Assembly: GCF_032163395.1 (NCBI RefSeq)
Contig: NZ_CP119968.1
Location: 4,986,001-5,050,000 of the forward strand
DNA from: Gloeocapsopsis dulcis
GTDB taxonomy: Bacteria; Cyanobacteriota; Cyanobacteriia; Cyanobacteriales; Chroococcidiopsidaceae
DNA length: 64,000 nucleotides
Reading direction: 5' to 3'
The position numbers and the translations under genes were made by a program. The notes under the pieces are model-generated. The model saw only the letters and a list, made by a program, of their open reading frames with translations, ran no database searches and was not told the origin of the DNA. This document shows positions 1-64,000 of the stretch, piece after piece (the first letter of the stretch is position 1; each line of letters opens with the position of its first letter).

Positions 1-1
1 A

Positions 2-970
2 CTATCTTTTACCCAAGATGAAGCTAATGATATTGGACTTGAATCACTTTTGTATAGCTTCCCCGTAGGAGAAAGAACAGAAGTTGTTTTAGCTTTTACT
101 GGTGGTGCCTTCTACGACTATACCGACACTTTGAATATATTAGATGGAGATGGTGGTTCTGGGGCGCTGTCTGCATTTGGTACTCGTAATCCCATTTATA
201 ACCTTGGTGACGGTGCAGGGCTGGGAATTCGTCAACAACTCGGCAATAGCTTAGAACTCAGCTTAGGATATTTGGCAACCGATGCGAGTAGCCCACTCGA
301 CGATAGTGGTTTATTTAATGGACCTTATGCCGGTATTGCACAATTAGTCTTAAGACCAAGCGATCGCTTTAATATTGGTTTAACTTACATTAACTCTTAT
401 AAAGCTAGCGATACTGGTGCTGGAAGTAGTCGTGCTTCGTTTGCACGCTTTGATGAAGCTTTCTTTGAGAATTTGAACTTAGAACCAATAGATGTTCCCA
501 CCGTTAGCAATTCATACGGCGTACAGCTTTCATGGCGAATTAGTAATAACTTTGTTCTCGGTGGCTGGGCTGGGTATACCAATACTCGCTTACTTTCTAC
601 GCTAGGTGGACTACTCGAACGGGGTGATAGCGATATCTTCAACTATGCCGTTACACTTGCTTTCCCTGATCTTGGTCGCGAAGGAAATTTACTCGGTATT
701 GTTGTTGGTATGGAACCTCGGTTAACTAGCACTGGTGTTGGGTTAAACCCAGCTGCGGCGGCAGAACTCGTCGCTGCTAATCCGGATCTAGTCCTTCCAG
801 ACTTGGGCGAAGACGAAGATATGTCGTTGCACATTGAAGCGTTTTATCAGTTACAAATCACCGATAACTTTGCGATTACTCCTGGAGTTATTTGGATTAC
901 AGCACCTGACTTCAATAATGCCAATCAAGATGTTGTAATTGGAGCAATTAGAACAACCTTCTCCTTCTAA
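2..970 (+). CDS. Iron-uptake porin (OprB/SomA-type), 3' part
   Basis: This is the C-terminal part of an outer-membrane beta-barrel porin of the cyanobacterial iron-uptake porin family (OprB-like). The reading frame is open to the left edge of the window, so the true start lies outside. The visible 320 or so residues alternate glycine, aromatic and polar positions (for example LGYLATDASSPLDDSGLFNG and LVLRPSDRFNIGLTYINSY), as expected for barrel strands. The chain ends in a phenylalanine (TTFSF), the usual outer-membrane C-terminal signature. Such porins carry small solutes and iron across the outer membrane. A short hairpin follows the stop codon. Family assignment rests on recognised sequence style, not on a search. 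Confidence 0.85.
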   Translation, partial: LSFTQDEANDIGLESLLYSFPVGERTEVVLAFTGGAFYDYTDTLNILDGDGGSGALSAFGTRNPIYNLGDGAGLGIRQQLGNSLELSLGYLATDASSPLDDSGLFNGPYAGIAQLVLRPSDRFNIGLTYINSYKASDTGAGSSRASFARFDEAFFENLNLEPIDVPTVSNSYGVQLSWRISNNFVLGGWAGYTNTRLLSTLGGLLERGDSDIFNYAVTLAFPDLGREGNLLGIVVGMEPRLTSTGVGLNPAAAAELVAANPDLVLPDLGEDEDMSLHIEAFYQLQITDNFAITPGVIWITAPDFNNANQDVVIGAIRTTFSF

Positions 971-991
971 AATTTATCCAGAATACAAAAC

Positions 992-1013
992 GACCAGCCG
1001 TGGTAGGCTGGTC
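992..1013 (+). terminator. Hairpin downstream of the porin gene
   Basis: GACCAGCC and GGCTGGTC form a perfect 8-bp stem with a 6-nt loop, 21 bases after the porin stop codon. No clear run of T follows, so it may be a weak terminator or an mRNA-stabilising hairpin. Confidence 0.45.
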
Positions 1014-1037
1014 TGAAGAATTTATATGCGTTGTTTC

Positions 1038-1214
1038 TCAATTCGAGGAAACCCAAACTACGCGTTCCCAAGGCAATAGCGGGTTAAAATCTTTTATTAA
1101 TTCCTCATCTATTACGACATTGTAACAGGAAACACAGACTTTTTTATTAAAATTTACAGTCTCTTGACATAAGTCTCCCAAACGATAGATGCTACGTTGT
1201 GAAGAACTAAACAA
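1038..1214 (-). CDS. Possible small Cys-containing protein (58 aa)
   Basis: A 58-residue frame with a TTG start lies in the otherwise empty gap between the porin and the NFACT gene. It reads as a plausible protein, with cysteines in LCQE and in a CVSC pair, then VVIDEELIKDFNPLLPWERV. No ATG and no good ribosome-binding site is present, and stops lie directly upstream. It may be a small gene or the tail of a decayed one. I do not recognise the family. Confidence 0.28.
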   Translation of the reverse strand: MFSSSQRSIYRLGDLCQETVNFNKKVCVSCYNVVIDEELIKDFNPLLPWERVVWVSSN

Positions 1215-1340
1215 CTAATGAAGTCTTGATTAAGAAAGGGAGCAATCTTTAGTAGTTGGGGATCAAAAATTATAGAGGAGCAAGGGTGCAGAGGAGCTTG
1301 AGAGATTTATGAGTTATTTTCTTCAATTCAAAACTCAAAA

Positions 1341-3095
1341 CTAATCACTAACCCTTCGCCCCTCATTAAGATAAGCTTCTACACGTTGAGGTTTCCCCCA
1401 CAAGATACGTTCATTTTTATAAATCGCAATTCCTGGTTTTGCACCTTTGGGCTTATAAACATATTTCGGTTCAGTGTAAATAACCGGAACTTGGTCACTT
1501 TGGCGAGAACGACTGTAGTAAGCGGCAAAATCAGCCGTAAACTGTAAATCAGCAGTTTCTGGTACTACTCCAGGATCGAGGCGTAGTAAAACGTGACTCC
1601 CAGGAATTTCTTGTGCATGAAACCACAAGTCGTAATCTCCAGCAAAGCGAAAGGTGAGATAGTCATTTTGGCGATTGTTGCGACCAATGAATAACTCAAA
1701 ACCACTAGGGGTACGGTAGCGATGAAAGTTAGTGCTAGCAGTATTCGTGTCACTACGACGCGTGTATTCGGAATCTTCTAGATATCGTTGTTGAATTAAT
1801 TCCTCGCGAATTTCTTTAAGGGCTTCAAGATCGGTATCGGTGTGGTATTTATCAATTTGAGCGATCGCAGCTTCTACTTGCTGCAAATAGGCAATTTCTG
1901 CATTAACTTCTGCTAATAGTGGTTCTACCGCACCACGCGCCCGCTTCAGCTTACCACTACGCTTGTAGAGATTTTGAGCATTTTGCACGGCGTTTTTTTC
2001 AGGCTCTAAAGCAATTGTAACGGGTTCGCCTGTCTCAAAGTCCGCTAGGATAATTTTTTTCATCCCTGGTTCCCAAGCTTGGAGATGCGCCATTAATAAG
2101 TCAGCTTGTTGTTTATACTCATCAGCGCGATCTGATTGCTGGAGGCGATCGCTAAAGTTATTAGCTTTGGTTTGCAATTTCTCCAACAGATTTTTTAATT
2201 TCTGACTTAGCTGCTGGCGTAACTGCAGAAATTCCTGCTGATTGAGAGCTGCGGTGTAGTATTGATTGAGTAAGTCTTGAAGATTTTTGACGGGTTGAAT
2301 TATTTCCCAGCCGAGTACAGTATATCCTTTAGCTGTCCAACCTGGTTGAAAATGTGATTTTTCTAAAGCTTGTAGCCATTCTTGCCAACGGTGAAATAAC
2401 TGCTCCCAATCAGAGGCTGTTAAGGTTACAGTTGATTGTTCTGGATCGAGATTTGCTGCGTGTACCATTGATTCAACTAAAGCTGGACTCAAGCCACGGT
2501 AGCTTTTGAGTAAGCAGCGTTTTAATGCACCAGGTACTAAACTGACTTTTGCTTGCCAACGTTGTTGTGATTCCTGCAAGCTAGGAGCATCATTTGTCAG
2601 GCTAGGCGGAGATTCATAAGGTTGTCCAGTTTGTACAGGACGGATGCTAGACTGTTGCGGGCTGACTTGCTGCGCAGCAGTGATAATCTCCTGATTGGCA
2701 GCGGTGAGAATGACATTGCTGTGTTTTCCCATCACTTCCACGTAAAGGTGAAATAATGGGTTTTCTCCAGGACGACGGGCAAATTGCAAATCAAGGACGC
2801 GTTCCCAAGGGGCGATCGCCTCAATACTAGTTAAAGCTAAACCACTGAGTTGATGTAAAATTTGCTGGCTAAAAGCAAACGTATCGGGCTTGCGTGGTGG
2901 TGGATCGCCGATACAAATTCGCGCCGCTTGGGGATGCCATGATATATCTAGCCAACCTCGCTGTTTGAGCGTACGTAATCCTAACACAATCCAAAAGCGA
3001 TCGCGTTGATGTACCTGTTCGACCCGCGCTGGTAGCCAAGTCGCACAGATTTCTCTATAAGCAGCGGTTAGTGTTGTAAAGTCAACTGATTGCAA
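1341..3095 (-). CDS. NFACT family protein (RqcH/Rqc2/FbpA-like)
   Basis: This 584-residue protein belongs to the NFACT family (Rqc2 in eukaryotes, RqcH/FbpA in bacteria). Family members bind stalled 50S-peptidyl-tRNA complexes and add alanine tails. An NFACT-N domain covers about residues 5-260. A long Gln/Leu-rich coiled coil follows (about 280-430), and an NFACT-R (DUF814) domain near 460-560 contains WFHAQEIPGSHVLLR and KYVYKPKGAKPG. Length is close to the bacterial norm. The ATG start (MQSVDFTTL) is the natural one. It is transcribed alone, towards the porin. Whether this protein works in ribosome quality control or only binds nucleic acid cannot be told from sequence. Confidence 0.88.
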   Translation of the reverse strand: MQSVDFTTLTAAYREICATWLPARVEQVHQRDRFWIVLGLRTLKQRGWLDISWHPQAARICIGDPPPRKPDTFAFSQQILHQLSGLALTSIEAIAPWERVLDLQFARRPGENPLFHLYVEVMGKHSNVILTAANQEIITAAQQVSPQQSSIRPVQTGQPYESPPSLTNDAPSLQESQQRWQAKVSLVPGALKRCLLKSYRGLSPALVESMVHAANLDPEQSTVTLTASDWEQLFHRWQEWLQALEKSHFQPGWTAKGYTVLGWEIIQPVKNLQDLLNQYYTAALNQQEFLQLRQQLSQKLKNLLEKLQTKANNFSDRLQQSDRADEYKQQADLLMAHLQAWEPGMKKIILADFETGEPVTIALEPEKNAVQNAQNLYKRSGKLKRARGAVEPLLAEVNAEIAYLQQVEAAIAQIDKYHTDTDLEALKEIREELIQQRYLEDSEYTRRSDTNTASTNFHRYRTPSGFELFIGRNNRQNDYLTFRFAGDYDLWFHAQEIPGSHVLLRLDPGVVPETADLQFTADFAAYYSRSRQSDQVPVIYTEPKYVYKPKGAKPGIAIYKNERILWGKPQRVEAYLNEGRRVSD

Positions 3096-3293
3096 AATAA
3101 ATTAATGAATTTCAATAACTTTTACTCTATCTTTTGAGCGATTCCTAAAGGTAGAAAAGTGGAAAAACTCAGAACATATCATCTAAAAAGCGGGTTTTTC
3201 GGTAAATTTTGCCTTGTAAGTCAAAATTTTTGTAGATACCATGAAAGTTAGGTATTTATTTGCTTCTCACACGGCGCTTGGCGTTAGTTTGTC

Positions 3294-3554
3294 ATGGACA
3301 TTCAGCTAATCAACATCGGTTTTGGTAACATTGTATCTGCCAACCGAGTGGTTGCCATAGTCAGTCCAGAGTCTGCTCCCATTAAGCGTATCATTAGCGA
3401 TGCTAAGGATCGCAACCAGTTGATTGACGCCACCTATGGTCGTCGTACTCGGGCTGTTATTATTACCGATTCTAGTCATGTGATTCTCTCGGCAATTCAA
3501 CCGGAAACGGTAGCAAATCGTTTTGTGGTGAATCGCGATCATAGTTCGGAATAG
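3294..3554 (+). CDS. RemA-like DUF370 DNA-binding regulator
   Basis: An 86-residue protein of the RemA/DUF370 family. The start [20 protein letters not shown] and the motif [20 protein letters not shown] are typical. In Bacillus, RemA is a ring-forming DNA-binding activator of biofilm matrix genes. The role in cyanobacteria is not established. The gene sits 85 bases upstream of gmk on the same strand; the DUF370-gmk neighbourhood is common in bacteria and suggests co-transcription. The ATG start is used directly after a short leader. Confidence 0.85.
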
Positions 3555-3639
3555 TCTACTCAATCGCCAAAAATCAGCGGTAGGATGGGAATAAGACCAG
3601 TATGGTTGATTTTCCTAGTTCGTACTTAATGTAATTTGG

Positions 3640-4254
3640 ATGACGCCAGTTTTATCGATTCAAGGTTCAGCTACATCACTAAATTGCCTCCCCGAAGGCA
3701 AACTAATTGTCTTGACTGGTCCTAGCGGAGTTGGTAAAGGCACGCTGGTACGAGCGCTGCTACAGCGTCATCCTGAATTGTATTTTTCCATTTCTGTGAC
3801 TACCCGCGCTCCCCGTCCTGGCGAAATTCACGGCAAACAATACTATTTTGTCAGCCGCAGCGAGTTTCAACAAATGATCGAACAAAATAAATTACTCGAA
3901 TGGGCAGAGTTCGCAGGTAACTATTACGGTACTCCCCGTGATACAGTTCTCGAACAAATCTCTAAAGGTAAGTGTGTTCTGTTAGAAATCGAACTCGAAG
4001 GCGCACGACAAATTTGCCAGTCGTTTCCTGATGCGAAGCGGATTTTTATTATGCCTCCCTCTTTAGCAGAATTAGAACAGCGCTTACGCGGTCGCGGTCA
4101 AGATTCTCCAGAGGCGATCGCCCGTCGTCTTCAACGTGCCAAAGATGAAATTAGTGCCGCGTCTGAATTTGATATTCAAATTGTTAATGACGATTTCGAC
4201 ACTGCTTTGGATGCGATCGCTTCTGCAGTGTTTAGCTTTTGTGGTAGCGCTTGA
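3640..4254 (+). CDS. gmk: Guanylate kinase
   Basis: Guanylate kinase converts GMP plus ATP to GDP plus ADP in purine nucleotide synthesis. The P-loop GPSGVGKGT lies near residues 27-35, followed by [17 protein letters not shown], the GMP-binding region, and the lid [12 protein letters not shown]. At 204 residues it has about 15 extra N-terminal residues relative to the minimal enzyme. An internal start cannot be excluded, but the first ATG is kept because no later methionine precedes the P-loop. It probably forms a unit with the upstream DUF370 gene. Downstream it converges on psaL with a shared hairpin between them. Confidence 0.95.
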
Positions 4255-4300
4255 TTGGTGATGACAAGCTAAACAGTATCTCAAGTTTATATCCAACAAA

Positions 4301-4334
4301 AAGGCACAAAGACTACTTAATTCCTTTGCGCCTT
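4301..4334. terminator. Shared hairpin between gmk and psaL
   Basis: The arms AAGGCACAAAG and CTTTGCGCCTT pair with one mismatch across a 12-nt loop. On the + strand a T-rich stretch (CTTTTTAT) follows 6 bases later. It lies between the convergent gmk and psaL 3' ends and could end both transcripts. Confidence 0.45.
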
Positions 4335-4371
4335 AATCGCTTTTTATAAATAATGTCCGCAGGATGCAGTA

Positions 4372-4890
4372 TTACTTGAATATGTTTTGAATTAATTCAA
4401 TGTTGGCTAGGATGAAGTAGGCAACAATTGCACCACCAACGCCACCAATTAAGAAGCCACTTGTATAAGTATTCCAGCCTTCTGAGCTATCAAAGGTATC
4501 TGGAGGATTCGGCACTGTTATAGTAGCAACTGGTTTTGGTGGATTGCTTGCTGCGTACAGCGACATGGCTAGGGTAGAAATAACAACCATGCCTAAAGTA
4601 GACAGTAATCCCGCAATATTGGCTACATCAGTATCGCGTAATGGACCTAACTTGGTAAAAGGACCTATCAGCCAATAACCATGTGCCATACCAACTTCTA
4701 GCCCTCTTCTCAAGGGAGTAATACCAGGGCGATAAGCTGGCAAGTTATTGATAAACCACTTGACTAAAGAAGAATTATTGATTGGTGTTTCCAGATTACC
4801 AATTTGAGGATCTCGTCTTGAAGGATAAACAACTTCTTGATTTCGCGGATCGCTAGGACGATTTTTAGAGGCATCTATTGCTTGCACCAT
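4372..4890 (-). CDS. psaL: Photosystem I subunit XI (PsaL)
   Basis: PsaL is the photosystem I membrane subunit that sits at the contact between monomers and controls oligomerisation. The conserved N-terminus (QAIDASKNRPSDPRNQEVV), ETPINNSSLVKWFINNLPAYRP and GLEVGMAHGYWLIGPFTKLG are present, with hydrophobic segments after it. The start is placed at the second methionine (MVQAIDASK) because that matches the family N-terminus. An ATG 21 bases upstream (4911) is possible. The loop between the last membrane segments is proline-rich (NPPKPVATITVPNPP). The gene follows psaF and psaJ on the same strand after a 328-base gap, so it may also have its own promoter. Confidence 0.95.
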   Translation of the reverse strand: MVQAIDASKNRPSDPRNQEVVYPSRRDPQIGNLETPINNSSLVKWFINNLPAYRPGITPLRRGLEVGMAHGYWLIGPFTKLGPLRDTDVANIAGLLSTLGMVVISTLAMSLYAASNPPKPVATITVPNPPDTFDSSEGWNTYTSGFLIGGVGGAIVAYFILANIELIQNIFK

Positions 4891-5037
4891 ATTTATGCTT
4901 TGGGATCTCATAAGGTAGTGGCATTATTTTATGGTAATAGATGACCCTATTTTTCATACTTTAGTCTTAAATTTAAAAAAATTAATTAAGCTGATCATCA
5001 GTAAAGAGTAGTATAATTACCCGCTTCAAATTAGTAA

Positions 5038-5071
5038 GCGCTATACCATTTTTAATATGGGAATATAGCGC
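5038..5071. promoter_or_regulatory. Hairpin between psaJ and psaL
   Basis: GCGCTATA and TATAGCGC form a perfect 8-bp stem, with an inner CCAT/ATGG pairing and a T-rich loop. It lies in the 328-base psaJ-psaL spacer. It could terminate psaFJ, stabilise its mRNA, or act in the psaL leader. A second weaker stem (TCTATT / AATAGA) lies near 5110-5127. Confidence 0.4.
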
Positions 5072-5218
5072 CTTGTGCAATGAAAGGTAAATTTTTAAAA
5101 AAGAAACTCAGAATCTATTGGCAATAGATAGAGTTTCAAAGTTTAAAAAGCAGCGTTTGTCTCATAGATATCCCAAAAATTTCAAGAGACAAACACTATA
5201 ATTTTAGCCACACTAAAT

Positions 5219-5368
5219 TTATGGCAGTGGATGGAAAAGAAGATCGGGATATAGATAATTAAAGACAATCAACAGAACTGCAGTAAAACTTAACAAAGCA
5301 AAAAGTAGTACTGGTCCTAAAGAAAGATAGCGTAGTAAATAGCTTTGGTTGTCGCCTTTCTTTTGCAT
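5219..5368 (-). CDS. psaJ: Photosystem I subunit IX (PsaJ)
   Basis: A 49-residue single-span membrane protein found by reading the gap between psaF and psaL. It starts MQKKGDNQSYLLRYLSLGPV and ends PDLLFHPLP, the hallmark PsaJ C-terminus. The hydrophobic helix covers about residues 18-40. PsaJ packs against PsaF and helps hold it in the photosystem I core. It lies 36 bases after the psaF stop codon, in the classical psaF-psaJ pair. An AGACTG stretch lies just before the ATG. Confidence 0.95.
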   Translation of the reverse strand: MQKKGDNQSYLLRYLSLGPVLLFALLSFTAVLLIVFNYLYPDLLFHPLP

Positions 5369-5404
5369 GAATCAGTCTCCAAAAACAAATTAATTGAACT
5401 CCAA

Positions 5405-5899
5405 CTAGCGTGGGGAAACTGGAATTTCGTCATCTTTAGCGACTAATTCCCCTGAGAGCAATTCTTTAACAGCTGCGATTGGCCAAGTAAAGCCCGATAG
5501 CATTAGTGGCAGTGCTGTAGGCACGTCAATAATGACTTCTCGCAATTCAGTATTGTCGCGCTTCTTGACTGCTTGGATATAAGAACGTCCTACCCAGCCA
5601 ATCCAACCAGCAATATAAAGAAAGAGAATGCTAGGAATGATGAAGTCACCAGCATGATTAAGACGACCATCTACAATCAAGTGAGGTAAGCCCTCAGGAC
5701 CACATAATTCTTGAGCATAACGCTCAAATCGCTTTTGCCCCGAATTAGGATCGGCAGTCGTATTTCGAGCAGAAGCTGCTCTTTGAATAAACTCTGGAGA
5801 CTCATTACAAGGCACTAGTCCTGCACCAACGGCTAAAGCCTGCGGGGCAAAAGTAAACCATAAACTAATGACAAGAACTAGAGCAAACAATCGTCGCAT
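5405..5899 (-). CDS. psaF: Photosystem I subunit III (PsaF)
   Basis: PsaF is the lumen-exposed photosystem I subunit near the donor site for plastocyanin or cytochrome c6. The 164-residue precursor starts with a signal peptide ([17 protein letters not shown], cut near APQALA), followed by [14 protein letters not shown] and the conserved [15 protein letters not shown] membrane span ([18 protein letters not shown]) follows. The start at 5899 was chosen because AAGGGA lies nine bases upstream and a signal peptide begins there. An in-frame extension to 5986 looks unreal. It leads the psaF-psaJ-psaL block and is divergent from tsaD, with a 215-base shared promoter region. Confidence 0.95.
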
Positions 5900-6114
5900 G
5901 GAATTGTTTCCCTTTATTACAAAACCTAAATTTTGTTGTACGATAAGCAGCTTGGACAAGCAAGACAAGCGCTCACATGGAAGCAATCATACTCTTGCGT
6001 GTGACCCTAGTAAAGTTTGCCGTGGGTAAAGTTTAAGCTACTTAATATAGTTGGATAAATTCTGCTTGTAACTGTTAAATGTTTCCACCCAGGTAATATA
6101 CCTGTTTCACAATT

Positions 6115-7161
6115 ATGTCAACTGTTTTATCGATAGAAACGAGCTGTGACGAAACTGCAGTAGCAATTGTTAAAAATCGTCAAGTTTGCAGTAGTATTGT
6201 TAACTCACAAGTTGCTATTCACGAACAATATGGTGGGGTTGTTCCGGAAGTAGCTTCGCGCCAACATTTAGAAATTATTAATCAGGCGATCGCCCTTGCT
6301 TTTACTCAAGCAAATCTCACTTGGCAAGCAATTGATGGAATTGCGGTAACTTGTGCCCCAGGTCTTGTCGGAGCCTTATTAGTAGGAGTTACTGCGGCAA
6401 AAACCCTGGCAATTGTGCAGCAAAAGCCATTTATCGGCGTGCATCACCTTGAAGGTCACATTTACGCGAACTATCTAAGTGAACCGAGTTTAGATCCGCC
6501 TTTTTTGAGTTTACTAGTTTCAGGCGGTCATACAAGCCTAATCTATGTCAAAGATTGTGGAGTGTACGAAACTTTAGGTGAAACCCGCGATGATGCAGCA
6601 GGAGAAGCGTTTGATAAAGTGGCGCGGTTATTAAAACTTGGTTATCCTGGAGGTCCGATAATTGATAAGCTTGCTCAAAAAGGCAACGCAAGAGCATTTT
6701 TATTACCCGAAGGCAATGTTTCACAACCAAGCGGTGGATATCATCCCTATGATTCCAGCTTTAGTGGGTTAAAAACCGCAGTACTGCGACTAGTGCAACA
6801 ACTGGAAAACACACCACCATTACCAGTAGAAAATATTGCCGCAAGTTTTCAGGAGAGTGTCGCGCGATCGCTCACCAAACGCGCGATCGCCTGTGCGCGA
6901 GATTATGGTTTAAATACAATAACCGTTGGCGGTGGCGTAGCTGCAAACAGCGGCTTAAGACATCATTTAACGACTGCTGCTACCGCAAACAACTTGCGCG
7001 TGTTGTTTCCCCCACTTAAATTTTGCACTGACAATGCTGCCATGATTGGTTGTGCTGCTGCCGATCATCTCGATCGCGGTCACACGTCTCCTCTCACGCT
7101 AGGCGTCCAATCCCGATTACCCCTTACTCATGTCATGCAATTGTACCAAAAGAGAGACTAG
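6115..7161 (+). CDS. tsaD: tRNA N6-threonylcarbamoyladenosine transferase subunit TsaD
   Basis: TsaD (Kae1/Gcp/YgjD) transfers the threonylcarbamoyl group to A37 of ANN-decoding tRNAs. The 348-residue protein has the N-terminal [12 protein letters not shown], the metal-binding [18 protein letters not shown], and [19 protein letters not shown]. The C-terminal [11 protein letters not shown] and DNAAMIG follow, in the usual order. The start codon is ATG directly after a short AT-rich leader. The partner enzyme gene tsaC lies 4.3 kb downstream on the same strand, separated by other genes. Confidence 0.96.
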
Positions 7162-7233
7162 GAGCGTGGGGCGAGTGAAAAAGGGGTAAGGAGTGAGTGG
7201 CTAATTGATTAATTTTGAATCAAAAGAATTTTC

Positions 7234-8172
7234 TTAACTCAAAACTCCCCCAGCCTCCCCAGATCCCCCAGTTCCTCTGCTATCGTTGTGCTGAGCTAAA
7301 AGCAAGCGAATCTGATTAGCAACGGTTTGCGGATGTTCTATCATTGCTAAATGTCCGCAGTGGGGAATTTCCATCACATTATTACCACAGGCTTGAAACA
7401 GGGGATGGAAGCTAGCTAAATGGCGGACATACTTGGGTTCCATAATTTGATCTTTGTCGCCCGTAATAAAATATACGGGTTGCTGTAACTGGGATACGAC
7501 TTTTGGCAAACGATTAATTTCTGCTTCAGTTGTGGAGTCTAATAAAGTTCCTAAAGCAGCTTCAGGATGAGCAACAACAAAATCAATCAACCGTTGACGT
7601 CCCCAAGTGGGTGCGATCGCTTGAGCAACATTGGCACGAGTAAATAATAAATCAAGCAAAGGCAAATAGCATAGCCAATGCGGGCGATATTTGATTAGCC
7701 GCGAACCCCAGCTACGAAACTGATCAAAAGCTTCTTTGAGATAAATCCCACCACCAGCGTTTACACAAATGACTCCTTTAACATGGTCTGGTATCTGCTG
7801 GGCTGCCCACAGGGCGATACTACCACCCAATGAATGACCAATTAACCAAGCACTTGTAATATTGAGCTTTTCTAGCAGAATAACTAAGTCTTGGGCATAT
7901 GCAGCAGCCGTGTAGCAAGAATATGGAACTAAATTTGAGATATTTTCTTGAGGCGGCAATTCACGGCTAACATGACTTGGTTGAGACTGACCAAAACCAC
8001 GTAGATCGTAAGCAAGACACTGAAAGTCTGAGGATAATTGCTCGATGATAGGCTGCCAGTATCCACGGCTTAATAGCCAACCGTGGATAAATACCAGAGC
8101 TTGTGCAGAGCCTGGAATTGGAGTCGTTAGCTCGTAAGCGTGTGGAACGCCTAGGATTTCAATGGTTGCCAT
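7234..8172 (-). CDS. Alpha/beta-fold hydrolase
   Basis: A 312-residue alpha/beta hydrolase. The oxyanion region HGWLLSRGYW lies near residue 30. The nucleophile elbow GHSLGGS follows, with serine near residue 117. A likely acid lies in ITGDKDQIMEP and the catalytic histidine in CGHLAMIEHP. The substrate is not predictable. No signal peptide is visible, so it is probably cytosolic. The C-terminal 15 residues (HNDSRGTGGSGEAGGVLS) are low-complexity and come from a repeat-like intergenic sequence, suggesting the stop codon has drifted. It converges on tsaD. Confidence 0.85.
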   Translation of the reverse strand: MATIEILGVPHAYELTTPIPGSAQALVFIHGWLLSRGYWQPIIEQLSSDFQCLAYDLRGFGQSQPSHVSRELPPQENISNLVPYSCYTAAAYAQDLVILLEKLNITSAWLIGHSLGGSIALWAAQQIPDHVKGVICVNAGGGIYLKEAFDQFRSWGSRLIKYRPHWLCYLPLLDLLFTRANVAQAIAPTWGRQRLIDFVVAHPEAALGTLLDSTTEAEINRLPKVVSQLQQPVYFITGDKDQIMEPKYVRHLASFHPLFQACGNNVMEIPHCGHLAMIEHPQTVANQIRLLLAQHNDSRGTGGSGEAGGVLS

Positions 8173-9064
<892 letters not shown>

Positions 9065-9132
9065 GCGTATTGAAAATTAAATCAGAAAAACTAGCCTTAC
9101 TATGCTATACTAGCTAGGGCGCAAGTCAAAAA

Positions 9133-9206
9133 CGGGATGTAGCGCAGCTTGGTAGCGCGCCTGCTTTGGGAGCAGGATGTCGCAGGTTCAAATCCTGTCA
9201 TCCCGA
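9133..9206 (+). tRNA. tRNA-Pro (UGG)
   Basis: The 74-nt sequence folds as a full cloverleaf. The acceptor CGGGATG pairs with CATCCCG, and the anticodon stem CCTGC/GCAGG holds the loop TTTGGGA (anticodon TGG). The T arm is GCAGG-TTCAAAT-CCTGT, and the discriminator base is A. CCA is not encoded. Confidence 0.97.
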
Positions 9207-9433
9207 TATATAACAATATCTATATAATCTCATTGGGCTTTCTTGAAAAACTGCTGACAATTTTGCAATGCGGAACGATCTGATCGCCTGCATCGTCTGG
9301 CTTGGTTGTATCAATTACTCACTCAAAAAGCAAAGCGAGTAGCAAAGCGCTAACATAACAAAAATTACTGCAGCGCGTTTACAAACCAAACACTTTGTCA
9401 TACTCTATTGGGCGATTAATGCTAGGAGCAGTT

Positions 9434-10336
9434 ATGAAATCAATTTTTCGTTGGGGCGCAGCTTTAGGAATCCTAGGAAGCGCCATCATGGGTTCTGCCC
9501 TTACAGGGAATCTACGGGCGCTGGCTTTGCCGCAAGAGCAAATTTTGCAAAAATTAGGCTCTGTACCCGTCTTCACTATTACTGATAGCAAAGGTGCTCC
9601 TCTTGTAGCAACTCCTCCTCAGAACGCACAAAATCAAAATCAACAAGATCAAAGTCCAGTCGCTGGCGTTTTTATTAGCCAAAAAGATGCCCAAGCGTTT
9701 GTGAACAATCTCAAGAAAACAAATCCACAGCTAGGCAATACAGTACGAGTTGTCCCTGTTCCCCTAGGAGAGGTCTATAAACTCGAACAAGCCAACCAAA
9801 ATCAACCAAATTCGTTAGACATTGCCTACATACCTGCAAAGCAGCAATTTGATGCAGCTTTAAATCTTTTGCGACAAGGTGGTAGTAACTCTGAGTTACG
9901 TAAAGCATGCGAACAAAACAAAAGACAGTTGGAAGATTGTGTAGGAACTCCACTATTCGTCGCGCGAGCTGGAAAACAACAGGGCTACTTGACGATGAAG
10001 GTCAACCGTCCTCAAGCAAATAACCAGCAAGCAGAAGTTGAAGTCATTCCTTTCTACTTCAACAAAGAAGAATTACAAGGAATGCTCGAGCGCTTTAAAA
10101 AGCAGCAACCTGAGCTAGCTTCTACGGTTGATATCCAAGTCCTCAATTTAGAAGGAATGTTAGAAATTCTGAAAACTCGCAATGATGAGGGCGTGCAGCA
10201 AATTGTACTCGTTCCACCCCAGGAGTCGATTCAGTATGTGCGATCGCTCCAACAACCTGCCGCAGGTGGTCAAAATCAAGCAGCACCACAGCGTCCAGCA
10301 CCGCAACAAGCAGCGCCCCAGCGCCCAGCACGTTAA
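9434..10336 (+). CDS. Tic22-like protein
   Basis: A Tic22-family protein of about 300 residues. In cyanobacteria Tic22 is a periplasmic or thylakoid-associated protein needed for outer-membrane biogenesis; in chloroplasts it serves protein import. A signal peptide (MKSIFRWGAALGILGSAIMG, cut near ALA) leads into EQILQKLGSVPVFTITDSKG. Two Tic22 halves share the pattern VAGVFISQKDAQAFV...NPQLG and VIPFYFNKEELQGML...QQPEL. The C-terminus is a Gln/Pro/Ala-rich tail. The start at 9434 is preceded by AGGAG five bases upstream. A longer frame from 9395 is unlikely. prmC begins three bases after the stop codon. Confidence 0.88.
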   Translation: MKSIFRWGAALGILGSAIMGSALTGNLRALALPQEQILQKLGSVPVFTITDSKGAPLVATPPQNAQNQNQQDQSPVAGVFISQKDAQAFVNNLKKTNPQLGNTVRVVPVPLGEVYKLEQANQNQPNSLDIAYIPAKQQFDAALNLLRQGGSNSELRKACEQNKRQLEDCVGTPLFVARAGKQQGYLTMKVNRPQANNQQAEVEVIPFYFNKEELQGMLERFKKQQPELASTVDIQVLNLEGMLEILKTRNDEGVQQIVLVPPQESIQYVRSLQQPAAGGQNQAAPQRPAPQQAAPQRPAR

Positions 10337-10339
10337 TCT

Positions 10340-11251
10340 ATGAGTCAACAGTTGCTAACATCTGGTTTAGCACTTTGGCAATGGCGGAGTGCTGCTCAAC
10401 AAGCAGCACTCGCTGCTAATATTCCTGTTACCGAAGTAGATTGGTTACTGCAAGAAGTTGCCGGATTAGATCGCCTTTCCTTACGCTTAGAATCGTTTAA
10501 AAACCTGCCACAAATCTCACTTCAATTATCCCTAGAGGAGCTAGAGACTTTATGGCAGCGCCGCATCAATGAACACTTACCAGTGCAATACATTGCAGGA
10601 GTGACGCCGTGGCGACATTTTAAGTTGGCGGTTTCTCCTGCTGTGTTAATTCCCCGCCCTGAAACCGAGTACCTCATTGATTTAGCTGTTGCTGCAGTGC
10701 AAAAAAAACGTCATCGCCAGCTCGAATTGGGTCACTGGGCGGACTTGGGAACTGGGAGTGGTGCGATCGCCCTCGGACTTGCCCAAGCACTACCCAAGGC
10801 GACAATTCATGCAGTTGATTGCAGCGCAGCGGCGTTAGCAGTAGCACGCCAGAATGCCCAAGCACTTGATCTTGCCCGCCAAATTCATTTCTATCAAGGT
10901 TCCTGGTGGGAGCCTTTAGATCTTAAAGGTCAACTGAGTGGTATGGTTTCAAATCCACCCTACATTCCTAGCCAGCTTGTACCACAGCTACAACCCGAAG
11001 TCGCACTTCACGAACCCTGGTTAGCTTTAAATGGTGGTGATGACGGCTTGGACTGCATTCGCCATCTGATAGCAACATCTGTTGACTACCTACAATCTGG
11101 TGGTATCTGGTTAATTGAGATGATGGCAGGACAAGCTGAAATTGTTGCTGCACTCTTGCAAAGTCAAGGCAGCTACTGCAATGTTGAAATCTATCCTGAT
11201 CTTGCAGGTATTGAACGCTTTGCTGTTGCCTACCGCAAAGATGAGGGGTGA
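10340..11251 (+). CDS. prmC: Peptide chain release factor N5-glutamine methyltransferase
   Basis: PrmC (HemK) methylates the glutamine of the GGQ motif in release factors RF1 and RF2, using S-adenosylmethionine. The 303-residue protein has an N-terminal helical domain, then RRINEHLPVQYIAGVTPWRH and VLIPRPETE. SAM motif I is DLGTGSGAIALGLA, and the catalytic NPPY sits in SNPPYIPS. It starts three bases after the tic22 stop and is probably translated from the same mRNA. Length and motif order are normal. Confidence 0.95.
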   Translation: MSQQLLTSGLALWQWRSAAQQAALAANIPVTEVDWLLQEVAGLDRLSLRLESFKNLPQISLQLSLEELETLWQRRINEHLPVQYIAGVTPWRHFKLAVSPAVLIPRPETEYLIDLAVAAVQKKRHRQLELGHWADLGTGSGAIALGLAQALPKATIHAVDCSAAALAVARQNAQALDLARQIHFYQGSWWEPLDLKGQLSGMVSNPPYIPSQLVPQLQPEVALHEPWLALNGGDDGLDCIRHLIATSVDYLQSGGIWLIEMMAGQAEIVAALLQSQGSYCNVEIYPDLAGIERFAVAYRKDEG

Positions 11252-11253
11252 GG

Positions 11254-11415
11254 AACTAATGATTAGTTTTGAGTTTTGAATTGTGAATTGTGAATTGTTC
11301 GCGCAGCGTGCCGGAGGCAATTATTCTAAGTTTTAAGTTTTGAATTTTGAGTTTTGAATTAAAAGAATTTTCTTAACTCAACACTTCACGACTCTCTTCA
11401 ACTCAACACTCATAA
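11254..11415. repeat. Degenerate AT-rich intergenic repeat (AACTCAAAACT type)
   Basis: Imperfect copies of GAGTTTTGAATT, TTGTGAATTG and AACTCAACACTC alternate in both orientations. The same motif family recurs at about 1300-1345, 7210-7250 and 16070-16160, always beside a stop codon. It resembles the short dispersed intergenic repeats of many cyanobacteria. Confidence 0.55.
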
Positions 11416-11425
11416 CTCTGATGTC

Positions 11426-12010
11426 ATGACTCAAGTCTCTATTACCGAACTCATAGCTGGGGTACGTTCTGGTTATGTAGTTAGCTTTCCTACAGATACA
11501 GTACCTGCCCTCGCCGCATTGCCAGAAAAGGCAGATTTAATTTTTACATTCAAGCAACGCAGTCAAGATAAACCGTTAATTCTCATGGGTGCCAAGGCAA
11601 GCGATCTTTGGAGTTTTGTGACTGAAAGTAATGAAAAAAGGCAGTGGCAACAAATCGCTGAATTATACTGGCCTGGAGCTTTAACACTCGTGCTACCTGC
11701 ATCCACGCACGTACCCAAACAGGTCAATCCCACTGACCTTAGTACAATTGGATTACGAGTGCCAGATTGTGCGATCGCGCAAAGTATTTTGGCACAAACA
11801 GGTCCTCTGGCGACGACAAGTGCTAATTTATCAGGACAGCCGCCATTACAAACAATGGCAGAAATTGCTGCACAGTTTCCTGATGTCATGACGCTCTCAC
11901 AATCAGACGTTGCAGAAAACAGTCATATTACTGTTCCTTCTACTGTGGCAAAATGGACAGGTAAAAGCTGGGAGATTTTGCGGCAAGGAGCGGTAACGTT
12001 AGAAGTTTAA
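11426..12010 (+). CDS. tsaC: L-threonylcarbamoyladenylate synthase (TsaC/YrdC family)
   Basis: A 194-residue Sua5/YciO/YrdC-fold enzyme. It makes threonylcarbamoyl-AMP from threonine, bicarbonate and ATP, the first step of t6A synthesis that TsaD completes. Recognisable parts are VVSFPTDTVPALAAL, FKQRSQDKPLILMGA, YWPGALTLVLPAS, GLRVPDCAIAQSIL and LATTSANLSGQPP. The length fits the short TsaC type without the Sua5 extension. The downstream kinase-like gene begins 16 bases after the stop codon. Confidence in the family is high; the specific activity rests on family knowledge and on the nearby tsaD. Confidence 0.92.
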   Translation: MTQVSITELIAGVRSGYVVSFPTDTVPALAALPEKADLIFTFKQRSQDKPLILMGAKASDLWSFVTESNEKRQWQQIAELYWPGALTLVLPASTHVPKQVNPTDLSTIGLRVPDCAIAQSILAQTGPLATTSANLSGQPPLQTMAEIAAQFPDVMTLSQSDVAENSHITVPSTVAKWTGKSWEILRQGAVTLEV

Positions 12011-12026
12011 GCTTGTATAAAAACGA

Positions 12027-12977
12027 ATGAGCTGGATTAACTGGGTATATCTAGCAATAGGGCTAGGGTTAGGGCTGGGAAGTCACAAAATTGCGCAAGG
12101 TGTCACAAAATTAGGTCATGAAGATAAGGATAAGTTAGTCAAAACGCATCAGCACCTTTCACCAGCAATGCCGACTCAGACAGCTAGTGAATCAGGATCA
12201 AAACAACTACGACAAACTCAGTTAGCATATCAGCTTGTTCAAGAACTTAGTCAGTTCAAAGCTGGCTTTTTGGTACGCACTGCTCACGAACTGCGATCGC
12301 CATTAAATAGCCTGATTGGATTACATCAGTTGATTTTGTCTGATTTATGCGATCACCCTGCTGAAGAGCGCGAGTTTGTCGCTCAAGCCCAGCAGATGGC
12401 ACTAAAACTAGTAGAGTTACTTGATGAAATTCTTGATGTTGCCCGAATCGCAAATAACAGCCACACTTTAGAAATTCAGCCATTGCAGTTAACTGCTGCG
12501 ATCGCGGAAATTGAGCATCTTACACAAACTTTAGCAGCCAATCGTAATATCAAACTTCAAGTATCATCCTCTGATCCAGAAACTTATATCTTGGCAGATC
12601 CGCAGTGGTTGCGCTTTGTATTGTTAAACTTGGTAGATACTTGTATCCAAACAATGGAAGCAGGTAGCATCGCCATATCATCTCAACCAATATCAAATGC
12701 TGAAGTAGCTCACATTTCCTTTGATGTGCCACTACCAATCGACACTTGGTCTGAATCATTGGATACAATGCAGTTTGAGCAACATATGGGCAGGTTACAG
12801 CCAGAAGGAAAGAGTCTTTCCCCTGGATTCAAGCTACTGCTGAATCAGACAGTATTGGAACTTATGCAAGCTAGTCTAAGCTTTTTACCCATTTCTACTA
12901 CAACTGATATCGTGCCACTGACGCGAATTCAGATTTCTATCCCCCTGGTAATTCCTGAAGCTGAGCTTCTTGAGTAG
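12027..12977 (+). CDS. Histidine-kinase-like protein with degenerate ATPase domain
   Basis: A 316-residue protein. The N-terminal hydrophobic segment (NWVYLAIGLGLGLG) is followed by a HisKA dimerisation helix pair. The phospho-acceptor box is intact (RTAHELRSPLNSLIGLHQLI, His near residue 91). The following HATPase-like domain is eroded: the N box reads LLNLVDTCIQTM instead of NLxxNAxKF, and no G1 (DxGxG) or G2 box is seen. It may be a phospho-acceptor or scaffold without kinase activity. It follows tsaC closely. Its last 41 bases overlap the convergent GNAT gene. Confidence 0.7.
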   Translation: MSWINWVYLAIGLGLGLGSHKIAQGVTKLGHEDKDKLVKTHQHLSPAMPTQTASESGSKQLRQTQLAYQLVQELSQFKAGFLVRTAHELRSPLNSLIGLHQLILSDLCDHPAEEREFVAQAQQMALKLVELLDEILDVARIANNSHTLEIQPLQLTAAIAEIEHLTQTLAANRNIKLQVSSSDPETYILADPQWLRFVLLNLVDTCIQTMEAGSIAISSQPISNAEVAHISFDVPLPIDTWSESLDTMQFEQHMGRLQPEGKSLSPGFKLLLNQTVLELMQASLSFLPISTTTDIVPLTRIQISIPLVIPEAELLE

Positions 12978-13443
12978 GGAAACCTAACTTTGGTTGGTTG
13001 CATAGCACCATCGTGGTACTTGAATTACACTCAAAACCAATTTGTTCGTAAAAGCTCTGCTGGTGGGTTGTCATCAAGTAAACACGTTCTACTCGATTCA
13101 TGTGTGGATGACTTAAAACACTTTCTACTAGCTTACGCCCTAGCCCAGCACCTCGATAGTCAGGGTGGATGACAACATCCCAAATTGTTGCACGATAAAC
13201 ACCATCTGAAGTTGCTCTGGCAAAGCCAATCAATTTTTCGCCATCCCAGACACTAATAACTGGTTTACTGTTACTAATGGCAATACTCAAATCTTCAAGA
13301 CTGCGATCTTGCGCCCAGAAAGCTGCCACCTGAAATAATTTATGTAGATGGTGGAGATTAATCGGTGCTTGGCAGTGACCATCTGCCGAAACCGAACTAT
13401 CGCAAAATTGAATGTGGCTGTAGTCCATAGTGTCCTGATTCAA
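12937..13443 (-). CDS. GNAT N-acetyltransferase (second plastid-type paralogue)
   Basis: A 168-residue GNAT protein. It carries [19 protein letters not shown], the acetyl-CoA loop VVIHPDYRGAGLGRKLVES and the C-terminal QQSFYEQIGF. It shares the [10 protein letters not shown]...ATIWDVVxHP core with the GNAT at 8510, so the two are paralogues of the chloroplast-related group. The acceptor is unknown. The start ATG (MNQDTMDYSHIQ) is the first in frame; an ATG five codons later is also possible. It overlaps the 3' end of the convergent kinase-like gene by 41 bases. Confidence 0.85.
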   Translation of the reverse strand: MNQDTMDYSHIQFCDSSVSADGHCQAPINLHHLHKLFQVAAFWAQDRSLEDLSIAISNSKPVISVWDGEKLIGFARATSDGVYRATIWDVVIHPDYRGAGLGRKLVESVLSHPHMNRVERVYLMTTHQQSFYEQIGFECNSSTTMVLCNQPKLGFPTQEAQLQELPGG

Positions 13444-13663
13444 GCTCCATATATCGTAACGCTTGGTTTATATTTTGCAAAATCAAGTCGTTACTGTGTA
13501 GATCCAGTAATGCACAGTAAATTTGCCACAAAGTAAATTTTAAAACTGTTACTAATTAAACGTACTGATATTAATTGATAATTGAATTAAAAATACTCGT
13601 TGCCCAACCTAGAACGGAACTTGCTAAGTTGAAATATCGAAAATTGAACAACACAAAACGATA

Positions 13664-14578
13664 ATGCCAGCAGATTATCCTCGCGACATGATTGGTTACG
13701 GGCGCAAGCCACCACATCCCCAATGGCAAAACCAAGCACGGGTTGCCGTACAGTTTGTGATTAACTACGAAGAAGGAGGAGAAACTTGCATCTTACATGG
13801 CGATCAAGCATCAGAAACATTCCTATCAGAAATTGTTGGTGCAGCTCCTTTAATGGGGTTGCGACACATGAATATGGAGTCAGTCTATGAGTATGGTAGT
13901 CGGGCTGGCTTCTGGCGGCTGCATCGAATTTTTACTGAACGCGAAATTCCAGTTACTGTGTATGGAATCGCAATGGCATTAGAGCGCAACCCAGAAGCAG
14001 TTGCAGCAATGCGCGCAGCTAATTGGGAAATTGCCAGTCACGGCTGGCGCTGGATTGATTACAAGTATTTTGGTGAAGCAGAAGAACGCGAACATCTACA
14101 CAAAGCGATCGCTATTCATACACAAGTGACAGGTAGTCGTCCTCTGGGTTGGTACACTGGTCGCACGAGTGCTCACACGCGTCAGTTGGTGGTAGAAGAA
14201 GGTGGCTTTCTTTACGACTCAGACAGCTATGCAGATGACTTGCCTTACTGGATACATGACTACGGTAAGCCTCATCTTGTGATTCCCTACACCTTGGACA
14301 ACAATGATATGCGCTTCGCCACAACTCAAGGCTTTAACTCAGGCGATCAGTTTTTTGCCTATCTCCGCGATGCCTTTGATGTTTTGTATGCCGAAGGCGA
14401 AACTGCGCCCAAAATGATGAGTGTGGGATTACATTGCCGCTTAGCAGGACGTCCAGGACGTGCCGCTGCCTTAGAACGTTTTCTTAACTACGTACAGCAA
14501 CGCGATCGCGTTTGGCTTTGTCGCCGCATTGATATTGCCCAACATTGGCATAAATATCATAAACCTAGTGATACATAG
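13664..14578 (+). CDS. puuE: Allantoinase PuuE-like polysaccharide-deacetylase family protein
   Basis: A 304-residue protein with the NodB-type fold. The N-terminal YPRDMIGYGRKPPHPQW and VQFVINYEEGGET are the signature of PuuE, the cofactor-light allantoinase that opens allantoin to allantoate in purine breakdown. Conserved SHGWRWIDYK and WYTGRTSAHTRQ contribute active-site residues, and LHCRLAGRPGRAAALERFL is the conserved C-terminal block. No other purine catabolism gene is adjacent. An FAD monooxygenase of broadly urate-hydroxylase-like type lies far away at 57102. Called by family resemblance. Confidence 0.85.
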   Translation: MPADYPRDMIGYGRKPPHPQWQNQARVAVQFVINYEEGGETCILHGDQASETFLSEIVGAAPLMGLRHMNMESVYEYGSRAGFWRLHRIFTEREIPVTVYGIAMALERNPEAVAAMRAANWEIASHGWRWIDYKYFGEAEEREHLHKAIAIHTQVTGSRPLGWYTGRTSAHTRQLVVEEGGFLYDSDSYADDLPYWIHDYGKPHLVIPYTLDNNDMRFATTQGFNSGDQFFAYLRDAFDVLYAEGETAPKMMSVGLHCRLAGRPGRAAALERFLNYVQQRDRVWLCRRIDIAQHWHKYHKPSDT

Positions 14579-14579
14579 C

Positions 14580-14630
14580 AAATGCCCTCCGACTCAAGTC
14601 GGGGCTACTCAAGAAAAGTGTACCTTCGTC
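14580..14630 (-). repeat. REP-like dispersed repeat, copy 1
   Basis: This 50-base segment is the reverse complement, with only a few differences, of 30797-30849. It contains the small stem CCGAC/GTCGG and the shared block GTACCTTCG. It lies just after the puuE stop codon and may also serve as its terminator. Confidence 0.7.
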
Positions 14631-14772
14631 CACTAATGGAGGTAGAGTTTATTTAGCTGCAAATTCATTGGTCAAAAATTCTCGCAAGCGCCTGTGTGAT
14701 CTGAGCTACACTGCACAGATCGTGTTTTGCTACAACTAGAAATGACTCGTTTTGAGATACTGGTGGGCACAG

Positions 14773-15468
14773 ATGCCAAATGGGATGCTGAATTTTCAAG
14801 GCTTACTAAATTTATTTCTTCAATCTCACTGCCCACTCTGCCAGCGTCCTACTCTACAAGAATTTTGTCAAGACTGTAATAGACAGCTGCAACGCTGTAA
14901 ACTTACCAATCATCAACATCTCCAGCAAGGATTACCAATTTTTGCTTGGGGAGATTATAGAGGTACGCTCAAAAGTGCGATCGCTGCCTTAAAGTACAAC
15001 AATCAACCTCAAATTGCTAAGCCACTAGGTCAATGGTTAGCACAAGCATGGCTCAATTCACAACATGACAAATTAGTTGTTGTTCCCGTACCATTACACG
15101 CGGACAAGTTGAAAAAGCGGGGTTACAACCAAGCTGAACTACTAGCAGAAAGTTTTTGCAATTTTACTGGATTCGCTTTACAATCACAGGGTTTAAAACG
15201 AATAAAGGCAACAGATGCACAGTTTAGTTTATCTGTATCAGAAAGAGAACAAAACTTAGCGACGGCATTTGCACTGGGAACAGAATTTCAGCGTCAACGT
15301 CCAAAATATCGAGTTCTATTGCTGGATGACATTTATACTACTGGAGCAACAGTACGTTCAGCAGTTCAAACTCTACAAAAACAAGGAATATCTGTGTATG
15401 GTGTCGTTGCGATTGCCACTCCTAGTAGAAATATTGTTAGTGCTAAAAGTGAGAACAAAGTAAGGTAA
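14773..15468 (+). CDS. comF: ComF family phosphoribosyltransferase-like protein
   Basis: A ComF-type protein of about 230 residues. An N-terminal zinc ribbon (CPLC...CQDC) is followed by a PRTase fold. VVVPVPLHADKLKKRGYNQAELLA and the PRPP loop VLLLDDIYTTGATVRSA are clear. ComF proteins support DNA uptake during natural competence. Cyanobacteria of this type are often transformable, but the molecular function is unknown. The start is placed at ATG 14773. A TTG at 14752 and an ATG at 14785 are alternatives, and all keep the zinc ribbon. It stands alone between intergenic repeats. Confidence 0.88.
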   Translation: MPNGMLNFQGLLNLFLQSHCPLCQRPTLQEFCQDCNRQLQRCKLTNHQHLQQGLPIFAWGDYRGTLKSAIAALKYNNQPQIAKPLGQWLAQAWLNSQHDKLVVVPVPLHADKLKKRGYNQAELLAESFCNFTGFALQSQGLKRIKATDAQFSLSVSEREQNLATAFALGTEFQRQRPKYRVLLLDDIYTTGATVRSAVQTLQKQGISVYGVVAIATPSRNIVSAKSENKVR

Positions 15469-15609
15469 AGTTTAATATGTAATTTTTCTTAATTAACCTT
15501 TACTTTCTGCATTTGTGCCATGCAGCAAATTAACGAAAGCATGAGCAATATATTAAAACACTACTTATAATAAACCCACCTAAGCCGTTTTGCCGGAATA
15601 CTGCGCTAA

Positions 15610-16068
15610 ATGATCATAAAAGCTTGTGCAACAGGGTTGAGCCGGATGATGCTTCTTCCCTTGACGTTGCTAGCAGTGGAAACAAGTTTTGTTCCCTCAG
15701 CGATCGCTCAACAAAGGTTATACAATCCCATTCCCTTACCTCCTAGTAATCAAGTTTCTGATACGCTGTCAGAACGGGACATTCCCACAGGAGATGGCGG
15801 GTTTGCCCGCGATTACCTAGTAAGGTTCAATCAAGGCGATAACATCGCGATTGACTTAGTATCAGATCAATTTGATACCATTGTTACCTTAATGTCACCT
15901 GAAGGCGCAACACTTGCAGAAAATGACGATGGTCCTGATGGGACGACAAATTCTTTACTGTTTACTCGGATTACACAAACTGGAAATTACATTGTGCGTG
16001 TCCGGTCTTTCGGTGAAACTGGTGGGGGAGCATTTACACTGCGAGTGACGCGGTTACGACCGATATGA
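15610..16068 (+). CDS. Secreted PPC-domain protein
   Basis: A 152-residue exported protein. The N-terminus has a signal peptide (MMLLPLTLLAVETSFV, cut near AIAQ). One pre-peptidase C-terminal (PPC) domain fills the rest: YLVRFNQGDNIAIDLVSDQFDTIVTLM, ENDDGPDGTTNSLL and GNYIVRVRSFGETGGGAFTL. PPC domains are usually appended to secreted proteases and bind surfaces. Here no catalytic domain is present, so it is a stand-alone accessory or adhesive module. It is monocistronic. Confidence 0.8.
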   Translation: MIIKACATGLSRMMLLPLTLLAVETSFVPSAIAQQRLYNPIPLPPSNQVSDTLSERDIPTGDGGFARDYLVRFNQGDNIAIDLVSDQFDTIVTLMSPEGATLAENDDGPDGTTNSLLFTRITQTGNYIVRVRSFGETGGGAFTLRVTRLRPI

Positions 16069-16162
16069 TTAGTTTTGAGGCTTAAAGAGTTTTGAATTAT
16101 GAGTTTTGAGATTTGAATTGAAGAGTTTCTTAACTCAAAACTCAACACTGAGAACTCATAAC
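16066..16162. repeat. AACTCAAAACT-type intergenic repeat
   Basis: Alternating GAGTTTTGA/AACTCAAAACTC blocks of the same family as at 11254, lying between the convergent PPC gene and cobS. The blocks are mutually complementary and could fold into a hairpin that ends both transcripts. Confidence 0.5.
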
Positions 16163-16170
16163 TTTACCAA

Positions 16171-16941
16171 TTAGTGTTGTGGTACTGTCAGTACACACAG
16201 TAATAAGGCTTCCGTCCATTCTACAACTGCACCGTAGGTATCTCCGGTATGACCGCCGAGTTGGCGATTGAACCAAGCACTCGTAAGAAACGCGATCGCA
16301 CTTCCACTGATCGCTATAACTACAGTACTCATCACGTCATTGTGAAGCAAGATTCTGAAGCTACTCAACCCAAGTAATAGCAACAATCCTAGTAAAATGT
16401 CGCGTGGGTACAAAGCAGCTTTATGAAAAGATCCTTTACCTGTTGGTTTTAAGTAAGAATAGCGGGCGATCGCAATTTGCTGTCCCCAACGTCCCCAGCC
16501 ACAGGCAGCCATCAACGCAAACCAACGCTCAAAACTTATCTCACTCAATGCCGCAGTTTTCAGAAACAATAATGCGATCGCTACCATAGCCCCAAACGCT
16601 CCCGTAGCACTATCTGCCATAACCTGTAGCCTTTTTTGCGGATCTTGTACAGCTAGCCCATCAGCAGTATCCATTGCTCCATCTAAGTGGAGTCCACCAG
16701 TCAGACCAATCCAGCTGACGACTACTAATACAGTACGTGTTAGCACGGGTATGCCAACAAAGTTTAATCCTGCATCCAAGAATCCTAAAATTCCCCCAAT
16801 GACTAGCCCAACTAGTACTACATATCGAGATACGCGACAAAAGTCTAAGGTTGTAGCAAAAGGTATTGGCAGACAAGTATAAAAAACAAAGGCAGCTGCT
16901 ACATCACACCATAGTTGTTTCCACCATAGTTGTTTATCCAC
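16171..16941 (-). CDS. cobS: Adenosylcobinamide-GDP ribazoletransferase
   Basis: CobS joins adenosylcobinamide-GDP with alpha-ribazole to form adenosylcobalamin, the last stage of the nucleotide-loop pathway, at the membrane. The 256-residue protein has the [10 protein letters not shown]-terminal block, the signature [15 protein letters not shown] and ATGAFGAM, and several hydrophobic helices. [20 protein letters not shown] at the C-terminus is typical. I looked for a cobalamin riboswitch box upstream and saw none. The gene stands alone. Confidence 0.93.
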
Positions 16942-17314
16942 CGCAGCTATCCATTAAGACAAATTGCAGAAAAATAAATAAAAAATCAGACATCAGTAAC
17001 AGGATCGCGGCACAAATCTTGAGATAAGATTGACAGGGACAGAATTAAGTATCTGTTCTTTTTGTTATCTTACCGTTTCTAGGACTCTCTAACTAAGCTT
17101 CTACCTATTCATCTGCCGACTTGCATTTTTAGAGGTAGTTTGTTCTTACAATATTTCAACCAAGGACACAATCTACGCCTGATCTATATAAAATTTAGTA
17201 GGTATCTCAATGTGTAGCGTCAGCAGAAAGTTGTTCAATTAGTATATGACTTGTTCAGGGAAGCATTTCCCCTTTCGTTTGTATTTTCTGTAATTGCTAA
17301 AAGGCTGTTTGATT
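16942..17314. other. Intergenic region, no gene seen
   Basis: AT-rich spacer between the divergent cobS and the hypothetical gene at 17315. No RNA gene, riboswitch box or repeat was recognised. It should hold the promoters of both neighbours. Confidence 0.4.
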
Positions 17315-17767
17315 ATGAATCACCATAGCTCCGACACTGGGTTGCCAGCACCGTGCATTATTCACACCGGTATTGTCGTCAATAAAATAGATATGCGGAG
17401 ACTGCTGGCTGATTTAGGTCGCGTCCGCTATTTGCATATTCAGGAGGGCAAAATACAAAGCGAGGGTGAAGGAGATGTAGTAGAAGTCATTGCTAATCCG
17501 AGTCAGTCTACAATCGTAGCCAATCAAGCGTTATATTTAAATGTTTATAGTTTTGATTATGTAGAATTGCAACAGTCACCGCAGCAAGAAACTTATTTTG
17601 ATTTAGTTCAAGATAGCCGATGCTTGCGATTGATTCCTCTGTCTACTCCTATGCAAGAACGAGCTTCGCGAAATTTTAATGAAGCTGCCCTTGAAGTTAT
17701 GATGGATCAAGTATTTTCAGCAAGATGGGATGCAGAAAGTGACGATGATGGTGCTTGTCCATTTTAA
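17315..17767 (+). CDS. Conserved-looking hypothetical protein upstream of tgt
   Basis: A soluble protein of 150 residues that I do not recognise. It begins MNHHSSDTGLPAPCIIHTG. It has a mixed alpha/beta pattern (IVVNKIDMRRLLADLGRVRYLHI, VVEVIANPSQSTIVANQALYLNVYSF) and ends in an acidic tail (DAESDDDGACPF). No membrane segment or signal peptide is visible. The start is set at ATG 17315 with AAAGG upstream; a TTG 21 bases earlier is in frame. It is 77 bases ahead of tgt on the same strand and may be co-transcribed. Confidence 0.65.
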   Translation: MNHHSSDTGLPAPCIIHTGIVVNKIDMRRLLADLGRVRYLHIQEGKIQSEGEGDVVEVIANPSQSTIVANQALYLNVYSFDYVELQQSPQQETYFDLVQDSRCLRLIPLSTPMQERASRNFNEAALEVMMDQVFSARWDAESDDDGACPF

Positions 17768-17790
17768 GCAAGCGATTAGCAATTAGCTAG

Positions 17791-18981
<1,191 letters not shown>

Positions 18982-19040
18982 TTACGATGAATGCAACATA
19001 GATATAGTTCATAGCTATTGTCATGAAATTCAAGAGGAGT

Positions 19041-19205
19041 GAGGAGCGAGGGATACCCCACGAATAAATTTAGGGGATTGAGTATTGATTTTTTGTGTGT
19101 CGGGGCAAAGCCTTCTCCACACAATTCTTTTTTCTTCTCCCCGAATCGGGGGCTTTAGACCACAAGAAAAGGGGCGACTAAAAGTTGCATTTTCCCTCGC
19201 TCCTC
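19041..19205. repeat. Inverted-repeat element downstream of tgt
   Basis: GAGGAGCGAGGGA (19041-19053) and TCCCTCGCTCCTC (19193-19205) are perfect 13-bp inverted repeats spanning 165 bases. The interior holds smaller complementary blocks such as CCCCGAATCGGGGG. It may be a MITE or REP-type element, or a large foldback. Confidence 0.5.
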
Positions 19206-19222
19206 GCCCCTTTTCGGTAAAT

Positions 19223-19472
19223 GTCACTTTCTTACGCGCATTTTATTGAAAACCGTTATGTTTTATTTTCTCGATCTATTTTTTCTGATGTCTTGCAACT
19301 GTTTATAGTTGCTGGCTTCGTAGCTATAGTAATTATGATAATTTAGTGTTTACAACAAATAATTAAAGACAACACTACAGGTGCTTTCACTGCATTTATA
19401 GGCGTGATAGTATCTATCGCGATTCAAGCTCAGATAAAAAACAAAGAAATTTTAGCCAAAAAAAGACAGACA
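19223..19472 (+). pseudogene. Possible decayed small membrane-protein gene
   Basis: A frame reads a hydrophobic helix (VLQLFIVAGFVAIVIMII), then an in-frame TAG. It continues in the same frame with TGAFTAFIGVIVSIAIQAQI and a charged tail ending in TAA. A two-helix membrane protein broken by a nonsense codon is the simplest reading. No start is assigned. It abuts the MNT antitoxin gene. Confidence 0.3.
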
Positions 19473-19564
19473 TAAGAATAGAAATGGGCTTCACTAATAA
19501 TGATTGGATTCTTAGATGTATCTATGATGATTTAGAAAAAAAAATATATAAGCCACCAATAAAC

Positions 19565-19879
19565 ATGAAAAATAATTTATTCTTAGCGCAAGAGAAAGTT
19601 AATGAGTTTTGCCAGCGTTGGAAAATTATAGAACTCTCGCTGTTTGGTTCTATAGTACGAGATGATTTTCGTTCTGATAGTGATATTGATGTTTTAGTGG
19701 CTTTTAATTCAGATGTGCCTTGGACATTACTAGATTTAGTTGATATGCAACAAGAACTAGAACAACTCTTGGGAAGAAAAGTTGATTTTGTTGAAAAACA
19801 AACAATTGAGCAAAGTCCAAATTGGATTCGACGGCAAGAAATATTAAGCACTGCCCAAACAGTTTATGTCAAGAGATAA
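19565..19879 (+). CDS. MNT-type nucleotidyltransferase antitoxin
   Basis: A small nucleotidyltransferase of about 104 residues, the antitoxin half of a HEPN/MNT module. The catalytic motif LFGSIVRDDFRSDSDIDVLVAF (GSxxR...DxD) is intact. In characterised pairs such as HepT/MntA, the MNT enzyme adds AMP to the HEPN toxin. The start at MKNNLFLAQEKV was chosen because it matches the family length. An upstream in-frame start at 19484 would add a poorly conserved 27 residues. Its 3' end overlaps the HEPN gene by 14 bases, indicating translational coupling. Confidence 0.85.
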   Translation: MKNNLFLAQEKVNEFCQRWKIIELSLFGSIVRDDFRSDSDIDVLVAFNSDVPWTLLDLVDMQQELEQLLGRKVDFVEKQTIEQSPNWIRRQEILSTAQTVYVKR

Positions 19880-20203
19880 AGCGACACTTTTAGACTTAGC
19901 TAAAGCAAGTCGTTTAATTTTGCAGTTTACTCAAGGCATAGATAAGGCAACATTTGAAACTGACCTCAAAACACATTCATCTGTGTGTTATCACGCTATT
20001 CTTGGAGAAGCGGTAAAACGTTTGTCTCAGGAGTTTCGCGAACAGAATTCAGATATTGTTTGGACATCAATTGCTGGAATGCGTGATAAAGTATTCACGA
20101 TTATGACAGTATTAATACTCAAAGACTTTGGCTTACAGTAAAAATAAGCATTCCTGAATTTTTAATTGCTCTAGAACCATTTTTACCTCAAAAAGGAGAA
20201 TAA
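19866..20203 (+). pseudogene. HEPN (DUF86) toxin, frameshifted before the catalytic His
   Basis: The frame opens as a normal HEPN/DUF86 ribonuclease toxin (MSRDKATLLDLAKASRLI, CYHAILGEAVKRLS, WTSIAGMRDKV) and then runs out at 20141. If one base is restored at about 20092, the sequence continues RDKVIHDYDSINTQRLW to PEFLIALEPFLPQKGE and stops at 20201-20203. The recovered RxxxxH motif is the HEPN catalytic signature, so a single-base deletion removes exactly the active-site histidine. As read, the toxin is dead. A sequencing error would give the same picture. Confidence 0.82.
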
Positions 20204-20597
20204 GAAGATAATATTTTTTCTGCACTCGCTTTAGATAATAATCAATCTTTTATAAAAACCTGGGAATAACGTTACCCATTATTAAATGCGAAGTTACAGA
20301 ATGCTTCTTTGCCAATAGAGTGTGACAAGAATTGATAATTAAGGATGTCACAAGTTATGTAATATGCGCATTTTTTTACCAATACGTAGTTGTGATTGGA
20401 AAATATTTGTTGCAGTCATAGCAGTGAAAGAGCTTTAACAAATAGCTCGTAATTTGCAGGCAAGTTATACTACCATAGACCGATTACTGTTTAGCATAAT
20501 CAAAATTCTCATTCACTCAGAACACTGTCTGACTTGGACTGGGAGGATGCAAAATACACTGTAAAGCAAACCTGCTAAATTTCACTTCACAACAACT
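20204..20597. other. Intergenic region, no gene seen
   Basis: AT-rich spacer between the broken toxin gene and the permease. No open frame of note, RNA gene or repeat was recognised. Confidence 0.4.
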
Positions 20598-21935
20598 ATG
20601 GGTAGTTCAGTCAATGCGATTAAACCGACACTGTTAGTATGGGATGCAGTTGCGCTCATTGTTGGTGTTGTCATTGGTGCGGGGATTTTTGAAACACCTT
20701 CTCTTGTTGCTGGTAATGCAAGTAATAGCACTATGGTGCTGCTGACATGGTTGTTAGGCGGTGGAGTGTCCATAGTCGGTGCTTTGTGCTATGCGGAACT
20801 TGCAACAACGTATCCCCATCCAGGTGGTAACTACTACTACTTGCAACGTGCTTTTGGCAATAGTGTTGCCTTTCTATTCGCTTGGGCGCGGTTAGCAGTT
20901 ATTCAGACGGGTTCGATTGTCCTTTTAGCTTTTGTTTTTGGCGACTATGCGTCGCAATTGTGGCGTTTAGGAAATTATTCTGCTTCAATTTATGCAGCAG
21001 TAGCGATCGCCTTACTAACTGGTTTGAATATTCTTGGTGTCAGACTTGGGAAATGGACGCAAAATTGGTTAGCAGCAGCCCAAGTCCTCGGCTTACTCTT
21101 ACTCATTTTCTTTGGATTTGCATTTGCTACACCTACAGCCACAGCAACAGCGCCGACAACTGCATCGCCAGGAAATTTTGGGTTAGCAATGGTGTTTGTG
21201 CTGTTAACTTACGGTGGTTGGAACGAAGCTGCGTATATTTCTGCTGAGTTACGTAATGTACAACAAAACATGGTGCGATCGCTGTTGTGGAGTATTGGCA
21301 TTATCACCACAATTTACTTATTGGTTAACCTAGCTTTTTTACGGGGGTTAGGTTTGGCAGGTATGGCAGAATCTGAAGCATTAGCTGCCCAGTTGATGCG
21401 TCAGGCGGTAGGTGAACCAGGGGCGATGTTTATCAGCTTGCTTGTTATTGTTACGACTTTGTGTTCTACGAATGCAACAATTTTTACGGGTGCTAGGACA
21501 AACTATGCGTTAGGACGAGATTTTTCGCTATTTCGCTTTTTAGGACACTGGAGAATGCAAGGAAGTACACCAGCCGCCGCATTACTCGTACAGGGGGCGA
21601 TCGCATTATTACTTGTGCTCCTTGGCACAATTACCCGTAATGGCTTTGAAACAATGGTAGACTACACCGCCCCTGTCTTTTGGTTCTTTTTCTTACTTAC
21701 GGGTGTGTCGCTGTTTGTTTTACGGAGGCGCGATCGCGAAGTTGTCCGTCCGTTTCGTGTTCCTCTGTATCCGTTAATTCCGCTATTATTTTGTGTGTTC
21801 TCCGCTTATATGCTGCAATCTAGCTTGGCTTATACCGGAGTTGGAGCGTTAGTAGGTGTCGCAGTGTTACTAGCTGGTGTACCGTTATTAGTCATCACGC
21901 GGTTGATGCGTGACAATAGCATAAGGAGAGAATAA
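20598..21935 (+). CDS. APC-family amino acid permease
   Basis: A 445-residue inner-membrane transporter of the amino acid-polyamine-organocation superfamily. About 12 hydrophobic helices are visible. The first contains the family signature DAVALIVGVVIGAGIFETPSL (GAGIF substrate loop). AELATTYPHPGGNYYYL and FVLLTYGGWNEAAYISAEL are also typical. Substrate cannot be assigned. The stop codon overlaps the start of the following lipoprotein methyltransferase gene by one base (TAATG), so the two are translationally coupled. Confidence 0.9.
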   Translation: MGSSVNAIKPTLLVWDAVALIVGVVIGAGIFETPSLVAGNASNSTMVLLTWLLGGGVSIVGALCYAELATTYPHPGGNYYYLQRAFGNSVAFLFAWARLAVIQTGSIVLLAFVFGDYASQLWRLGNYSASIYAAVAIALLTGLNILGVRLGKWTQNWLAAAQVLGLLLLIFFGFAFATPTATATAPTTASPGNFGLAMVFVLLTYGGWNEAAYISAELRNVQQNMVRSLLWSIGIITTIYLLVNLAFLRGLGLAGMAESEALAAQLMRQAVGEPGAMFISLLVIVTTLCSTNATIFTGARTNYALGRDFSLFRFLGHWRMQGSTPAAALLVQGAIALLLVLLGTITRNGFETMVDYTAPVFWFFFLLTGVSLFVLRRRDREVVRPFRVPLYPLIPLLFCVFSAYMLQSSLAYTGVGALVGVAVLLAGVPLLVITRLMRDNSIRRE

Positions 21936-22567
21936 TGCAATTCAGACGAACAGCGTGGGTATTGGTGGCAAGTGTTGGTTTAGTCATAGGAGTTGCAGGA
22001 TGTAACTCACAAACTATGACGAATGCACAAATACCTCAAGTAGAAACTCCTGCTCAAAGTCCCGAACGCAAACCTGATGTTGTTTACGTACCAACTCCCC
22101 AGGAAGTCGTAAACGAAATGCTAACGCTTGCCAAAGTTACAAAAGATGATGTTATTTATGACTTAGGTAGCGGTGATGGTAGAATACCGATTACTGCAGC
22201 TCAGAAGTACGGTGCGCGTGGTATAGGTATTGATATCAATCCTGAACGGATTCGGGAAGCTAACGAAAACGCTCAAAAAGCCGGAGTCACTGATCGCGTC
22301 CAGTTTCTGCAACAAGACTTATTTCAAAGTGACTTTAGTGAAGCAACAGTGGTAACACTTTACCTGCTACCAGAACTGAATGTAAAGTTACGTCCTCAGT
22401 TGTTCAAGCAACTCAAACCAGGTACGCGCATTGTTTCCCACGACTTCGATATGGGGGACTGGAAACCCGATCAAGTTGTGCAAACGCAAGAAGGTTCCAC
22501 AATCTACTACTGGGTAATTCCGGAACAAATTCCAGCTAATTTACGCGATACCGACTCAAGTACATAG
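21935..22567 (+). CDS. Class I methyltransferase with lipoprotein signal peptide
   Basis: A 210-residue protein. A lipoprotein signal (VLVASVGLVIGVAGC, lipobox VAGC) comes first, then a class I SAM-dependent methyltransferase fold. Motif I is IYDLGSGDGRIPITAA and motif II GIGIDINPERI. The catalytic-region LYLLPELNVKLRPQL lies after about residue 60. A SAM enzyme anchored outside the cytoplasmic membrane is unexpected, since SAM is cytosolic. The signal may instead act as a membrane anchor facing inward. Coupling to the upstream permease (TAATG) suggests a shared task. Confidence 0.8.
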   Translation: MQFRRTAWVLVASVGLVIGVAGCNSQTMTNAQIPQVETPAQSPERKPDVVYVPTPQEVVNEMLTLAKVTKDDVIYDLGSGDGRIPITAAQKYGARGIGIDINPERIREANENAQKAGVTDRVQFLQQDLFQSDFSEATVVTLYLLPELNVKLRPQLFKQLKPGTRIVSHDFDMGDWKPDQVVQTQEGSTIYYWVIPEQIPANLRDTDSST

Positions 22568-22828
22568 TGACTAGTGGCTAGCAGAAGGGTAATTACCACC
22601 AGGCAGAGGCAATAATTTCGAGCATTTTTAACCCGAAGGCAACAACAACGCTTCAGTCAATGGTGTTTGTTTATGATCGTGACTGAAGCGATCGCCTTAC
22701 TTTAGATTTAGTCTATTCTGAGCTTACTGAATTGCTTTTCGATTAGTATCCTCAACGATTTTGCTCTACCAAAGCGTGTTAAGATACTTATCGATTATGA
22801 AAGCTGTGTTGAAAAGGTTGATTTAAAC

Positions 22829-22966
22829 ATGGAAGCTGCAATGTTGTTAGCAAAACTCCCAGAGGCTTATTCGATCCTCGATCCTTTGGTAGACGTTCTT
22901 CCTATTATTCCAGTATTTTTCTTGTTGCTTGCTTTTGTTTGGCAAGCGGCTATTGGCTTTAAATAA
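22829..22966 (+). CDS. psbK: Photosystem II protein PsbK
   Basis: A 45-residue photosystem II core subunit read from a gap. The mature part [20 protein letters not shown] and the single membrane helix [17 protein letters not shown] are the PsbK signature. The first eight residues or so (MEAAMLLA) are a cleaved leader in the family. It is monocistronic, with a strong terminator 28 bases after the stop codon. Confidence 0.96.
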
Positions 22967-22993
22967 GAATAAATTACTATACAAGATTTCATC

Positions 22994-23025
22994 GGACAGG
23001 TTGCTTAGCCTGTCCTTAATTTTTT
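22994..23025 (+). terminator. Rho-independent terminator of psbK
   Basis: The stem GGACAGG/CCTGTCC (7 bp, 8-nt loop) is followed by TTAATTTTTT. It ends psbK and overlaps the 3' end of the convergent GST gene. Confidence 0.85.
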
Positions 23026-23581
23026 AACTTCTACTACCAATAGTTTTTTGAAAAGCAGGTCGTTCAGATAGTTGTTTCATGTAATTGAGAACCCCAGGGT
23101 AGTCACTAAGGTCTAATTTGAGCATGATCGGGATGTAGCAAAGAATTGATCCGACTGCGACATCCGCAACTCCAAAGCGATCGCCCAACAAAAATGGTTG
23201 TCGAGAAAAAATTTCATTCAACGGTGTTAACAAGCGAGGCGTTTCGCGATCGCGGCTTGCTTCCACAAAAATCCCTGGTCCTAAAGTAGCATTAGCAAAT
23301 AACACCCATTGTGCCACTTGCGCTCGTTCTTCAAGCGAGGAAATTTCTTTACCATACTTTTCGGCAAGATACAACAAAATTGCGCCAGATTCCCAAAGCT
23401 GAAAATCTCCATCAACAATTGCTGGAACTTTGCCCATCGGGTTAATTGCTAGAAAATTAGGTTGGCGGTGTTCTCCAGCTTGCATATCAAGTAATACAAA
23501 TTCGTAAGGAACTGCCAACTCTTCTAGATACCATTGGACAATCGACGCACGACTACGAGCGCCACCATATAGTTTGAGCAT
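23024..23581 (-). CDS. Glutathione S-transferase family protein
   Basis: A 185-residue GST. The thioredoxin-like N-terminal domain carries MLKLYGGARSRASIVQWYLEEL and the glutathione-binding NPMGKVPAIVD...LWESGAILLYLAEKYG. The all-helical C-terminal domain has the conserved FGVADVAVGSIL. It probably conjugates or reduces electrophiles with glutathione. It lies 14 bases after the hypothetical gene at 23596 on the same strand, so the two are probably one operon. Confidence 0.9.
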   Translation of the reverse strand: MLKLYGGARSRASIVQWYLEELAVPYEFVLLDMQAGEHRQPNFLAINPMGKVPAIVDGDFQLWESGAILLYLAEKYGKEISSLEERAQVAQWVLFANATLGPGIFVEASRDRETPRLLTPLNEIFSRQPFLLGDRFGVADVAVGSILCYIPIMLKLDLSDYPGVLNYMKQLSERPAFQKTIGSRS

Positions 23582-23595
23582 GATTAGCGTTATAT

Positions 23596-24060
23596 TTAAA
23601 GAACTTTGTGCGTATAGTCGTGTTGTTTAACATTGTCTTCTTTTGTGACAACCCGTTGCATATTTAACACCCGCTTGCGTTCAGTCGAGTAATTAAAGTC
23701 ATTGCGGATTGTTCCTTGGGGAATATGTTCCTGCGCGACAGGACGACTTTTGTAAGTGCGTGCAGCAGCGATCGCGCGTTGCACAAACTCTTCACTAAAC
23801 TGCGCAGCATCGGGGCACTCTGTGGGTTTCTGAGGTTGATCGCCCGCTATGACAGTACCTAAAGTGGTACCCCACGCTTGTTGATAAGAAGTGGGAATTC
23901 CTTTAACGATCGCCTCCAACGCCGCTGAAGGAATTGGTTCGATAATTTGTAATTCATGCACTTCTCCCTCCTCTTTGACAAAGCAGGTGGCTAAGCCAAG
24001 TACAAGATAATCATTTTCCGTTAAATCAGGAGCAGTGGAATAGATAGAAGCAGTTGCCAT
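23596..24060 (-). CDS. Hypothetical protein upstream of the GST gene
   Basis: A soluble 154-residue protein that I do not recognise. It starts MATASIYSTAPDLTENDYLV. The core VLGLATCFVKEEGEVHELQIIEPIPSAALEAI and the C-terminal NDFNYSTERKRVLNMQRVV look like real coding sequence. No signal peptide or membrane segment is present. It directly precedes the GST gene with a 14-base gap, which suggests a linked stress-related role; this is inference only. Confidence 0.7.
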   Translation of the reverse strand: MATASIYSTAPDLTENDYLVLGLATCFVKEEGEVHELQIIEPIPSAALEAIVKGIPTSYQQAWGTTLGTVIAGDQPQKPTECPDAAQFSEEFVQRAIAAARTYKSRPVAQEHIPQGTIRNDFNYSTERKRVLNMQRVVTKEDNVKQHDYTHKVL

Positions 24061-24405
24061 AAGATTGCCATCAATTCTTCAAAGGACTGACACACAAGAG
24101 TGGTAATGGTTGCATTGTATCAAGTTGTAGTACTGCGGTTCGCGAACCCATACCTATCGTAAAGGTTGATGCGTCTTTAGTCACAACTATTGAGTTACTA
24201 ACTACTGTATTGATGTTTACACTTCGGGAATGGCACTAGGGAAGGATGAAGGATCAAACATAGAGGTGAAATATGAAAGTATAAGAATTTTGTATTTGAG
24301 TACCGATATTCAGACACCTGAGTAACTGACACAAAAGCTAAACTAGCACTGCCAAGAAAGTTATACATTATAGGCTATTGAGCTATTGCTCAGTCAAAAC
24401 TAATT
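24061..24405. other. Intergenic region, no gene seen
   Basis: Spacer between divergent genes. No RNA gene or repeat recognised. Promoters of the hypothetical/GST operon and the TPR gene should lie here. Confidence 0.4.
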
Positions 24406-25077
24406 ATGAAAAGTCAATCGTTAAAACCGCCTCAAGATCGTCAACACCAACGCCATTGTGTTAACTGGAAGCAACAACCCCCCCTGGCACATCAGTCACA
24501 TATATTGCCAGATAAATTTTTACGCACTCACGCACGCTCCAAAGCACAACAAGGAAATTATCCTGAGGCGATCGCTTTATTAAATCAGTTAATTACTCGC
24601 CATCCCGAAGATGCGATTGACTACAACAATCGCGGGTTAATTTATTTCCAAAGTGGGCAATTCTTTTCAGCGATAGCTGATTATAACACAGCAATTCAAC
24701 TAAAACCAGCGTTGGCTAGCGCTTATAACAATCGAGCCAATTGCTATGCTGCGTGTGGACAATTAACGGAAGCACTCGCCGACTACGACAAAGCCATCGA
24801 TCTCAATCCTAGCTATGTGCGGGCGTGGATCAATCGTGGTATTACATTACGCGAATTAGGAAAATACGAACAAGCAGTCGAAAACTTTGATATTGCTGAA
24901 ATTTTAGGTCAATTGCCTGCAAACACGTATGCTGAACGCGGTCGAACATATCATCTTTGGGGAGACTGGAATTTAGCGATCGCTGACTATCGCCGTGCCC
25001 TTGAGTTAATATCAGACGATACTATGCGCCTGCGTTATCAAGTCGAAACGTGGCTTGCACAGTTAATTGGGAGATAG
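24406..25077 (+). CDS. Tetratricopeptide repeat protein
   Basis: A 223-residue protein with about five tandem TPR units from residue 45 on. Consensus blocks include AIDYNNRGLIYFQSGQFFSA, AYNNRANCYAACGQLTEALA and AWINRGITLRELGKYEQAVE. The N-terminal 40 residues are basic and disordered (Gln/His-rich). TPRs bind protein partners. There is no signal peptide. The mrdA gene for PBP2 starts 60 bases downstream, so a link to cell-wall synthesis is possible. Confidence 0.85.
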   Translation: MKSQSLKPPQDRQHQRHCVNWKQQPPLAHQSHILPDKFLRTHARSKAQQGNYPEAIALLNQLITRHPEDAIDYNNRGLIYFQSGQFFSAIADYNTAIQLKPALASAYNNRANCYAACGQLTEALADYDKAIDLNPSYVRAWINRGITLRELGKYEQAVENFDIAEILGQLPANTYAERGRTYHLWGDWNLAIADYRRALELISDDTMRLRYQVETWLAQLIGR

Positions 25078-25137
25078 TTCATTAAAAAAGCCAATTGCTA
25101 ACGATTACCAGTTTTTAAGTTATGCTTGTTTTTGCTT

Positions 25138-26907
25138 ATGGCTTTATTCCAGCTTCAGTTTACTAGCAATAGTATTACTGCCCGTACAGTTGGACGCGAT
25201 CGCCGTGCTTTAGCGATCGTGCTGATGATTACTATACTCATATTTGGTGGGCTTGGTAGCCGTTTGGCATATTTGCAGTTGATTGAAGGCGAACACCTGC
25301 AGCAGTTAGCAGAACGTAATCGAATACGGGTTATTCCTAAGCAACCCGAACGAGGTAACATTTTTGACCGTAACGGCAAAGTTTTAGCGAGTAGTCGTCT
25401 TTCTCATGCTGTCTATATTTGGCCTCAAGCACCTAAGAACGACACTTGGGAAACGACTCGAACTCGTCTTGCCAGCATTCTTAAGATACCAGAAACAGAA
25501 ATTCAACAGCGATTAGATAAAGCTGGTTACAATTCCCCTACCTTAGTCCGAATTGCCCGCGATCTCAGTCCGGCTCAAATTACTGCTTTAGCCGAGTATC
25601 GCAATGAACTACGAGACGTTGAAGTTTACATCGAAGCTGTCCGCAACTACCCAAATCAACAAATTGCTGCGCACATCCTTGGCTACACCGGAGAAATGAA
25701 CGATGAAGAGTTAGCCAAAAAGCGCAGTGAAGGCTACCGGTTGGGTGATATTGTCGGACAAATGGGTGTAGAAGCAGCGTTTGAAAAGCAGCTACGCGGT
25801 GAATGGGGTGGACAGCAAGTAGAAGTCGATGGTACTGGACAAATTTTACGACTTTTAGGGGAAAAATCAGCAAGATCGGGTCGCGATGTTCATTTGACCT
25901 TAGATTTAGAATTGCAAAAAGCGGCTGAAGTGGCACTAGGCGATCGCCAAGGTGCGATCGTCGCACTCGATCCCAACAATGGTGCAGTGTTGGCAATGGT
26001 AAGTCGCCCTGCATTTGATCCTAATATCTTTTCTAAACGAATTACTCCTGAAATATGGCAGCAACTACAAAGTAAACAGCATCCCTTCGTTAACCGTGCT
26101 TTACAAAGTTTTCCGCCAGCAAGTACGTTTAAAGTGATTACTACCACTGCGGGGATTGAATCGGGGAAATTTTCGCCCAACGCCACTTTACCAACCTATG
26201 GTTGCATGAACATTGGTGGAACGACTTTCTGCGATTGGAACCGTGCGGGGTTTGGTCGCTTAGGATTTGTCGGGGCGCTGGCGTGGAGTAGCAATACCTT
26301 CTTTTATCAAATTAGCAAAGGAATCGGCGAATCAACTTTAATCGACTGGACGCGCCGTTATGGGTTTGGTCAAAAAACGGGAATCGAATTAGCATCTGAA
26401 GAATCAGCAGGTTTAGTGGCGGACGATCGCTGGAAGCAGAAAAATCTGAACTTACCTTGGAGTGTGGGCGACACCGTAAATATGTCGATTGGGCAAGGAT
26501 TTTTACAAGTCACGCCCCTTCAACTTGCGGTGATGTTTGCTGTTCCTGCTAACGATGGCTACCGTGTTCAACCGCATTTGTTAAAAGACAACGAAGACTT
26601 AAAAAATTGGCGCGAGTCTTTGAATTTAAAACCAGAAACCGTGCGCGTACTTCGCCAAGGATTACGCCAAGTCGTCTCTGGCGGTACAGGACAAGTCCTC
26701 AATTTACCGACAATTCCACCCGTTGCGGGAAAAAGTGGTACTGCACAAGCTTTTGGTAAGCAGGCTCATGCTTGGTTTGGTGCTTACGCCCCTGCGGATA
26801 AGCCTGAAATCGTTGTAGTGGCGTTTGCCGAACACTCCGGCGGCGGTGGTGGTAAGGTTGCTGCACCAATGGTGTTGAAGGTACTAGAGGCGTATTTTAA
26901 GAAGTAA
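25138..26907 (+). CDS. mrdA: Penicillin-binding protein 2 (peptidoglycan D,D-transpeptidase)
   Basis: PBP2 cross-links peptidoglycan during cell elongation. The roughly 590-residue protein has one N-terminal membrane helix (AIVLMITILIFGGLGSRLAY). A pedestal domain with the PERGNIFDRNGKVLASS block follows, then the transpeptidase domain. Catalytic motifs are PASTFK (SxxK), SSN in AWSSNTFFY, and KSGTAQ (KTG equivalent). The start is set at ATG 25138. A TTG four codons earlier is in frame. The rodA partner is not in the window. Confidence 0.93.
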   Translation: MALFQLQFTSNSITARTVGRDRRALAIVLMITILIFGGLGSRLAYLQLIEGEHLQQLAERNRIRVIPKQPERGNIFDRNGKVLASSRLSHAVYIWPQAPKNDTWETTRTRLASILKIPETEIQQRLDKAGYNSPTLVRIARDLSPAQITALAEYRNELRDVEVYIEAVRNYPNQQIAAHILGYTGEMNDEELAKKRSEGYRLGDIVGQMGVEAAFEKQLRGEWGGQQVEVDGTGQILRLLGEKSARSGRDVHLTLDLELQKAAEVALGDRQGAIVALDPNNGAVLAMVSRPAFDPNIFSKRITPEIWQQLQSKQHPFVNRALQSFPPASTFKVITTTAGIESGKFSPNATLPTYGCMNIGGTTFCDWNRAGFGRLGFVGALAWSSNTFFYQISKGIGESTLIDWTRRYGFGQKTGIELASEESAGLVADDRWKQKNLNLPWSVGDTVNMSIGQGFLQVTPLQLAVMFAVPANDGYRVQPHLLKDNEDLKNWRESLNLKPETVRVLRQGLRQVVSGGTGQVLNLPTIPPVAGKSGTAQAFGKQAHAWFGAYAPADKPEIVVVAFAEHSGGGGGKVAAPMVLKVLEAYFKK

Positions 26908-27180
26908 ATTAGACGAATGTAGGCATTGAAGATGATTTGGGATTTCAATCAATGTTAACCATACATTGGTAAATCACAAAAACTCTTTTTCTGTCAAGGA
27001 GTTTATATTGCAAGACGCGTGAGATCAAACTGTATCTTAAATCGATTTGGTTTCAGAGTTCGCTCTAGAATGATTGAATTCCACAGATAAACTTGCAACC
27101 ACATCCCAATTGACCAAACGAAGTAAGCTAACGGCAGAGATCAGCGGCGGCCAATAACCTTTGACTCCTACCCAAAGTTT

Positions 27181-28120
<940 letters not shown>

Positions 28121-28435
28121 TCAATCAGCAGGAGTGTTACGTGTAGCTAGCCAACGCTCAAATGATCTCTGGCTTTCACCGCTTCGTCTACCCGCCAACA
28201 ACCCTTCTATCCCAATATGCTCATCGAGATCCACCCATTCGATCGCATAGCCATCACCTAAGATCTGCCAGTTTTGCCGTTCTTCAAGCGAAGCGTGCAT
28301 TAAGCGAGGATACCAGGCTAAAGGAACAATGAGGCTGCGACCGTCAGCTAGCTCTACAATCAGCTTCTCATCAGTGACAGTGACTTGATTTACAATTGGT
28401 TCTGTCTCAAGTGTCAAAGTAGTCATGCCACGCAT
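28121..28435 (-). CDS. DUF2442 domain protein
   Basis: A 104-residue protein with the DUF2442 core: VTDEKLIVELADGRSLIVPLAWYPRL then DGYAIEWVDLDEHIGIEGLL. Proteins of this family usually sit directly behind a DUF4160 gene, as here (13-base gap), and the pair is often listed as a candidate toxin-antitoxin module. The molecular function is unknown. The C-terminal tail (RSFERWLATRNTPAD) is variable. Confidence 0.85.
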   Translation of the reverse strand: MRGMTTLTLETEPIVNQVTVTDEKLIVELADGRSLIVPLAWYPRLMHASLEERQNWQILGDGYAIEWVDLDEHIGIEGLLAGRRSGESQRSFERWLATRNTPAD

Positions 28436-28448
28436 CCAGCAATGTTGT

Positions 28449-28643
28449 TTAATGTTCTGCTACCAGCCTATCAATTTGATTCAACTCATGTTCCTTAAAG
28501 CCTCGGTTTTTCTCTAAGGAGACGGGATCGAGCCAAAATTTTGCAATTTGCTTATCCCGCTTAACATGGATGTGGGGAGGTTCACCTCGATCAGAGCTAA
28601 AGAAGATAAAGCTGTAAGGACCAACTTGAAGAACCGTGGGCAT
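28449..28643 (-). CDS. DUF4160 domain protein
   Basis: A 64-residue DUF4160 protein. MPTVLQVGPYSFIFFSSDRG, EPPHIHVKRDKQIAKFWLDP and FKEHELNQIDRLV match the family from end to end. The start is placed at the family-typical MPTVL; an in-frame start at 28688 would add 15 residues. It is upstream of, and close to, the DUF2442 gene. Histidines in the PPHIHV motif could bind metal. The role is unknown. Confidence 0.85.
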   Translation of the reverse strand: MPTVLQVGPYSFIFFSSDRGEPPHIHVKRDKQIAKFWLDPVSLEKNRGFKEHELNQIDRLVAEH

Positions 28644-28938
28644 TTTGGTCTGGTTGATGAATTGAGGTTCATTCCTTAACAAAGGCAAAGATACTGGATT
28701 TTGTAACCCCTACTTTGCTAACAAGCTTGATGAGATTATCCAAAGCAGTACCACTCTCAGCCTGAGCAGTTTCATCGTAGGCACACAAGGAGTAGCTAAG
28801 ACGAACTGCATCCGCAAGCTTTTGCTACTTCGAGTCACATTGTTATTTCAAGCAAAAAAATGATTCCTAGTTACTAGACTGAGCCATGAGTGGGATAATT
28901 TACTCACATGTTCTCTTCTAATTGTCAAGTGTAGCTTA

Positions 28939-30039
28939 ATGTCTAATTCAAAATCCGTAACCTTATATCTGCTATGTTTTTCGGGATTGGCAGATGTAGT
29001 TCAGCTAGAAATTAAAAATCTCTCTATTCATGGTCGAATCGTGGATAAGCGTAGCCTACAAAATCATGATTTACTGATATGGTAGGGTTCGGCAACTGAG
29101 ATTTTAGCTTTCAAAAAGTTGCGGACAGTAGAAGATATATTTTTCTCATTACAAGAAAAACCCTTTAAGCTGATTAAAATTAGTCAATTTAAGAGTAACT
29201 TTAAGGTCAGTGCTGACTCATTTCGTATAGCAGTCTTTAGGTCAATTGAATTAAAGAATTTTCTTTACGGTAAGAAAGCACGAAGTAAATCTATTAGCTA
29301 TATATCATTTGTCAAACAAGATGTGGATCATGGGTCAGCAAGAAAAGCGGTATCAAATCTTCTTAATAATTTATTTGTAACAGCATTTCCTAATTGGAGG
29401 TGTCAAGATCCAGGAAATATAGAGTGTTGGGGTTTTTGGAGTAAAGATGATTTGTTCGTTGGAATTAGGATTACGCCTCATAGTGTTCGGGCTAGAGATT
29501 ATCGAAATGGAGAACGCAAGGCTTCTCTAAGACCAACGATTGCTGCTGCAATGGCTGTTCTCTCAAATCCAAATGAAAGGGATCGTGTAATTGATCCCAT
29601 GTGTGGTAGTGGTACGCTACTAATTGAGAGAGGCTTGTTGTCGTCGTATGCTTCGTTGCAGGGATATGATATTGATCCAGAGGCAGTTAAATTGGCAGCG
29701 ACTAATATTTCTAATGCAAATTTAAGAGACGCTAATGTTAAATCTTGTGATTCAACAACCTTACATTTAGAGACTGAAAGTGCAGATATTCTATTATGTA
29801 ATCTGCCTTTTGGCAAAGTATATGGAAATAAAGAAACAAATACTGATCTTTACATTCGATGTCTTCAAGAATGGGGCAGAGTAGTTAAGACAGGAGGGCG
29901 AGCTATCCTTCTTACCTCTGATACAAAATGCTTTATGATTGCACACAAACACATTAATAACTACTGGCAAATTACTGATACTTTCAGATTTAAGGTAATG
30001 GGCATATATGCTAATTGCTTTGTGTTGCACAAAACATAG
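28939..30039 (+). pseudogene. THUMP-type RNA methyltransferase with in-frame amber codon
   Basis: From ATG 28939 the frame reads MSNSKSVTLYLLCFSGLADV and continues to an in-frame TAG at 29083-29085. It then resumes without shift (GSATEILAFKKLRTVEDIFF) through a full methyltransferase. The THUMP-like N-terminal part precedes the catalytic domain with DPMCGSGTLLIE (motif I) and LLCNLPFGK (NPPF-like motif IV). The family is the Trm14/TrmN/RlmL group, which makes m2G in tRNA or rRNA. A truncated product could start at TTG 29119 and keep the catalytic domain. Codon use is AT-rich relative to neighbours, suggesting recent acquisition. A nonsense mutation is the simplest reading. Confidence 0.78.
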
Positions 30040-30292
30040 AGAATGTGAAAAAGACGATTGGGGCGATCGCACTGAGCATCACATCGACAGCCTCCAAGGC
30101 TAGCCTCAACTGATAACTTAAGCAGCCCAATGGCGAAAGTGAACAGTGGTGCAGGGACTAGAACGAAGCGCGAGATCTCTCGTCTGTCTGCCCCACTACT
30201 TATTTCAAGTACATAGTTTTGTAAAATTTATTATTAAGGAAATGTAAGTTATTCTCAAGGCGATCGCGTAAATCATTTTTGAGCTAAAAAAG

Positions 30293-30475
30293 CTATTTAA
30301 TTGCTGGACTTACCAAGTACTTAAACAAATCATCAATGACAAGATTAAGCGCAATTGGACCACCAACTAGCCAATAGTCGGACACCTCATAGACTTTTCC
30401 CTGTTGGACAACATTTAACTTTGACCATAGTGGGCTTGCTTTAAGTGTTTTTACCCTTTGCTGCGAATCAGGATC
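30293..30475 (-). pseudogene. FecB-like substrate-binding protein, C-terminal remnant
   Basis: On the minus strand a frame gives LKASPLWSKLNVVQQGKVY then EVSDYWLVGGPIALNLVIDD and LFKYLV, ending in TAG at 30293-30295. This is the C-terminus of an iron-siderophore (FecB/BtuF-like) ABC substrate-binding protein. The upstream part runs into a TnpB fragment and is lost near 30475-30495. No matching transport genes are nearby. Confidence 0.72.
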
Positions 30476-30703
30476 TCCAGAAGCTACAAGAGTGCAAGCA
30501 ATGCGGCTACACCAACGACAGGGATGTAGCCGCTGCTCAGGTTATGTTGTCGTGGGCGCTAGGAACTAGTGTCTTTAATCGTGGAGAGGGAAGCTCTACT
30601 TCATCACCCAGAGAGCAAAAGCACTGTGGAGGAATGAAGCAACTTGCCTCGTTGAAGCGACAGAAACTCTCAACTCAGCCGCTAGGCGGTTGAGAGTAGT
30701 TCA
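30466..30703 (+). pseudogene. TnpB (IS200/IS605 family) C-terminal remnant and right end
   Basis: The frame reads CKQCGYTNDRDVAAAQVMLS then the variable tail NRGEGSSTSS...GGMKQL to a stop at 30693. It contains the second half of the TnpB zinc finger and the last catalytic Asp (NDRDVAAAQ). The stem CTCTCAACTC...GGTTGAGAG straddles the stop codon, as at the right end of such elements. The 5' part is missing, with a junction to the fecB-like remnant at about 30470. Confidence 0.72.
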
Positions 30704-30707
30704 TAAA

Positions 30708-30868
30708 ACCTCCTGCATGAATGCGAGTGCGAATGAATTCGCTGCTAAATAAACAAAGTCCACCTCCGTGGACTTACTCATGAAAATCTTGTTTTAGTGT
30801 ACGAAGGTACACTTTGCTTGAGTAGCCCCGACTTTAGTCGGAGGGCATCTGTGATTCATGCAGGAGGT
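30708..30868. repeat. Element bounded by 15-bp inverted repeats
   Basis: ACCTCCTGCATGAAT at 30708-30722 and its exact complement ATTCATGCAGGAGGT at 30854-30868 bound a 161-base segment. The segment also holds a perfect AAGTCCAC/GTGGACTT hairpin and the REP-like copy at 30797. It lies exactly between the TnpB right end and a truncated response-regulator gene. Confidence 0.6.
30797..30849 (+). repeat. REP-like dispersed repeat, copy 2
   Basis: Near-identical (a few mismatches) to the reverse complement of 14580-14630, including the CCGAC/GTCGG stem. Lies inside the 15-bp inverted-repeat element. Confidence 0.7.
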
Positions 30869-31081
30869 CTAATCATTCGCAGAATCAGAACACTCCAGTC
30901 TCCCCAAAAGCGGCGATTGCCTGCGATCGCCCTTACTGCTTTTGCCAAGGAAGAAGATCAGCAAGAAGCAACGGTTGCAGGGTTTCAGCGACACCTCTCG
31001 AAACCTGTTAACCCAGATGAGCTAATTGAAGTGGTTGCTAGCCTCGCTAGTCTCTGGCGGTCAGTAAGCAAAACTTGCTAA
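30869..31081 (+). pseudogene. Response-regulator receiver domain, C-terminal remnant
   Basis: About 70 residues of a CheY-like receiver are left: [33 protein letters not shown] (beta-4/Thr switch region) and [14 protein letters not shown] (the beta-5 lysine). The phospho-acceptor aspartate half is missing. The break lies at the edge of the inverted-repeat element, which probably caused the loss. No start codon of its own is convincing. Confidence 0.78.
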
Positions 31082-31198
31082 GCAACACATACGGATATTC
31101 TATTTAATAGAGTTTAAGACTAGTCTGAAATTTAGTTGCTGATTTGATTACACACTTGGGATAACACATCTTGCGTTGAACATATTGCTTTTGAGGAG

Positions 31199-31981
31199 TT
31201 AAGGAGTAGGTTTGATATTGCGAGCTTTGTAGAATGTTTCTAAGCTATGGCGATCGCCTACGTATCTCCAGTGCCAAGGTTCATAACTCACACCTTGGGG
31301 ATTATCTTGAGGAAACGACAGTTCAAAGCTAAAACGTGCGGCATTTTGATCGAGCCATTTAAAAGCTTTGGTATTTTCAAATGTGGTACTCAAGTTTGTT
31401 GCAGGGACGTTGGCATCACCAATATCAACCGCATATCCAGTATGATGTTCGCTGTAACCTGGAGGCGCACTGACACTGGCGCGTTTGGTTGTTGCTTGTC
31501 CGCGCTGCGCTTTCACATCAAAAAACAGATGTTCTTGCTCATTCGCTGAGCGAAACCCAGAAATTGGCACTAACCTTACACCATCAGCCCTAGCTGCTGC
31601 TAGCATTGCTTTAAATTGTTTGGCTGCGGATGAACGCATTTTAATCCGCCCATCAGAAGTAATCGATTCGAGTTCCGATTGTGGTGCTTCTTCATACGCA
31701 AAATGTCCTAAAAGTAATTCAGAATTGTTGTCTGGGGGATTGACGGGTACGGCAGATTGTGCAGGGGACGGGCTAGTCACGATCGCCGGAGCAGAATCCA
31801 CATCTTTTTGTGTTGTATTGAGATAAAAAACACCACTCACAAGCGCGATCGCACTTAAACCCAGCAAGCTCAAAATCAATACTGGTACTCTTTTGCGAGG
31901 TTTAACAACAACAGCATGATTATCCCGCAAAGCCTCAGGAATATCATCTTGCACTCTTGTTTTTGTAAATTCAGTCTCCAC
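31199..31981 (-). CDS. D-alanyl-D-alanine carboxypeptidase family protein (M15, VanY-like)
   Basis: A 260-residue membrane-anchored peptidase. An N-terminal helix (VLILSLLGLSAIALVSGVFYL) and a Pro/Ser-rich linker lead to a peptidase M15B/VanY domain. The zinc motifs are intact: SxHxxGxAxD as SEHHTGYAVDIGD and the second site EPWHWRYVG. It trims the terminal D-alanine of peptidoglycan stems in the periplasm. It is monocistronic and ends near the response-regulator remnant. Confidence 0.9.
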   Translation of the reverse strand: METEFTKTRVQDDIPEALRDNHAVVVKPRKRVPVLILSLLGLSAIALVSGVFYLNTTQKDVDSAPAIVTSPSPAQSAVPVNPPDNNSELLLGHFAYEEAPQSELESITSDGRIKMRSSAAKQFKAMLAAARADGVRLVPISGFRSANEQEHLFFDVKAQRGQATTKRASVSAPPGYSEHHTGYAVDIGDANVPATNLSTTFENTKAFKWLDQNAARFSFELSFPQDNPQGVSYEPWHWRYVGDRHSLETFYKARNIKPTP

Positions 31982-32209
31982 ACGCTCACTCCTGCATCAG
32001 ACTTCAGCACTCGCTCATTTTAGACTAGCGACGAATTACGAAAAACCTAAACTAAAAAGCGTCAGGGTTTTGTAAATATTTTGTAAATATAGGAAGGTAA
32101 CTCTATATCTTTTTCTAACCCCTCACTCCGGACTTCGTCCCGCTAAACGCTAGACGCTAGACGCTTCGCTACACTTCGTGAACGCTAACACTCCTCGCCC
32201 CTCTCCTTC

Positions 32210-33136
32210 ATGAACCTTATCGCAATCTACACGCCACTAATCGGATTAGTTTTATTAGGATTGATACTTGGACGATATCTGTCAAAAGTTGTTGCTACTC
32301 GTTTAGGACAGTTTCTGTTTTGGGTAGGCGTACCTATCAGTATTGTGGCATTTTTGCGACAAGCAGACTTATCAGGACAAATTTGGATTGCACCAGCGAT
32401 CGCTTGGATCGCCATTGTACTTGGAGTTATTTTTGCTGGGACAGGAATTCGTTTGCGGCAATACTTAAAAAAAGATGCTGCACCTTGGCGACAACCAACT
32501 CAAGGTAGCTTTATCTTAGCTGCAATGGTGGGGAACACAGGTTATCTTGGTTATCCAATTACGCTAGCGATCGCGGGTACACAGTATTTTGGTTTTGCCT
32601 TATTTTACGATCTTTTAGGAACAACGCTCGGAGCTTACGGCGTAGGTGTCGCATTAGCAGCGCGGTTTGGGGGTAGCGTTCACAATCATCGAGAACTCGC
32701 ACAAGCAATTTTGATTAATCCTTCGTTGTGGAGTTTCGGGTTTGGCTTCTTTTTTCGGCGAGTACCCCTCCCAGAGTCTGCCGCAGCGATTCTTCAAGGA
32801 TTAGCCTGGACAATGGTAGCGCTATCTCTAGTTTTGATTGGGATGCGACTTAGCCAGTTGCATTCTTGGCACAGTCTGCCCCGTGCTTCCGTAAGCTTAC
32901 TGATTAAAATGCTCCTAGTCCCACTTATCCTGGGTAGCAGCTTATCGCTGTTGGGAATTAATGGCACTACTCGGCTTGTTTTAGTTTTGCAAACCGCAAT
33001 GCCACCAGCTTTTGCCACCCTTGTGATTGCTGAAGCTTATGACCTCGACCGCGATTTAGCCGTTACAGCACTTGCCGTTGGTACAATTGGCATTCTATTT
33101 TTGCTACCAATTTGGATTTATCTATTTGGTAACTGA
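32210..33136 (+). CDS. Auxin efflux carrier (AEC) family transporter
   Basis: A 308-residue membrane protein with about ten hydrophobic helices in two halves. Typical patterns are LGRYLSKVVATRLGQFLFWVGVP near the N-terminus and AMVGNTGYLGYPI (the crossing motif). LQTAMPPAFATLVIAEAYDLD is present in the last third. AEC transporters export organic acids or similar anions. The substrate is unknown. The 3' end overlaps the convergent phosphoribosyltransferase gene by 15 bases. Confidence 0.9.
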   Translation: MNLIAIYTPLIGLVLLGLILGRYLSKVVATRLGQFLFWVGVPISIVAFLRQADLSGQIWIAPAIAWIAIVLGVIFAGTGIRLRQYLKKDAAPWRQPTQGSFILAAMVGNTGYLGYPITLAIAGTQYFGFALFYDLLGTTLGAYGVGVALAARFGGSVHNHRELAQAILINPSLWSFGFGFFFRRVPLPESAAAILQGLAWTMVALSLVLIGMRLSQLHSWHSLPRASVSLLIKMLLVPLILGSSLSLLGINGTTRLVLVLQTAMPPAFATLVIAEAYDLDRDLAVTALAVGTIGILFLLPIWIYLFGN

Positions 33137-33649
33137 AGCCGATTCATGACTCGCCGCAAGTTCTGCGAGTGCCATTTTTTCGTAATGTTCAAAAGGTTGA
33201 TGAATCCACGGGTTATCAGGTAAATAATCTACATAGTAATCAGGAACCATGACTGAACAAGCTTTGTACCATAGTACTGCGGTACGAATTTCTTGAATGC
33301 AATCGCCAAAGTTTTGGTTTAACCAAGGAATTGTTTGTTGCAGCGTGACACCCGAATCAACCAAGTCATCAACTAACAGAATGTGCGAACCAATGTCGGG
33401 AGTTGTCATGGTTAAGCTACGCGCAAAAACTAAATCACCCCGCGTCTGCTTACCTGCGCCAGTATAGGAGGAGGTTGATAAAACTGCTAGGGGTTGTTTA
33501 TAGATTCGTGAAAGAACATCGCCAACGCGCAGTCCACCGCGTGCAAGGCAAACAATTTGGTTAAATTGCCAATTTGATTGATAAATTTTAACGGCTAACT
33601 GTTCAATTATATGATTGTAATCTGACCAAGAAACGTAAAGATCTGCCAT
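33122..33649 (-). CDS. Phosphoribosyltransferase
   Basis: A 175-residue type I PRTase. The PRPP loop is ILLVDDLVDSGVTL, and the N-terminal VCLARGGLRVGDVLSRIY is typical of xanthine/hypoxanthine-type enzymes (Gpt-like). The C-terminal PDYYVDYLPDNPWIHQPFE closes the fold. It probably salvages a purine base. It is divergent from the GPH symporter gene, with a 68-base spacer. Confidence 0.85.
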   Translation of the reverse strand: MADLYVSWSDYNHIIEQLAVKIYQSNWQFNQIVCLARGGLRVGDVLSRIYKQPLAVLSTSSYTGAGKQTRGDLVFARSLTMTTPDIGSHILLVDDLVDSGVTLQQTIPWLNQNFGDCIQEIRTAVLWYKACSVMVPDYYVDYLPDNPWIHQPFEHYEKMALAELAASHESASVTK

Positions 33650-33717
33650 AGGAAGTGCAATCAGGGGCGGATACTAAGGTGGGAAGCTTTTTATTTTAGT
33701 ATGAGTGCAATGGTACT

Positions 33718-35163
33718 ATGAGTGAATCATCTCCTGAAGCCTATCCTGCTAAATCACAGTTAAGTGAGAAGCTGAATTTAAAAACAAAATTAGCTTATGG
33801 TGCAGGAGATTTAGGTCCAGCGTTTACAGCAAATATTACAGCATTTTTTTTATTAGTATTTTTTACCAACGTTGCGGGCATTAGTCCTGGATTAGCAGGT
33901 ACGATCCTACTGATTGGTAAGATTTGGGATGCGATTAACGATCCGATTGTCGGGGTATTAAGCGATCGCACTACATCACGCTGGGGTCGTCGTTTACCTT
34001 GGCTATTTTGGGGCGCGATTCCCTTTGGATTTTTCTACGTTTTGCAGTGGGTGATTCCCCAATTTAGTACCGATCCAACCGCGCAACGGTGGAGTTTGTT
34101 TTGGTACTACGTGATCATTTCAATTTTCATGAATGCGTTCTATACCGTTGTCAATCTTCCCTACACTGCACTCACCGCCGAAATTACGCAAGATTACAAC
34201 GAACGCACGAGTCTCACGAGTTTTCGCTTTGCCTTTTCAATTGGAGGTAGTATTCTTTCGGTTGTACTTGCACAAATTGTCTTCGCATCAATTCCCGATC
34301 CACGACAACAGTATTTTGTGTTAGCGATTGCAATTGGTATTTTGGCTGTATCACCTTTGTATTGGTGTGTTTGGGGAGTACGCGATCGCGTTATTGCCCT
34401 AGAAGCCCACCGTCGCGATCGTTATTCTGAAGAATCGCTTCCTTATTTACAGCAGCTAAAAATTGTCTTCAGTAACCGTCCTTTTTTATACGTTATCGGT
34501 ATTTATCTCTTTTCCTGGTTAAGTGTCCAGGTGACAGCTGCAATTATTCCCTATTTTGTTGTTAATGTGATGGGTTTAAGTGACACCGCAGTTCCTACTG
34601 TAATTATTGCGGTTCAAGGTACAGCTTTACTCATGCTGTTTGTCTGGAGCTATATCAGCGAACGTATTGGAAAGAAAGCAGTTTATTTCATGGGTATGAG
34701 TTTATGGATTATCGCGCAAATCGGACTGTTCTTTCTACAACCAGGACAGTTAACCTTGATGTACGTCCTCGCCGTTATGGCAGGCTTTGGCGTTTCCACT
34801 GCGTATCTGGTACCGTGGTCAATGATGCCGGATGTGATTGAACTTGATGAGTTAAGAACCGGACAACGCCGTGAAGGGATTTTTTATGGTTTCATGGTGC
34901 TACTGCAAAAATTCGGCTTAGCCTTTGGCTTATTTTTGTTAGGAGTTATCCTTGAATGGTCAGGTTTTCAAGAAAGCGTCCCAGGACAAGCAATTCCCAT
35001 ACAACCTGAAAGTGCACTGCAAGCAATCCGCTTTGCGATCGCCCCCGTACCGACACTTTGCTTGATTTTAGGTCTAGTTTTAGCTTACTTCTACCCAATC
35101 ACCCGCGAGGTACACGCACAGATTTTATTGCAGTTAAAAGAGCGCGATCGAGGTAATAGCTAA
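33718..35163 (+). CDS. GPH-family (MelB-like) sugar:cation symporter
   Basis: A 481-residue membrane protein of the major facilitator superfamily, glycoside-pentoside-hexuronide group. Signature segments are LAYGAGDLGPAFTANITAFF at the N-terminus, KIWDAINDPIVGVLSDRTTSRWGRRLPW (cation-site aspartates), and ERTSLTSFRF. The central AYLVPWSMMPDVIELDELRTGQRREGIFYG is highly conserved. It should import a glycoside with Na+ or H+. No sugar-metabolism gene is next to it. Confidence 0.92.
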   Translation: MSESSPEAYPAKSQLSEKLNLKTKLAYGAGDLGPAFTANITAFFLLVFFTNVAGISPGLAGTILLIGKIWDAINDPIVGVLSDRTTSRWGRRLPWLFWGAIPFGFFYVLQWVIPQFSTDPTAQRWSLFWYYVIISIFMNAFYTVVNLPYTALTAEITQDYNERTSLTSFRFAFSIGGSILSVVLAQIVFASIPDPRQQYFVLAIAIGILAVSPLYWCVWGVRDRVIALEAHRRDRYSEESLPYLQQLKIVFSNRPFLYVIGIYLFSWLSVQVTAAIIPYFVVNVMGLSDTAVPTVIIAVQGTALLMLFVWSYISERIGKKAVYFMGMSLWIIAQIGLFFLQPGQLTLMYVLAVMAGFGVSTAYLVPWSMMPDVIELDELRTGQRREGIFYGFMVLLQKFGLAFGLFLLGVILEWSGFQESVPGQAIPIQPESALQAIRFAIAPVPTLCLILGLVLAYFYPITREVHAQILLQLKERDRGNS

Positions 35164-35577
35164 TTGGTGACTATTGCACTAGATTGAGACTTTGAGGATG
35201 CGATCGCGATTCATGAAGCATTGAGCTTTTCAAGTGCAAGCATTGCAATGCTGTCACATGGATAATTGAATTATATTGACAGTAGTGAACGAAAAAACTT
35301 TAGCACCACACGACGAATAATTTGTTCGCCTGGAATATGATCCAGAGTAATTCTTGCTATTGTGCCAAATAAGGTAGATATACAGAAAGTTTCTGCATAA
35401 TAAGTATAAAACTTACGCAAGGACTCTCTGAAACTCTTATTCCTTTGTGTCCTTTGTGTCCTTTGTGGTTCGTTTTTTCATAATTTTGCGTAAGTCCTAA
35501 AGTAAGTAAGTCGTGGAGAAAATTTATAAGTATGTAACACAAAGTTAAGCAGAAGAATGAGAGTTAAACTTTACACG
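35164..35577. other. Intergenic region containing a MITE
   Basis: No gene was recognised. The only structured part is the 85-base inverted-repeat element at 35411-35495, described separately. Confidence 0.5.
35411..35495. repeat. MITE-like element (ACTTACGCAA ends)
   Basis: ACTTACGCAA (35411-35420) and TTGCGTAAGT (35486-35495) are perfect 10-bp inverted ends around an 85-base non-coding body. The body has three tandem CCTTTGTG(T/G) units. Similar ACTTACG ends (CAACTTACGTAA) occur near 49578. The form is that of the miniature inverted-repeat elements common in cyanobacterial genomes. Confidence 0.65.
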
Positions 35578-36283
35578 TTATGTACTATAGTTTCCCCTCT
35601 CTCCCCTGGTTTGAATTCCATCAATGACCGCATAGGCAAGGTCTAAATCATCCTCAAAACTTTTCGAGGCAAGTTCACTTTTTTTGAGGTGTTGCCACTC
35701 CAGTTCAATTGGATTCATCTGCGAGCAATATTTGGGTAGAAAAAAGATGTACAAACTTATTGCTTCCCACTTTGACCATAATTGCTGTACCTGTTTACAC
35801 CGATGTATCGGGCGGTTGTCCTGTACAACTGTGATACGTCCTGTTTTTTGTGCTTCTGCGGCTTCAAGTTCCATCATCTGGATATAAGACTTGCGTGAAA
35901 CGCCGCCAATTACCAAACCATAAACAAAACTAATTAAGGGTTGGAGAAACCCAATGATACTTAACCTTCGTCCTCGAGGTTTACTTTGCTCCAAACGTTT
36001 TTGCTGACCTCGGAAGTAATAGCTGTAGCTGGGTTCACTCCAAGCACAAAATCCTGATTCATCCAAATACTTTAAATCTATTTCGCCAGCCGCCACAGAC
36101 AATTCCAGCATTTCTAGGTCTGCCTGTTTGATTTGCCGTACTACTGGAACTTGTTTTCCTTTGTGGCTTTTTCTCGTTCGCTTCCAGATAAGCCCCTTTT
36201 TTTAGTACCTGCCTTAACCAGTCAGGACTTAATTTTATGGAGCGTTCTTTTGCTAACTTTTGAGCTAATTGAACGCTGTTGTA
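35578..36283 (-). pseudogene. IS630-family transposase remnant
   Basis: The frame 36111-35578 gives the DDE catalytic region. It contains YLDESGFCAWSEPSYSYYFRG, then VVQDNRPIHRCKQVQ and QMNPIELEWQHLKK. The helix-turn-helix half would lie upstream and is missing. A short upstream part (LAKERSIKLSPDWLRQVLKK) is in another frame across an A7 run near 36200. Such A-runs serve as -1 frameshift sites in this family, but the missing N-terminal 130 residues or so make this copy dead. Its left end is fused to the beta-helix gene. Confidence 0.82.
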
Positions 36284-37458
36284 TGTACTATGTTGATGCT
36301 GCTAATAAGAAACTCTATATTGGTAGCGATCCTGCAGGTAAAACTGTTGAATCCACAGCAAAAGAATCTGCCTTTACTGTCCTCAACAATGGCTCTAATA
36401 CAGTCATCAGAGGATTGGGCATCACACACTATGCTGACAATGCGATTAGTATTAGAAGACCAAACATCACACTAGAAAATAATACGCTCACTTGGAATGG
36501 TCTTAATGGAGTTTTGCTTACTAATACAGATGCCGTATTGCGGGGCAACATCCTGAGCTACAACGGACGCCAGGGCGTCGCTGGTGTTCGTGCTGACCGG
36601 ATGCTCTTAGAAAATAACGTTGTGAGTTACAACAACATTGAAAATTTTGCTAAACATTGGGGGTCAGCAGGAATTAAAACTATTTGGACTGATGGCTTGG
36701 TATGGCGTGGCAATCTCGTAGAGAATAACAACTCTATCGGGATGTGGATTGATGAATCTACGACAAACTCGACCGTTGTTAATAATGTCATTCGCAACAA
36801 TGACGGTAATGGTATTTCGATGGAAATTTCGCACAAGGCAATTATTGCCTCAAACGTTATCTACGGTAATGCACCTGCAGGTATCATCGTACTTAACTCT
36901 TCAAGTGCACGCATTTACAACAACACGCTGGCACGCAACCATGCCAACCTCTTAATTAAAGAAACGCCACGAAACAATACAAAATTAGCTGAGATTGCCG
37001 AGGGGATTACTTGGATTACACGGAATACTGTTGTCAAAAATAACATTTTATGGGGTTCTAGCGGTCCTACATACTTTGCTCCTAGCTGTGAACTAAAAGA
37101 GCAATCAAAACAGATGATCCCTGTTACTAATTACAATGCTTACTATCGTCCAGCAGTAGCTGAACCAGTAAACTTTGTCACCTGGGGATTAGGTGGCAGC
37201 CAGTGCTCTCAAGGATTCCGGACTCTTGCTAGCTTCGTCTCAGCCACAGGGCTAGAGTCTAATGGATTAGAAGTCACAAATAGTACCGATCCATTTTTTG
37301 TCAGTGCAGAAACTAATGATTATCGCTTAAAGTTGGGTAGCCCTGCTATTGGACGTGGTGAAGCATTGCCTGCAGATATTGCTCATGCCATCGGAGTTCT
37401 TTCTGGCAGAGTAGTTGATTTAGGTGCACTGCAGTCTCAGGTATTCATAGCAAATTAA
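36284..37458 (+). pseudogene. Right-handed parallel beta-helix protein, 5'-truncated
   Basis: About 390 residues of beta-helix coils begin at YYVDAANKKLYIGSDPAGK. Repeating NN/G ladder motifs are clear (NTVIRGLGITHYADNAISI, ITLENNTLTWNGLNGVLLTN, STVVNNVIRNNDGNGISM). Family members are secreted polysaccharide lyases, epimerases or surface proteins. A signal peptide and the first coils are missing. The reading frame continues upstream to 36133, but those 50 residues come from antisense IS630 DNA, so the chimera is probably not a working protein. The C-terminus ends normally before a strong terminator. Confidence 0.75.
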
Positions 37459-37532
37459 TCAAACTAGTGGTTTAGCTCCCTGACACCTCTGTAAAACAGG
37501 GACACTGGCCATCCTCCAATCACTATCAGACT

Positions 37533-37560
37533 CGCAGGAGAAAGATCTCCTGCGATTTTT
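37533..37560 (+). terminator. Rho-independent terminator after the beta-helix gene
   Basis: A perfect 9-bp stem, CGCAGGAGA/TCTCCTGCG with a 4-nt loop, is followed by ATTTTT. Confidence 0.88.
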
Positions 37561-37745
37561 GCCTGGACTCAGATCTTGCAATTGATAACTTGAATCTCTA
37601 AACTCTGAGATTGCACCAGTGGTTGTAAGCGTTGGACTTCAAGCAGCAGAAGTAGTATGACCAATTGCGGCAGGAAAACCTCAATTGCCAGTGTCGCTGC
37701 CTTTCCCCAATCAGGTAAATCAGGTGAAGCAGTAGACAAGTATGC

Positions 37746-38230
37746 TCAGTGTGCTAACAGGTAGGCAATCAGCGAGAGTACTAGCCAACGGTAGATGCCT
37801 TTGAGAGTTACCTGACCAAAACGATTTAAACCAAAGCGATGCTTAGCACTCTTGAACCACCCTTCTATTTGCCATCTACGCTTTCCCCACCAGGTAATGG
37901 TATGACCCTTAAGAACTTTAGTGGACAAGACATAACGCTTTTCTTTCTTACCATCTTCCCGCTTGAGATAGTACCAGGACAAGGATACAGGAAACTTCAA
38001 CCGACTAGTCTCACTTGTTGTCCGCGTTTGTGCAGATGTGCATCCTACGCCCATTATCTAGCTTGCGGTCACAACGGACTCCAGCAATGGCATGATATTT
38101 CAATTTACGAATACCCGTTAAAAACTCAATGCTGCCAAAAGCAGTATCGACAAGAATCAATACCTGAATGGCTCCCAGTGCTGCTAGCGGCTAGCATTCC
38201 CGTTAAAAAAGATAGAAGTTTACTAGGTGA
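37746..38230 (-). pseudogene. IS4/IS701-like transposase remnant
   Basis: The 3' part reads WYYLKREDGKKEKRYVLSTK, then TWWGKRRWQIEGWFKSAKHR and FGLNRFGQVTLKGIYRWLVL. This is the C-terminal DDE region with the last Glu. Further up, pieces in two other frames (ILVDTAFGSIEFLTGIRKLK and LHKRGQQVRLVG) show at least two frameshifts. The N-terminal half is absent. This is a decayed insertion sequence without visible ends. Confidence 0.75.
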
Positions 38231-38245
38231 GACGCATAAGCGAAT

Positions 38246-38728
38246 CTATGGATCTGATGCTCCAAAGGTTTTAGCATCCGAAAAGTCATAGATTTCAACT
38301 GTATCTCCATGTCGCAGCATCCGTTTTTCCAGGTTTGGAAAGTCGGCAATTTCAACTTCTAAGTTTTCTCCTCCCATTAGATACACCAAATCTTCATTCC
38401 CTGTATTTCTGAGATGATGAGCAACGGAAGGTGCTGGAAATCCCATGAAGTCTCCTGGTTCCACTTCAAAGTCTTTTCCGTCAATTTCTGCAACACCATG
38501 CCCCGATAGGATGTAAATCCATTCTTCCTCACAATGATGAGAATGATAGACGAAAGATTCCTTATCAGGAGGGATTTTTGCCAAGTTAACTCCGGTACGC
38601 TTTAGTCCGAGCGCACGTCCCAAGTATGCTCCTGAAATTTCGGATTTGGGATTCCAGGGGTGGGAAAATGTTTGCATACTGTCCTCAATTTGTTGCCGTC
38701 GCAACAGAAAAGATTTTTTGTCTGTCAT
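38246..38728 (-). CDS. Cupin domain protein
   Basis: A 160-residue protein with one cupin barrel. Motif 1 is YHSHHCEEEWIYILSGHGVAEI (H-x-H-x3-E type), and motif 2 is GDFMGFPAPSVAHHL. GGENLEVEIADFPNLEKRM follows. It probably binds a metal, and a small-molecule role is likely but unknown. The start at 38728 (MTDKKSFLL) has AGGA nine bases upstream. Its 3' end lies beside the IS4-like remnant. Confidence 0.85.
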   Translation of the reverse strand: MTDKKSFLLRRQQIEDSMQTFSHPWNPKSEISGAYLGRALGLKRTGVNLAKIPPDKESFVYHSHHCEEEWIYILSGHGVAEIDGKDFEVEPGDFMGFPAPSVAHHLRNTGNEDLVYLMGGENLEVEIADFPNLEKRMLRHGDTVEIYDFSDAKTFGASDP

Positions 38729-38770
38729 GTTTGTAATCCTCAAGGGCTGCGCTGGGTGCTTAACTAATTC

Positions 38771-39108
38771 TCATCTTGCAGGTTCTACTTGGTAGTGAGT
38801 GACCAAGACACCTGGGCTTTCGCCCATGCTGCGTGAGAAGAGGTACTGTTCCATGTGCGGAAAGGGTTCGTCACGCCGACATTTAGCCCTACCTCATAGG
38901 TTTTACGTCCCATGAGAACAACATCAAACCACTTGTTCTCGGCATCGATTCCCATTACATCGCGAAGGTGAGAGGGAACAGTTTCGGGAAAGGTTGCGAC
39001 TAAATCTGCAACATATTCACTGTCCTGGGAAAAGCCGTTATGGGAACCGTCTTTTTGAGCAATAAATCCATCAACGCTGCAAGCTACATAATATGTTAGT
39101 TCTCGCAT
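38771..39108 (-). pseudogene. DHFR/RibD-like reductase, frameshifted and truncated
   Basis: MRELTYYVACSVDGFIAQKD and WFDVVLMGRKTYEVGL are the N-terminal half of the RibD C-terminal/DHFR-like family (normally about 190 residues). After TNPF the frame is lost. One frame over, it continues as PHMEQYLFSRSMGESPG and stops near 38771, still far short of full length. So it carries a frameshift and a 3' deletion. AAGAGGTG precedes the ATG. Confidence 0.78.
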
Positions 39109-39187
39109 ATTCACCTCTTAAATATACGTACGCCTTTCTTTAAAGCATAAGATGTTACCTTGGAAAAGGTAAATGGATGACTTTGGT

Positions 39188-39625
39188 TCAAAGGACTACA
39201 TGGTTTTGTATAAATCTCCAATAACAGATCTTCAGAGCAAATAAATTCACTGTTACAAGTGGAAAACTTATCATTTGATATTGACAGGAGTAGACAAGAT
39301 TGGCTTCATTTTCTGAACAAGAATGATGCAAGTCTGGGGGGGTATTTTGGTCTTGTTCATACCACCATTCGTTGAAGTCCTGAATAATAAAGCCGTGATT
39401 TCTCGCTGTATTAAAAAAATCTGAGAGGTGATGCACAACTGCTGGAATTTCAATCACCTCTTGATTTTTTCTAAAATTAGCTTAGGTACCTTGATATTAT
39501 CTGAATGGATAAAGTCCCGAGATAAAGAAGCATCCGCCTTTAACGAGTACACGGAATGATTCTGAAAAGATAAATGAAAGGTCTTCGATATGTTATAGAA
39601 CGATATTGCAGGTAATTAAAATTGG
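39188..39625 (-). pseudogene. SAM-dependent methyltransferase remnant
   Basis: Fragments in the right order but with stops and shifts can be read. These are VLSHIEDLSFIFSESFRVL, KGGCFFISGLYPF, and VVHHLSDFFNTARNHGFIIQ then DFNEWWYEQD. They match the C-terminal half of a class I methyltransferase of the ubiE/type-11 sort. The SAM-binding half is missing. No intact start or end is present. Confidence 0.65.
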
Positions 39626-39754
39626 CAGACTCATTGCTAAAAATCCATTACTTTGTGATGTCTCCTGTCGTAAACATCACGTTGATTGACTCAAGGAAGG
39701 GTTACAATTTGATGAGTAGAATTGTCCTACCTTTATACCTAGTACTTCATATTT

Positions 39755-40255
39755 TTATTGCACTGTTTGATCGCAGAGCGCAATGGTGAGTAATACTGCT
39801 GCTGCAAGTGCCGCTATTGTCCGAACGTGGTTCCAGATTGTCCAATTGCTCAAGTATTTCGCCCATAGATTGGCACCATCAGGGCTATCTGGTTTAGCGA
39901 TCGCCAGTGCATCATTCAGCGGGACATTGAAGGCGATCGTCACCAGAACAGTGCCAGCGAGATAGAGCAGGCTGCCGATAAGCAAGTAGACAACACTGGG
40001 TTGATGCCACTTTGACAGGGAGACGATCGCCAGAAAGATGCAAGCCGCAGCCGTTCCAAGAAATACCACCATAAACCACGGATTGATCGCCGTGATATTG
40101 ATGGATTGCATGGTGGCAATGCCCTCTGCGGTTGGTTGTTGGGCAAGCGCCTTCATCACAAAGGTGGAGAAGGCAAAGAAAACTCCAGCAATCAGCCCGC
40201 AGCCGATTGCTGCGAAAAGCATTAAAGGGAAGCGCAAGTTGTGAACAGTCACCAT
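39755..40255 (-). CDS. DUF1772 (anthrone-oxygenase-like) membrane protein
   Basis: A 166-residue protein with four hydrophobic helices. Typical motifs are GLIAGVFFAFSTFVMKAL at the N-terminus, and NVPLNDALA and WAKYLSNWTIWNHVRTIAALAAAVLL near the C-terminus. This is the DUF1772/anthrone oxygenase family. The start GTG or ATG near 40255 keeps the first helix. It is 59 bases downstream of the SDR gene on the same strand, so the two may form an operon divergent from the AraC regulator. Confidence 0.87.
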   Translation of the reverse strand: MVTVHNLRFPLMLFAAIGCGLIAGVFFAFSTFVMKALAQQPTAEGIATMQSINITAINPWFMVVFLGTAAACIFLAIVSLSKWHQPSVVYLLIGSLLYLAGTVLVTIAFNVPLNDALAIAKPDSPDGANLWAKYLSNWTIWNHVRTIAALAAAVLLTIALCDQTVQ

Positions 40256-40314
40256 AAAGCCTCTTACGGATTAATGTCAGTTTGACAAACTAGAAAAAGA
40301 CAAAAGAAAAGTTT

Positions 40315-40944
40315 TTAATAAGATACACTCGGTGTTTTATTAAGATACGAATCATCCGCCAATTGCTTCAATATAAAATCAGCGACATCAGCACGCGAGA
40401 TTTTGAGCTTTGATGTCTTGTCGGTGCCTGGAAAGCCGTGCCGGTACTTGCCAGTGCGATTCCCATCTACAAAGGCTCCGGGACGGATAATTGTCCAATC
40501 CAGGTGGCTTTGCTTAACATAGCTCTCTTGCCTTTCATGATCTGCAAACACGTCCCGTAGGAGAGTTCCAAACATAATGTACTTCCAGAAAAAGTTTAGA
40601 TTTCCCCAACTATCTCCTGCCCCAAGCGTTGTTTGGCAGATAAAACGTCGGATACCTGCTTTCTCCATGGCGCGAATAATCTGTCGCGTCCCCTCTGACC
40701 TAGTTGTCCCCTTCCTTTCTCCACCTGACCCAAGTACACACAGCACTGCATCTTGACCTTGCACCGCCTTTTCCACAGATGCGAGATCCATAACATCGCC
40801 CTGAGTGATCTTTAGATGTGCGTGCTTGATGTCGAGCTTCGCAGGATCGCGTGCAAACGCCGTAACCATGTGTCCCTGCTCAAGAGCCTGCTCGACAACC
40901 TGGCGACCGATACTACCCGTTGATCCAAAAACAAGCAGCTTCAT
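40315..40944 (-). CDS. NAD(P)H-binding atypical SDR reductase
   Basis: A 209-residue Rossmann-fold protein. The N-terminal MKLLVFGSTGSIGRQVVEQA is the NAD(P)-binding GxxGxxG motif. QGDVMDLASVEKAVQGQDAVL and WTIIRPGAFVDG are typical of the NAD(P)H-binding (NmrA/YwnB-like) group. The start at 40944 fits the Rossmann strand. It lies next to a DUF1772 gene and opposite an AraC-type regulator, which probably controls both. Confidence 0.87.
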   Translation of the reverse strand: MKLLVFGSTGSIGRQVVEQALEQGHMVTAFARDPAKLDIKHAHLKITQGDVMDLASVEKAVQGQDAVLCVLGSGGERKGTTRSEGTRQIIRAMEKAGIRRFICQTTLGAGDSWGNLNFFWKYIMFGTLLRDVFADHERQESYVKQSHLDWTIIRPGAFVDGNRTGKYRHGFPGTDKTSKLKISRADVADFILKQLADDSYLNKTPSVSY

Positions 40945-41093
40945 CTTCTCTATCTTCTTCCTGATCAACTACCCTTCCAGCTTAGGTAAATGACCGATGC
41001 TCAGCTATCTAATTCTTGTGCCACTGTCAAAATCTTGCGGTCAGTTTTCAGCCAGCTCGACGGAAGGTATCCTGTAAATAGAGTTGAAACGAG

Positions 41094-41987
41094 ATGAATT
41101 GGGTTTGCATCATGAAATCTCCTGCTAACTATCAGCTTGAATGTACCCGCTTGCCCATTTTGTCGAGTCGAAACCAGGGTTGGGAAAATATTTTGGTCGA
41201 GCAATTTCAACATCCTGCGGGGGAGGGGAAAACTTATTACAGCGAGGAACATTCGATTTGTTTTTCTCTTGCTCCGCGTCCAGTACACTTGTTACAAACT
41301 CAAGGAGACAAGACTCGCACGGGATTATACGCCAAGGGCGACTTTTGCCTCACGCCTGCCAAGATGCCGTTTTTTGCCCGTTGGGATAGTGAGGATCGCT
41401 TTTTGCAGATTCGGATTACATCTCAGTTTATCCAAAGTGTTGCTGGAGAAACCATCGATACTAATCCCGATCACCTGGAATTACTCCCCGAATTTCGGAC
41501 TCGCGATCCCCAAATTGAGGCGATCAGCATGTTGCTTTTAGTTGAGCTAAAACAAGAAAACTTAGGCGGAAAGCTCTACATCGATTCATTGGCAAATGTA
41601 TTAGCTGTGCATTTGCTCAGACAATACGCGGCTACCAAACCTCACCTTAGAGTCTACGCAGGTGGATTACCCCAACGTCAACTCCTGCAAGTCTTAGACT
41701 ACATCAACGACCATTTGAATCAAGACATCAAGCTTGCAGATTTAGCCGCTTTACTGGATATGAGTCAGTTTCATTTCAGCCATTTATTTAAGCAGTCGCT
41801 CGGCACGTCACCTTACCAATATCTGCTTCAGCAACGCATAGAACGGGCAAAGCAGTTGTTGAAACACAGCGATCGCGCCATTATAGATATTGCCTTCCTA
41901 TGTGGATTCAACAGCCACAGCCATTTAAGTAAGCAGTTTCGGCAATTGACAGGCATGACGCCCAAAGATTACAGAGCCTTGAAATAA
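41094..41987 (+). CDS. AraC family transcriptional regulator
   Basis: A 297-residue regulator. The C-terminal 100 residues carry the two AraC helix-turn-helices: DIKLADLAALLDMSQFHFSHLFKQSLG and IDIAFLCGFNSHSHLSKQFRQLTGMTPKDYR. The N-terminal effector domain is variable. An ATG six codons later (41112) is also possible. It is divergent from the SDR-DUF1772 pair, with a 149-base shared upstream region, which suggests that it regulates them. Confidence 0.9.
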   Translation: MNWVCIMKSPANYQLECTRLPILSSRNQGWENILVEQFQHPAGEGKTYYSEEHSICFSLAPRPVHLLQTQGDKTRTGLYAKGDFCLTPAKMPFFARWDSEDRFLQIRITSQFIQSVAGETIDTNPDHLELLPEFRTRDPQIEAISMLLLVELKQENLGGKLYIDSLANVLAVHLLRQYAATKPHLRVYAGGLPQRQLLQVLDYINDHLNQDIKLADLAALLDMSQFHFSHLFKQSLGTSPYQYLLQQRIERAKQLLKHSDRAIIDIAFLCGFNSHSHLSKQFRQLTGMTPKDYRALK

Positions 41988-42171
41988 GGCAGAAACAGCA
42001 GTCTTCAACCCAAAAAGCCCAGTCTTCGTCTTGACAAGTAATCAATAAGAGATGAAAGGTACTTATCACTTCATCTGGGCAAAGTGCTCTAACAGTAAAA
42101 CAACCTTACCTTGTTTCCATTGTACTTTAGCGATCGCTCGCCTGAATAATCACAAATTGCACGCTAACTTG

Positions 42172-42939
42172 TTACAGCATTTTTTCAAGGAATTGCTTGG
42201 CACGGTTGCTTTGTGGCTTATTAAAAAACTCTTTTGGTGTTGCGTCTTCGGCTAGGCGTCCTTGATCTAGAAATAAAATTCGGTGGGCAACTTCTCTAGC
42301 AAAACCCATTTCATGGGTCACAATCGCCATTGTAATTCCTGTTTGAGTCAAGTCTTTCATCACTTCCAACACTTCTTTCACCATTTCAGGATCGAGGGCA
42401 GATGTTGGTTCATCAAACAGCATCACTTGTGGTTTCATTGCTAAAGAACGGGCGATCGCTACCCTTTGTTTTTGTCCTCCCGATAGTTTAGAAGGGTAAA
42501 CATTAGCTTTTTCAGCTAACCCCACTTTGTTTAATAAATCCAGCGCTTCTTGTCGCGCCACACCTTTATCAACGTGCTTGACTTTCATAGGCGCATACGT
42601 CACATTATCAAGCACAGTTTTGTGTGGAAACAAATGAAAGTGTTGAAACACCATTCCCACATTCTGGCGAATCTTCATGATGTCACATTTACGCGATGTA
42701 ATATCTACACCATCAATATAAATTTTCCCTAATGTTGGCGTTTCTAATAAATTCATACAGCGCAGGAATGTTGATTTTCCTGAACCTGAAGGACCAATAA
42801 TTGCAACAACTTCACCTTTATTAACTTTGGTAGAAATTCCTTGTAAAACTTTGAGGTTACCAAAAGATTTGTGCAAGTCTTCAACATCAACCGCAACATC
42901 AACTGCTACGTTGTAATCTTCTTTCAAGTGCATATCCAC
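42172..42939 (-). CDS. Polar amino acid ABC transporter, ATP-binding protein
   Basis: A 255-residue GlnQ-type ATPase. Walker [16 protein letters not shown], the Q-loop [15 protein letters not shown], signature [16 protein letters not shown] and Walker [14 protein letters not shown] are all present, as is the switch histidine (VTHEMGFA). It energises uptake by the fused binding-protein/permease encoded just upstream. Its start overlaps the upstream gene by 41 bases, so translation is coupled. A later start before [11 protein letters not shown] is possible. Confidence 0.95.
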
Positions 42940-44362
42940 CCCAAGTTAAACTCATGACCATTAAATAGTAAATAACGCCAGCAACTATCAGTGGTTCAAA
43001 GTAAATATACCTTTCTGCACCAACAATTTGAGCGCGACGTAATAAATCTGCTACACCAATTGTAGATACTAAAGCTGAATCTTTGAGTAAGGCGATACTT
43101 TCATTCACCAATGCAGGCAAAATATTTTTAATTGCCTGGGGTAAGATAATATCTAACATCATTGGTCGGTAAGGAACACCTAGAGAAAGTGCAGCTTCAC
43201 GTTGTCCTTTATCAACTGCTAGAATACCACCGCGAATTGTTTCAGAAATATATGCACCAGAATTAAGCGTAAACGTAATGACCCCAGCTAATAATGCAGG
43301 GATATTGTAACCCGTGATTTGCGGTGTGGCATAATAAACTAAAGCTATTTGCAATAGTAGTGGTGTACCGCGAAAAATAGAGGTGTAAGCTGTTGCAAAC
43401 CACACCAATGGTTTGAACGTAGAAATTTTAAATAGCGAAAGAATTGTTCCCCAGATAAAACCTAAAATTGCAGATAACGCGGTAAATTGTAAAGTAACTA
43501 AAATCCCTCGTAAAATAAACGGAATACTTGGGGCAATTCGCACAAAAGAAAAGGTAGAGTCACTTGCCGTTGCAGTTGTTTCAGGTTCACCACCAAACCA
43601 TTTGTTAACTAACCTGTCAATTTCTCCACTACTTTGCATTTGTTGTAAAACGCGGTTGAAGTCAGCAACTAGCGGCGATCCTCTTGAAAATGCGATCGCT
43701 GAACCGGCTTCGCCAGTATTCTCAATTGTATTAAATTCTAAGTCTGGGTTGTTGGCAATAAAACCTGCAGCGATCGTATCTTCAATAATTGCCGCATCAA
43801 TGCGCTTTGATTTTACTTCTTGGATGATTTCGCCGGTGCGATTAAGAGGAACAATTGTGACACCTTTAAATTCTTTTGCGGCTGTTTCTTGAGTCGAACC
43901 AAGTTGAACGCCAACTCTTTTTCCTGCTAAATCTTCTGGTTGCTGGAGATTGCTACCATTAAGGGCAACAATTGTATTTTTTGCTTCGTAGTAAATATCA
44001 GAAAAATCTACATTTTGTCGGCGTTCCTCTGTCGGTGTCATCCCCGCCATCGCAAAGTCTGCGCGTTGCGATTGTAAAGCAGGTATTATACCACTAAAAT
44101 CTGTATCTTGAATTTTTAATTCAAATTCTAATTCCTGAGCAATATAATTTGCAATATCAACATCAAAACCAATGATTTCATTTCCAGCCGCTGTATCTCT
44201 GAATTCGTAGGGTGGGTAATCTGCTGAAGTTACCATTACCAAAGTACGCCCAGCATATTCTGTTTGAGCGGCGATTCTGTTATTTATGCCATCACTAACG
44301 ACAATAAACAAGGCAACGATTGCTGCAAATGAAATCGTAAATAATAACCTAAGTTTTTTCAT
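42899..44362 (-). CDS. Polar amino acid ABC transporter, fused binding protein and permease
   Basis: A 487-residue fusion. A signal-anchor ([17 protein letters not shown]) is followed by a type 3 periplasmic binding domain (about 35-270; [35 protein letters not shown]). A HisM/GlnP-type permease domain follows from about 280 ([20 protein letters not shown], the EAA loop [22 protein letters not shown]). One polypeptide thus carries capture and channel functions. The ATPase gene follows with an overlap. The amino acid substrate (polar, His/Gln/Arg type) is not fixed by sequence alone. Confidence 0.93.
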
Positions 44363-44510
44363 TGTAAGTAGCTTACTGCAGCAGCAATTTATCTGCTAAT
44401 TTGTATATGCAATTCTATAGATACATAAAAAGTTATAGAATTATCACTCTGTCAATTGTATTTTTATTAACAATTTTTCATTAAAATAAACTACTTATTG
44501 CGATGAGGCA

Positions 44511-44569
44511 CTAGCGATCGCACTGAAAGAGTAGGTAGCAGTGATTGATGATTGTAGTGCGATCGCTAG
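44511..44569. repeat. HIP1-containing inverted repeat
   Basis: CTAGCGATCGCACT (44511-44524) and AGTGCGATCGCTAG (44556-44569) are perfect 14-bp complements, each centred on the HIP1 octamer, separated by 31 bases. It lies between the ABC operon start and the end of the aldo/keto reductase gene. No T-run is present. It may be an operator, hairpin or element end. Confidence 0.6.
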
Positions 44570-44609
44570 CTTGGTTTTTGGTAATTGTCACTGCTACTAT
44601 TTATTTCAT

Positions 44610-45551
44610 CTAAGAACGAGTTGCTAAATCTAATTGCGTAAATTCGTCCTCACTAAGCTTCCAGCCTAGCGCCCCAGCATTTTGTTTGACTTGCGCTGCT
44701 GTTTTTGCACCAGCGATTGGGATAACATTACCTTGAGCGATTAACCAATTAAGCGCGACTTGCGCAGGAGTGTGATCGCGTTTTGCACCGATTTGGCGCA
44801 GCAACGATAATACTGGTTCTAGTTTTCGCAAACCGTCTTTACTAAAACGCGGATCAATTCTCCGCGCACCAGTAGGAGTTTCAGTATTGTCTGCCGAGTA
44901 TTTACCTGAGAGTAAACCTTGTGCTAAAGGGCTGTACGCCAAAATTGTTACGCCCAATTCTTTTGCTGTATCAAGGATACCATTCGTCTCAATTTGTCGT
45001 GTAATGAGCGAGTAGCGCACTTGATTTACTGCCAAATGTACGCCGCGTCTAGCAAGTAACTCGTGGGCTTCGCGCATTTGTTCTGCAGAATAGTTGCTAA
45101 CACCTACAGCTTCAATTCTGCCGCGTTGCACCTCATCAGCTAAAGTGTTCATTAGTGTTTCTTGACTAAGTAAGAAAGTAAAAGGCCAATGCACTTGATA
45201 CAGTGGTACTTTTTGTAATTGCAGGCGTTTTAAACTATCCGTCAAAGCATCCGATACTGATTGACCTGTAAATCGCCAAGGAAAGGGAGCAAATTTAGTT
45301 GCAATCTGTACTGGTTGCGTTGTTTGCTGCAGAAATTGTGCTAGAAACTCTTCTGACTGTCCAAATCCGTAAATCTCAGCAGTATCAAAGAAGGTTGTTC
45401 CAGCTTCTAAAGCAGCTTTAAAAGCTTCTCGTAGTTGATTGACATCGTAGTCACTACCGTAATTCCAAAAGAGTTTATCGCCCCAAGCCCATGTACCAAT
45501 ACACAAGGGTGTTACTGCTGGACCATTTTGTCCTAATCTAATTGTTTCCAC
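44610..45551 (-). CDS. Aldo/keto reductase
   Basis: A 313-residue TIM-barrel NADPH oxidoreductase. Catalytic Asp/Tyr lie in FFDTAEIYGFGQSEEFLAQF, the lysine in IATKFAPFPW and the His in VPLYQVHWPF. The C-terminal NWLIAQGNVIPIAGAKTAAQ binds NADPH. It reduces aldehydes or ketones, perhaps as stress protection. It stands alone. Confidence 0.9.
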   Translation of the reverse strand: METIRLGQNGPAVTPLCIGTWAWGDKLFWNYGSDYDVNQLREAFKAALEAGTTFFDTAEIYGFGQSEEFLAQFLQQTTQPVQIATKFAPFPWRFTGQSVSDALTDSLKRLQLQKVPLYQVHWPFTFLLSQETLMNTLADEVQRGRIEAVGVSNYSAEQMREAHELLARRGVHLAVNQVRYSLITRQIETNGILDTAKELGVTILAYSPLAQGLLSGKYSADNTETPTGARRIDPRFSKDGLRKLEPVLSLLRQIGAKRDHTPAQVALNWLIAQGNVIPIAGAKTAAQVKQNAGALGWKLSEDEFTQLDLATRS

Positions 45552-45759
45552 TTGCTATAACTTCTTTACACTTCTTTACATTCTTCTAGTGTATCGTTGT
45601 GAATTGCGGTTAGCCTACTTACCAGTCAGACTGATAATTGCGATCGCATTTTACGTAAGTTTTGTATTTGACAATGAAGACTTAAGATAATTCATCCAGC
45701 GCTATCAATTAAATCAACGCAAGCAGCTAAAAAACGCTTTGGATCATTTATCCAATTAT

Positions 45760-45791
45760 TAAGGTATGAGTCATTTTGACGTACTCCTCCA
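45760..45791 (-). ncRNA. Predicted omega-RNA end and guide segment of the TnpB element
   Basis: The right end of the element reads GGAGGAGTACGTCAA on the minus strand and stops at about 45776. In IS200/IS605 TnpB systems the omega-RNA runs across the 3' end of tnpB and uses the flanking 15-20 bases as guide. Here the guide would be the minus-strand sequence just below 45776. The stem CCACTACAGC...TTAGTGG overlaps the stop codon. Placement is inference from family rules. Confidence 0.4.
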
Positions 45792-47072
45792 CTAAGCTGC
45801 TGTAGTGGGGGATTCTTGGAGGATTCTCACCCTTACTGGCTGCGTCAAGCAGACCCTAGACACTCCGCTTAAATCAGCTTCGTGCTTACTTTTTCTCAAA
45901 ATATTTGCTGCACCATTCGCGTCACTGGAAATTAAATGACCTTCTTTAGTCCTATACAACCCACGTTTAATCCGCTGACCGCTGAATTTAGCAGTGGTGG
46001 GATTATCGGCATTGTAAATAGGCAGTGGGTCATTATCCAAAAAACTCGATTTAGAAGTGTAGCTTTCTTCCTGTTCAACATAATTAATCCCATACCGAGC
46101 GCAGAGGCTTTCCAGCTTGGCTCTCAGGGTAAAGATTGGAATACAGCTAAAGTTTTGATTGTTGCGAGTCCCCAAATTTATTCCTTGCTTAAGGGTTGGG
46201 TTGTATCCCACAACGACAGTTCCAATTTGACGTTGAATACAGAAATCAATAATATACCTAGCAGATTTGCTCAGGTAATCTCTAACCTGATTGTTGCGTC
46301 GATAAGACAATCAAGCTTGTTGTTTGGTCAGCCCTTTAATTCCTTGTTTGTCTTTGTCAGAGCGAAGGTGAGAGATTCTTTTATTAAACCACTGGTTAAC
46401 CGATTTAAGGTGTTTACCATCAATAATCAAAGATTCTCCAGTAGTGCTGACTACAGTAGCCAGATTATCAAGCCCAAAGTCAATACCAATCGCAGCAGAA
46501 GAGCTAGTTTCTACTATTTCATTTTGTCCTTCATATACAAATGCAACATCAAAAAAATGTCCTCGCTGTTTTGGAAGTATGCGGATTTCCTTAATCCGAA
46601 ACTGCCTAATGTTTTCAGGAACCGAAATATAGACAGAGCCTTGATCGCGCCTGAATTGCCTAGAAGTTGGAATCAAGAACTTCCAATCATCTTTAGCAAA
46701 ATTATGTCGCGCTCTAATTGGTATAACCAAAGGAAAGAAACCGTCTTTTGGCAAGTATTTAGGAACTTGTACAATAGCTGTATAACTTCCTTCTTGTCTC
46801 ATAGACAAGAGCTTAAAGAAAGCCTTAAAGCATCTGTCTACATACTTAAGAGTTTGTTGAGCGCAATCTGTAGCCAACAATTGATAATTTTCGTTTTGCT
46901 TGCACAAATGATATGCGGACTCATAAGACAGATACTTTCTTTCCTGAAAGAAGTATTGTCTCACCGTATAAAGACCCACGTTAAACAGGTTTTTAGACAG
47001 GTGGCACAAAGTTTTCAGAATCTCTTGAGAGGACTCCTCCAGCTTAAGTGCGACGGTTTGAGTCAACAACAT
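45792..47072 (-). pseudogene. TnpB (IS200/IS605 family) with in-frame TGA
   Basis: One frame covers a full-length TnpB of about 425 residues but is cut by a single TGA at 46311-46313, within GLTKQQA(stop)LSYRRNNQVRDYL. A CGA arginine codon is expected there. Catalytic residues are in place on both sides: AIGIDFGLDNLATV (first Asp), YVEQEESYTSKSSF (Glu) and SSDANGAANIL (last Asp). The start is set at MLLTQTVALKLEE, and an earlier one at 47159 is possible. No TnpA lies nearby. The zinc-finger cysteines normally found near SYTSKSS...are not obvious, which is odd. Confidence 0.82.
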
Positions 47073-47195
47073 CCAAATTTCCCGCTGATTTGCACAAATC
47101 CTAGCGGTTGACGTGTTGGAGTCAAGTATATTGGCTCCAAATTCCCCATCCCGCCACATCGAAGATTAGCGGGAGTATCCTTTGGAGAAGAAAAG

Positions 47196-48641
47196 ATGGC
47201 AAAGGTTTCATTTGAGCATCCTCCTAAAATTAACCTTTTAACAATGTTTCGGCTGGGCTTATTTCAGATGGGATTAGGCATTATGTCGATCCTGACACTG
47301 GGGGTACTCAACCGAATCATGATTAATGAGCTGGTTATCCCTGCAACTGTAGTCGCGGCGACAATTGCAATGCATCAATTTGTTGCCCCTGCGCGATTAT
47401 GGTTTGGGCAGTTGTCGGATGCTAAAAAGATTGGTGGAACACACCGTACTGGCTATGTCTGGATTGGTGCAGCGTTATTTGCGATCGCGTCTTTTCTTGC
47501 AGTACAAGTCACTTGGCAGTTGGGAAATAGTGTCTACTCGCAAGGTTGGACACTTCAAACTTATAGCTGGGTAGCACTGTTAGCAGGGATTTTTGCTTTA
47601 TATGGGTTAGCACTGAGTTCGAGTTCTACACCTTTCGCTGCACTGCTTGTCGATATTTCGGATGAGGAAAATCGTTCTCAACTTGTTGGTATTGTCTGGT
47701 CAATGCTCATGGTAGGTATTGTCATTGGGGCAATCATTAGTGCTAGATTACTCCCTGCACCGACAACTTGCCAGGAAACAGCAGTCTCTACTGTTTCTAT
47801 CTTCAGCGATCCCCAAAGTTTAGCGCTCTTGCAAAATGCAATCAACCGCTTGTTTTTACTATTACCTGCGGTTGTTTTTGGTTTGGCAGTCTTATCTACG
47901 TTTGGTGTTGAAAAAAAGTATTCACGTTACACATCGCGTTCAACTGTAGCAGAGCGAGAAGATAAAGTGACCTTGCCACGCGCCTTGAAAGTACTGAGTG
48001 CTAGTCGTCAAACAGGGTTATTTTTCTCTTTTTTACTCATCATGACCATTAGCTTATTTATGCAAGAAGCTGTCATGGAACCTTATGGTGGAGAAGTTTT
48101 TGGCATGTGTGTCTCGGAGACTACGCGGCTAAATGCGTTTTGGGGAACGGGAACACTGTTAGGTATTAGCTGTACTGGCTTCTTGATTGTGCCACGGATT
48201 GGTAAGCAAAAAACTGCTCAGTTGGGCTGTCTTACGGTTGCGATGTCTTTAGTATTGGTTGTAATATCAGGGTTCAGTGCAAATCCTCAGATGTTACAAG
48301 GAGCGTTGCTCTTATTTGGTTTAGCCTCTGGCGTGACAACGACAGGAGCAATTAGTCTGATGCTTGATTTAACCGCAGCAGAAACCGCAGGAACATTTAT
48401 TGGTGCGTGGGGATTGGCACAAGCGATCGCACGGGCGGTGGCGACTGTAACGGGTGGTGCAGTTTTGGACATTGGCAAACAGCTATTTACTGAGCGTGTC
48501 CTCGCATATGGCTTGGTGTTTACATTACAAGCGTGTGGTATGATTCTTGCGATCTGGTTTCTCAACCGTGTTGATGTCACAGAATTTCGCTCAAATGCTA
48601 AACAAGCGATCGCCTCAATATTGGAGAATGAATTAGATTGA
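47196..48641 (+). CDS. PucC/BCD-family (chlorophyll-delivery) MFS protein
   Basis: A 481-residue membrane protein with about 12 helices of the BCD/PucC group. MFRLGLFQMGLGIMSILTLG, VLNRIMINELVIPATVVAA, RLWFGQLSDAKKIGGTHRTGYVW and VDISDEENRSQLVGIVWSML are family motifs. Relatives LhaA and PucC assist assembly of chlorophyll-binding complexes. Translation of the next gene overlaps its stop by four bases (TTGA), so the pair is an operon. Confidence 0.9.
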   Translation: MAKVSFEHPPKINLLTMFRLGLFQMGLGIMSILTLGVLNRIMINELVIPATVVAATIAMHQFVAPARLWFGQLSDAKKIGGTHRTGYVWIGAALFAIASFLAVQVTWQLGNSVYSQGWTLQTYSWVALLAGIFALYGLALSSSSTPFAALLVDISDEENRSQLVGIVWSMLMVGIVIGAIISARLLPAPTTCQETAVSTVSIFSDPQSLALLQNAINRLFLLLPAVVFGLAVLSTFGVEKKYSRYTSRSTVAEREDKVTLPRALKVLSASRQTGLFFSFLLIMTISLFMQEAVMEPYGGEVFGMCVSETTRLNAFWGTGTLLGISCTGFLIVPRIGKQKTAQLGCLTVAMSLVLVVISGFSANPQMLQGALLLFGLASGVTTTGAISLMLDLTAAETAGTFIGAWGLAQAIARAVATVTGGAVLDIGKQLFTERVLAYGLVFTLQACGMILAIWFLNRVDVTEFRSNAKQAIASILENELD

Positions 48642-49450
48642 ATACTGATTTTTGGACATCAATTCTCGACTTTGCGCAAGCAACAACCCAGCACGTAGGA
48701 ACGCAACTGCTGCAAGACTTTGGACACGTACAAGCGTCACAAAAAGCTGATGGAAGTTTAGTCACGCAATCGGATAAATGGGCAGATCGAGAATTTCGCG
48801 AGGCGATCGCAACTCATTTTCCTGAACACGGTATTTTAAGTGAGGAAGGCGATCAAACTTTTCCTGGAACTGAGTGGTGTTGGGTCATTGATCCCCTCGA
48901 TGGGACAACAAATTTTACTCGGGGAATTCCGCTATGGGCAATTTCCCTCGGTTTGCTTTATCAAGGAACTCCTGTTTTTGGCTGTATCTATTTACCATCA
49001 CTTGATCAAGTCTTTCATGGCTTTTTCCCAGGAGAATCACAATTGGTTATGCCTACTGGGGCTTATCTCAATCACAGTCCAATCCACAGTAGTACAGATG
49101 CTCCGAGTTCTAATCACTTTTTTAGCTTGTGTGCGCGGAGTACATCGGTTATTCAACCAGGCTTTCCCTGTAAAATTCGGATGCTCGGCGTAGCGAGTTA
49201 CAATTTTCTCACAGTTGCCGCTGGAACAACGCTAGGTGCGGTTGAAGCAACGCCCAAAGTGTGGGATCTTGCTGGTGCTTGGGTAATTGTGAAAGCGGCA
49301 GGTGGCGCTTGGGTATCACTGCATTCGCAACCTCTGTTTCCGCTACAACCTGATAAAGATTATGGCGATCGCTCTTTTCCTACTTTAGTGGTTAGCCGCC
49401 CTGAATTAGTACCAGTTTTTCGCCCATTTATGCAAAAAATCGCACATTAA
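48638..49450 (+). CDS. Inositol monophosphatase family protein
   Basis: A 270-residue Mg2+/Li+-sensitive phosphatase. Motif 1 is ATHFPEHGILSEEGDQ, motif 2 WVIDPLDGTTNFTRG (metal-binding DPxDGT), and the C-terminal motif VWDLAGAWVIVKAAGG. Substrates in the family include inositol phosphate, histidinol phosphate and others. A TTG start overlaps the pucC-like stop codon by four bases. No ATG is available until well inside. The TTG is preceded by GGAG (TTGGAGAATG) about 13 bases upstream. Confidence 0.9.
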   Translation: MNTDFWTSILDFAQATTQHVGTQLLQDFGHVQASQKADGSLVTQSDKWADREFREAIATHFPEHGILSEEGDQTFPGTEWCWVIDPLDGTTNFTRGIPLWAISLGLLYQGTPVFGCIYLPSLDQVFHGFFPGESQLVMPTGAYLNHSPIHSSTDAPSSNHFFSLCARSTSVIQPGFPCKIRMLGVASYNFLTVAAGTTLGAVEATPKVWDLAGAWVIVKAAGGAWVSLHSQPLFPLQPDKDYGDRSFPTLVVSRPELVPVFRPFMQKIAH

Positions 49451-49795
49451 ATCTTTATAAATAAATTATTATACCCACTCTATAACTAGCACCTTGCGCA
49501 TTCGTGTGGAAATCACTCCCACTAGTATAAACATATACTATAGCTCCAGATAAAAACGGCTGTAAACTTAGTTCAATTGTGCAACTTACGTAAAATTTCG
49601 GTTGAATATAGGACCGAAGTAGAGTTAAGTTTCTTTATGTGTTTTGTTGCGTAATGCTACTGTGCGAGAAAGCACTATGCTACGAGCGCCAAGAACTTTC
49701 AGTAAGTAACACGAGCAAGGCGAGAGTGGATGTTGCTATGAACAGAAAGATAGTACAACCGCCAAAAATTTTTCTTCAAAAGAACGTGGCGAAGA
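49451..49795. other. Intergenic region with a possible beta-barrel gene remnant
   Basis: On the minus strand from about 49590 to 49455 a frame reads IELSLQPFLSGAIVYVYTSG then NAQGASYRVGIIIYL and a stop. It has beta-strand alternation. It may be the tail of a lost outer-membrane or secreted protein. The family is not recognised. An ACTTACGTAA motif lies at 49578. Nothing else was found. Confidence 0.28.
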
Positions 49796-50383
49796 GTGCT
49801 TTGGATGCTTAAGTTTTCACGCGACTTGGCGGCTAGTCTCAATCCACATCGCAGCCTCAAAGCCCGTTTTGGACTGGCAATTGGCATTATTGCCTTTGTA
49901 CTCTCAATATCAGCCAGTTTAATTGTAGGATACGCGGCAAGCGAGCAAATCAAAGTCAATGTGGGTCAATCACTGGCAGAACTAGCATATCAGATGACTG
50001 ACAAGCTAGATCGAGGGATGTTCGAGCGCTACCGCGATCTTCAAATCGTTAGCACGCTTCATGTGATTCGCAATCCCAACTCTAACCTGCTGGAGCAGCG
50101 CACACTCTTGGAAAAGCTGCAAAGTACTTATCCTAATTATGCGTGGATCGGTTTAACTGATAACCAGGGAATTGTTCAAGTGAGTACAGGGAAATTACTC
50201 GAAGGCATAAGTGTTGCTCAAAGACCTTGGTTTATTGGCGGGCAACAAGCCCCCTATGTAGGCGACGTACATGAAGCCCTCAAGCTGGCGAAATTACTGC
50301 CTAATCCTAGCAAGGAACCACTGCGCTTTGTAGATGTAGCGGTACCAGTGGTAGATCTTCAGGGTAATCCACGAGGCGTACTA
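49796..50383 (+). pseudogene. Sensor histidine kinase, 5' part (interrupted by IS630)
   Basis: The first 196 codons of a large membrane sensor kinase. A helix (FGLAIGIIAFVLSISASLIVGY) leads into an extracytoplasmic sensor domain of dCache type (WIGLTDNQGIVQVSTGKLLEG, AQRPWFIGGQQAPYVGDVHE, PVVDLQGNPRGVL). The frame is cut at the CTA codon 50381-50383, where an IS630 element begins. Reading on into the IS gives only a dozen foreign codons. The GTG at 49796 or ATG at 49805 is the start. Confidence 0.88.
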
Positions 50384-50391
50384 GTGGTTTG

Positions 50392-51057
50392 TCAAGCTTT
50401 AATTGAGGGGTAGAGTCGATGCAGTTTGACCCGTGCATCGGCGGTGTTGAAGCGCCAATTAATCCAAGTCTGCTCATGATTGCGTTGCTCTTGCCAGGCA
50501 GCTACCTCAGTTTGCAACACGGCAAACTCTGGAATACGTCGATTCAAGCATTGACGTGCCAAAATGCTCAATTCTATCTCTGCCATATTCAGCCAACTGC
50601 CATGCTTAGGAGTGTGACAAAACTCTAGGCGATTGAGAATACGCCGTGCCTCAGCAGGCTCAAACGCTTTGTACAAGGAGGAGGGAGAATGGGTATTAAG
50701 ATTATCTTGCACCACTGTAATCAACAAGGCATCAGGATAATGGATATCTACTAAATCCCTGAGCAGATAAGCATAATCCACTGCTGTTCGACGTTTAGTA
50801 ACTTTTAAATGTCGCCATCCTACTATCGGTTCACAAAGTATGAATAGATTCGCTGTACCGTTGCGTTCATACTTGTAATCCTGCCGCATGGGTTGTCTTT
50901 GTTTTACGGCAACTGGTTCAACAGTTTCTTTAACAAGTTGTTTGCTGGCTTCATCGAGACAGACAACGGGAAAGTCAGGATGATAACATTGTTGATACAC
51001 TTGTAGCACTGACTCCATCTGGCAAACAAACTCAGCATTTTGTTCAGGAGGAATCAC
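50392..51057 (-). CDS. IS630 transposase orfB (DDE domain)
   Basis: The 221-residue catalytic half. VVCLDEASKQLVKETVEP carries the first Asp, ITVVQDNLNTHSPSSLYKAF the second, and HGSWLNMAEIELSIL the Glu. It is reached from orfA by a -1 shift at the A7 run near 51093-51099. In the shifted frame the fusion reads KKNELQPWRQECWVIPPEQN without stop. The C-terminus is complete (KLHRLYPSIKA). Confidence 0.92.
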   Translation of the reverse strand: MIPPEQNAEFVCQMESVLQVYQQCYHPDFPVVCLDEASKQLVKETVEPVAVKQRQPMRQDYKYERNGTANLFILCEPIVGWRHLKVTKRRTAVDYAYLLRDLVDIHYPDALLITVVQDNLNTHSPSSLYKAFEPAEARRILNRLEFCHTPKHGSWLNMAEIELSILARQCLNRRIPEFAVLQTEVAAWQEQRNHEQTWINWRFNTADARVKLHRLYPSIKA

Positions 51058-51557
51058 CCAGCACTCCTGTCTCCAAGGCTGAAGTTCGTTTTTTTAAGTG
51101 CTTGCCTCACCGTTTCATGACTTACTGACTCGACATAACCCAATTGCACCATTTGGTCCGCTAGTAGCCGCATTGTCCATCGGGCGCGACCGTTTGGAGC
51201 ATCACTGCACACTAACGCAACTAAATGTGCTTCTTGTTCGCCATTTAAGCAGCGTTGCTTGCGGCCTCCACCTGGTTGCCGCACCAAGGAAGCTTTTAGA
51301 CCGAACTCAACAAAGCGACGGCGCACCCGCTCTACCGTTGTCACTCCTACATCCAATGCTGCTGCTATGTCCTTGTCATGCCAACTACCCCCTCGCTGAT
51401 TGCTATCTGCTTTGAGTAGGATACGAGCGCGGGTGATCTGGTCAGCAGCATGTCGTCCTGTGGTGCTGAACTGCTCAAGTTCAGCACGTTCTTCAACACT
51501 CAGGTCAACGATGTATTTCTTTACCATTGCAACTGCGGGAAATGCGTCATTCTTCAT
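51054..51557 (-). CDS. IS630 transposase orfA (DNA-binding domain)
   Basis: The 167-residue helix-turn-helix half of an IS630 transposase. RARILLKADSNQRGG and DKDIAAALDVGVTTVERVRR form the first HTH. RWTMRLLADQMVQLGYVESVSH and ETVRQALKK form the second. The frame ends soon after the AAAAAAA run. The full enzyme needs -1 frameshifting into orfB. Internal start at MVKKYIVDLS is possible. Confidence 0.9.
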   Translation of the reverse strand: MKNDAFPAVAMVKKYIVDLSVEERAELEQFSTTGRHAADQITRARILLKADSNQRGGSWHDKDIAAALDVGVTTVERVRRRFVEFGLKASLVRQPGGGRKQRCLNGEQEAHLVALVCSDAPNGRARWTMRLLADQMVQLGYVESVSHETVRQALKKTNFSLGDRSAG

Positions 51558-51598
51558 TTTACCCGCTTACCCATTAGTTATTCCCTGACAAAACACTA

Positions 51599-53362
51599 GG
51601 TGTTCATCTGAGCTGGACGTGGTCTCAGGAAGTGAGGAAATCGCTATTGCGATCGCTGCAGAATCGCAACACAGAAATGTTTGTTCTTAGAGAAGATGGT
51701 AGCCAATTGTTGGGTCCTCCAGGGTTTAACGCGCAACCGCAAGCAGATAGCTTACCAGCAAAGCCTTTACCATTGGTAAGTGTTAAAGAGGCTCAACGTG
51801 GGCTAAATAGCTATAGAATTGAAACCTGGCTCGATGGACATACCTATCTAACGGGCTTTGCTCGGAGTAGTGGTTATCGTGATTACCCAGGATTGGGGTG
51901 GTTGGTGCTGGTACGGCAGAGAACAGATGTAGCCTTTGCTCCAGCCCAACGGTTACAACACCAAATACTTGCTTGGAACGTTGCATTGGGTGTGTTATTT
52001 GCAATTCTAGGTTGGTTAATTGCTGAACATATTACAAGACCAATGTTGGCGATCGCTACCGCAGCCGACCGCATCCGTCAAGGGAATACAAAAATCAACA
52101 TTCCAGTTGTACAAGGTCGAGATGAAGTTGCAAATCTCTCTAGGTCTCTCAACAGGTTAGTCTCAACGCTAACTATGCAGGAAAATGACTTGAAAATCAG
52201 CAATCAACAGTTGCAAATGAAGATCTGCGAACTTCAAAAAGCAGAAGAGTCACTGCGCTCAAGCGAGGAAAAGTTTCGGCAACTTGCAGAACATATTCAA
52301 GAGGTTTTCTGGATTAGCGATCCTGATGTGAATGAGATCATCTACATTAGTCCTGCCTACGAGCAAATCTGGGGTAAAACTTGCGAGAGTTTGTACGCTA
52401 ACCCAAACTCCTGGCTCGATGCTGTTTATCCAGAAGATCGCCAGCATGTGTTTCCCAAAGATCGTGAAAACACTTGTGGAAACTACAGTGTCGAGTTTCG
52501 GATCGTGCAGCCTCATGGCTCTGTTCGCTGGCTTTGGACTCGTACGTTTCCAGTCCGCAACCCACGAGGAGAAGTATACCGCATTGTTGGACTGACCCAA
52601 GATATCACCGAACGCAAGCAAGCAGAAGAAACACGTCAGGAATTAGTACAAGAAAGAGAGATAAGCGAACTCAAATCTCGTTTCATTGCCCATGCATCGC
52701 ACGAGTTCCGCACACCATTAACTGCAATCAAAATGAGTGCTGCCATGCTAGAAAAATTCAATCACAAAGCAAGCGTGGAGCAAAAGAATCGATATTTTGA
52801 CCAAATTCAAACGGGCGTCAAACGTTTAACGCAGTTGTTAGATAATATTCTGATTATTAGTAAAGCAGAAGCAGGAAAACTAGAATTCAACCCAACTCCT
52901 CTTAATCTAGTAGACTTCTGTCATTCTTTAATCGAAGAACTACACCTGGGTACTGGCGATCAGCGTCAAATAACGTTTATCACTCAGGGCTACTGCAACC
53001 AAATATGCCTAGATGAAACTTTGCTACGATACATTCTCACAAATTTACTTTCAAATGCTATTAAGTATTCCCCTCAAGGTGGCAATGTTCAATTTGACTT
53101 AATTTGTGACAAGGATGTAATTTTTCGCATTCAAGATTGCGGAATTGGTATTCCTATGGCAGATCAAGCAAATCTATTTACTTCCTTCTACCGCTGTAGC
53201 AACACTGGTAAGCTTCCTGGAACTGGGCTTGGACTAGTCATTGTCAAAGATGCCGTTGACTTACATGGCGGTCAAATCACTGTGGAAAGTGAAGTTGGAG
53301 TTGGCACGACTTTTACTATTACGCTACCACTGAAGTGTACACATGCAACAGCAACCGTTTAG
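51599..53362 (+). pseudogene. Sensor histidine kinase, 3' part (interrupted by IS630)
   Basis: The frame resumes as GVHLSWTWSQEVRKSLLRSL, exactly continuing the 5' part. It contains the rest of the sensor domain, a second helix (ILAWNVALGVLFAILGWLIA) and a HAMP domain. A PAS/PAC domain (EVFWISDPDVNEIIYISPAY) and HisKA (HASHEFRTPLTAIKMSAA) follow. HATPase motifs are complete: N box LLSNAIKYSP, G1 IQDCGIGIP, G2 GTGLGLVIVKD. Without the IS the protein would have 783 residues. The 3' part alone lacks a good start signal. No partner response regulator is adjacent. Confidence 0.88.
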
Positions 53363-53498
53363 GAGATACTATACCTATAAATAGTTTGAGTTCTCAATAA
53401 AAGCGACGTTTGTCATCCTTGAGGTACTCAACGTACACTTAGAAAATGACAAACTCACTAGTAGTATTTTTATGGTTCAAGGAATTAGTTGTTGTGGC

Positions 53499-54434
53499 TT
53501 ATTTAGGGGAATTAATAATAAAATTTGCAATTGGTCTAATAGTCTTGATATTATTAACCTCTCCTTCTGGAGGACTTAATAAAATAGAGCTTTGAATAAT
53601 ATTTTTAGGTAAGCGACGAGCAACGCGACTAGGAATACCATACCCATAAATAATATGTCCTTGCCCTGCCAATACTATAACTTGATAACGAGGATTAGCT
53701 TGGTGAAACTGAGCAATCTTTTCTGCCATAGTTTCATCCCATAGGACTTGAGCAAGAAAAAAGTTTTCTATATCAGTGCCATAACCGTGTCCAGCTTGTT
53801 GATGTTGTTCAAAGGCACTAAGGATTAGTTGACGATACTCAACGTTATCTGTGCGAATTTCTGTAAGAGGTGGGATAAGTTGTCGTTGTTGTCGCGTAAG
53901 ACTAGCTAATCCCTCGCGGGCAACCTGGCGAGTTATTTCAGAGGGAGTGTTTAAGGCTAAAACTGGTAATTTGTTTACTCTAGCATAGCGGAGAATTGGA
54001 GCATAATATTCCCACGGAAAGTCCCAGCGTTGCTTGTATTCAGTTTTTTCTAAGAGTTCTTGTTCTGTAATTTTTTCAGCAATATATTGATCGAGAAATT
54101 GTTGATAAGGGCGTTGGAACATTTCTAGGGCGATCGCAACTTTCGGCTGTCGCTTGTGCAGGGATTGAATGATATCCAACTGCATTTGATGATCTTGTGG
54201 GTTATCGTGCGTTTCTCCTAAATAAACTACATTTGCTTTCTCTAGATGTGGCAAAACATCTTGCAGGTTAGAGACTATTTGAGGCGAGGAACCTAGATTT
54301 TTTCCTAGTAAAGAAGATGACTCGATTGGGGAAAACGTATTTGCAGCATAAGTTGGAATGCTGTACAACCAAACAAATCCTAGTGATAAAACCAAAAGTT
54401 TGCGTAGCAGACGCTTTTTAGTAAACCGTTTCAT
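53499..54434 (-). CDS. ChaN family protein (haem/iron-related, TIKI-like fold)
   Basis: A 311-residue exported protein. The N-terminus is a basic signal peptide (KKRLLRKLLVLSLGFVWLY, cut near TYAA). The domain shows NVVYLGETHDNPQDHQMQLD, ALEMFQRPYQQFLDQYI, WDFPWEYYAPILRYAR and VLAGQGHIIYGYGIPSRV, all typical of ChaN/DUF399. ChaN binds haem in some bacteria; related TIKI enzymes are proteases. The start at 54434 has AAAGAAG upstream and overlaps the upstream cupin stop by 17 bases, so the two are coupled. Confidence 0.87.
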   Translation of the reverse strand: MKRFTKKRLLRKLLVLSLGFVWLYSIPTYAANTFSPIESSSLLGKNLGSSPQIVSNLQDVLPHLEKANVVYLGETHDNPQDHQMQLDIIQSLHKRQPKVAIALEMFQRPYQQFLDQYIAEKITEQELLEKTEYKQRWDFPWEYYAPILRYARVNKLPVLALNTPSEITRQVAREGLASLTRQQRQLIPPLTEIRTDNVEYRQLILSAFEQHQQAGHGYGTDIENFFLAQVLWDETMAEKIAQFHQANPRYQVIVLAGQGHIIYGYGIPSRVARRLPKNIIQSSILLSPPEGEVNNIKTIRPIANFIINSPK

Positions 54435-54777
54435 CTTCTTTGCGCCATGCTGGATCGACAATACAAATAAAAACTAATGGTTCGTCCCCACAACTGTAAA
54501 TAAACTGCTTTGCCTGCGGTGGAATATAAATTGCATCACCAGGTTCAACAATCTGAGTTTCATTGTCGATATGCATTTCGCCTTTACCACGGAGAATGTA
54601 GTACACTTCAGATGTTTTCAAGGAATGTGGCTGTGAAGTTTCTCCTACCGGTAGAGTAGCATGAGCTAAACTATAGCGTAAGGCGATCGCTTGTTTGTCT
54701 GGGTGCAATAATTCGCGTAGATGCGTGCTATCTCCAGCCAGAAATTCAGGACAGGCGCTGAGTTTTTGTACGAGCAT
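54418..54777 (-). CDS. Cupin domain protein
   Basis: A 119-residue single-cupin protein. TSQPHSLKTSEVYYILRGKGEMHI is motif 1 and PGDAIYIPPQAKQFIYSCGD is motif 2. The metal-binding triad is partly altered (PHSLKTSE). It lies directly upstream of the chaN-like gene and overlaps it by 17 bases. Function is unknown. A role with the ChaN partner, for instance metal handling, is a guess from coupling. Confidence 0.87.
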   Translation of the reverse strand: MLVQKLSACPEFLAGDSTHLRELLHPDKQAIALRYSLAHATLPVGETSQPHSLKTSEVYYILRGKGEMHIDNETQIVEPGDAIYIPPQAKQFIYSCGDEPLVFICIVDPAWRKEDETVY

Positions 54778-54816
54778 TGAGGAAACTTGCCAAGGGTTAA
54801 TGCAGTCAGATGTAGC

Positions 54817-55107
54817 TTAGTATAGTAGAGGATTTGTTTTTGGTTGATAGTCGAGACAATCAATGGCTACTTCAGTACTGGCAATACTTGGTTGAACCGT
54901 GCATTTTAAGCGATAGTCACCTGTAAAATATTGACAATGACTACAAGGTATTTGATGAAGACGCTTGCTACTCTCAACACTATCACGGACTACAGTCCAC
55001 AAACTCCAGGCGATCGCACTCATGAATGCCCAAGCACAAACAAAGCAAATGGGAACTAAAAATGGTTGAATTGTATCAATGAGGAAACGAAGCAGTTGCA
55101 GTATCAT
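54817..55107 (-). CDS. Small membrane protein with cysteine pair
   Basis: A 96-residue protein with one or two hydrophobic helices (FLIDTIQPFLVPICFVCAWA, FMSAIAWSLW). A soluble tail has CSHC...YFTGDYRLKCTV...AIDCLDYQP, four cysteines that may bind metal or form disulphides. Small proteins of this pattern are common in cyanobacteria, and their role is unknown. It lies 39 bases before the cupin-ChaN pair on the same strand. Confidence 0.7.
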   Translation of the reverse strand: MILQLLRFLIDTIQPFLVPICFVCAWAFMSAIAWSLWTVVRDSVESSKRLHQIPCSHCQYFTGDYRLKCTVQPSIASTEVAIDCLDYQPKTNPLLY

Positions 55108-55274
55108 AAAATAAAGATTAAGTGGTAATACGAAATTTTTAGTATAATTAGCAACTAACTGCTAAATCTGAAGAAATAAGAGCAGTTCAGCCTTACTTTA
55201 TAGATATAGCAAAATTGTGAATAAACTTCGCTAACTCTGTTAAACATCATTAGGTAGTGCACCATCAGTTTCAG

Positions 55275-56795
55275 ATGGATACAACGCAGCAAAGAGTAAA
55301 ACGTCCAACATTAGCTTCCTCACCCGCACAATCACGGCAGGTGAAACAGCAATTTGCCAGCCCCGATGAGTTTCTCTCATACGAGTTGGGTAAAGCAATT
55401 CAAGAATTACCACCCTTATATACTAGACTTTTAGCAGGAAGCATTAGTTTACTAGTGTTTGGTGCAATCGGTTGGGCACATTTTAGTAAAATTGACGAAG
55501 TTGCAGTAGCGCCAGGAGAATTAATCGCCTCTACACAAGTACGACCAGTGCGCGCACTGGGTGAAGGCTCAATTTTGGCAGTGCGAGTGCGAGAAGGCGA
55601 TCGCGTAAACCAGGGCGACGTCCTCGTGGAACGAAATTCTGACTTACCTCAAGCCGAAGTTGATCGCTTAACGCGATCGGCGCAATTGATTGGTGAAGAT
55701 CTTCAACGATTAGAAGCAGAACGCACTGGTGCAGCAGCATCAGGAACCGATCTCCAAGATCAGTTACTCAGTTCTCGGATGCAAAACTTTGAAGCACGTC
55801 AAGCAGCAGCAGTAGCCGAAGCAAATCGTCAAGCTGCGGTAATTAACGAAGCGAGAGTACGCTTAAGCCGTCTGCAAGATAACCTTGTAAATGCAAGAAC
55901 GACTGTAGCTAATGCCCAGCAAAACCATGTTAACGCTCAGAGTATTGCGGAAAAAGCTAAAAGCTTACAAGCAAACGCTGAAAAACGCGAAGCTAGTCTA
56001 CGTACTCTTTTAGAAGACGGTGCAGCACCCCGCCTTGATTACATTGAAGCACAAAATGCTGTTTTGCAAGCGCAAGCAGGTGTCACTAACGCCGAAGACG
56101 GAATTACCAACGCGCGATCGCGGATTACCGAAGCACAAGATCGAGTTTCATCGATAGAAAAAGAAATTACAGCCCAAGCACAACAAGTCCGCCAAGCTGA
56201 ACAAGCGTATCAAGCTGCACGCGATCAAGCAACAAGTTTGGCATCAGAACGCCAAAGCGAAATTTTAACGCAACTCAACAGACGGCGCGAAGAACAAGCA
56301 ACAGTTCAAGGACAACTAGTTCAAGCACAAAAACAGCGCGAGCAAGAAGTCATCACGGCTCCAGTCGATGGCACAATTTATAGCATCAAAGCAACAAGTG
56401 GACCAGTACAACCTGGAGAAGAGCTGCTGTCGATTCTACCTGATGGCGAAGAATTATTACTAGAAGTTCGAGTTCTTAACCGCGATATTGGCTTTATTCG
56501 CGAGGGAATGCGTGCAAAAGTCAAGTTAGCAACTTTCCCTTTCCAAGAATTTGGCACAATCAATGCTGAAGTGATTAGTGTGAGTCCTAATGCTGTTAAT
56601 GACGAAAAGCTAGGCTTAGTATTTCCCACACGACTCAAACTAGCGAGAAATGCACTGCAAGTTCGCGGGCAAGAAGTACAGTTAACTCCAGGGATGAGTG
56701 CAACAGGTGAAATTGTCACACGCCGTAAATCGGTCTTAACGTTCTTGCTTGAACCAGTAACACGTCGCTTTAGTGAGGCATTTTCTGTAAGGTAA
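55275..56795 (+). CDS. HlyD-family periplasmic adaptor protein
   Basis: A membrane-fusion protein of about 506 residues. One helix (LLAGSISLLVFGAIGWAHF) follows a cytoplasmic segment. The lipoyl half-motifs VRVREGDRVNQGDVLVERN and VITAPVDGTIYSI surround a long coiled coil (about 140-390). A beta-barrel segment (LLLEVRVLNRDIGFIREGM, RAKVKLATFPFQEFGT) follows. It bridges an inner-membrane exporter to the outer membrane, as in type I secretion. No ABC exporter or TolC gene is adjacent. The start is set at ATG 55275; a GTG at 55257 is in frame. Confidence 0.9.
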   Translation: MDTTQQRVKRPTLASSPAQSRQVKQQFASPDEFLSYELGKAIQELPPLYTRLLAGSISLLVFGAIGWAHFSKIDEVAVAPGELIASTQVRPVRALGEGSILAVRVREGDRVNQGDVLVERNSDLPQAEVDRLTRSAQLIGEDLQRLEAERTGAAASGTDLQDQLLSSRMQNFEARQAAAVAEANRQAAVINEARVRLSRLQDNLVNARTTVANAQQNHVNAQSIAEKAKSLQANAEKREASLRTLLEDGAAPRLDYIEAQNAVLQAQAGVTNAEDGITNARSRITEAQDRVSSIEKEITAQAQQVRQAEQAYQAARDQATSLASERQSEILTQLNRRREEQATVQGQLVQAQKQREQEVITAPVDGTIYSIKATSGPVQPGEELLSILPDGEELLLEVRVLNRDIGFIREGMRAKVKLATFPFQEFGTINAEVISVSPNAVNDEKLGLVFPTRLKLARNALQVRGQEVQLTPGMSATGEIVTRRKSVLTFLLEPVTRRFSEAFSVR

Positions 56796-56962
56796 ATGTA
56801 TTTATATATCAAGCAACAGCAATTGCTTTTTAATACTCAAACAATTTCAGTAAATTCACCAGATCAAACACTAAATGTGGGGTAGGCATCTTGCCTGCCC
56901 AGACTTAAGAACATTTAATTAAGTTGACTTACTTCTTAGTTCAAAAAGAGTTGGCATGGCAC

Positions 56963-57130
56963 ATGAAACAGAGGTATATCTACTGGCAAGATGATGATAT
57001 GTGGTTAGGCTATCTCGAAGAATATCCTGACTATTGGACTCAAGGTGAAACGGAAGAAAAATTAAGAGAAAATCTGCTTGATATTTACAATCATTTGACA
57101 TCTAAGCTCTGTAAGCATGAAGTGACTTGA
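56963..57130 (+). CDS. HicB-like antitoxin-type protein (solitary)
   Basis: A 55-residue protein reading MKQRYIYWQDDDMWLGYLEE then YPDYWTQGETEEKLRENLLDIYNHLTS. This matches the partial ribonuclease-H-like fold of HicB antitoxins. No HicA toxin gene is found on either side, so it is an orphan. The start at 56963 matches the family; 56924 is in frame. Its 3' end overlaps the convergent FAD monooxygenase gene. Confidence 0.75.
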   Translation: MKQRYIYWQDDDMWLGYLEEYPDYWTQGETEEKLRENLLDIYNHLTSKLCKHEVT

Positions 57131-58231
57131 AGCTGTTGCTAATTGCTAAACTCATGACTTTCATAAAAGTATTGCGAAGTCCTACAGCTAATGGATGTGT
57201 CAATTCGCCCATTTTGCCTGATCGCAAAGACTGTGCGACGATCGCCTTAGTACGCGCAAATCGTAATGCTTCATACTGCTGAAAAGCATCTTTTGGATCT
57301 AATGTTTGCAAGCATTTGGCAATGACATACGCATCCTCCAACGCAGTACAAGCTCCTTGTCCGTTGGTAGCATAGGATGAGCAGCATCACCAAGTAGCGT
57401 TATATTTTGCTGACTCCAAGGTTTGGTTGGGGGGCGATCGTAAAGATCTGTCGTCAAAATGTTAGCTTCTTCAGTGGCAGCAATCAATTCAGGAATCGAT
57501 GGAAACCAGTCTTGATAAATCATCTCCAACTCTTTTTTGCGCCCGATCGCCGCATCTGGTTGAGCTTCTGGTGCAGTAGCTGCGGCATACCAATACATTT
57601 TTCCCTTGCCCAGCATCATCAAGCCGAAACCTTTGCCACGCCCTAAAAACTCTTGAATATAGCCAGGGCGATATTCACTCGGAATATAATCGGTCAAACC
57701 GCGCCAAGTTTTAAAATTGCGGTACGTTGGCGGTTGATCGCCCAAGAGTAATGCTCGCACCCGCGATCGCAAACCATCCGCACCAATCAAAGCATCTCCT
57801 TCAATGCTCAAACCCGACGTAAAGTAAGCACAAACTCGATTTCTATTACGCTCAAATCGCTCAAAGGTTTCTCCTAAAATGAACTTTTCACGAGGAACAT
57901 TGCACCCCAGTAACTGATGTAATTCAGCGCGATGAATTCCCACGACAGGCAACTCAAAACCATCTACAGCTATGTTTACTAACTCTTTACCGCGTTGCGA
58001 GTTGAACTGATAATTTGTGGTGAGACAGCCAACCTGAATCGCATCTTCGAGTAAACCTAAATTCTTCAAGATATGTGTTGCGTTTGCCCAAAGTGCAATA
58101 CCAGCCCCAACCTCGCGTAATTGTTGCGAACGCTCGTAAACTGTGAAATCAAAACCAGCACGGTCTAAAGCTAATGCTGTTGCTGCACCGCCAATTCCAC
58201 CACCAACAATGATTATTTTTGCTGTATGCAT
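57102..58231 (-). pseudogene. FAD-dependent monooxygenase, frameshifted
   Basis: An FAD hydroxylase of the UbiH/salicylate-hydroxylase/zeaxanthin-epoxidase group. MHTAKIIIVGGGIGGAATAL is the dinucleotide motif, GIHRAELHQLLG binds NADPH/FAD, and TLLGDAAHPM is the second FAD motif. After MLPT the frame breaks. One base restored near 57355-57360 gives the expected GQGACTALEDAYVIAKCL and a normal tail to 57102. So one base is missing in a conserved GQG loop. It is divergent from a TetR gene, which probably regulates it through twin sites at 58260 and 58315. Confidence 0.83.
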
Positions 58232-58259
58232 CTTGTTTAAAGGGTTTAAATGATTTTAT

Positions 58260-58279
58260 CAACTGACAAGTCTGTCGAT
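58260..58279. promoter_or_regulatory. Candidate TetR operator 1
   Basis: CAACTGACAAGTCTGTCGAT contains the near-palindrome GACAAGTCTGTC. It is 17/20 identical to the second site 55 bases away (about five helix turns). It lies between the divergent FAD monooxygenase and TetR genes. Confidence 0.6.
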
Positions 58280-58314
58280 TATTTTCAATTAAATAAGTTT
58301 TCATACACTTTTGT

Positions 58315-58334
58315 CAACTGACTATTCGGTCGAT
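58315..58334. promoter_or_regulatory. Candidate TetR operator 2
   Basis: CAACTGACTATTCGGTCGAT is the second copy of the repeated site, 42 bases before the TetR start codon. Confidence 0.6.
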
Positions 58335-58375
58335 AAACGTTATACTAAGCACTGCTGTTGATTCTTTAAATAATT

Positions 58376-59041
58376 GTGGCGCGTCAAGCAAAACCTGAAA
58401 AAGTACAGAGTGCTAAGAAGTTCCGAGATGCTGAGGCAACTCAAGCTATTATTTTGGCAGCAGCAGAAGCAGAATTTGCGCAACACGGTTTAATGGCTGC
58501 GAGAACTGAAGCGATCGCCGCTAAAACAGGTATGGCGAAGTCGATGATTTATTATTATTTCAAAGACAAAGAAGGTTTATATCAAGCAGTCTTAGAGCGA
58601 TCGCACGCCGACCTTTTACAAACTACCCAACAATTAGATTTAGAAGAACTGTCTCCTGAAGCAGCATTAGAGAAATTTCTGATGGCGTTACTTGATTGTG
58701 TAGCACGTAACCCGAAATTACCAACGATCATGTTCCATGAAGCAGTACAAAATCAGGGGAAATATTACAAACGCAGTAGTTCTTTAAGCATTGACACAAC
58801 CTTGGTAAATATCTTAGAGCGAGGAGTTGCTTTAGGAGTATTTCGTAAGCTCGATCCTTTTGTGTCAGCAATCAATATTATGGGAAGTTGTTTGTTCTAT
58901 TTCATTGGCGCGGGAAATATCCAGCAACATCCTCAAGCTAAGCGGCTTTTGAGTAAAGCAATGTTAGAAAAGCATACGCAAGAGGCGATCGCATTCATCT
59001 TAGCAGGTGTGCGAAAATCACGAAAGATTGAGCAGACTTGA
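58376..59041 (+). CDS. TetR/AcrR family transcriptional regulator
   Basis: A 221-residue repressor. The N-terminal helix-turn-helix is ATQAIILAAAEAEFAQHGLM, ARTEAIAAKTGMAKSMIYYY, FKDKEGLYQAVL. The ligand-binding domain (about 75-215) is all-helical. The GTG start gives ARQAKPEKVQ, a basic leader. It is divergent from the FAD monooxygenase with two near-identical 20-bp sites between them, so it probably represses both genes and responds to an aromatic or hydrophobic effector. Confidence 0.92.
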   Translation: MARQAKPEKVQSAKKFRDAEATQAIILAAAEAEFAQHGLMAARTEAIAAKTGMAKSMIYYYFKDKEGLYQAVLERSHADLLQTTQQLDLEELSPEAALEKFLMALLDCVARNPKLPTIMFHEAVQNQGKYYKRSSSLSIDTTLVNILERGVALGVFRKLDPFVSAINIMGSCLFYFIGAGNIQQHPQAKRLLSKAMLEKHTQEAIAFILAGVRKSRKIEQT

Positions 59042-59089
59042 GGAGATTAGATTATCCCTACACTGGAGCAAAAAACATAGTGATATGTA

Positions 59090-59230
59090 TTGTGCTGCTG
59101 GTTCACTAAGCTTTACTTACCTATCAACATCGTTCGCATGGATGAACGCACAGGAAACATTTTTCTTTTAGCAGGAGAGGAAAATATCATAGAAATATAC
59201 GCCAATGGTAGATGGAGGTACATCGCATGA
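59090..59230 (+). CDS. DUF6888-like small protein
   Basis: A 46-residue frame ending IVRMDERTGNIFLLAGEENI...YANGRWRYIA, a pattern I associate with the cyanobacterial DUF6888 family. A TTG at 59090 or ATG at 59138 may start it; the N-terminus looks shorter than usual and may be truncated. Its stop overlaps the next gene as ATGA, so the two form a unit. Confidence 0.6.
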   Translation: MCCWFTKLYLPINIVRMDERTGNIFLLAGEENIIEIYANGRWRYIA

Positions 59231-59436
59231 GTAAACTTAACTTTCAAGCAATGACTCAAAAGGAATTGCACGATTACGTCCTTGCCCATCGGGACGATCA
59301 AGAGGCTTTTTATACTTATGTAGACAAACTCCATGCAGAAGGAAATTGGATTGAAATGCCACCGTTGCAGTCATTGCAAGACTTAGAAAATTATCCTGAA
59401 TTTACTAAGCGTTTTCGTGATGATTCAAAGCCGTAA
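59227..59436 (+). CDS. DUF6887-like small protein
   Basis: A 69-residue acidic, helical protein: MSKLNFQAMTQKELHDYVLA, then HRDDQEAFYTYVDKL and PELTKRF-like ends. It matches the small cyanobacterial DUF6887-type proteins that follow DUF6888 genes. The ATG overlaps the upstream stop (ATGA). The arrangement of two tiny coupled genes is like a toxin-antitoxin pair, but no activity is known. Confidence 0.68.
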   Translation: MSKLNFQAMTQKELHDYVLAHRDDQEAFYTYVDKLHAEGNWIEMPPLQSLQDLENYPEFTKRFRDDSKP

Positions 59437-59465
59437 TTCACCGGATTTGATACAACAATTGATCA

Positions 59466-61451
59466 TTACAGCCGCAAAATTTTGATAGAATTATCTCTGC
59501 TACTGCTAATAAGATGCTGGCTATCTGCGCTGAAAAAGATAGAAGTAATGTCACTTGCTTCTTGAAAAGGTATATATCTCCTCTCTCTCGTATTTAGATC
59601 CCAAACTTCCAATTTTCTCCCAATACCACTCGCAAGTAAATTACCATCAGGACTGATGGCAACGGCGTTTACCCAATGAGAATTACCAGATAAAGTATGC
59701 AGTAACTTTCCAGTGCTAAGTTGCCAAATTTTGATTGTTCTGTCTACACTACCGCTGACAAGTAATTGACTATCAGGACTAATTGCAACAGTAAGAACGC
59801 GATCGCTATGTCCTTGCAATGTTCTTAAAACTTTTCCACTACGAAAGTCCCAAACTTTAATTGTCGTGTCACTACTTCCACTGACTAAATGTTGCCCATC
59901 AAAACTAAATGCGATCGCTCTGACGGCACCAGAATGTCCTGATAACTGAGCAAATTCTTTTCCTGTACTCACACTCCATAGACGAATTGTTTGATCGTCA
60001 CTTCCAGTGGCAAGAGTTTCACTATCTGGACTAAAAGCTGTAGACCAAACTGTGCCAGAATGTCCAGCAAGTGTATACAAAAATCTTTCTGTTGCTAAAT
60101 CCCAAACATCAGCAGTGTTGTCACCACTACCACTAGCAAACCTTTGCCCATCAGGACTAACTGCAACTGACCAGACTGAACCAGAATGCCGAGAAAAAGT
60201 CTGCAGTACTTGACCACTGCTGAGATTCCATAATTTAATTGTGCGATCGCTACTACCACTTAGGATATCTTGACTATTGGGTCTTACCGCCACTGACCAG
60301 ACAGTATCAGAATGTCCTGAGAGTGTTGTATCTAATACAATCTTGTTAAGCGTAGTTGGGGACGGCGAGGAAGGTATTCGTTCTGGAGTACGTTGGGGCG
60401 ATCGCGTGAAATAATAGTTACCGCCAATAATTAAAATAGCAGCGACACTACCAATCAAACTCCCAACGAGTAGCGAAGTACTCAGAAAAGTAGGACCGCT
60501 TCTTTCTCCTTGCTGTTTTAATTTACCCAAATCAGTCGTGTTTGAATTTGGTTTTGGAGTTTTCTTACTCACAACTCTTGGAGAAAGTGACTGCTTTTTA
60601 ACTAAAGGCTGTAGTGCTTGCAGTGCTTCAGTTGCACTCTGGTAGCGATCTCTATAGTGATAGCAGATCGTGTTATTCAGCACATTAGCAAGCTCTGGAC
60701 TAACCTGACATCGATTTTGCCAGCTAATTTCCCCTGTTTCAAAGTTTTGGGTAAATTGTGTGGGATTTAAGCCTGTCAAAGCCTGAATTCCAATTATTCC
60801 CAGGGCATATACATCGCTATTTGGACGTGGTCTTCCTTGGGCTTGTTCGGTTGGCATATAGCCTGCTGTCCCAATGGCAATTGTTCCAGGTCCACTGAGA
60901 AAATAGTTAGAACTCGTTTTGCCTTGATTAGTAACTACTCGTGTCCAAGCTTGTTTTACAGAACTAAAATCTACTAACACCAAGCGATCGTCGTGTTGTC
61001 TTCTAATAATATTTTCCGGTTGAATATTGCGATGAATTAGCCCGTGACTATGAATAAACTCTAAAATAAGTAAGACTTCTTGCAGTAGCTTAATGACTTG
61101 GCTTTCACTCCAGCTCTGTCCAGGTTCAAGTTCTGTACTTAGTGGATTTCCCGCGATGAATTCTTGTACTAGATAAAACTCTTGATTCTCTTCAAAATCA
61201 TCTAGCAGCTTAGGAACTCGGTCGTAGTCACCTAGTCTTTTTAAGGCTTCCACTTCTCTAATAAATAATCCTCTCAGAGTGACCAAAGACTCAGGATGGT
61301 CACTGATAGACTGAAAATGTTTAATAATATAAGTTGTTGGGTGATGCTGATGGGTATCTTTGGCAAGGTATGTGTGACAGAATCCTTCTGTATTGAGGAC
61401 TTGAACAATCTGATAGCGATCGCGTATTAGCTTGCCTAACATCTTATCCAA
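59466..61451 (-). CDS. WD40-repeat Ser/Thr kinase-like protein (predicted pseudokinase)
   Basis: A 661-residue protein. A kinase-like domain (residues 13-283), a linker, one membrane helix (about 323-345), and a C-terminal seven-blade WD40 propeller (about 378-661) follow one another. The kinase core keeps the ATP lysine (YIIKHF, Lys44) and the DFS metal aspartate (VLVDFSSVK). The catalytic loop reads IHRNIQPENI: the HRD aspartate is Asn142. The glycine loop is also eroded (LNTEGFCHTYL instead of LGxGGFGxTYL). It is predicted to have weak or no kinase activity. Other cyanobacterial WD40 kinases have HRD. It is monocistronic, with tRNA-Leu upstream. Confidence 0.9.
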   Translation of the reverse strand: MDKMLGKLIRDRYQIVQVLNTEGFCHTYLAKDTHQHHPTTYIIKHFQSISDHPESLVTLRGLFIREVEALKRLGDYDRVPKLLDDFEENQEFYLVQEFIAGNPLSTELEPGQSWSESQVIKLLQEVLLILEFIHSHGLIHRNIQPENIIRRQHDDRLVLVDFSSVKQAWTRVVTNQGKTSSNYFLSGPGTIAIGTAGYMPTEQAQGRPRPNSDVYALGIIGIQALTGLNPTQFTQNFETGEISWQNRCQVSPELANVLNNTICYHYRDRYQSATEALQALQPLVKKQSLSPRVVSKKTPKPNSNTTDLGKLKQQGERSGPTFLSTSLLVGSLIGSVAAILIIGGNYYFTRSPQRTPERIPSSPSPTTLNKIVLDTTLSGHSDTVWSVAVRPNSQDILSGSSDRTIKLWNLSSGQVLQTFSRHSGSVWSVAVSPDGQRFASGSGDNTADVWDLATERFLYTLAGHSGTVWSTAFSPDSETLATGSDDQTIRLWSVSTGKEFAQLSGHSGAVRAIAFSFDGQHLVSGSSDTTIKVWDFRSGKVLRTLQGHSDRVLTVAISPDSQLLVSGSVDRTIKIWQLSTGKLLHTLSGNSHWVNAVAISPDGNLLASGIGRKLEVWDLNTRERRYIPFQEASDITSIFFSADSQHLISSSRDNSIKILRL

Positions 61452-61601
61452 TTTGGAGTTTGGGCTTTGGGACCTGTGATGCTCCCTATATTTAATACTC
61501 TAGTTGAAACTGATTCTTTTCATATTAGAATATCTCTCTGAGAAAATTCTTACTTAGAGAAAATTTTCCTAAAGTTATAGACTAGTCTATTTTAATTTAT
61601 A

Positions 61602-61683
61602 TGCGGATGAGAGGACTTGAACCTCCACTCCTCTCGGAACTAGAACCTAAATCTAGCGCGTCTGCCAATTCCGCCACATCCGC
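61602..61683 (-). tRNA. tRNA-Leu (UAG)
   Basis: An 82-nt type II tRNA on the minus strand. The acceptor GCGGATG pairs with CATCCGC, with discriminator A. The anticodon stem CTAGA/TCTAG holds TTTAGGT (anticodon TAG). A variable arm and the T arm GGAGG-TTCAAGT-CCTCT are present. CCA is not encoded. Confidence 0.96.
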
Positions 61684-61874
61684 TTATCGGCTTTAACATC
61701 ATAGCAGATATTAGTGCGAATGTATTGAGATTGTCACTGCTGAATGTGCTGGTTTGAAAGCTGATTTAGTTTCGACTCTTTGTTTTCTGATTGCCAAGTG
61801 GCTAAGTTGACGCTGGACAATGTTAGAATTACGTACTCGACTACTCGGCAATTTCAGAGTGCAAGAGGAGAATC

Positions 61875-62381
61875 ATGCGTTTACTGCTTGGTGGAATCAT
61901 TGTGAGTCTAGGATTGTGGACACTACCAGTTCAGGCACAACAAGTGACAAGTACACAAGTTGGAGCAATGGTAGAAGCTTTGCGGCTAGCTGCGCCTAAA
62001 ACTGGAAAGACAAGTGATGGACTTTACAGTGAATGGCAAATAACACCAGGAATTATTCCAAGTTGGTCTAAACAGTGCATCGGCAGAGAACTCACACCAC
62101 AAGAACTTGAAGCTAGTCCTGCTAAAGCTAGAGAAGTTGTATCGTGTATCACACGTCGAGAGTTACAAAAGCAATACGCAGCAAGTAATAATAATGAAAC
62201 AACAGCAGTACGTCGTACTGCTTGTTGGTGGATGACAGGAAGCGCGAGTGGTTGCAGTAGTGGGTCTACAGCAACTTATGTGCAAAGGGTACTTGATTTT
62301 TATCAGCAGCAAAGTGCTAAAAAGCCACAAAGACAAGTTTCTACTAGCAGCAATTATCGTCCGCAAACTTTGAAAAAGTAG
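61875..62381 (+). CDS. Exported hypothetical protein
   Basis: A 168-residue secreted protein. The signal peptide is MRLLLGGIIVSLGLWTLPVQ, cut near AQAQ. The mature part has SEWQITPGIIPSWSKQC and CITRRELQKQYAAS, then CWWMTGSASGC, giving four cysteines. The C-terminal 30 residues are polar. I do not recognise the family. RBS AGAGGAG lies just before the ATG. It is preceded by tRNA-Leu on the other strand. Confidence 0.72.
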   Translation: MRLLLGGIIVSLGLWTLPVQAQQVTSTQVGAMVEALRLAAPKTGKTSDGLYSEWQITPGIIPSWSKQCIGRELTPQELEASPAKAREVVSCITRRELQKQYAASNNNETTAVRRTACWWMTGSASGCSSGSTATYVQRVLDFYQQQSAKKPQRQVSTSSNYRPQTLKK

Positions 62382-62812
62382 GTAATTTTATTTGAGTTGT
62401 AAATTTCTTTTGGGGACGAACCACAGAGGAGCCAGTCCCGTGCGGAGGTATCCTCCGTTGAGGGAACTGGCGTGCACAGAGAGCGCAGAGGAAAGAGATC
62501 AGGAGAGATCTCTACCAGAAGTATTGGGATTTTTATCTTATACACAGCATCAGTAGAGAGTCTTTGTGATTTTAAGCCAGAAAAATTAAGGATTCTTGAT
62601 GCTATCTTTATAGTCTCTATACCACAAAAAGCCTGAGAAAGAGAATGATATAAATATAGATATTTTTAGTAAAGTTACTGTCTAGTATAAACGACTGACT
62701 CACTTTACTAACGAGATTTATCTAGATTGGGTCAGTGTTACTCTAGTTTTTAGAGAAAAATTGATTTCCTATCAGAAATAGTGATAAAAATACAAGTTTT
62801 TCAAGGTTTGTA
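62382..62812. other. Intergenic region with a nested palindromic repeat
   Basis: No gene was recognised. The structured part is the 41-base palindrome at 62431-62471. The remainder is AT-rich and should hold the promoter of the MshEN-like gene. Confidence 0.4.
62431..62471. repeat. Nested palindrome inside an ACAGAG repeat
   Basis: GCCAGTCCC pairs with GGGAACTGGC (one bulge), and GGAGG with CCTCC inside. The flanks read ACCACAGAGGA and GTGCACAGAGAGCGCAGAGG. They look like one ACAGAG-type repeat split by the palindrome, which suggests insertion of a small REP-like element. Confidence 0.55.
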
Positions 62813-63211
62813 ATGTTTACTAATACTTTTGAGAGAAGAGTAGAAAAAGCGATGCTAGGCAAAATGCTAGTACGCAAAGGCTTAGTTTCTCAAGAAAAAA
62901 TAGAAAAAATTTTAGCTGAACAACGCCAAAATCGAAAACAGATAGGACAAATTTTAGTAGAAACAAACTTAATTTCTCAAGAAACTCTTGATCGAGTTTT
63001 AGCTGAACAAAATATCAAGCTTGGTCAACTACTCCTTCAAGAAAAAGTGATTTCCTCAGATGCACTAAAACAAGTTCTACTTGAACAACGTTACTCGAAT
63101 AAGCAATTAGGACAGTTATTAGTTGATAAATGCCTAATTTCTCAGCAATACTTAGATAACATTTTGGAAAAACAATACTGGCAGAAAAAAGGATTTTGGC
63201 TGATTTTATAA
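62813..63211 (+). CDS. Small MshEN/GspE-N-like repeat protein
   Basis: A 132-residue soluble protein made of about four 24-residue units: MLGKMLVRKGLVSQEKIEKI, IGQILVETNLISQETLDRVL, LGQLLLQEKVISSDALKQVL and LGQLLVDKCLISQQYLDNIL. The unit LGxxLVxxxLISQExLxxxL is the building block of the c-di-GMP-binding MshEN domain and of GspE/PilB N-termini. Here no ATPase is attached. It could be a stand-alone second-messenger sensor or a pilus regulator. No pilus genes are nearby. Confidence 0.78.
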   Translation: MFTNTFERRVEKAMLGKMLVRKGLVSQEKIEKILAEQRQNRKQIGQILVETNLISQETLDRVLAEQNIKLGQLLLQEKVISSDALKQVLLEQRYSNKQLGQLLVDKCLISQQYLDNILEKQYWQKKGFWLIL

Positions 63212-63644
63212 CTTCACCCAAAAAATTAAAACTAATCAGATAAGTAGCTTAACTTAATAAAATGTATAATGTCTGTCGAGCATAAGCAGGCAAGATGCAC
63301 ACCTCACATTTAATCTTTAATTTAGTTAATATACTTTTTTGCTCTTCTGGACTTCTAAGTACGAGGTTGAGGAGAGCTTTTTGACTTTTAACTTCAGCCT
63401 ATTATATTGGGCAAAACAAAATTAGAGCTGAGATTTCTGGGGAAAAAGTACTGTTTTGCTAATTACTGACTCTTCACTCCTCTAAGGCAGGATTGGTGTT
63501 GCTGTAGTTTATAGAAACACGATGATAAATTTTCCCCAATTGTTGATAGAATTTGCCAATAGTGGAAAGTCATGGATGATACTCATCTGCAATATCAAAA
63601 TTTGCGATCGCAGTATCTGAAGAACAATCTTGCATGAATAAGGT
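63212..63644. other. Intergenic region upstream of fecCD-like gene
   Basis: No gene was recognised. GCAGGCAAGATGC at about 63286 recurs inverted as GCATCTTGCCTGC near 56887. A Fur-type iron box was looked for before 63645 and no convincing one was found. Confidence 0.4.
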
Positions 63645-64000
63645 ATGGCGGAATTAGCAAGCAAAGAACAAACAAGTAGATCGCCACTGATAGGCTTAAT
63701 TATCAGCATAGTGTTATTGATGATTTGTCTATTTGTCAGCATTGCATTAGGCGCAGCAGATATCTCATTAAAAACAATTTATGAGGCGATCGCCGTTTTT
63801 GATGGTTCAACTGAACATCTGATCATTCGTACAGTGCGCGTACCGCGATCGCTACTAGCAATACTGGTTGGTGCAGCGACGGCAATTGCCGGAGCAATTA
63901 TGCAAGGTATTAGCCGTAATCCCTTGGCAGATCCCGAAATTTTGGGAATTAATGCAGGTGCGGCGTTCGCTGTTGTGATTGCCGTTTTTCTCTTCGGGAC
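63645..64000 (+). CDS. FecCD-family iron ABC transporter permease (5' part)
   Basis: The first 118 codons of a BtuC/FecD-type permease; the frame is open at the right edge. After a short leader come helix 1 (LIGLIISIVLLMICLFVSIA) and ADISLKTIYEAI. IRTVRVPRSLLAILVGAATAIAG, IMQGISRNPLADPEILGINA and a further helix follow. These blocks are diagnostic of iron-siderophore or vitamin B12 importers. The substrate-binding and ATPase genes are outside the window. Confidence 0.95.
   Translation, partial: MAELASKEQTSRSPLIGLIISIVLLMICLFVSIALGAADISLKTIYEAIAVFDGSTEHLIIRTVRVPRSLLAILVGAATAIAGAIMQGISRNPLADPEILGINAGAAFAVVIAVFLFG

Follow-up and report, generated by a model that had tools for sequence, protein, structure and literature searches.

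PsaL, more than gene order, points to a probably tetrameric photosystem I in the cyanobacterium Gloeocapsopsis dulcis

Introduction

Photosystem I (PSI) has been described as a tetramer in Chroococcidiopsis sp. TS-821 (7QCO; PMC8760143) and in Anabaena sp. PCC 7120 (6JEO, 6K61; PMC6821847), and the entry titles of 7QCO and 6JEO name the tetramer. Trimers are described in papers on 1JB0 (PMC8908432), 6VPV (PMC8428864) and 7F4V of Gloeobacter (PMC9000952), and in the entry title of 5OY0, one chain of which has the sequence of the 4L6V PsaL. Kato et al. (PMC6821847) give two lists of PsaL residues that are kept in tetramer formers and obstruct the trimer, one with L11-P15, R61, N140 and S144 and the other with T58 and F60. 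Semchonok et al. (PMC8760143) describe a TV/T/APNPP loop (CR-V), which they also place in the marine Prochlorococcus/Synechococcus group. According to the same study, the oligomer seen varies with light, and tetramer formation in three cyanobacteria is reportedly induced by high light. A further study (PMC9938196) reports that in iron-limited Anabaena the PsaL-like domain of IsiA2 replaces PsaL and gives rise to monomers, with tetramers still present.

Here we analyse a stretch of 64,000 nucleotides of the Gloeocapsopsis dulcis genome (hereafter the window), which holds the genes psaF, psaJ and psaL. This order (F-J-L), with psaI elsewhere in the genome, was reportedly tied to PSI tetramers by Li et al. 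in 2014 and 2019. An earlier note on the window had predicted a tetrameric PSI from the gene order and from a proline-rich loop of PsaL.

Sequences and methods

PsaL of the window was compared with two overlapping sets of loci (G005, for example, is apparently the genome of L003, Gloeocapsopsis crepidinum). The first consists of the best 80 of 106 candidates, which are the nearest relatives of the window PsaL. The second holds 98 further loci, drawn from the 186 of 386 genomes in which PsaL was found; most genera are represented once, and second copies and some additional genomes are included. Of 185 PsaL domain matches, four with E values exceeding 1e-30, which were fragments in L059, L173 and L215, were dropped; the remaining table of 181 rows covers both sets and the window, some loci holding two PsaL. 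A further 16 psaL stretches served for a check of the N-terminus only.

For a quick tree, 71 of the 181 rows were removed at an identity of at least 90%, and the remaining 110 were combined with eight PDB anchors and the PsaL domain of a fusion protein (see below), giving 119 rows. A careful tree retained 66 of these 110 rows, at less than 78% identity, and the eight anchors (74 rows in total), L176 and the fusion domain being omitted. The anchors 1JB0, 4L6V, 6VPV, 6KIF, 7COY and 7F4V entered as their aligned parts and not as whole chains. An AlphaFold model of PsaL, built on an alignment of 10 rows, reached a mean pLDDT of 48 and was excluded from the evidence; structure comparison was used for entry titles only.

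The psaF-psaJ-psaL locus

Open reading frames and Pfam profiles confirm the arrangement given in the earlier note, with the three genes on one strand and transcribed in the order psaF, psaJ, psaL. The features of the locus are as follows (positions in the window).

tsaD (gcp), 6115-7161, plus strand: conserved upstream neighbour, divergent from psaF; Pfam PF00814
psaF, 5405-5899, minus strand: open reading frame of 164 amino acids with a signal-like N-terminal segment (by eye); Pfam PF02507, E 4e-52
psaJ, 5219-5368, minus strand: open reading frame of 49 amino acids; Pfam PF01701, E 2e-16
psaJ-psaL intergenic stretch, 4891-5218, minus strand: contains short inverted repeats
psaL, 4372-4890, minus strand: 172 amino acids from the homologous ATG; Pfam PF02605, E 1.5e-66
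N-terminal RPSDP of PsaL, 4846-4860, minus strand: alignment counterpart of Anabaena L11-P15
PsaL loop NPPKPVATITVPNPP, 4501-4545, minus strand: between helices 2 and 3, holding the TVPNPP (CR-V) motif
gmk (guanylate kinase), 3640-4254, plus strand: conserved downstream neighbour, convergent; Pfam PF00625

The mechanical open reading frame of psaL is longer (4372-4911, 179 amino acids); the homologous ATG at 4890 is that of 7QCO and 6JEO. No psaI-like open reading frame adjoins psaL, again as noted earlier. In the assembly (5,618,434 bases, 3 contigs), a single psaI match exceeds the family cut-off. It lies at C1:1117081-1117155 next to psbE, about 3.9 Mb from psaL along the contig of 5.3 Mb, or about 1.4 Mb in the opposite direction should this contig be circular. 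G. dulcis thus combines the order psaF-psaJ-psaL with a psaI elsewhere, and its photosystem I locus is an ordinary one of the HCR group.

Far-red PSI of the FaRLiP type involves additional stand-alone paralogues of PsaL and PsaA. A profile search of the genome (E 0.001) returned a single stand-alone PsaL and one fusion, and no second stand-alone PsaL of the trimer or far-red type at this threshold. The PsaA/PsaB family gave three matches, interpreted here as a single psaA and two psaB, and the genome does not fit the FaRLiP type. The two psaB-like genes (L236 and L237; C1:1558262-1560433 and 2772709-2774880) are 99.6% identical over 741 amino acids; one is solitary and the other adjoins the psaA-like match.

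PsaL compared with solved structures

The top solved match of the window PsaL is chain L of 7QCO (E 1.4e-108), to which it is identical at 159 of 172 positions (92.4%). It shares with the TS-821 protein the loop length, the TVPNPP motif, the N-terminal KNRPSDP and the last 13 residues, and differs from it by 13 substitutions. The closest PsaL among the best 80 of 106 relatives is that of G. crepidinum (93%), which is even closer to TS-821. Identity to the Anabaena PsaL (6JEO) amounts to 121 of 170 positions (71%). The two have in common the segment xPSDP, T58, R61, N140, S144 and the TVPNPP loop, and the F-J-L locus of G. dulcis is also that of many Nostocales among the best 80 relative loci. 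In contrast to Anabaena, L11 is replaced by R and F60 by L, both as in TS-821. PsaL of trimers belongs to the same subunit family, yet its identity to the window PsaL, taken over the aligned stretches only, is 73 of 153 (48%) for 1JB0, 69 of 152 (45%) for 4L6V/5OY0 and 75 of 134 (56%) for 6VPV.

Of the features listed by Kato et al., the window PsaL carries a bulky N-terminal segment (RPSDP, the counterpart of L11-P15) as well as T58, R61, N140 and S144 in Anabaena numbering. The PSDP segment is absent from trimer-type PsaL, and position 140 is S in 6VPV and in L197 (a PsaL nearly that of 1JB0), as against N in the window. R61 and S144 recur in many other rows, and these two residues and a loop of 27 residues are found in PsaL outside the tetramer type as well. 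The C-terminus ILANIELIQNIFK lacks the LLENF..VD.I.RG-like pattern of most rows with psaL followed by psaI; judged by our own alignment against these rows, the trimer-type C-terminus (CR-III/CR-IV) is absent.

The loop quoted in the earlier note is present and conforms to the CR-V pattern. Its use as a mark of tetramers holds only in part, as the trimer 6VPV and PsaL rows related to it also have a proline-containing loop of 27 residues: among the 13 rows with divergent psaI and psaL, to which these relatives belong, the loop has 27-28 residues in all 13 and at least three prolines in 12.

Taken together, PsaL of G. dulcis is very likely of the tetramer type, with residues and a TVPNPP loop that would permit one type 1 contact and obstruct a ring of three, such that dimers lead to a tetramer. 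The steric mechanism is that published by Kato et al., applied to G. dulcis by sequence. The bulky RPSDP, T58, R61, N140 and S144, along with the TVPNPP loop, would allow one PsaL-PsaL contact (type 1) and hinder closure of a three-membered ring; PSI monomers would pair via this contact, and two such pairs would join via a weaker type 2 contact to form the tetramer. The 92% identity to TS-821 PsaL suggests that PSI of G. dulcis is probably a tetramer, and the residues named above and the placement in the trees (see below) likewise support the tetramer-type PSI that the earlier note had proposed. The prediction is carried by PsaL itself, more than by gene order or loop. It is an ordinary prediction, close to what is already known, because PsaL of TS-821 falls with that of Gloeocapsopsis. 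The literature searched yielded no native gel, electron microscopy or proteomics of G. dulcis PSI. The prediction adds an extremely desiccation-tolerant strain from the Atacama to the predicted tetramer formers, which is relevant in view of the link made between tetramers and high light.

Phylogeny of PsaL

In the careful tree (74 rows), the bootstrap of which had not settled, the window forms a clade with 7QCO and G. crepidinum (98/98), and a group of 13 rows includes the window and both tetramer anchors (96/91). The rows of the classic trimers, 1JB0 and 4L6V, are set apart in a clade of their own (100/100). The quick tree (119 rows) places the window and 7QCO among three rows (support 99), and unites 49 rows (support 97), among them both tetramer anchors but no trimer anchor. 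The Gloeobacter trimer 7F4V, on a long branch, and L223 came to lie inside a set of 20 rows with the tetramer anchors in the careful tree, a join that was flagged as suspect.

Approximately unbiased (AU) tests rejected the pairing of the window with any single trimer anchor (p-AU 5e-6 for 1JB0, 0.007 for 4L6V, 2e-33 for 6VPV). Grouped tests were contrary to this. Holding the window with 24 trimer-clade rows in the careful tree gave a likelihood 23.1 log units lower (p 0.076, not rejected at 0.05), and holding it with 29 such rows in the quick tree improved on the free tree by 32.2 units (p 0.865). We read the grouped outcome as probably the effect of a poor quick search and of the trimer clade hanging on the window branch in an unrooted tree, but it does count against an unqualified placement. 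A PsaL phylogeny among trimer formers, which the earlier note had named as an argument against its prediction, was not seen: grouped AU tests and 7F4V apart, the window clusters with PsaL of TS-821 and Anabaena 7120 and away from the trimer anchors. It also differs from the trimeric psaL-psaI type in that psaI does not adjoin psaL and PsaL does not group with 1JB0 and 4L6V.

An IsiA-PsaL fusion and iron limitation

About 1.90 Mb along contig C1, an Isi-like cluster (L239:5936-9187) holds in a row an antenna gene (352 amino acids), a gene for an antenna-PsaL fusion, and a flavodoxin gene. The fusion is the following feature.

IsiA-PsaL fusion, L239:7016-8569: 517 codons from a TTG (mechanical open reading frame), with PF00421 at 34-308 and PF02605 at 366-508

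The antenna part exceeds the cut-off of the NCBIfam subfamily TIGR03041. An IsiA-like antenna followed by a PsaL-like domain in one frame is the make-up of IsiA2 of Anabaena PCC 7120 (7Y3F; PMC9938196), and the likeness of the two, PF00421 with a C-terminal PF02605, is one of domains. Chain 1 of 7Y3F is also among the PDB matches of the window PsaL. Unlike psaL, the fusion gene lies outside the window, adjoining another antenna gene and the flavodoxin gene.

The genome encodes an IsiA-PsaL fusion, and such a protein gives monomers in Anabaena; a switch from tetramer to monomer under iron stress is therefore plausible. By analogy, PSI of G. dulcis would probably not be locked as a tetramer, and the fusion is a candidate for a protein that acts against the tetramer in iron-stressed cells. 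We consider it rather likely that the oligomer is conditional, with tetramers and dimers containing PsaL in high light and monomeric PSI-IsiA wherever the fusion displaces PsaL during iron limitation. The row of antenna, fusion and flavodoxin genes, the persistence of tetramers beside IsiA2 monomers in Anabaena (PMC9938196) and the reported induction of tetramers by high light in three cyanobacteria (PMC8760143) argue for such a reading; however, the PsaL domain of the fusion is just 42% identical to the window PsaL (152 aligned columns). A conditional oligomer is compatible with the tetramer explanation.

Gene order across cyanobacteria

Of the 80 nearest-relative loci, 70 show the complete arrangement tsaD / psaF-psaJ-psaL / gmk, which is therefore beyond chance. 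Five loci have F-J-L with tsaD while gmk was not found in the stretch, one has psaJ-psaL at a contig edge, and four have psaL with neither psaFJ nor psaI. As these 80 loci are nearest relatives by design, the rate of F-J-L among them is not phylum-wide.

Across the 181 rows, the order was F-J-L in 114, F-J-L-psaI in 1, psaJ-psaL in 1, psaL-psaI in 26, psaI-psaL in 17, divergent psaI/psaL in 13, and none of these in 9. Hence the earlier statement that most species with trimers have psaL followed by psaI, apart from psaFJ, describes a class that exists (26 of 181), but leaves out the rows with psaI ahead of psaL, with the two genes divergent or with neither neighbour. The N-terminal motif, scored automatically and dependent on the choice of start codon, was found in 103 of the 114 F-J-L rows, in the psaJ-psaL row, and in 6 of the 9 rows without either neighbour; the single F-J-L-psaI row and all psaL-psaI, psaI-psaL and divergent rows (0/26, 0/17 and 0/13) were without it. 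N140 is present in 92 of 114 F-J-L rows versus 1 of 26 psaL-psaI rows.

Nine rows with the F-J-L order fall outside the tetramer-type clade as drawn (L194, L198, L200, L205, L208, L219, L223, L225 and L228), spread over seven family codes; tsaD adjoins in eight of the nine. L208 has psaF-psaJ-psaL-psaI in one run. L219 carries N140 and is the immediate neighbour of the tetramer-type clade in the quick but not in the careful tree; L223, flagged as a long branch, lies inside the wider set of tetramer anchors in the careful tree. Six rows (L062, L074, L077, L079, L204 and L210) have a tetramer-type PsaL, with N-terminal motif and N140, beside neither psaFJ nor psaI; three of the first four are metagenome-assembled genomes (MAGs) of Leptolyngbyaceae, and the contig of L077 measures only 3.1 kb. 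A MAG of Chroococcidiopsidaceae carries two tetramer-type psaL in tandem after psaFJ (L015:5242-6513).

Mapped on PsaL, the F-J-L order changed seven times on the quick tree and six times on the careful tree. In five supported independent pairs, a number that cannot reach significance, the mean agreement of order was 0.0 with the N-terminal motif and 0.2 with N140. In 18 genomes of the other order classes, 17 psaF loci were found; psaL was in the stretch in none of the 17, and tsaD stood beside psaF-psaJ in 14. Two genomes taken as picocyanobacteria (L272, L273) show tsaD / psaF-psaJ / gmk without psaL. Most simply, tsaD / psaF-psaJ would be an old arrangement that psaL departed from or entered on several occasions, and F-J-L would be a mark of lineages and not of an oligomer. 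We infer from this distribution that gene order is a lineage trait travelling with tetramer-type PsaL and not the cause of the oligomer.

The earlier note had also taken F-J-L as a mark of the tetramer. The order is indeed present in G. dulcis, but it is not diagnostic, because of the nine rows outside the tetramer-type clade, the six tetramer-type PsaL without psaFJ, and the lack of a link to the motif in five pairs. For predicting tetrameric PSI from a genome, F-J-L is thus unsuited unless PsaL itself is inspected. A search of published full text under four spellings found no paper on the F-J-L cluster, which is weak evidence.

It would be conceivable that the order is functional in that co-transcription of psaL with psaFJ sets the dose of PsaL and thereby yields tetramers, and F-J-L is indeed kept in 75 of the 80 nearest-relative loci. 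We nevertheless hold this to be very improbable in view of the six or seven order changes, the missing motif association (in pairs too few for significance), the outside F-J-L rows and the psaF-psaJ without psaL beside tsaD in 14 of 17 loci of other order classes. The outside rows and the independent pairs led us to discard gene order as a cause or reliable marker. The psaJ-psaL gap of G. dulcis also speaks against a dose effect, as it exceeds 300 bases and contains hairpins.

That G. dulcis forms a conventional trimer, with gene order and loop as marks of ancestry only, is most improbable. In its favour, F-J-L and a loop comparable in length and in prolines are also seen in other types of PsaL, the relatives of 6VPV among them, and the grouped AU tests failed to reject it. 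Against it stand the 92% identity to PsaL of a solved tetramer, the pairwise rejection of all three trimer anchors, the presence of RPSDP and N140 and the absence of the common psaL-psaI-type C-terminus. On identity and pairwise tests we set the trimer aside, the grouped tests being contrary.

The psaJ-psaL gap

Inverted repeats in the gap are found at 5152-5163/5186-5197, 5113-5120/5122-5129 and 5038-5045/5064-5071, in addition to one of 72% at 5092-5109/5131-5148. The gap may contain a psaL promoter or a processing site of the psaJ 3' end, for both of which it is a candidate. Promoter-like sites in 3600-6600 (9 versus a mean of 6.8 in shuffles) are not clearly beyond chance, and terminator-like sites in the same range number 4 versus 2.7. 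By our reading of the alignment, the repeats (5038-5197) are kept at least partly in G. crepidinum and not in two more distant aligned relatives.

A shortened PsaL in genus g10

Within family f5 (heterocyst-like), the alignment shows PsaL without the N-terminal segment in three genera (L147, L157 and L158). In all nine sampled genomes of one of them, g10 (L147, L241-L248), 46-47 codons separate the GMAHG motif from the nearest in-frame ATG ahead of it, compared with 66 in L252, and in eight of the nine there is no further in-frame ATG, GTG or TTG upstream. It appears from these sequences that psaL of g10 starts about 19-20 codons later than normal, in which case the xPSDP segment would be untranslated. 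If so, the segment proposed to act against the trimer would have been converted to an untranslated leader throughout g10, a conclusion that a non-standard or missed start would undo. The shortened PsaL, if true, would be a natural deletion able to test the steric model of Kato et al. The literature search found no paper on a PSI tetramer in Dolichospermum or a PSI trimer in Aphanizomenon.

As a combined proposition, we tentatively suggest, while doubting that all its parts hold at once, that F-J-L, beside tsaD and often with gmk, is old, present in several unrelated families and independent of the oligomer, that tetramers track PsaL, that the oligomer of g10 may differ, and that the fusion of G. 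dulcis leads to PSI-IsiA monomers.

In L246 of g10, upstream alternatives remain (ATG at 75 codons, TTG at 61). L157 is ambiguous, with ATG at 45 and 65 codons, and L158 has its start at 51. Remnants of KNxPSD stand in frame upstream of psaL in several g10 genomes, and the motif is complete in L243.
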